From positions 1 to 23,780 of the forward strand of contig JAVCCG010000105.1 in the NCBI GenBank assembly GCA_030765605.1: a DNA stretch of 23,780 bases, in the 5' to 3' direction. The notes below the pieces were generated by a model. The model searched no databases and had not been told where the DNA came from. It was given only the letters and a program-made list of their open reading frames with translations. This stretch comes from Candidatus Alcyoniella australis. GTDB taxonomy: Bacteria > Lernaellota > Lernaellaia > JAVCCG01 > Alcyoniellaceae. Position numbers and translations under genes: made by a program. Every line of letters begins with the position of its first letter. The first letter of the stretch is position 1. Positions 1-23,780 of this stretch are shown piece after piece.

Positions 1-1
1 G

Positions 2-760
2 CCCATGGGCGTTGCGTTGCCGTTGCGCGATGCGCTGAACATGCTCTGCGAGCAGTCGGACCTGGGGCCGCTGCTGCGCGGTTTGCAGATCGAGCCCGAG
101 GCCCAGTGGTTCGAGGCGACTCTCGAGCAGCTGAGACCGCTGGTCGAGACGCAGAGCTTTGAGGCGGCCGTTGCTGCGGGCGCTTTACCCATGCGCCCCG
201 AACGCGAGGTGATCGGACACTTCCGCAATGCGGGGTTCCCCACGCCGGACGGCCGCGCGCACCTGGCCCAAGGGCTGGAGACGGCGAGCGCCTTGCCCGC
301 TGTCAGCGACCGCGAGCTGCTGCCGATCGTCTATCAGCGCAACGTGATGCGCGGTGAGCTGGCGCGTTGCAAGTGGCTTGCTGAGATTGCCCACGACACT
401 CCGCTGCTGATCCCGGCGGCGACCGCCGCGCGGCTGAATATCCGCGACGGCCGCAGACTGACGCTCAAGCTTGCCGGACGCGAGCTGCAGGGCAGGGCGG
501 TGATTACCCAGGGGTTGGCCCCGGGATGCGTGGGACTTGCCGACGCAGTGGGCAGGAAGAATTGCGGACCGTTCGCCGAGGCCCGGCCCTGGCCCGCGCC
601 CGCGGAGCTGGCCGCCAAAGACGTTGACTTCGACGTCGAGCTGGTCTGGTGGGGACGCGCGGGGAACGGCGAGCGCGTGCGCGGCATGCTGACCATCGAG
701 TTCGACGAGCGCCGCGGCTGCCTGGTGATCGCGCCGACCGCGCTGGAGCTTGAGGCGTGA
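2..760 (+). CDS. Molybdopterin oxidoreductase, C-terminal part (partial, cut by window edge)
   Basis: The reading frame is open to the left edge, so only the last 250 or so residues are visible and the start lies outside. The segment GFPTPDGRAHL resembles the 'GF-T-SGK' stretch that precedes the last domain of DMSO-reductase-family enzymes. The following stretch, roughly from LLPIVYQRNVMRG through TPLLIPAATAARLNIRDG to AVITQGLAPGCVGL, has the pattern of the molybdopterin-dinucleotide-binding domain (a Pro/Ile run, then 'A-LNI-DG', then 'G--PG-V'). In this family the domain grips the Mo/W-bisPGD cofactor. The substrate cannot be told, because the N-terminal Fe-S motif, any Tat signal and the Mo ligand are not visible. 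Related subunits of Qrc or alternative complex III have lost the metal, so a structural, non-catalytic role is possible. The stop codon overlaps the GTG start of the next gene. Confidence 0.75.
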   Translation, partial: PMGVALPLRDALNMLCEQSDLGPLLRGLQIEPEAQWFEATLEQLRPLVETQSFEAAVAAGALPMRPEREVIGHFRNAGFPTPDGRAHLAQGLETASALPAVSDRELLPIVYQRNVMRGELARCKWLAEIAHDTPLLIPAATAARLNIRDGRRLTLKLAGRELQGRAVITQGLAPGCVGLADAVGRKNCGPFAEARPWPAPAELAAKDVDFDVELVWWGRAGNGERVRGMLTIEFDERRGCLVIAPTALELEA

Positions 761-1677
761 GCGCGTTGCGCCGCGTGCTTGACCGCGCCTGGGCCCTGGC
801 CATGGCGGTCAATCCGTTTGCCGTGTTCGCGGGCCTGCTGCTGCTGGGAGTGGTCGGGCTCAGCGCGATGGTGCAGTACAACCAGGCCAACGATTTCTGC
901 CTTAAGTGCCACCATCAGCGCGGTCCGTACCAGCCCATTGATTTGGAATCCACGGCCCACGAGCCGTACGTGAAAAACCTGCGTAGCGAGGCCCACGTCA
1001 ACTGCCTGGAGTGCCATACGGACAAGGAGTTGATCAACTTCTTTGAGCTGGTGGCAGTGCGCGCGGGCCGCGGGTTTGACGAGTTGACCAACCCGCCGCG
1101 CATGCAGGCCCCGCGCGAGGGTCCGCAGTACGCGGACGAGCTGTGTTTGCGCTGCCATTACAAGATTCTCGAGACCGACGAAATCAAGGGGCAGCGGCTG
1201 CTCGAGCTCAGCGACCGGCTGCGCGTCATCGGCCTGCGCTTCAGCCATCAGCGGCACTTCCAGGTGCGCGCCTGGACCCCGGAGCTCGAGCGCAGGTTGG
1301 AGCAAATCAACCTCGGCCAAATCCAGGTCGAGCACGAGGAGCTGGAATTTTTACAGCGCGCGCGTCTGGGCCACTGCGCCCAGTGCCACGACCGGTTCTA
1401 CGCCGATCCGTCCAATGCGGATAAGAACGTCAACCTCTATACCAGCAACCCGATGTCCTGCGCCGCGTGCCACCTTGACGCCGACCCGCAGAACCATCCG
1501 GGCAAAGTGCTGGGTCTGCCCAGCGAGCGCAGCTGCCGACGCTGCCACAACGGCGTGCTGCACGGACGAATGCGAATGTTCCTGGCCGACATGGACAGCG
1601 AGGACAAACAGCCCTGCGTCAAGTGCCATCCGGCCTACATGGAAAAACCGCCGATAGTCGCGGAGGACGAAACATGA
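757..1677 (+). CDS. Membrane-anchored seven-heme cytochrome c
   Basis: This 306-residue protein has one N-terminal hydrophobic helix (about residues 18-40) preceded by an Arg-containing N-terminus, so it should be anchored with its body in the periplasm. Seven CXXCH heme c motifs are visible: CLKCH 48, CLECH 83, CLRCH 130, CAQCH 207, CAACH 235, CRRCH 260 and CVKCH 287. Many extra His residues could serve as distal ligands. The anchor followed by closely spaced hemes recalls NapC/NirT quinol dehydrogenases, but heme number and spacing do not match the tetraheme NapC pattern. A charged stretch at about 175-205 lacks hemes and looks helical. The start is GTG at 757 inside the stop of the molybdoenzyme gene, with GGAG about 8 bases upstream. 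The likely role is periplasmic electron transfer between the membrane Fe-S proteins and the molybdoenzyme or an external partner; direction is unknown. Confidence 0.88.
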   Translation: MSALRRVLDRAWALAMAVNPFAVFAGLLLLGVVGLSAMVQYNQANDFCLKCHHQRGPYQPIDLESTAHEPYVKNLRSEAHVNCLECHTDKELINFFELVAVRAGRGFDELTNPPRMQAPREGPQYADELCLRCHYKILETDEIKGQRLLELSDRLRVIGLRFSHQRHFQVRAWTPELERRLEQINLGQIQVEHEELEFLQRARLGHCAQCHDRFYADPSNADKNVNLYTSNPMSCAACHLDADPQNHPGKVLGLPSERSCRRCHNGVLHGRMRMFLADMDSEDKQPCVKCHPAYMEKPPIVAEDET

Positions 1678-2153
1678 CTGTCAGCCGCTTTCACGTCGAG
1701 CCCCTTGACCCGCAGAAAGTGGTCGTGGCCGACGAGATTCTCGACACCAAGTTTCCGCCCGTGGCGCGCTTCCGTCTGCTCAGCCGCGGCATCGAGCCCT
1801 ACCACCGGCTCGATCTGCGCGAGGACAGCGTCGATTTCGACCAAGGCTGCGTGGCCTGCGGCAACTGCATCGACTCCTGCCCCGTGCTGCGGCGCGAGAC
1901 CGAGCGCGTGGACCGCACGGGCCAGCGCACGAGCATGGCGCTGGAGACGTTGGTCGACGAGGACTGCGAACAGTGCTGGGCCTGCGTGCTCTCCTGCCCG
2001 CAGGTCGACACCGAGCTCAAGGACTACATCGTGGACGAGCGCGTGGAGGAGATGATCCCGCCCAATCCGCTGGTGAGCAAACTCGACAACTACTTCATGG
2101 TGCTCGCCGCGTTGGCGTTCGGGATCATGATCGGGATCTTCATCGTCTGGTGA
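1674..2153 (+). CDS. Dicluster [4Fe-4S] ferredoxin with C-terminal transmembrane helix
   Basis: This 159-residue protein has two ferredoxin-type cluster motifs: CVACGNCIDSCP (Cys 59, 62, 65, 69) and CEQCWACVLSCP (Cys 98, 101, 104, 108). A single hydrophobic helix ends the chain (about 141-158, FMVLAALAFGIMIGIFIVW). The first 55 residues show no recognised domain. The start chosen is ATG 1674, which overlaps the cytochrome stop (ATGA) and has GGAGG a few bases upstream; a longer in-frame opening from 1623 lies wholly inside the cytochrome gene. No signal peptide is seen, so the cluster domain is probably cytoplasmic and tethered by its tail. It may take the place of the missing SdhC/FrdC anchor, passing electrons between the flavoprotein/Fe-S pair downstream and the cytochrome upstream. 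That role is inference from gene order. Confidence 0.85.
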   Translation: MTVSRFHVEPLDPQKVVVADEILDTKFPPVARFRLLSRGIEPYHRLDLREDSVDFDQGCVACGNCIDSCPVLRRETERVDRTGQRTSMALETLVDEDCEQCWACVLSCPQVDTELKDYIVDERVEEMIPPNPLVSKLDNYFMVLAALAFGIMIGIFIVW

Positions 2154-2181
2154 GAGCCGGACCGATGCGAGGAGAATAGCG

Positions 2182-2937
2182 ATGGACGAAATTCAGACCA
2201 AGACGCCGCCGCAGACTGCTGACGAGCTGGTGCCGATTTTCATCATGGGCAAGCGCTACATGGTGCCCGGCAGCCTGACGATCCAGAAGGCGTTCGAGTA
2301 TGCGGGCTATAAGCTGGTGCGCGGATGCGGCTGCCGCGGCGGAATTTGCGGCGCCTGCGGTACGCTGTGGCGCGTTCCGGGCAGCTACCGGGTCGAGATC
2401 GGACTGGCCTGCCAGACGATCGTGCAGCCCGATATGTACATCGCCCAGATTCCGTTCTTCCCGGCCAACCGCGCCCAGTACGACGTAACGAAGCTTGAGC
2501 CCACGGCCCAAACCCTCAGCGCGCTGTACCCGGAGTTGCAGCGCTGCATGGGGTGCAACACCTGCACCAAGAGTTGCCCGATGGAGATCGAGGTGATGGA
2601 GTACATCAGCGCGGCGTTGCGCGGCGATATTTTAAAATGCGCCGAGCTGAGCTTCGATTGCGTGATGTGCGGGCTGTGCACCGCGCGTTGTCCGGCGGAG
2701 CTGGCGCAGTACCACATCGCGGAGTTGGCGCGGCGGCTGGCCGGAGTACACCTGATCCCGCGCGCGGAACACCTGACCGAGGTCTGCGAAACGATCGAGC
2801 AGGGCGGGCATCAAGACAAGCTCGAACAGCTCAAGGCGATGGACGAGTCCACGATGCGTCGGACCTACACCGCGCGAACGATCGAGCCGATGGAGACCGA
2901 AGACGACTGGACGCCGCCCGCGGGCGAGCAGTTCTAA
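2182..2937 (+). CDS. SdhB/FrdB-like iron-sulfur subunit with [2Fe-2S] and two [4Fe-4S] motifs
   Basis: The 251-residue protein starts with a [2Fe-2S] ferredoxin-like domain (about 15-100). Candidate ligands are Cys 51, 56, 59 and 77, with an additional Cys 49 in GCGCRGGICGACG. A helical domain follows with two CxxCxxCxxxCP motifs: CMGCNTCTKSCP (Cys 122-132) and CVMCGLCTARCP (Cys 160-170). This overall plan is that of the electron-transfer subunit of succinate dehydrogenase/fumarate reductase. Classical SdhB/FrdB, however, carries [2Fe-2S], [4Fe-4S] and [3Fe-4S], so here the third cluster is predicted to be a full [4Fe-4S], as in HdrC-like proteins. The ATG at 2182 has AGGAGA upstream. It sits 28 bases after the membrane ferredoxin and 16 before the flavoprotein, so it should wire the flavin to the rest of the complex. 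A soluble thiol-linked or other flavoprotein partner system is an alternative. Confidence 0.85.
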   Translation: MDEIQTKTPPQTADELVPIFIMGKRYMVPGSLTIQKAFEYAGYKLVRGCGCRGGICGACGTLWRVPGSYRVEIGLACQTIVQPDMYIAQIPFFPANRAQYDVTKLEPTAQTLSALYPELQRCMGCNTCTKSCPMEIEVMEYISAALRGDILKCAELSFDCVMCGLCTARCPAELAQYHIAELARRLAGVHLIPRAEHLTEVCETIEQGGHQDKLEQLKAMDESTMRRTYTARTIEPMETEDDWTPPAGEQF

Positions 2938-2953
2938 AGGGAGCGAGCGAGCA

Positions 2954-4609
2954 ATGGGATACACCGCTGAGCTGATGGATTCGATCAAACGCGTTGAGGC
3001 CACGCGGCCCCAGCGCGTCCAGAGAGCGCTTGCGGGCGAGCATTTCGAGACCTTGAGTCTCGATCAACGCCAGAAGCGCCTCGAGTTTCACCCGGACTAC
3101 CGCTCCGAGGGGCGCCGGCCGTTGCAAGTCGGCCCCAGCGCGGGCTACGCGCTGTGCCACGAGGTCGCGGAGCAGCTCGAATCGTACTCGCGGATCGACC
3201 CCGACGCGATCGACCTATCGCAGACGGACTACGAGACCGACGTGCTGGTGATCGGCGGCGGCGGCGCGGGCACATCGGCTGCGCTGCTGGCGGCCCAGGC
3301 CGGGGCCAAGGTGCTGATCGCCACCAAGCTGCGCCACGGCGACGCCAACACGATGATGGCCGAGGGCGGAATCCAGGCCGCAAGCAAGGGGCACAAGGAC
3401 AACCCGGCGGCGCACTACCTCGACGTAATGGGCGGCGGGCACTTTAAAAATACGCCCGAATTGGTCGAGACGTTGGTCTCCGAGGCGCCGCTGGTGATCA
3501 GCTGGCTGGAGTCGCTGGGCTGCCTGATGAGCAAGGAAGACGACGGTCGGCTGCGCACGATGCACGGCGGCGGCACCTGTCGCAAGCGGATGCACTACGC
3601 CGCGGACATCACCGGCGCGGAGATCATGCGCACCCTGCGCGACGAGGCGCGTAACCAATCGGACAAGATCCGCGTGATCGAGTTCTCTCCGGCGATCGAG
3701 CTGCTGCTCGATGAGCGCGGAAAGTGCGCGGGCGCGGTGCTGATGAACCTCGAGACCCACGAGCTGTTGACGGTCCGTGCGCGCGCCACGGTGCTGGCCA
3801 CCGGCGGCTCCGGGCGGCTGCACATCCAGGGGTTCATGACCACCAACCACTACGGCGCCACGGCCGACGGGATCGTGATCGCCTATCGCGCGGGTGTGCC
3901 GGTGTGCTTCCTGCACGCGGTGCAGTATCACCCCACCGGTGCGGTCTACCCCGAGCAGGCCGAGGGGATTCTGATCACCGAGAAGGTGCGCGGAGCCGGG
4001 GCCAACGTGCTCAATGCCAAAGGCGAGCAGTTCGTCAATGAGCGCGAGCCGCGCGACGTGGAGGCGGCGAGCATCATCCGCGAGTGCACCGAGCAGGGCA
4101 ACGGCGTGCCGACCCCCACGGGCAAAATCGGCTGCTGGTTGGACAGTCCGATGATCGAAGTGCTCAGAGGGGCGGGCACGGTCAAACGCGAATTCCCGGG
4201 CAAGTACATCATGTACAAGCGCTACGGCATCGACATCAGCAAGCAACCGATGCTGATCTACCCCACGTTGCACTACCAGAACGGCGGGATGGTCTACCGC
4301 GCCGACACCTCGTGCAATCTGCCCGGGCTGTTCATCGCCGGCGAGGTCGGAGGCGGTGTGCACGGCGAGAACCGGCTGATGGGAAACAGCCTGCTCGACG
4401 TGACTGTTTTCGGCCGCATCGCGGGCCGTAGCGCGGCAGCTTTTGCCGCGGATGGAGCAACCGACTCGCCCCTGTCATTGGATCACGTCAGGCGCTATCA
4501 TGAGGCGCTCGCGACCGCGGAGATCGCGGCCGAAAAGATCAGTCCGATGCTACTGCCCGATTATCAAAATGAGCGGGTCAAGGATCGCAGGCTGAAGACC
4601 GAGATCTGA
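2954..4609 (+). CDS. Fumarate reductase/succinate dehydrogenase-type flavoprotein
   Basis: This 551-residue protein belongs to the FrdA/SdhA/L-aspartate oxidase flavoprotein superfamily. After an unusual N-terminal extension of about 95 residues comes the FAD-binding Rossmann motif VLVIGGGGAG (98-106). Residues equivalent to the fumarate-reducing active site are present: HPTG (His 326), EKVRGAGA (Arg 346), HYQNGG (His 440) and GENRLMGNSLLD (Arg 474). The His that binds FAD covalently in SdhA/FrdA (in 'RSHT--A-GG') is replaced by Asn 132 in ANTMMAEGG, so FAD is probably non-covalent. The C-terminal helical domain is short. No signal peptide or Tat motif is seen, so it should be cytoplasmic. 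With the active-site set intact, the reaction is likely interconversion of fumarate/succinate or a related dicarboxylate, but substrate and direction are not proven. SdhA/FrdA in the strict sense is doubtful because no anchor subunit gene lies nearby. Confidence 0.85.
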   Translation: MGYTAELMDSIKRVEATRPQRVQRALAGEHFETLSLDQRQKRLEFHPDYRSEGRRPLQVGPSAGYALCHEVAEQLESYSRIDPDAIDLSQTDYETDVLVIGGGGAGTSAALLAAQAGAKVLIATKLRHGDANTMMAEGGIQAASKGHKDNPAAHYLDVMGGGHFKNTPELVETLVSEAPLVISWLESLGCLMSKEDDGRLRTMHGGGTCRKRMHYAADITGAEIMRTLRDEARNQSDKIRVIEFSPAIELLLDERGKCAGAVLMNLETHELLTVRARATVLATGGSGRLHIQGFMTTNHYGATADGIVIAYRAGVPVCFLHAVQYHPTGAVYPEQAEGILITEKVRGAGANVLNAKGEQFVNEREPRDVEAASIIRECTEQGNGVPTPTGKIGCWLDSPMIEVLRGAGTVKREFPGKYIMYKRYGIDISKQPMLIYPTLHYQNGGMVYRADTSCNLPGLFIAGEVGGGVHGENRLMGNSLLDVTVFGRIAGRSAAAFAADGATDSPLSLDHVRRYHEALATAEIAAEKISPMLLPDYQNERVKDRRLKTEI

Positions 4610-4616
4610 GACAATA

Positions 4617-4633
4617 AGCGGCCGCAGGCCGCT
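4617..4633 (+). other. Perfect intercistronic hairpin after the redox operon
   Basis: AGCGGCC (4617-4623) and GGCCGCT (4627-4633) form a perfect 7-bp GC-rich stem with a 3-base loop, 7 bases after the flavoprotein stop codon. No T-run follows, so it is not a classical intrinsic terminator. It may protect the mRNA 3' end or weaken read-through into the next gene. Confidence 0.4.
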
Positions 4634-4683
4634 GCGCCATGGATAGGGACCGGACATTGCGCCGGTCGACGTTGGAGGAATCA

Positions 4684-6252
4684 ATGGCCAAGAAGGGGAA
4701 GGGCAACAAGCGCCGTAAGGCCGCCGCAGCACCGGGCACAGCCCCGGGCGCGAAGACCCGACCGACGCAGCCTGTCGTGCCCGATCAGCCGCAACAGCCC
4801 GTGGCGCAGCCCAAGCCGCGTCCCAAGTCCGATCAGCCCAAGACGATCCGTCGCACCAGCGGCAAGGGCGAGATGCCCAGCACCAAGGAGACGGCGTCAC
4901 TGTTTATGCCGTTGCTGATCTTCCTTCTGTCGTTTCTGGTCATCGGTCTGGCAACATACATCGTCACCTACCCGCTGAACAAAACGACCAAGATCGAGAT
5001 CATGGCCGACGAGCCGGCCGCTGAAGCGGAGCAGGCGGCCGACGCCGAGCAGTCTTCTGATGCCGAGCAGGCCCCCGAGACGGAGCAGGCGGCCGAGACG
5101 GAGCAGGCGGCCGACGCCGAGCAGGCTTCTGATGCCCCCAAGCCCTCCGAATCTGAGCAGGGCGCAGCTCAGTCCGACGACTTCGTGCTTGAGACCATGG
5201 GACAAGAGGAGCAGACCTCGGCCGAGGAATACGAGGCGGGCGCGCAGATCGAGGAGCTTCCCGAGCGAACAGATCTCGAGGGCGAACAGGCCGCGCCCGA
5301 GGGGGAGCAGCCCGCGGAGGCGGCGGCCGCAACGGCTACGCCCGAGGAAATGAAGACGATCGAGGAATTGATCGGCGCGGGAAAGGTCGCGTTGCTGCAG
5401 AAGGTCGAGACCGTGGGTTTCGTGCTGCTCGGACTATGTCTGATCGGACTGGCGTGTTACCTGCTGGTGCGTTTCAACCTCGAGTATTTCAAGGGACCGT
5501 GGCGCAAGCTGCTCTACGGCCTGGCTGCGGCGCTGTTGGTCTTCAGCGTGCTGCCGCTGCTGCGCGGCATCTCATTCGGCACCGATGTCTTCGATCAGAC
5601 CATCGGGCGCATGGAGCAAATCGACCTCTCGAGCGTGAAGCCCGGCAAATACAGGATGGTGGTCCAAGGCCGTTTCCTGTTGCCCGAGAAAGCGCGCTAC
5701 GAGATGCAGGGCGATTGGTCCCTGGTGCTGGGCGATCGCGGCGGCGGTCAGCGGACCTTCGAGGGCGAGTTCAAGGAGGTGCGGCAACGCCGCAAGTTCT
5801 ACCGCCGGACCCGCGGCTACCACCATCAGGTGCAGACCACCGCTGTGCTGCCGATTAAACTCGCAGCGAACCGTAGCTACTTTCTGCGCAACGATCGACT
5901 CGGCGAAGAGCTGGAGAGCGAACTGCGCGTACAGCTCTACCGGCCGTACTATCCGCTGTGGCCGTTTCTGATCATCGGGCCGCTGCTGGTGTTGCTCGCG
6001 ATTTGGGTTGACGCGCTGCTTAAGGCGCGGCGCTTCAGGGCGATCGTCAACTGGTGCGTTTCGAGCACTGTCGGACTGGGGCTGTACCACGCCCTGCGCG
6101 CGCTGCCCAACGAGACGCTCAACAACTACGTCATGGACTTGCTGCTCGGTGCGTTCTTCGGGCTGTTTTTCGGAGTCTTGATCAGCTACGCCCTGGAGCC
6201 GCTGGCCAACAAGCTCAACGTCCGCTACAAGATCAGTATCCGAGAGGTGTGA
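4684..6252 (+). CDS. Unrecognised multi-spanning membrane protein with acidic hexapeptide repeat
   Basis: I do not recognise this 522-residue protein. The order along the chain is: a Lys/Arg/Pro-rich N-terminus (1-70); a first membrane helix (about 74-97); an Ala/Glu/Gln-rich acidic segment (about 108-220) holding eight six-residue repeats; two helices (about 242-263 and 275-293); a soluble loop of about 130 residues rich in Arg/Lys (295-422) that looks beta-rich; and two or three further helices (about 425-446, 454-472, 483-503). The basic N-terminus would be cytoplasmic, which puts the acidic segment outside. The start chosen is ATG 4684, with GGAGG 6 bases upstream (4674-4678); an in-frame ATG at 4639 has no such site. 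It lies one base before the M20 peptidase gene, so the two are probably co-transcribed. No catalytic motif is visible, and function is unknown. Confidence 0.8.
   Translation: MAKKGKGNKRRKAAAAPGTAPGAKTRPTQPVVPDQPQQPVAQPKPRPKSDQPKTIRRTSGKGEMPSTKETASLFMPLLIFLLSFLVIGLATYIVTYPLNKTTKIEIMADEPAAEAEQAADAEQSSDAEQAPETEQAAETEQAADAEQASDAPKPSESEQGAAQSDDFVLETMGQEEQTSAEEYEAGAQIEELPERTDLEGEQAAPEGEQPAEAAAATATPEEMKTIEELIGAGKVALLQKVETVGFVLLGLCLIGLACYLLVRFNLEYFKGPWRKLLYGLAAALLVFSVLPLLRGISFGTDVFDQTIGRMEQIDLSSVKPGKYRMVVQGRFLLPEKARYEMQGDWSLVLGDRGGGQRTFEGEFKEVRQRRKFYRRTRGYHHQVQTTAVLPIKLAANRSYFLRNDRLGEELESELRVQLYRPYYPLWPFLIIGPLLVLLAIWVDALLKARRFRAIVNWCVSSTVGLGLYHALRALPNETLNNYVMDLLLGAFFGLFFGVLISYALEPLANKLNVRYKISIREV
5020..5163 (+). 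repeat. Tandem 18-bp (hexapeptide) repeat inside the membrane protein gene
   Basis: Eight consecutive six-codon units encode the pattern (A/S/P)(D/E)(A/T)EQ(A/S): AEAEQA, ADAEQS, SDAEQA, PETEQA, AETEQA, ADAEQA, then the decayed SDAPKP and SESEQG. At DNA level, two adjacent 18-bp copies (5077-5094 and 5095-5112) are identical. A 37-bp block at 5028-5064 recurs at 5100-5136 with one mismatch, an offset of four units. This is a sign of recent slippage or duplication, and copy number may vary between strains. Confidence 0.85.
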
Positions 6253-6253
6253 C

Positions 6254-7624
6254 GTGCAGGCCGTGATCGACTATCTGCGGGATCATTCCGAGCGCTTCGT
6301 GCGCGAGATGTTCCAGCTGCTGCGCATCCCCTCGGTTTCGGCCGACCAGGGACGCAAGCACGAGATGCTGCACTGCGCCGAGGTGCTGGCCGAACAGATC
6401 AAGGCCGCGGGAGTGCACCGCGTCGAGGTGATGCTCACCGACGGACACCCGCTGGTCTACGCCGAACACAAAGGCCCGGTAGGCGCGCCCACAGTGCTGA
6501 TCTACGGCCACTACGACGTGCAGCCCGAAGATCCGCTCGAGCTGTGGACTTCTCCGCCGTTCGAGCCCGAGGTGCGCGGGGACGACGTCTACGCCCGCGG
6601 CTCGGCCGACGACAAGGGCCAGTTGCTGATCCACGTCAAGGCGGTCGAGGCGTTCCTCGCCGTGTCCGAGCTGCCGCTGAACGTCAAGATGATCTTTGAG
6701 GGCGAGGAGGAGATCGGCAGCCCGAGTCTGCCGGCGTTCATCGCCGAGAACCGCGAGCTGCTGGCCGCCGACGTGGTGGTGGTCTCGGACAGCGGGATGT
6801 TCGCCAAGGGCTGCCCCTCGATCACCTACGGCCTGCGCGGCCTGACCTACATGCAGCTGGACCTGGTCGGCCCGGCCAAAGATCTGCACTCCGGATCGTT
6901 CGGCGGGGCAGTGGCCAACCCGGGCAACGTGTTGGCCCAGATAGTCGGCTCGCTGGTCGACCAAAGCGGTCATGTGACGATCCCTGGATTTTACGATCAG
7001 GTGCGCGAACCCACCGAGTTCGAGCGCGCGGCGTTCGCCAAGCTGCCGTTCGACGAGGCGGGATACATATCGGAGCTCGGCGCGCTGAAACTGCACGGCG
7101 AGGCTGGTTACACCACCCTCGAGCGCACTTGGGCGCGGCCGACCTGCGACGTCAACGGCATGCTCTGCGGATTTACCGGCGAGGGGGCCAAGACCGTGCT
7201 GCCGAGCAAGGCCTCGGCCAAGGTCTCAATGCGGCTGGTGCCCGATCAAGACCCGGACCAGATCGCCGAACTGTTCGAGCGCCACGTGCGTTCGATCTGC
7301 CCGGACAGCGTGCGGCTTGAGGTCACTAAGTTCCACGGCGGCAGCCCGTTTCTCTGTCCGCCGGATTCGCCCGAGGTCCAGGCCGCGGCGCGGGCTCTGA
7401 GCAAGGGCTTCGGCTCCGAGGCGTACTACATCCGCGAGGGCGGCTCGATCCCGATCGTCACCGTTTTAGCCGAGCAGCTCGACGCGCCGGTGGTGCTGAT
7501 GGGCTTTGGCCTGCCCGATGAGAACGCCCACGCGCCCGACGAGCACTTCCACCTGCCGAATTTTTACAACGGGCTGCGTTCCGTGGCTTATTTCTTTGAG
7601 GAGCTGGCGCAGCTCAAAGGCTGA
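6254..7624 (+). CDS. M20-family metallopeptidase (dipeptidase)
   Basis: This 456-residue protein matches the length and layout of M20 dipeptidases, di-zinc cytoplasmic enzymes that cleave dipeptides and related amide bonds. Visible zinc-site motifs are GHYDVQP (His 86, Asp 88), RGSADDKG (Asp 119), EGEEEIGS (149-156; the general base Glu and a metal Glu), VVSDSG (Asp 179) and the C-terminal HAPDEHF. His 212 in DLHSGSFGG begins the inserted dimerisation ('lid') domain, and the catalytic domain resumes near residue 350. No signal peptide is seen. The start is GTG 6254, one base after the preceding stop, with a purine-rich GAGAGG just upstream; downstream ATGs would cut into the fold. The exact substrate (carnosine-like dipeptide, peptidoglycan peptide or other) cannot be told. 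Confidence 0.9.
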   Translation: MQAVIDYLRDHSERFVREMFQLLRIPSVSADQGRKHEMLHCAEVLAEQIKAAGVHRVEVMLTDGHPLVYAEHKGPVGAPTVLIYGHYDVQPEDPLELWTSPPFEPEVRGDDVYARGSADDKGQLLIHVKAVEAFLAVSELPLNVKMIFEGEEEIGSPSLPAFIAENRELLAADVVVVSDSGMFAKGCPSITYGLRGLTYMQLDLVGPAKDLHSGSFGGAVANPGNVLAQIVGSLVDQSGHVTIPGFYDQVREPTEFERAAFAKLPFDEAGYISELGALKLHGEAGYTTLERTWARPTCDVNGMLCGFTGEGAKTVLPSKASAKVSMRLVPDQDPDQIAELFERHVRSICPDSVRLEVTKFHGGSPFLCPPDSPEVQAAARALSKGFGSEAYYIREGGSIPIVTVLAEQLDAPVVLMGFGLPDENAHAPDEHFHLPNFYNGLRSVAYFFEELAQLKG

Positions 7625-7668
7625 TCCGCAGGCTCGATTAGTCGCCCCCGAGCAAAATTGACAGGCGG

Positions 7669-7690
7669 ATTGGATATAGTAACATCCAAT
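7669..7690. promoter_or_regulatory. 7-bp inverted repeat upstream of ilvE (candidate operator or hairpin)
   Basis: ATTGGAT (7669-7675) and ATCCAAT (7684-7690) are perfect inverted arms around an 8-base spacer, 44 bases before the ilvE start codon. A TTGACA hexamer (7658-7663) lies just upstream, and the repeat contains a TATAGT (7675-7680). Their 11-base spacing is too short for a normal sigma70 promoter, so the promoter itself is not assigned. The symmetry fits a dimeric regulator site or a 5'-leader hairpin. Confidence 0.4.
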
Positions 7691-7733
7691 GGGATCAGCT
7701 CCCGCCTTTCACGCGATATCAATGGAGTAGACC

Positions 7734-8810
7734 ATGGAGATCAAGCTCGTCCAGCTCCCGCAAGAAAAGCGCAAGCTCAAGCCGGTCGACGACTCGCAGC
7801 TCGGATTCGGTCGCATCTTCACCGACCACATGTTCACCATGCGCTACGAGCCCTCAAAGGGCTGGCACGAGCCGAAGATCGGACCGGTCGAAGACATCGT
7901 GCTGCACCCGGCGGCAATGGTGCTGCACTACGGCCAGGAAGTGTTCGAGGGGCTCAAGGCCTACCACGGGGCCGAGCACGGGATCTACCTGTTCCGCCAG
8001 CGCGACAACATCGCGCGCTTCAACCGCTCGTGCAAACGGATGGTGATGCCCGAGGTAGACCCGCAGATCTTCGACCGGGCGATCAAGAAGTTGGTTTTGG
8101 TCGAGCGCGATTGGATCCCCGAGGCCGAGGGCAGCTCGCTGTACATCCGGCCGACGATCATCGCCACGGACCCGTTCCTGGGCGTGCGTCCGAGCAACGA
8201 TTATCTGTTCTTCATCATTGTCGGGCCCGTGGGCGCCTACTACCCCGAGGGCTTCAACCCGGTGAGCATCTTTGTCAGCGACCGCTACGTGCGTGCGGTG
8301 AGCGGCGGTGTGGGCGAGGCCAAGACCTCGGGCAACTACGCGGCGAGCCTCGCCGGACAGATCGAGGCCCAGGAGCTGGGATTTTCCCAGGTGCTGTGGC
8401 TCGACGCCATCGAGCGTCGCTACGTCGAGGAAGTCGGCACGATGAACATTTTCTTCGTGATCGACGACGAGGTGATCACCCCCTCGTTGACCGGCTCGAT
8501 CCTGCCCGGCGTGACCCGCGAATCGGTGTTGACCCTGGGCAAAGAATGGGGCCTGAAGATGGTCGAGCGGATGATCTCCATCAACGAGGTCGTCGACGCG
8601 CAGAAGTCCGGGCGGCTCAAGGAGGTCTTCGGCACGGGCACCGCGGCGATCATCTCGCCGGTCAGGGATTTTCGCTACAAGGAAGACGATTTCCAGGTGG
8701 CCGACGCCAAGACCGGGCCGATCGCCCAGCGCTTCTACGACATGTTGCTCGCCTACCAGTACGGCCGCGAGTCCGATCCCTACGGCTGGGTGGAGCGTAT
8801 CGACAAGTAG
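7734..8810 (+). CDS. ilvE: Branched-chain amino acid aminotransferase
   Basis: This 358-residue protein is a fold-type IV PLP aminotransferase that makes Val, Leu and Ile from their 2-oxo acids with glutamate as donor. The PLP lysine is Lys 197 in GEAKTSGNYAAS. Other family signatures are HYGQEVFEGLKAY (65-77), the YIRP segment (137-140), YVEEVGTMN and the C-terminal GTGTAAIISP. The N-terminal LGFGRIFTDHMF and the length of about 355 residues match the larger BCAT type (as in eukaryotes, mycobacteria and Bacillus) rather than the short E. coli form. ATG 7734 has GGAG 6 bases upstream. Its convergence on the leu operon puts two steps of leucine synthesis next to each other, although on opposite strands. 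Confidence 0.94.
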   Translation: MEIKLVQLPQEKRKLKPVDDSQLGFGRIFTDHMFTMRYEPSKGWHEPKIGPVEDIVLHPAAMVLHYGQEVFEGLKAYHGAEHGIYLFRQRDNIARFNRSCKRMVMPEVDPQIFDRAIKKLVLVERDWIPEAEGSSLYIRPTIIATDPFLGVRPSNDYLFFIIVGPVGAYYPEGFNPVSIFVSDRYVRAVSGGVGEAKTSGNYAASLAGQIEAQELGFSQVLWLDAIERRYVEEVGTMNIFFVIDDEVITPSLTGSILPGVTRESVLTLGKEWGLKMVERMISINEVVDAQKSGRLKEVFGTGTAAIISPVRDFRYKEDDFQVADAKTGPIAQRFYDMLLAYQYGRESDPYGWVERIDK

Positions 8811-8831
8811 CCCGTTGCGTGAGCCGGGCTA
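8808..8831. terminator. Shared hairpin between convergent ilvE and leuB
   Basis: TAGCCCG (8808-8814) and CGGGCTA (8825-8831) form a perfect 7-bp stem with a 10-base loop. The first three bases are the ilvE stop codon, and the last three, read on the other strand, are the leuB stop codon. Both transcripts can form it. No T-run follows on either strand, so intrinsic termination is uncertain. Confidence 0.45.
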
Positions 8832-9887
8832 ACCCCTGACGTAGCGCGCGATCAGGTCGCCGACCTCGTCGGTGGACATCCCCATTTTGCCTGCGGCCAC
8901 GTCCTGGAGGTCGTTTGCCAGCGCGCGCTGCACCGCCTGCTCGATCGCCTCGGCCGCGTCGGCCTCGCCCAACTGCTCGAGCATCATTTGACAGGCGCAG
9001 ATCGCGGCCAGCGGGTTGACCACACCCTGTCCGGTATACTTGGGCGCGGATCCGCCGATCGGCTCGAACATCGAGACGCCCTCGGGGTTGAGGTTGCCGC
9101 CGGCGGCAATGCCCATTCCACCTTGGATGATCGCGCCCAGGTCGGTGATGATGTCGCCGAACATGTTGTCGGTGACGATCACGTCGAACCACTGCGGATT
9201 TTTAACGAACCACATGCAGATTGCGTCGACGTTGGCGTAGTCGCGCTGGATCTGCGGGTACTCTACGCCGACCTCGTCGAACACGCGCTGCCATAGGTCG
9301 TGGGCAAAGGTCAGTACGTTGGTTTTGCCGCACAGCGTTAGTTTGCGACGGCCGTGAATGCGGCAGTACTCGAAGGCGTAGCGCACGCAGCGCTCCACGC
9401 CGCGGCGGGTGTTGATCGACTCTTGGGTCGCCACCTCGTAGGGCGTGCCGCGGCGCGAGAAGCCGCCCGCGCCGCAGTAGAGCCCCTCGGTGTTTTCGCG
9501 CACCACCACGAAATCGATGTCCTCGGGCCCCTTGTCCTTCAGCGGGCAGTCCACGCCGGGGTAGAGTTTGACCGGACGCAGGTTGATGTACTGGTCGAGC
9601 TCGAAGCGCATGCGCAGCAGGATTCCCTGCTCGAGAATTCCCGGCTTGACCTCCGGATGGCCGATGGCCCCCAGGTAGATCGCATCGCAACGCCGCAGGG
9701 ATTCGAGCTCGTCGTCGCGCAACAGGCCGCCTCCGGCCAAATAGCGCTCGCCGCCCAGATCATGATTTTGCAACGAGTAATTAAAACCATGGACCTCGGC
9801 CGCGGCCGCCAGCACTTTCAGCCCTTGGTTTACGACCTCAGGACCGGTGCCGTCGCCGGGCACTACCGCAATTTGATACGTGCTCAT
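8829..9887 (-). CDS. leuB: 3-isopropylmalate dehydrogenase
   Basis: This 352-residue enzyme oxidises and decarboxylates 3-isopropylmalate with NAD to 2-oxoisocaproate, the third step of leucine synthesis. It shows the beta-decarboxylating dehydrogenase signatures: GDGTGPEV (11-18), substrate Arg residues in [15 protein letters not shown] (Arg 92, 94, 104), [12 protein letters not shown] (128-139), Lys 188 and Asp 221, and the metal motif [11 protein letters not shown] (Asp 245, Asp 249). The NAD region [15 protein letters not shown] follows. Sequence alone leaves tartrate or homoisocitrate dehydrogenase possible, but the leuACD neighbours decide for LeuB. The start is ATG 9887, overlapping the leuD stop by four bases (ATGA). 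A longer in-frame opening upstream lies within leuD and is not used. Confidence 0.92.
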
Positions 9888-10387
9888 TTTTTGCCCAATC
9901 TTGTTTTGACGTAGCCGATAAGACCGTCGGCCTCCAGCAGCTCGCGCATGAACGGCGGCAGCGGCTGGGCTTGCAAGCTCAGCTCGCTGTCGACCACGCT
10001 GATTGCGCCGCTGGATAAATCGATCTGGAGCATCGCGTGGTCTTGGATTTGCGCGGCCGCTCCCTGACATTCGAGCAGTGGCAGGCCGATGTTGAACGCG
10101 TTGCGAAAGAAAATCCGCGCGAACGATTCGGCGATCACCGCCTGGACTCCCGCGGCCTTAAGCGCGATGGGAGCGTGCTCGCGCGAGGAGCCGGAGCCGA
10201 AGTTGCGTCCGGCCACCAGCACTGCGCCGTTGCGCGCGCGTTGCGGCAGATCGATCAGCACGTCCTCGAGGCAATGCGCGGCGAGCTCGGCCGGATCGTG
10301 GGTCGTCAAATAACGCGCGGCGATAATCAGGTCGGTATCGACATTGTCCCCGACTTTGATCGCCGGGGCTTTAATCAGCGTATTCAT
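9884..10387 (-). CDS. leuD: 3-isopropylmalate dehydratase, small subunit
   Basis: The 167-residue protein is the swivel-domain subunit that closes over the Fe-S active site of LeuC during isomerisation of 2- to 3-isopropylmalate. Diagnostic motifs are DNVDTDLIIAARYL (near residues 14-27), the substrate loop GRNFGSGSSREHAP, and VIAESFARIFFRNAFNIGLP. The short length (about 165) marks the archaeal/HACN-like type rather than the roughly 200-residue E. coli LeuD, which agrees with the 420-residue LeuC next to it. The start codon abuts the leuC stop with no gap, and its stop overlaps leuB, which implies translational coupling. Confidence 0.93.
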   Translation of the reverse strand: MNTLIKAPAIKVGDNVDTDLIIAARYLTTHDPAELAAHCLEDVLIDLPQRARNGAVLVAGRNFGSGSSREHAPIALKAAGVQAVIAESFARIFFRNAFNIGLPLLECQGAAAQIQDHAMLQIDLSSGAISVVDSELSLQAQPLPPFMRELLEADGLIGYVKTRLGKK

Positions 10388-11656
10388 CTAGCGCTCCGGG
10401 GGCAGGGCAATGTGTCCGGCAAGGGCCGAAGCCGCGGCAACGGCGGGCCCGCTGAGATAGACCTCGGAGCGCGGATGGCCCATGCGGCCGACGAAGTTGC
10501 GGTTGGTGGTCGCCAGGCAGCGCTCGCCCGCGGCGAGAATTCCCATGTGACCGCCCAGGCACGGTCCGCAGGTCGGTGGACCGACTGCTGCTCCGGCTTG
10601 TACGAAGATTGTGATCAACCCCTCAGATAGGGCTTGCTGGAGCACGGCGGGTGAGCCGGGGATTACGATCAGCCGCAGGCCCGGCGCGATGCTGCGGCCC
10701 TCGATAATTTTAGCGGCAATCCGCAAGTCCTCGATCCGGCCGTTGGTGCACGAGCCGATCACCACCTGGTCCAGCACCACTTCGCCCGCGTCCGCGGCGT
10801 TGCGCGCGTTGGCCGGCAGGCTGGGCATTGCGACCTGCGGCGCGATTTTGGAGGCATCGAACTCGATAGTGCGACAATAGAACGCGTCCGGGTCGGCGTA
10901 GAGCGGCTCGAACTCGCGTTTGGCGCGCGATTGCACGTAATCGAGCACCTGCTGATCCGGTGCGAACACGCCGTTCTTGGCCCCGGCCTCGATCGCCATG
11001 TTGGCCATGCTCAGCCGCGAGTCCAGCGACAGCGCGTCGATCGCCTCGCCGCAGAATTCCAATGCGCAGTACAGTGCGCCGTCAGCCCCCAGCTCGCCGA
11101 TGGCGGCCAAAATCAGGTCCTTGCCCGTGACCCAGCCTGTGGCGCGGCCGTGGAAAATTAGCCGGATCGTCTCGGGAACCTTGAGCCAGATCTCGCCGGT
11201 GGCCATGGCCGCGGCTAAATCGGTGCTGCCCACGCCGCTGGCAAAAGCGCCCAGCGCACCGTAGGTGCAGGTGTGGGAGTCCGCGCCGACGATCACCTCG
11301 CCGGGCAGGGCCAGACCCAGCTCGGGCAGCATCACATGCTCGATCCCCGCGCGGCCGACCTCGTAGTAATGCTCGATCTGCTGCTCGGCCGCGAACTCGC
11401 GCAGCCGCTTGGCCTGTTCGGCCGACTCGATGTCTTTGGCCGGGGTGAAGTGATCCGGGATCAGCGCCACCCGCGCGCGGTCGAACACCTGTTCAGCGCC
11501 CATTGCGCGGAAGGATTGGATCGCCAGTGGTCCGGTGATGTCATTGGCCAGCGCCAGGTCGATCCGTGCGTTGACGAACTGCCCGGGCTGTACATGCTCC
11601 AGGCCCGCGGCGCGCGCCAGGATCTTCTGGGTGAGGGTCATGCCCTGGGCGCTCAT
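10388..11656 (-). CDS. leuC: 3-isopropylmalate dehydratase, large subunit
   Basis: This 422-residue aconitase-superfamily protein carries the catalytic [4Fe-4S] cluster. The ligands are Cys 303 in GSCTNGR and Cys 363/366 in PTCGPCLGG. GADSHTCTYGALGAFASGVGSTD (124-146) and the C-terminal ATTNRNFVGRMG, which binds substrate, are also clear. Its length fits the HACN-like LeuC type, found with short LeuD subunits. The start is ATG 11656, whose last bases form ATGA with the leuA stop; Met 6 is an alternative start. Second enzyme of the leucine pathway. Confidence 0.93.
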   Translation of the reverse strand: MSAQGMTLTQKILARAAGLEHVQPGQFVNARIDLALANDITGPLAIQSFRAMGAEQVFDRARVALIPDHFTPAKDIESAEQAKRLREFAAEQQIEHYYEVGRAGIEHVMLPELGLALPGEVIVGADSHTCTYGALGAFASGVGSTDLAAAMATGEIWLKVPETIRLIFHGRATGWVTGKDLILAAIGELGADGALYCALEFCGEAIDALSLDSRLSMANMAIEAGAKNGVFAPDQQVLDYVQSRAKREFEPLYADPDAFYCRTIEFDASKIAPQVAMPSLPANARNAADAGEVVLDQVVIGSCTNGRIEDLRIAAKIIEGRSIAPGLRLIVIPGSPAVLQQALSEGLITIFVQAGAAVGPPTCGPCLGGHMGILAAGERCLATTNRNFVGRMGHPRSEVYLSGPAVAAASALAGHIALPPER

Positions 11657-13164
11657 CGCATGCCGGCCAGGCGATTGATCGCGTTGAGGTAGGCCCGGGC
11701 GCTGGCCTCGATCACGTCGGTGCCGATGGCGCGACCCAAGACCCGCTGATCGCCGGACTCGAGTTTGATCGTCACCTCGCCCTGGGCGTCGATGCCGCCG
11801 GTGATCGCACTGACCTGGTAGGAGATCAGCCGGCCCTTGAACTTGGCGGCCTTGCGGATCGCGCTGCAGATTGCGTCGATCTGGCCGTCGCCGCGCGCCG
11901 TGGCCTCGTACGATTTGGATTTGCGCACCAGCCGCACCGCGGCGATCGGGATCGCGCCGGTGCCGCCGGAGCTCTGGATGTGATCGAGCTCGAACTGGTC
12001 GGGCACCAGGCCGATTTCGTTGAGCGCCAGGGCCTCGAGATCGGCGCCGGCCACGGACTTCTTTTTATCCGCCAGGTCCTTGAACTCGCGGAAAGCGCGC
12101 TCGAGCTGTTGTTCGCTGAGGTTGAAGCCCATCTGTTCCAGGCGTGCGCGGAACGCGTGGCGGCCCGAGTGTTTGCCGATGAAGATCCCATCGCCGGCCT
12201 CGACGCCCACGCGCGCGGCGCTCATGATCTCGTAGGTGCTGCGCTCTTTGAGCACGCCGTCCTGGTGGATTCCCGACTCGTGGGAAAAGGCGTTCTCGCC
12301 GACGATCGCCTTGTTGGGCTGGATCACGCAGCCGGAGAGGCGCGAAACCAGCCGCGAGGTGCGCGCGATCTCGCGGTGAATGATCCCGGTGTCCAGGCCC
12401 AGCAGGTCACGCCGCGTGTCGAGGATCATGATCAGCTCCTCGATCGAGGCGTTGCCCGCGCGTTCGCCCAGGCCGTTGATCGCGCCCTCGACCTGCCGCG
12501 CCCCGGCCTGGATCGCGGCCAGGGAGTTGGCGACCGCCAGACCCAGGTCGTCGTGACAGTGGACCGAGAGCACCACGTCGCGTGCGCCGGGCACGTTGTC
12601 GATGATCCCATGAATCAGCTCGCTGAACTCACCGGGCAGGGTATAGCCCACGGTGTCCGGCACGTTGATCACCGTTGCCCCGCACTCGATGGCCAAAGTG
12701 TAGATCCGGTGCAGGAAACCCAGGTCGCTGCGCGTGGCGTCCATCGCCGAGAACTCGACGTCGTCCACCAGGGACTTGGCGCGCCGCACCGCGTGTTGCG
12801 CCATCTGCAGCACCTGGTCCTCGGTCTTGTGCAACTGGTGCTGTAGGTGCATCGGCGAGGTCGAGACGAAGGTGTGGATGCAGGGTCGAGACGAGTGCTT
12901 GACCGCCTCGTAGGCGCGGTCGATGTCATTGTCAGCAGTGCGCGCCAGGCCGACGATCTTCGGTCCGCGGATCGACTTGGCGATTTGGGTCACGGCCTCG
13001 AAATCGCCCACCGAGGTGATCGGGAACCCGGCCTCGATGCAGTCCACGCCCAAGCGCGTGAGTTGCTCGGCGATCTCGAGCTTTTCCTGGATGTTCAGGG
13101 CGACTCCCGGCGTCTGTTCGCCGTCGCGCAGGGTGGTGTCGAAAATCATTACTCGGTCAGTCAT
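11653..13164 (-). CDS. leuA: 2-isopropylmalate synthase
   Basis: This 503-residue enzyme condenses acetyl-CoA with 2-oxoisovalerate, the committed step to leucine. The catalytic TIM barrel (about 1-285) has FDTTLRDGEQTPG (Arg 13, Asp 14), the metal motif HCHDDLGLAVANS (His 202, His 204) and GLGERAGNAS (Asn 238). SHESGIHQDG (294-303) lies in the linker, and a C-terminal domain (about 375-503, with VSAITGGIDAQGEV) is of the LeuA allosteric type, which suggests leucine feedback inhibition. Homocitrate or citramalate synthase are related alternatives, but the operon makes LeuA most likely. The start is ATG 13164, with GGGAG 8 bases upstream (13173-13177, - strand). A TTG six codons earlier would overlap that site and is not used. 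Confidence 0.93.
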   Translation of the reverse strand: MTDRVMIFDTTLRDGEQTPGVALNIQEKLEIAEQLTRLGVDCIEAGFPITSVGDFEAVTQIAKSIRGPKIVGLARTADNDIDRAYEAVKHSSRPCIHTFVSTSPMHLQHQLHKTEDQVLQMAQHAVRRAKSLVDDVEFSAMDATRSDLGFLHRIYTLAIECGATVINVPDTVGYTLPGEFSELIHGIIDNVPGARDVVLSVHCHDDLGLAVANSLAAIQAGARQVEGAINGLGERAGNASIEELIMILDTRRDLLGLDTGIIHREIARTSRLVSRLSGCVIQPNKAIVGENAFSHESGIHQDGVLKERSTYEIMSAARVGVEAGDGIFIGKHSGRHAFRARLEQMGFNLSEQQLERAFREFKDLADKKKSVAGADLEALALNEIGLVPDQFELDHIQSSGGTGAIPIAAVRLVRKSKSYEATARGDGQIDAICSAIRKAAKFKGRLISYQVSAITGGIDAQGEVTIKLESGDQRVLGRAIGTDVIEASARAYLNAINRLAGMR

Positions 13165-13235
13165 CTGTTCAACTCCCGGCAAGAAGATCGCCCGAGGGCG
13201 TCCCGCTCGCGTCGATGCCCAATGTCGAAATACGG

Positions 13236-13266
13236 ATTAAAGAGTTCTTTGACGCACCTTGTCAAA
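13236..13266 (-). promoter_or_regulatory. Promoter of the leuACDB operon with overlapping inverted repeat
   Basis: Read on the - strand, TTGACA (complement of 13260-13265) and TTTAAT (complement of 13236-13241) are separated by 18 bases, a good sigma70-type promoter. It would start transcription near 13229, giving a leader of about 65 bases. The -35 box lies in an inverted repeat, TTTGAC (13248-13253) and GTCAAA (13261-13266), with a 7-base spacer. A regulator bound there would block RNA polymerase. Confidence 0.55.
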
Positions 13267-13280
13267 CGCGTCGGACCGAC

Positions 13281-13311
13281 TTGAACACCGAGCCGCGTAA
13301 AGACCTATGTA
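13281..13311 (+). promoter_or_regulatory. Possible msrB promoter
   Basis: TTGAAC (13281-13286) is followed after 18 bases by CTATGT or after 19 by TATGTA (13306-13311) on the + strand, pointing to msrB. The match is weak. The region 13183-13396 between leuA and msrB holds no gene that I can support. Confidence 0.25.
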
Positions 13312-13396
13312 AAAAGATCGAATTACCGGGCGGAGAATGCTCCGACGTATGATCGACCTCATGTTATTTCGGCTGCCACAATGACACCTTGTAAAT

Positions 13397-13975
13397 ATGA
13401 AAGGTCGAAAGTACAAACAGTCCGACGGGATCTGGAGTAGGTTGACCAGACGCGGCCTGCTGATCGGCTCATCCGCCGCACTAGTGACCGCTACGCTGTT
13501 GCGTGGCCGGGCTGTTTCGGGCGATGGACCGCCGATCGACGAGTACTGGTGGAGGAAGGTTCCGATGGACCTAGATCAGAAAGTGATCAAGACCGACCAG
13601 GAGTGGAGCGAGTTGCTGAGCGAACAACAGTTCAACGTGACGCGCAAGAAGGGGACCGAGCGCGCTTTTACCGGCGAGTATTGGGAGACCAAGAACGAGG
13701 GGACCTATCGTTGCGTTTGCTGCGGCAATCCGCTGTTCTCATCCCAGAGTAAGTTCGATTCGGGCTCCGGCTGGCCGAGCTTCTGGCAGCCGATCGCGCC
13801 CCAGCGCGTGGTCACCATTCCGGACTTCAGCATTCTGGGCAAGCGTACCGAGGTGCTGTGCAGCCGCTGCAACGCTCACCTGGGACATGTTTTCAACGAT
13901 GGTCCGCAGCCCACGGGTAAGCGTTTTTGCGTCAACTCGGTCGCGATGGTGCTCGACACCGAGGCAGGGGAATAA
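13397..13975 (+). CDS. msrB: Peptide-methionine (R)-S-oxide reductase with Tat signal
   Basis: The 192-residue protein repairs Met-R-sulfoxide in proteins. The N-terminus, RLTRRGLLIGSSAALVTATLL (15-35), has a twin-arginine motif followed by a hydrophobic stretch, so export by Tat is likely. The MsrB domain spans about 63-188. It has zinc Cys pairs CVCC (106, 109) and CSRC (155, 158), the GSGWPSFW substrate segment, HLGHVFNDGP, and catalytic Cys 178 in RFCVNS. The ATG at 13397 has no clear ribosome binding site, while an in-frame ATG at 13565 (Met 57) follows GGAGGAAGG. A second, cytoplasmic form of 136 residues holding the whole catalytic domain is therefore possible. The gene ends 6 bases before the convergent GspE-like gene. 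Confidence 0.92.
   Translation: MKGRKYKQSDGIWSRLTRRGLLIGSSAALVTATLLRGRAVSGDGPPIDEYWWRKVPMDLDQKVIKTDQEWSELLSEQQFNVTRKKGTERAFTGEYWETKNEGTYRCVCCGNPLFSSQSKFDSGSGWPSFWQPIAPQRVVTIPDFSILGKRTEVLCSRCNAHLGHVFNDGPQPTGKRFCVNSVAMVLDTEAGE
13551..13567 (+). promoter_or_regulatory. Strong internal ribosome binding site and start codon in msrB
   Basis: GGAGGAAGG (13551-13559) lies 5 bases before the in-frame ATG at 13565. This ATG starts just after the Tat signal region and just before the MsrB fold. The codons are those of Trp-Arg-Lys, so the match could be chance, but it is far better than anything before the upstream ATG. Confidence 0.4.
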
Positions 13976-13981
13976 CGCCGA

Positions 13982-15772
13982 CTATTCGACGGTGACCCTC
14001 ACGACCTCGTCCAGCGAGGTGATTCCCAATCCAGCCTTGAGCAGCGCGTCGCAGCGGATGGTGCGCATCCCGGCTTTGACCGCCGCCTGCTTGATATCGC
14101 GTGCCGGTCGGTTCTCGTTGATCATTCCGCGCAGCTCGGAGTTGGGCTGTAAAATCTCGAACACGGCGATGCGGCCTTGATACCCCATATTCTTACACCG
14201 CGGGCATCCCACCGGCCGATAGTATTTGCCGTCGGCTAATTGTTCGGAACTCAGGCCCAGTTGCTGCAGGCGCTCCTCGCTCAGTTCGTCGGGCTGCTTG
14301 CAGTGCAGGCAGAGCCTGCGCACCAGCCGTTGGGCGATGATCAGTTGCAGCGAGTCGGCGATCACAAAGGCGTCGGCGCCCATCGAGATCAGCCGCTGGA
14401 CCGCTCCGGCAGCGTCGTTGGTATGCAGGGTCGAGAACACCAGGTGGCCGGTGGCCGATGCGGAGACCGCGACCTCGGCCGACTCGGAATCGCGGATTTC
14501 GCCGAGCAGGATCACGTTGGGATCCTGGCGCAGCACCTCGCGGAACGCAGCCGCGTAGCCCAGATCGTTGCGCTGGTCGATCTGCACCTGGCTTACTCCC
14601 GACATCAGGTACTCGATCGGATCCTCGATGGTCATGATGCAACGCTCTTCTTGATTGAGCGTGTCCAGGGCCGAGTAGATCGTTGTCGTTTTGCCGCTGC
14701 CCGTGGGGCCGGTGATCAGGATCAGACCCTGGGGCGAGATGATCTTGCCCATGAAGGTCCGTAGGTCGTCGGGTTCCATGCCCAGGGTCAGCGGGTTGAG
14801 CAGGGTACGTCCCTTGTCCAGCAGCCGCAGGGCCAGCCGTTCGCCGAACAGCGTGGGCACGATCGAGGCGCGGATGTCCACGCCGATCATTCGCGCCGGG
14901 TCGTATTTGATGTGGCCGCTCTGTGTGCGGCGCGTGATCGAGGGATTCATCCCGCCGATGATCTTGATGCGGTTGAACAGGTTGGTGCGCAGCAGGTCGG
15001 GGATGAACCACTGCGAGAACAGCACGCCGTCGCGGCGAAAGCGGACTTTGATTACGTCCTGGAACGGTTCGAAATGCACGTCCGAGGCGCCGAGGAAGAT
15101 TGCGTTGTCCAGGATCTTGCGCACCAGCAGCGACACCGCCACCTCGCCGGGCTCGGGCGGCTGCTCCTCGAACTGCTTCTGTCGCGGAAACAACGAGATC
15201 TCACGGTAGAGCGCCTGGCCCAGCGGTTCGGTCCAGATGCTCTGTATCGGCTCGATGCGGCGTTTGCCGCTGACCTCGTCCAGGCCGTCCTGCACCAGTT
15301 CCTCGAAGCTCTTGCGGCCATAGGCCGAGTAGTAGCGCGCCACGGTGCGCAGTACGTTCTTGGGGTAGCACACGAAGCGCTTGACCGGGTAGCCGCACAT
15401 CTCCTGGATCGCGCGCACCGCCGAATCGTCTGTGGGATTGGCCATTACCAGCTGCAGCTCGCCGTCCTCGATCCGCAGCGGGAAGACCCGGCTGTTGATC
15501 GCCACCTTCTGCGAGACGCAGGCCAGCGCCTCTTTGGTCGGCGGATGGCGTAGCGACTCGACCAGCGGATCGAGCTTCGGATAGCCGCTGACCCGCGAGA
15601 GGATGTTGTTGATCTGATCCAGGCTCAGCAGGCCCAGGTCGAGCAGAACGTCGAAGATCTCCTTGCCCGAGGCCTTGGCCAGCATCTGGGCCTGGGGGAC
15701 CTTGTAGGGCGAGAGACACTGCTGCTCAATGCAGGAATTAAGAAACAGGTCTCGAAGATCGTTCGCGTTCAT
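13982..15772 (-). CDS. GspE/PilB-family secretion or pilus assembly ATPase
   Basis: This 596-residue ATPase powers type II secretion or type IV pilus extension. The N-terminal part (about 1-150) resembles the MshEN-type regulatory domain, which in some members binds c-di-GMP. The N2 domain begins near 210 (VSLLVRKILDNAIFLGASDVHFEP). The core has Walker A GPTGSGKTTT (355-364), the Asp box TIEDPIEY, Walker B VILLGEIRDSE (420-430), the His box TGHLVFSTLHTNDA, and a zinc site at Cys 488, 491, 523 and 526. Walker B GEIRD with an intact zinc site favours an assembly-type rather than a PilT-type retraction ATPase. No pilin, GspF/PilC or secretin gene lies nearby. ATG 15772 overlaps the hydrolase stop by four bases, so the two genes are co-transcribed. 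Confidence 0.92.
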   Translation of the reverse strand: MNANDLRDLFLNSCIEQQCLSPYKVPQAQMLAKASGKEIFDVLLDLGLLSLDQINNILSRVSGYPKLDPLVESLRHPPTKEALACVSQKVAINSRVFPLRIEDGELQLVMANPTDDSAVRAIQEMCGYPVKRFVCYPKNVLRTVARYYSAYGRKSFEELVQDGLDEVSGKRRIEPIQSIWTEPLGQALYREISLFPRQKQFEEQPPEPGEVAVSLLVRKILDNAIFLGASDVHFEPFQDVIKVRFRRDGVLFSQWFIPDLLRTNLFNRIKIIGGMNPSITRRTQSGHIKYDPARMIGVDIRASIVPTLFGERLALRLLDKGRTLLNPLTLGMEPDDLRTFMGKIISPQGLILITGPTGSGKTTTIYSALDTLNQEERCIMTIEDPIEYLMSGVSQVQIDQRNDLGYAAAFREVLRQDPNVILLGEIRDSESAEVAVSASATGHLVFSTLHTNDAAGAVQRLISMGADAFVIADSLQLIIAQRLVRRLCLHCKQPDELSEERLQQLGLSSEQLADGKYYRPVGCPRCKNMGYQGRIAVFEILQPNSELRGMINENRPARDIKQAAVKAGMRTIRCDALLKAGLGITSLDEVVRVTVE

Positions 15773-16878
15773 TCTTCGTTTCTGTGCGCCGGGTGCGTTT
15801 GGAGCCAGGCCAGCATCTCGGGGAAGGTCTCGCTCTCGGCGTTGATCCCGGCCACCAGATCGATGTGGCCGTAGTCCTCTTTATGGCCGAAATCCTTGCC
15901 GAACGGCGCGACCTTATGATCGCCCTCGCCGAACAGTTCGCGGGTCTTGTGCGAGAGATCAACCGAGCTTTGCAGGTCCTGCACGCCGCAGACCAGCAGC
16001 GTGGGGGTGGTGATGTTTTTCGCCTCTTCGGCAAAGTAGACCGTGCCGTCCCACGAGGCCAGGCCGCGGCCTTTAAACAGCGTGGACATTTGCAATACCT
16101 GATTGCCCGATACGTCCTCAAGGGAGCCGGACATGATCGCGCGTCCGGCCTGCGGCGCGGTGTTCGGCGGGTAGTAGTCGAAACGTTCGCTCTTGAGGTT
16201 CCAGCGACCGGCCAGCGGCGCCTGGAGCTTGCTCAGCGTGCCGATCGGCACCCGACGCATGATCGGTCCGAGCCAAGATAAGCCGATTATGGGTTGGTAG
16301 TCCGAGCCGGTATCCGCGTAGCGCAGGCCCGAGCCCGCGGCCACGCCCGAGGCGAGCTTGGGCGAGCCGTGCAGCGCGCAATAGCAGAACAGCAGGATGC
16401 CGCCCATGCTCAGGCCGATCCAGTGCATGTTGGCAAAGCCGGTGCGCTCGAGGATGTAATCGACGAACGCCGGGTCGTCTTTGTAGATGAAGTCGTCCAC
16501 GGTCCAGTCCCAGCGCTTGCCGGTGAACAGGCCCGCGTGGTCTGACAAGCCGCGGCCGCGCAAATCGCAGACGAACACATCGTAGCCGCGATCAGCCAGC
16601 CAGTGCGCCAGCGATGGCGACGGATGCTCTTTGGTGCCAACGCCCAAATCGAAATTCTTGTAGCTCGCGGCCAGGCCGTGATGCAGCAGCACCGGCTCGC
16701 CGTGGGGATTCTCACCGCGCGGACGATAGCGGTGCAGCGCAATGCGCCAGCCGTCCGAGGCAGTGACGTAGTGCACCTCGTCCTCGGTGGTCTTGGGGCC
16801 GTATGCCGCCTCGACGAAATAGAGATAGAGCCGGGCCGCGACGATGATCAGCAGGATGACGAATAGAACGGTTAACAT
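15769..16878 (-). CDS. Membrane-anchored alpha/beta hydrolase (lipase/esterase-like)
   Basis: The 369-residue protein begins with a hydrophobic helix (about 2-20) without a clear cleavage site, so it is probably an uncleaved anchor. The alpha/beta hydrolase fold follows, with oxyanion region LLHHGLAAS (64-72), DLRGRGLSD (105-113), and nucleophile Ser 157 in GLSMGG. The likely acid is Asp 301 in VCGVQDLQ, and the likely base is His 338 in DYGHIDL. The arrangement resembles acid-lipase/AB-hydrolase-associated lipases; an ester substrate is likely but unspecified. The start is ATG 16878, with GGGAG 5 bases upstream (16884-16888, - strand). It is the first gene of a two-gene unit with the GspE-like ATPase, an unusual pairing. 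Confidence 0.85.
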   Translation of the reverse strand: MLTVLFVILLIIVAARLYLYFVEAAYGPKTTEDEVHYVTASDGWRIALHRYRPRGENPHGEPVLLHHGLAASYKNFDLGVGTKEHPSPSLAHWLADRGYDVFVCDLRGRGLSDHAGLFTGKRWDWTVDDFIYKDDPAFVDYILERTGFANMHWIGLSMGGILLFCYCALHGSPKLASGVAAGSGLRYADTGSDYQPIIGLSWLGPIMRRVPIGTLSKLQAPLAGRWNLKSERFDYYPPNTAPQAGRAIMSGSLEDVSGNQVLQMSTLFKGRGLASWDGTVYFAEEAKNITTPTLLVCGVQDLQSSVDLSHKTRELFGEGDHKVAPFGKDFGHKEDYGHIDLVAGINAESETFPEMLAWLQTHPAHRNEE

Positions 16879-16910
16879 TTGAACTCCCAGGTGGTGGCGG
16901 GCAGCGAACC

Positions 16911-16939
16911 TACATACCGCAAGCAGGCCCGCAGCTCAA
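16911..16939 (-). promoter_or_regulatory. Candidate promoter of the hydrolase/ATPase unit
   Basis: On the - strand, TTGAGC (complement of 16934-16939) is followed after 17 bases by TATGTA (complement of 16911-16916). Spacing is ideal but the -10 match is poor. It sits about 33 bases before the hydrolase start. Confidence 0.3.
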
Positions 16940-16955
16940 CCCTTGAGCGATTCGG

Positions 16956-16983
16956 TTGCGGCCGCGTGCTGATCTGCGATAAT
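16956..16983 (+). promoter_or_regulatory. Candidate promoter of the HEAT-repeat gene
   Basis: TTGCGG (16956-16961) and GATAAT (16978-16983) are 16 bases apart on the + strand, giving a start near 16990 and a very short leader containing GGAGG (16998-17002). It is divergent from the hydrolase promoter within 130 bases. Confidence 0.45.
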
Positions 16984-17008
16984 CCGCCACAACCCACGGA
17001 GGATCGAA

Positions 17009-18208
17009 ATGGCGCTGTTCGGACCGCCCGACATTGAAAAGCTCGCAGCCGCACGCAACCTGCGCGGACTGGTCAGGGCGCTCAAACGCAGAGAGCACAA
17101 GCTGCGGGCCGCGGCAGCAAAGGCACTGGGCGAGCTGGAGGATCCGCGCGCCGAACAGGCACTGCTTGCGGCCCTTGGCGACGAGCATACCCAGGTCGTG
17201 GCGGCCGCTGCGAGCGCTCTTGGCAAGATCCACGCAACCGCAGCGGTCGAGCCGTTGATCGCGCTGATAAGCTCCGAGACCGAGCCCCAGACGTTGGAGG
17301 CTGCGGCGCGAGCCTTGGCCAGGCTGGGAGACGAGCGTGCGGTTGACGCGCTCAGCGGCCTGCTGGGTAGCGACCTGCCGTCGTTGAACAAGGCGGCCGA
17401 GGACGCATTGCTGGCCTTGGGTCGCGGCATCGGGGCCGAGCATTGGATCGAGCGCCGCAACTTCGAGCGCTGCGTGGAGCTGGGTGAGCAGGCGGTGCAG
17501 CCCTTGATCGTTGCGCTGCAGAGCGAGCCGCTTCGTTCGGGCGCCGGCGCGGCGCTGGTACGAATCGGCGAGCCGGCGCTGGAGCCGCTGCTCGCACTCC
17601 TGGATCAGCCGCACTGTGCGGAGATCCTCCGGCGTATGGGCGCCAAGGCCGTGGAAGGACTGATCAGCGCCCTGCATGACCAGCGGCTGCGACCGCACGC
17701 CGTGGTCCTACTGGCGCAGCTGGGCGATCAGCGGGCCGCCGGTCCGCTGCTGGAGCTGCTCGACGATCCGGCCACCGCCACGGCCGAGGTCTACCAAGCG
17801 CTGGCGCTGCTTAGGCACGGGCCCGCGGCCGGTCACTTCGTTAAGGCGCTGCACGGCGACGACCCGGCGATCGCCCTGTGGGCCGCGCGGGCTCTGGGCG
17901 AGCTGGGCGATCCGTCGGCAATCGGTCCGCTGATCGAGGCGCTGCAAGGCGATGACCGCGAGCTGCACGCGGAGGCGGCGCGTTCCCTGGGCAGGCTGGG
18001 CGACCAGCGGGCGGTGGAGTCGCTGATCCGCGCGTTGCAGAAGCCCTACCTGGAGGAGGCCGCAGCCTGGGCCCTGGGAGAGATCGGCGACGAACGCGCC
18101 CTCGAGCCGTTGCGCGCCGTGGTGGAGCAGACGCCGGAGCACATTTTTTGCCCGGCGCGCGAGCCGTACGAGCGGCTGCTGGAGCAGCTGGGCGACACGG
18201 AAAAATGA
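17009..18208 (+). CDS. HEAT-repeat protein (PBS-lyase-like repeats)
   Basis: This 399-residue protein is built almost wholly of helical HEAT-like repeats of about 30 residues. The repeating core is AAxALGxLGDxxAxxxLxxAL; clear units begin near AAAKALGELEDPRAEQALLAAL, AASALGKIHATAAVEPLIAL, ALARLGDERAVDALSGLL, AARALGELGDPSAIGPLIEAL and AARSLGRLGDQRAVESLIRAL. Such proteins act as scaffolds or as bilin-lyase-like and phosphatase-like regulators; no catalytic residues are visible, so a binding role is inferred. No signal peptide is present, so it is probably cytoplasmic. ATG 17009 follows GGAGG by 6 bases. It stands alone, and its partner is unknown. Confidence 0.88.
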   Translation: MALFGPPDIEKLAAARNLRGLVRALKRREHKLRAAAAKALGELEDPRAEQALLAALGDEHTQVVAAAASALGKIHATAAVEPLIALISSETEPQTLEAAARALARLGDERAVDALSGLLGSDLPSLNKAAEDALLALGRGIGAEHWIERRNFERCVELGEQAVQPLIVALQSEPLRSGAGAALVRIGEPALEPLLALLDQPHCAEILRRMGAKAVEGLISALHDQRLRPHAVVLLAQLGDQRAAGPLLELLDDPATATAEVYQALALLRHGPAAGHFVKALHGDDPAIALWAARALGELGDPSAIGPLIEALQGDDRELHAEAARSLGRLGDQRAVESLIRALQKPYLEEAAAWALGEIGDERALEPLRAVVEQTPEHIFCPAREPYERLLEQLGDTEK

Positions 18209-18245
18209 GACGCTGCCCGCGCTGAAAAAATTGTCTGTGCGATGG

Positions 18246-18274
18246 TTGTTCTTTTAAGAATCTTCTCCTAATAT
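18246..18274 (+). promoter_or_regulatory. Candidate serC promoter
   Basis: TTGTTC (18246-18251) and TAATAT (18269-18274) are 17 bases apart, giving a leader of nearly 90 bases. A small palindrome, TTCTT-TT-AAGAA (18249-18260), overlaps the -35 and spacer and could be a regulator site. Confidence 0.5.
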
Positions 18275-18353
18275 CCCCACACGAAGACACCTGCCTGGTG
18301 AGCTCGACGGGCGCTCTTCCCGGAACGTCCCGCCTATCAACAATTGAATAGCG

Positions 18354-18371
18354 AAGGAGGTGACCACCATG
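18354..18371 (+). promoter_or_regulatory. Near-perfect ribosome binding site deciding the serC start
   Basis: AAGGAGGTGA (18354-18363) is fully complementary to the usual 16S rRNA 3' end and lies 5 bases before ATG 18369. It rules out the in-frame GTG at 18360, which sits inside it, and predicts high expression. Confidence 0.75.
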
Positions 18372-19445
18372 CGTGTTCACAACTACTATCCTGGTCCGGG
18401 ATCATTGCCGTTGGAGGCTTTGGAACAGGCTCAGAACGAGCTGTTGGATTTTCAGGGAACCGGCATGTCGCTGCTCGAGACCTCGCATCGGGCCGCGTCC
18501 TATGACGAGGTTCACAACGAATCGATCGCCCTGGTGCGTGAGATGCTCAAGCTTCCGGAGAACTACCACGTGATGTGGCTGCAGGCCGGCGCGACCATGC
18601 AGTTCGCGATGATCCCGATGAACCTAATTGGCAATGGCGGAAGCGCGGACTACGTGATGACCGGCTTTTGGTCTGAGCGCGCTTTTAGCGAGGCCAAGAT
18701 CGTGGGCAAGCCGCGCATCGCCGGCTCGTCCCAGGACAAGGGCTACGCCTATGTTCCCAAACAGCTTGAGCTCGACCCCGACGCGCAATACGTCCACGTC
18801 ACCTCGAACAACACGATCTACGGCGCGCAGTTCTTCGACTACCCGGAAACCAACGGCGTGCCGCTGGTCTGCGACATGTCCTCGGACATCTTCTGGCGCT
18901 TCTTCGACGTCAAACCGTTCGGCATCGTCTACGCCGGCGCCCACAAGAACCTCGGTCCGGCGGGCGCTACGCTGGTGATCATGCGCGACGATATTTTGCA
19001 AAAATGTCGCAAAGACCTGCCGAGCATGCTGGACTACAACGTGCACGTGAAGAACAACTCGTTGTTCAACACGCCGCCGACGTTCACCATCTACATGGTG
19101 CGCAACGTGCTGCGCTGGATCAAGGGCCTGGGCGGACCGCAGGAGATGGAGCGCATCAACCGCGCCAAGGCCGAGACATTCTACAAATTCATCGATTCGA
19201 CCGACGGCTTCTATAACTGCTCGGTCGCAAACGAGGACCGCAGCGTGATGAACGCGGTGTTCGAGATGCAATCCGATGAGCTGGAAAAACGCTTTGTCCA
19301 GCAGGCGAACGCCGATGGCTTCATCGGCCTGGGCGGCCGCGCGCCGCGCTGGCATTTGCGGATGACGATGTACAACGCGATCTCGCTTAAGTCGGTACAG
19401 GAGCTGGTTGAGTTCATGGGCGAGTTCATGCGCACAAACGGCTAG
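18369..19445 (+). CDS. serC: Phosphoserine aminotransferase, divergent
   Basis: The 358-residue protein is a class V PLP aminotransferase converting 3-phosphohydroxypyruvate and glutamate to phosphoserine. Support comes from the length, SHRAASYDEV (39-48), TSNNTIYGAQ (145-154), DMSSDI (169-174) and the PLP lysine Lys 193 in AGAHKNLGPAGAT. Several usually fixed positions differ. The N-terminal 'N-F-AGPA-LP' reads NYYPGPGSLP, AGAQKN is AGAHKN, and the phosphate-binding 'GHR-VGG-RAS-YNA' reads GGRAPRWHLRMTMYNA (322-336), keeping Arg 324 and Arg 331 but losing the His and the Gly-Gly. A changed substrate within the SerC family is therefore possible. No serA or serB is adjacent. The gene has its own promoter, a strong ribosome site and a terminator. 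Confidence 0.85.
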   Translation: MRVHNYYPGPGSLPLEALEQAQNELLDFQGTGMSLLETSHRAASYDEVHNESIALVREMLKLPENYHVMWLQAGATMQFAMIPMNLIGNGGSADYVMTGFWSERAFSEAKIVGKPRIAGSSQDKGYAYVPKQLELDPDAQYVHVTSNNTIYGAQFFDYPETNGVPLVCDMSSDIFWRFFDVKPFGIVYAGAHKNLGPAGATLVIMRDDILQKCRKDLPSMLDYNVHVKNNSLFNTPPTFTIYMVRNVLRWIKGLGGPQEMERINRAKAETFYKFIDSTDGFYNCSVANEDRSVMNAVFEMQSDELEKRFVQQANADGFIGLGGRAPRWHLRMTMYNAISLKSVQELVEFMGEFMRTNG

Positions 19446-19468
19446 CGGACTTTAATATCGCAATTGTC

Positions 19469-19500
19469 GGGCGGGCCGTTTGGTCCGCCCTTTTTATTTT
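19469..19500 (+). terminator. Intrinsic terminator after serC
   Basis: GGGCGGGCC (19469-19477) pairs with GGTCCGCCC (19482-19490) across a 4-base loop, with one G-T wobble in nine pairs. The T-run TTTTTATTTT (19491-19500) follows. The T-run overlaps the end of the convergent lipoprotein gene; in that direction no T-run follows the stem. Confidence 0.92.
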
Positions 19501-20894
19501 GCGGGTTGGTCGGTCAGGGCCAGCAGGCCGATGTGGTGGTCCAGGTAGAGCACGCCGCGCTCAACGATCGGGGTCTTGATCGAGCGCGCGGGCAGCGCAT
19601 AGCTCCAGAGCACCTTGCCGCTCAGCGCGTCCAGGGCGTAGAGCCGCGGCTCGAAGTTGTTGACCACGTAGACCGTGTTGTCCAGATCCGAGGCCGAGGC
19701 GATGTACGCGCCGAAGCTCTCGGATACTGTCTCGCGCGTGCTCCACAGCCGCTGGGGCCGCGGGCCCTGGGGCGTGTCGCGTTCGATGTAGGCTGTGACG
19801 TGGCCGTAGAGTGCGTTGTTGAGAATCACCCCCGAGCTCGGCAGATAGGTGTTGGTCAGCTGGTCCTCGGACTCGAGGAATCCCAGGTCGGTCTCGATCG
19901 ACCAGCTCAGGCTCAGTGGAACTTGCGAATAGTCGTAGCACAACAGGCGCGGAGCAACGTCGGGCTGATCCGGGTCGTAGGTCACGAGCAGCAGGCGTTT
20001 GTTTTGCAGGTCCAGGGTCGGCGTGGAGGATGAGAACCCCGGATACGGTGTGCGCTCAAGCAACAGAAGCTCGCGCAAAGTCGGATCGTAGCGCAGGCGG
20101 ATCAGCTCGCGGTCGACCAGCACGAACAGCTCGTCGCCGTCCAACGCCAGGGCGTTGCGCAGCACGATCCCCAGCTTGCCGTGCTGCGGGTCGGGCGCCA
20201 CCGGCGGGTCGAGCTGTCGCAGGTCCAAGGTTTGCAGCACTCGCCCGTCGCGGGGATCGAGCACGTGCAGCTCGCCGTCGAGCAGCGGCAGCAGCAGGTC
20301 GCCGTTGGCCAAGAAGCACATGTTGCCCGCGGGTACGTGAGCCAAAAGATCGGAGGGCGAGTCGTCGAACGTGCGCTGCCACAGCAGGCGCTCCATGCCC
20401 GGCGAGTACTTGCTCAGCCGCGCCCAGTCCGGCACGTAGACGTTGCCGCGCTCGTCGATCGAGGGGAAGTTGGTGAACATCCCCAGGTTGAATCCGCGCA
20501 GGCGAATCAGCTCGCCGCTTTGCGGATCGCGCGTTTCGACCGCCGGAGTCCAGCCGATTTTAAGCGGGATGCCCTCCGGCGGATTGAGGCTGATCGGCCC
20601 CGGTCCCATGGCGCGATAGAGCAGGCCCTCGGGACCGACCATCGTGCCGGAGAAGACCGCCAGCTCGGTATCGCGCGCGTCGAACAGCACCCGCGGCGCG
20701 GTGCGCACGCCGCGCACCGGCATGCAGACCGTGCGCGCCTGGTCGGCGTGCAGCACGTTCCAGTGCGGGCCGGGGGCTGTTGGGGGAAGCGCAGCCTGGG
20801 CAGCCGGTCCCTCGCGGTCTGTCGGCGCACAAGAGCACAGCAGCAACGTTGCGAGCAACGCGATCAAGGCCCGTAGCGTCTTAGGCGCGATCAT
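19494..20894 (-). CDS. Lipoprotein with PQQ-type beta-propeller repeats
   Basis: The 466-residue protein starts with a signal peptide ending LLLCSC, with Cys 22 the likely lipidated residue, so it should sit in the outer or inner membrane facing the periplasm. The body shows repeated beta-propeller blades of the PQQ-like type: ELHVLDPRDGRVLQTLDL in the middle and LYALDALSGKVLWSYAL (418-434) near the end. Such propellers occur in BamB-like assembly proteins and quinoprotein dehydrogenases; no catalytic or cofactor residues for a dehydrogenase are recognised, so a binding role is more likely. The start chosen is ATG 20894, which gives a normal signal peptide; a longer opening from 20927 is possible. 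It overlaps the CDF gene by 14 bases, so it belongs to that operon. Confidence 0.75.
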   Translation of the reverse strand: MIAPKTLRALIALLATLLLCSCAPTDREGPAAQAALPPTAPGPHWNVLHADQARTVCMPVRGVRTAPRVLFDARDTELAVFSGTMVGPEGLLYRAMGPGPISLNPPEGIPLKIGWTPAVETRDPQSGELIRLRGFNLGMFTNFPSIDERGNVYVPDWARLSKYSPGMERLLWQRTFDDSPSDLLAHVPAGNMCFLANGDLLLPLLDGELHVLDPRDGRVLQTLDLRQLDPPVAPDPQHGKLGIVLRNALALDGDELFVLVDRELIRLRYDPTLRELLLLERTPYPGFSSSTPTLDLQNKRLLLVTYDPDQPDVAPRLLCYDYSQVPLSLSWSIETDLGFLESEDQLTNTYLPSSGVILNNALYGHVTAYIERDTPQGPRPQRLWSTRETVSESFGAYIASASDLDNTVYVVNNFEPRLYALDALSGKVLWSYALPARSIKTPIVERGVLYLDHHIGLLALTDQPAK

Positions 20895-21783
20895 GGTCAC
20901 GGCAATCAACAGCCGAGGTCGGCTCAACGTGCACGATCACGTCGTCCACCGGCAGATCGCCCAGCAGCCGCAGCTCGGCCCGGTCGGCTATCTTGTGCGC
21001 CTCGAGAATCGACAGCTCGTCCCGGACCTCGATGTGCACGTCGACGAACACTGCCTCGCCGACTTTGCGCGTGCGCAGCCGGTGACAGCTGATAACGCCG
21101 GGGGTATCGCAGATGATCTCGCCGATGCGCTTGCGCAGCTTGGTGTCGACCGCGGTGTCCAGCAGGTCGCGCAGCGCGTCCCAGCCGATGGTGACTCCGG
21201 CGCGCACCACGAATACCGAGACCGCCAGCGCGGCCAGCAGGTCCAGGTAGGGCACGCCGAGCATTGCGCCTCCGGCTCCGATCAGTACGGCTACAGACGA
21301 GAGGGCGTCCGAACGATGGTGCCAGGCGTTGGCGATCAGCAATGAATGTCTGGTGCGGCGTCCAACGGCCACGGTCCAGCGGTAGAGCAACTCCTTGACC
21401 ACAATCGAGGTTCCTGCCGCCACGAGCACGATCGGCAGCGGATGGCTGCGAGTTCCGTCGTAGAGTTTGTGCGTGGCGTCGAACATGATCCCCAGGCCCG
21501 CCAGGCAGACCAACGCGCCCACGCTCAGGGCCGCGGCCGTCTCGACCTTGCCGTGACCGTAGGGGTGGCTGAGGTCCTTTGGACGCGCGGCGATGCGCAG
21601 GCCGATCAGCACCACTACGTCCGATGCCAGGTCGGACAGCGAATGTGCGGCATCGGCCACCAGCGCGGCGCTGTTGCCCAGCAAGCCCGCCGCGAACTTG
21701 AAGCCCGCCAGCAGCAGGTTGGCCAGCAGGCCCACCCAGGTCACGCGGCTAGCCGCGGCTTGGTCTTTTGACTTGGAATTCAT
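20881..21783 (-). CDS. Cation diffusion facilitator (CDF) metal exporter
   Basis: This 300-residue protein has the CDF layout: six membrane helices (to about 210) and a cytoplasmic C-terminal ferredoxin-like domain (about 215-290, with VFVDVHIEVRDELSILEAHKIAD). The transport metal site is visible as DAAHSLSDLASD (44-55; Asp 51 and Asp 55) in helix 2 and HHRSD (155-159; His 155 and Asp 159) in helix 5. HPYGHGKVE (73-81) is the typical loop motif. The DD-HD set is that of FieF/YiiP-like transporters, which export Zn, Fe, Cd or Mn in exchange for protons; the specific metal is not decided. The gene lies 33 bases after the antiporter genes on the same strand. Confidence 0.92.
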   Translation of the reverse strand: MNSKSKDQAAASRVTWVGLLANLLLAGFKFAAGLLGNSAALVADAAHSLSDLASDVVVLIGLRIAARPKDLSHPYGHGKVETAAALSVGALVCLAGLGIMFDATHKLYDGTRSHPLPIVLVAAGTSIVVKELLYRWTVAVGRRTRHSLLIANAWHHRSDALSSVAVLIGAGGAMLGVPYLDLLAALAVSVFVVRAGVTIGWDALRDLLDTAVDTKLRKRIGEIICDTPGVISCHRLRTRKVGEAVFVDVHIEVRDELSILEAHKIADRAELRLLGDLPVDDVIVHVEPTSAVDCRDHDRA

Positions 21784-21816
21784 CAGATTCCGCCAAGTAT
21801 AGCAGAACGACGGTGT

Positions 21817-23124
21817 TCAAGATTGGTCGACCTCGTCGGCACGCACCAAAGCGTATCTGAAGGTGATCGGCCCGATCACCTGGTTGATGGCGATGGTGGC
21901 CACAATCAGCGTACGCAGGTTGCTGCCCAGTTCCGGCAGCGAGCGGCCGATCTCCGAGGCAATGCCCAGGCTGACCCCGGCCTGAGAGATGAACGCCAGC
22001 CAGAGGTAGGGGCCGTACTCCTTGTTGCGCTCGCGCCGATTGAGTGCCAGCCGCGTGCCCAGCCAAGTAAAGACCAGCCGGGCGAGGATCAGCAGCAGCG
22101 CCATGGGCCACATCAGCTTTAGTGCGGGCAGGTCGATCTTGGCCCCGGCCACGGCGAAGAAAATGATGAACACCGGCAGCGAGTAGCGCTCGAGGGCCTC
22201 GATCATTCGCGGGCCCTGCTTGGAGTAGTTCATCACGTAGAACCCTGCGGCGATGTTCAGCAGCACTCCGGACAAATGCAGCTCGCGCCCGAGTTCGACG
22301 CTGAGGAACGACAGCGCCAGCAGCAGCAGCGGCAGGCCGGTTTTAACCCGGCTGATGTAGGCCGAGAGCAACCAGCCCAGCACGATACCCAGGCCCAGCG
22401 AGCCGAGCACCTCCCAGAAGACCAGCAATCCCACGCGCGCGTCGGCTGCGCCTTCCTGATCGGTGAGCAGTCTCGCGGCGATCAGCACTACCGAGAACAA
22501 CACCATCACCAGCACGTCCTTGAGCACGGTCACGCCCAGTGTGATCGTGGACATCGGTCCGCGGGCGCGGCACTCGTTGATCACGGCCACGGTGGTGGCC
22601 GGCGAATTGGCCGTGCAGACCACGGCCAGCAGCAGCGCCAGGCTCAGCATTGCGGGCCAGCCCAGATGGCCGCCGAATGGCAGCAGGCCGATCAGCGGAA
22701 ACATCAGCAACGAGGTGCCGAAGAACACCACGATCAATTGGGCCAGGCTGACGCGGCCGATGGTGGCGATCCGCGGTTTAAGCTCGGCGATTCGCAGCTC
22801 GCCGCCCGCGGTGAAGGCGATCAGCCCCAGGGCCAGGCTGTCGATCAGCCCCAGCCTGTCCAGGGTCCGCGTCGAGAGCACGCCGCAGTGCGGCAACAGC
22901 GCGCCGAACACGAACGGCCCAAAGAACAGCCCGGCCAGCAAATAGCCGGTGAGCATCGGCATGCGCAGCCGCAGGGTGTAAGCGCCGATGATGTACGAGG
23001 CCAGCAGCAGGAAGCCAAGGGCGAACACCGCCGACTCGGCGCCGCTCGCGTCGGCTCCGGGCGAAAGCAGCATGATGACCGCGCTGAGCACGATCAACGC
23101 CAGCAGCAGCAGCGCGCCCCTCAT
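21817..23124 (-). CDS. Cation:proton antiporter (CPA2/Kef-like), second of a pair
   Basis: This 435-residue protein is almost entirely hydrophobic, with about twelve membrane helices. Family signs are MLTGYLLAGLFFGP (57-70), the LGLIAFTAGGEL segment (99-110) and the crossed-helix region CTANSPATTVAVINE (170-184), followed by TVLKDVLVM (199-207; Asp 203 where CPA2 members keep a transport Asp). It lacks the C-terminal TrkA-N/RCK domain of Kef channels. It exchanges Na+ or K+ for H+; which ion is not decided. ATG 23124 overlaps the stop of the preceding antiporter-like gene by four bases, so the two should be made in fixed ratio. Confidence 0.85.
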   Translation of the reverse strand: MRGALLLLALIVLSAVIMLLSPGADASGAESAVFALGFLLLASYIIGAYTLRLRMPMLTGYLLAGLFFGPFVFGALLPHCGVLSTRTLDRLGLIDSLALGLIAFTAGGELRIAELKPRIATIGRVSLAQLIVVFFGTSLLMFPLIGLLPFGGHLGWPAMLSLALLLAVVCTANSPATTVAVINECRARGPMSTITLGVTVLKDVLVMVLFSVVLIAARLLTDQEGAADARVGLLVFWEVLGSLGLGIVLGWLLSAYISRVKTGLPLLLLALSFLSVELGRELHLSGVLLNIAAGFYVMNYSKQGPRMIEALERYSLPVFIIFFAVAGAKIDLPALKLMWPMALLLILARLVFTWLGTRLALNRRERNKEYGPYLWLAFISQAGVSLGIASEIGRSLPELGSNLRTLIVATIAINQVIGPITFRYALVRADEVDQS

Positions 23125-23780
23125 CGGATACCCCGGCGTTTGAGCAGCCAGCTTGTGCTGCCCCAGGCCAACAGCTCGTTGATCAGCAGCGCGAGGATCA
23201 TCACTGAGAGCACGGCCGACGACGAATCGCCGGGGAACGCGCGCTGGTAATCAAGGGCCATCGCCAGGGCCAGCCCGCCCTGTCCGATCAGGCCCAGGCC
23301 GCCGATCCGCGCCGGCGTCGCTCCCTGGGCGTTGCGTCCCAGCCCGGCCAGCGCGGCAAAGCCGCCGACTTTGGCAACGCCGCGCACGATCACGTAGAGC
23401 AGCGCGACCAGCGTCAGTTCGCCCAGCCGCTGCGGATTCCATAGCGCGCCGACCGCCAATAGAAACAGCACGTAGATCGTGCGCTCGGAATTGCCCAGCA
23501 GCTCGTAGACCGATTCCTTGCGCACCGAAAGGTTGCAAAATGCCGCACCTGCGGCTACTCCCAGGAACAACGGCGAGAGCCGCAGTACGCCCGCCGCGCC
23601 GGAGAAGAACGCCACCACGCCCAGGATCAACGCCAAGTTGACCTGCGGGCCCGGTCGCTCGGGGAGCAGCTCGCGCAGCAGCAGCGCCGCGAGAAGTCCC
23701 AACCCGATCGACAGCGCCAGCCACAGCAGTCCGCTTGCGGGCGAGATCGTACCCACGGCTGCCGGGCGTGAGGCCAGGGC
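23121..23780 (-). CDS. Cation:proton antiporter-like membrane protein, first of the pair (partial)
   Basis: The frame is open to the right edge, so the 5' part lies outside and at least 220 C-terminal residues are seen. They form about six to eight membrane helices, with the segments SPLFLGVAAGAAFCNL and NSERTIYVLFLLAVGALW and the closing GLIGQGGLALAMALDYQRAF. These resemble the second half of CPA2-type antiporters, where 'G-I-RGE' or 'SQAG' helices occupy the same place (compare SQAGVSLGIASEIG in the next gene). The substrate ion is unknown. A GTG at 23754-23756 could serve as a start, but it would leave half an antiporter, so a longer gene is favoured. Confidence 0.7.
   Translation of the reverse strand, partial: ALASRPAAVGTISPASGLLWLALSIGLGLLAALLLRELLPERPGPQVNLALILGVVAFFSGAAGVLRLSPLFLGVAAGAAFCNLSVRKESVYELLGNSERTIYVLFLLAVGALWNPQRLGELTLVALLYVIVRGVAKVGGFAALAGLGRNAQGATPARIGGLGLIGQGGLALAMALDYQRAFPGDSSSAVLSVMILALLINELLAWGSTSWLLKRRGIR

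Follow-up and report, generated by a model that had tools for sequence, protein, structure and literature searches.

The window analysed here, 23,780 nucleotides of Candidatus Alcyoniella australis, begins inside a conserved 13-gene operon that may encode one membrane-spanning electron-transfer complex with a fumarate reductase as its cytoplasmic end, a reading whose chances we regard as evenly balanced. Five genes of this cassette, all on the forward strand, occupy positions 2–4609 of the window with gaps of −4, −4, +28 and +16 bases according to ORF calling, as a first-pass annotation of the same DNA had described, and Pfam domain searches agree with its naming of the five proteins. They encode the C-terminal third of a 721 aa molybdopterin-family protein resembling PhsA, PsrA and QrcB (M, 2..760, its start lying beyond the window), a heptaheme cytochrome c with a NapC/NrfH-like start and an N-terminal membrane anchor (C, 757..1677, assigned by ORF, Pfam and CXXCH count), a dicluster ferredoxin with a C-terminal membrane helix that serves as marker of the cassette (X, 1674..2153, Pfam Fer4 dicluster), an FrdB/TfrB-related subunit with 2Fe-2S and 2x4Fe-4S motifs (S, 2182..2937, likewise Pfam Fer4 dicluster) and a TfrA/FrdA-like flavoprotein (A, 2954..4609, Pfam FAD_binding_2 at 9e-71).

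The window is contig C105, from its first base, of a genome that consists of 157 contigs and is 98% complete; most related genomes are metagenome assemblies. The reverse-complemented end of a second contig of this genome, C97 (locus L003), matches window positions 1–127 exactly, which looks like an assembly overlap. Since the reading frame of M runs through the junction and the same gene order is intact in other genomes, we consider the join of both contigs to be correct. The joined sequence reaches 7.6 kb upstream of the first window base and yields an operon of 13 genes in close series, separated by short gaps or overlaps of which the largest is +28. The eight genes preceding M are absent from the window because it ends there. 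In window coordinates, they encode an NHL-repeat protein (−7574..−6612), a small protein with a CxxC motif (P, −6612..−6292), a DASS-fold membrane protein (U, −6295..−4592), a protein of 51 aa (w, −4595..−4440), a helix followed by ferredoxin motifs, being the second ferredoxin of the operon (E, −4433..−3882), an FMN_bind-type domain combined with a dicluster ferredoxin (F, −3885..−2890), a PsrB-like iron–sulfur partner (B, −2897..−2292) and the NrfD-type protein D (−2298..−1402). Full-length M extends over −1405..760 and spans the junction. The N-terminal part of M and an NrfD-type subunit, for both of which the first-pass annotation had advised looking, are thus found directly to the left, the latter accompanied by B; the proteins U, F and E had not been part of its picture.

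The cassette is not confined to this genome. Its gene order is retained in G002 and G004, at two further loci (L057/L154 and L058) and in four genomes of the KSB1 phylum (G387, G388, G454 and G457), with G452 of this phylum carrying it as a contig fragment; it is thereby shared with a sister family and spans no fewer than two phyla. It occurs in pieces in G006, which belongs to the same class and another family, and a partial copy in a Syntrophaceae genome (L050) is arranged as C-X-S-A followed by B-D-M. In G126 and G263, which represent yet another family, U and E are located close to a contig end and X close to a different one; w and F also lie close to U-E in G263, while S-A follows X in G126. 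Since further families and a second phylum preserve the sequence of the block, the arrangement M-C-X-S-A is not a product of chance. The co-occurrence of the five families in this order is conserved, the lack of which in relatives the first-pass annotation had named as refuting its proposal. Among the 386 genomes sampled, X, which is 58–62% identical across phyla, was detected in six and U in exactly the same ones, although the corresponding chance figure of 2e-13 overstates independence because these genomes form two related groups.

The S-A module contains the residues expected of a C4-dicarboxylate enzyme. Of 80 homologues of S, 79 retain all four 2Fe-2S cysteines (C51, C56, C59 and C77) and all 80 the eight 4Fe-4S cysteines, which make up two complete quartets, while a 3Fe-4S site is absent. 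In A, the residues H326, T342, E343, R367, H440 and R474, assigned by alignment to solved SdhA and relatives as those of the fumarate/succinate active site, are kept in 84–85 of 85 homologues. The protein further possesses a conserved N-terminal extension of about 90 aa, and the Succ_DH_flav_C domain finds no match in it. Among protein families it matches TfrA best (333 bits, cut-off 718), followed by SdhA/FrdA (276 bits) and NadB (256 bits). That A falls below every curated NCBIfam cut-off shown, and that the FAD_binding_2 family also includes aspartate oxidase and urocanate reductase, would fit another unsaturated or amino acid compound as substrate; given the invariant C4-dicarboxylate residues and the ranking of TfrA above SdhA/FrdA and NadB, we judge this to be very improbable. 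At the position of the histidine that binds FAD covalently, all 85 homologues carry an asparagine (Asn132). When FrdA of E. coli loses this histidine, it no longer oxidises succinate but can still reduce fumarate. Its absence from A makes a fumarate reductase the more likely enzyme, and the residue pattern as a whole supports the assignment of A as a C4-dicarboxylate enzyme that probably works in this direction.

The opposite direction, in which A would oxidise succinate and electrons would leave via X, the membrane set and C to menaquinone or extracellular acceptors with the help of the pmf, has to be weighed here. Complex-II-family enzymes can run both ways, a multiheme cytochrome of the NapC/NrfH type such as C would suit outward transfer, and the genome of the window encodes no other SdhB-type protein above the cut-off. 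We nevertheless hold succinate oxidation to be unlikely, since the asparagine in place of the covalent-FAD histidine is found without exception and the Flx-Hdr-associated relatives sit in a succinate-producing operon (PMC7282089).

The absence of a canonical SdhB/FrdB bears on the physiological role of the cassette. S itself reaches only 19 bits against the dhsB model (cut-off 88), and no protein above this cut-off was found in the genome of the window, in G126, in G263 or in the genomes of L050, L057 and L058. The Sdh_cyt anchor (PF01127) was not detected in any cassette genome searched, with a model that recognises an anchor in no more than 7 of the 14 genomes used as controls. Judged by both results, the FrdAB-like subunits probably take the place of the usual complex II here, and the cassette may be the only complex-II-type enzyme of Candidatus Alcyoniella australis. 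G002, G004 and G006 possess a canonical SdhB above the dhsB cut-off, so that the cassette must do something additional there. A class I fumarase is lacking in the window's genome, and its single strong FumC-like gene scores best as an aspartase; hence, aspartate could supply the fumarate. In several anaerobic lineages the cassette is perhaps the sole complex-II-type enzyme, and annotations that seek SdhB or SdhC miss it.

For a comparison of gene neighbourhoods, 80 relatives of A were fetched from a species-genome collection. In most of these genomes S-A adjoins genes for HdrC-HdrB, HdrA-MvhD, the MvhGA hydrogenase or FlxAB, and in few of them the membrane set. A phylogeny of A places the membrane-module type on 3–4 separate branches, indicating that S-A and the membrane module were brought together repeatedly or moved repeatedly as a set. 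Judged by its neighbourhoods, S-A is an exchangeable putative reductase module. A matching arrangement has been described in Pseudoclostridium thermosuccinogenes, where Flx-Hdr and fumarate reductase genes form a succinate operon that is upregulated about 4-fold under CO2 limitation and ends with a possible succinate transporter (PMC7282089); from the arrangement, without a sequence comparison, its proteins would belong to the same family as S-A. In a tubeworm symbiont, tfrAB is interspersed with flxABCD-hdrABC, and joint action has been proposed (PMC6315080).

The frequent occurrence of S-A without a membrane module also fits two separate units, with S-A acting as a soluble fumarate reductase linked to ferredoxin or thiols and M-B-D-C forming a Qrc/Psr-like quinone oxidoreductase that is merely co-transcribed; indeed, the membrane set is similar to Qrc and Psr, each of which works by itself. 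The position and distribution of X speak against such a division: this membrane-anchored protein, found only together with U in the sampled genomes, lies between both halves where relatives possess a soluble HdrC-HdrB, and S-A is paired with the membrane module on 3–4 separate branches of the A tree. We assign two independent units a small probability and prefer a putative physical coupling of S-A to the remaining subunits. X possesses one C-terminal hydrophobic helix (residues 142–160). A designation of X as HdrC was considered and found to be unjustified, because its alignment with soluble HdrC is limited to the dicluster ferredoxin core that both have in common (hhalign probability 92).

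According to the first-pass annotation, the five genes form a hybrid unit in which cytoplasmic FrdAB-like subunits connect through X to periplasmic hemes and a molybdoenzyme, thereby bypassing or replacing the usual quinone anchor. Whereas the conserved gene order and the role as a stand-in for complex II are in line with this picture, the bypass is contradicted by the presence of D (PF03916, 5e-40), a probably quinone-binding NrfD-type subunit, in the same operon. Its partner B is closest to TtrB, DsrO and PsrB and aligns to PsrB of T. thermophilus at 194 bits. The term molybdoenzyme is questionable: full-length M matches Molybdopterin (PF00384) and Molybdop_Fe4S4 (PF04879), is closest to PhsA (186 bits) and QrcB (160 bits), both far below the cut-offs, and keeps the Fe4S4 motif, but the position of the Mo-ligand cysteine of PsrA is occupied by glycine in the window and by varying residues in relatives, which makes an enzymatic function doubtful. 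Some enzymes, such as AioA, bind Mo without a protein ligand, and M might still bind it in this manner. By analogy with QrcB, which carries no redox cofactor (PMC13059093), M is likely not catalytic. The cytochrome C matches cytochrome c7 and the NapC/NirT N-terminal domain in Pfam, contains seven CXXCH motifs as do its relatives, and has one N-terminal helix; a sequence search for relatives of solved structure returned none.

U has no family match in Pfam or NCBIfam, RnfA/E included, apart from a weak one to CitMHS in the two most divergent members (4e-5 for the homologue of G263, below the gathering score), and a sequence search revealed no relative of solved structure. Its halves are homologous, with the repeats aligning at z 26–35. 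A structural model based on four sequences was poor (pLDDT 52), whereas the one based on eight was usable (pLDDT 72, pTM 0.76) and matches NaS1 (Z 21.8, rmsd 4.0, 414 aligned), NaDC3 with succinate (Z 20.4, rmsd 4.1, 405 aligned), ArsB (Z 17.2) and VcINDY with fumarate (Z 14.5). RnfA and RnfE are not among these fold matches, an absence that is uninformative either way. The predicted fold is that of an inverted-repeat carrier of the DASS/ion transporter superfamily with two re-entrant hairpins. Four cysteines (C127, C171, C365 and C408) are invariant in the eight sequences and, judged by the helix boundaries of the model, lie at helix breaks, the hairpin tips being the sites of C127 and C365. 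VcINDY carries the SNT substrate and sodium motif at these tips, which read LPCGR and LSCSR in U.

The fold invites the more conservative reading that U is a simple C4-dicarboxylate carrier for fumarate uptake and succinate release, electrons crossing the membrane by other means. This is compatible with the assignment of S-A as a fumarate reductase and, in our view, plausible with a probability slightly short of even. It draws on the matches to NaDC3 with succinate and VcINDY with fumarate, on the CitMHS match of the G263 homologue and on the possible succinate transporter that likewise closes the Pseudoclostridium operon (PMC7282089), yet U tracks X rather than S-A, G007 and G011 harboring S-A without U, and cysteines stand where VcINDY has SNT. 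In RnfA-RnfE, a 2Fe-2S cluster is held by four cysteines that sit on discontinuous inner helices (PMC12174285). U might similarly be an electron wire whose cysteines, situated at the substrate-site positions of the DASS fold, would hold an Fe-S cluster in mid-membrane and link the NrfD/heptaheme side electronically to F, E and X, which would constitute a new class of transmembrane electron transfer ending in a fumarate reductase. We rate this idea as rather unlikely; even so, the strict X-U pairing offers a concrete candidate for a new way of moving electrons across a membrane.

Within the single complex that we favor, B and D would oxidise menaquinol near the periplasmic face as a PsrB/NrfD pair, and M, in a structural role, together with C would collect or exchange electrons on the periplasmic side, perhaps with periplasmic donors. 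The electrons might then cross the membrane via U, F and E to the tail-anchored X and would proceed through the Fe-S clusters of S to the FAD of A, where fumarate would be reduced to succinate. We infer the single complex and this route, with its quinone, its direction and the way electrons cross, from the close series of 13 genes, the gene order retained across phyla, the X-U pairing and the residues of A, and likewise from the Hdr, Flx and Mvh neighbours of S-A elsewhere, the NrfD/PsrB-like pair, the lack of a dhsB match above the cut-off in the window's genome and the aspartase-like gene as a source of fumarate. Several observations point the other way. A canonical SdhB accompanies the cassette in G002, G004 and G006, D has no transmembrane cofactor, C and X contribute one helix each, and S-A could work alone with a soluble ferredoxin. 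In F of the window, the SGAT flavinylation motif, which belongs to the periplasmic FMN_bind domain of Rnf/Nqr/NosR proteins, is degenerate or lost, though it is kept in G263 (PF04205 at 32.9 bits, motif VDAVSGATYTS). The transfer of electrons from menaquinol to fumarate yields little free energy, so that an inward flow from a quinol site on the periplasmic side would need compensation.

No complex that unites NrfD with FMN-binding, heptaheme, molybdopterin and fumarate reductase proteins was found in the open-access literature; a survey of NrfD complexes mentions neither fumarate nor flavoproteins (PMC8076601), and one of flavinylation-linked transmembrane systems mentions neither NrfD nor molybdopterin (PMC8238504). 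The cassette shares with complex II (SdhABCD/FrdABCD) the FrdA-type catalytic residues and an Fe-S partner subunit, but differs in the missing covalent-FAD histidine and 3Fe-4S site; an Sdh_cyt anchor is absent from the operon and, with the limited sensitivity of PF01127, was not detected in the genome. The FMN_bind-type domain and dicluster ferredoxin of F recall Rnf/Nqr, and the four core cysteines of U in two homologous repeats recall the membrane 2Fe-2S site of RnfA-RnfE (PMC12174285), although U lacks an RnfA/E match in Pfam and NCBIfam and has the predicted DASS fold. PsrABC/PhsABC resemble the cassette in that B aligns to PsrB, M to PsrA and D is an NrfD protein; here, however, the Mo-ligand cysteine of M is missing, and heme and fumarate reductase proteins are encoded in the same operon. 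The menaquinone reductase QrcABCD likewise combines a multiheme cytochrome, an inactive-looking molybdopterin-family protein, a four-cluster Fe-S subunit and NrfD, but M, B and D score far below the equivalogs QrcB, QrcC and QrcD (160, 135 and 50 bits against cut-offs of 440, 400 and 570), C has seven hemes, the N-terminal Fe4S4 motif is retained in M, and U, E, F, X, S and A are additional. With TfrAB and the Hdr/Flx-linked fumarate reductase of Pseudoclostridium thermosuccinogenes, the cassette has in common an adjacent Fe-S subunit and flavoprotein, A being closest to TfrA though below its cut-off, and relatives of S-A adjoin Flx-Hdr genes in the same arrangement as in Pseudoclostridium. 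In contrast to TfrB, S lacks the HdrB-like, thiol-oxidising CCG domain, and in contrast to both systems the operon of the window, devoid of Hdr, Flx and Mvh genes, provides as partner a membrane module that comprises NrfD, hemes and X. The fumarate reductase core may accordingly be seen as an interchangeable plug, which Hdr, Flx or Mvh partners would make cytoplasmic and possibly bifurcating, and which the cassette would link to the membrane and to quinones.

HdrB-like and HdrA-like genes lie at the end of contig C98 of the genome from which the window derives (locus L140, 8096–9978), and because of these genes the organism seems to possess a soluble Hdr system as well, which is separate from the 13-gene cassette. 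In G126, a genome of another family, the genes for the iron-sulfur subunit and the flavoprotein are closely followed by a cytochrome b-like gene and by a gene whose 355-aa product contains six CXXCH motifs (locus L138, 5685–7437).

Upstream of the cassette, on contig C97, three paralogous proteins are encoded in a row (window coordinates −10738 to −7731), each of which starts with a zinc-ribbon-like segment followed by a multi-helix membrane domain. Within the window, the gene at 4639–6252 contains a tandem repeat of 18/36/72-base units (5010–5161) and encodes a 537-aa membrane protein with an acidic E-Q-A-A repeat, for which neither Pfam nor NCBIfam returned a match. A methionine sulfoxide reductase B-like gene with a TAT-like leader is located at 13397–13975. 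On the minus strand, two neighbouring ORFs of 435 and 211 aa (21817–23756) overlap by 4 bases; possibly split by a frameshift, they jointly look like a single Na+/H+ antiporter-type protein.
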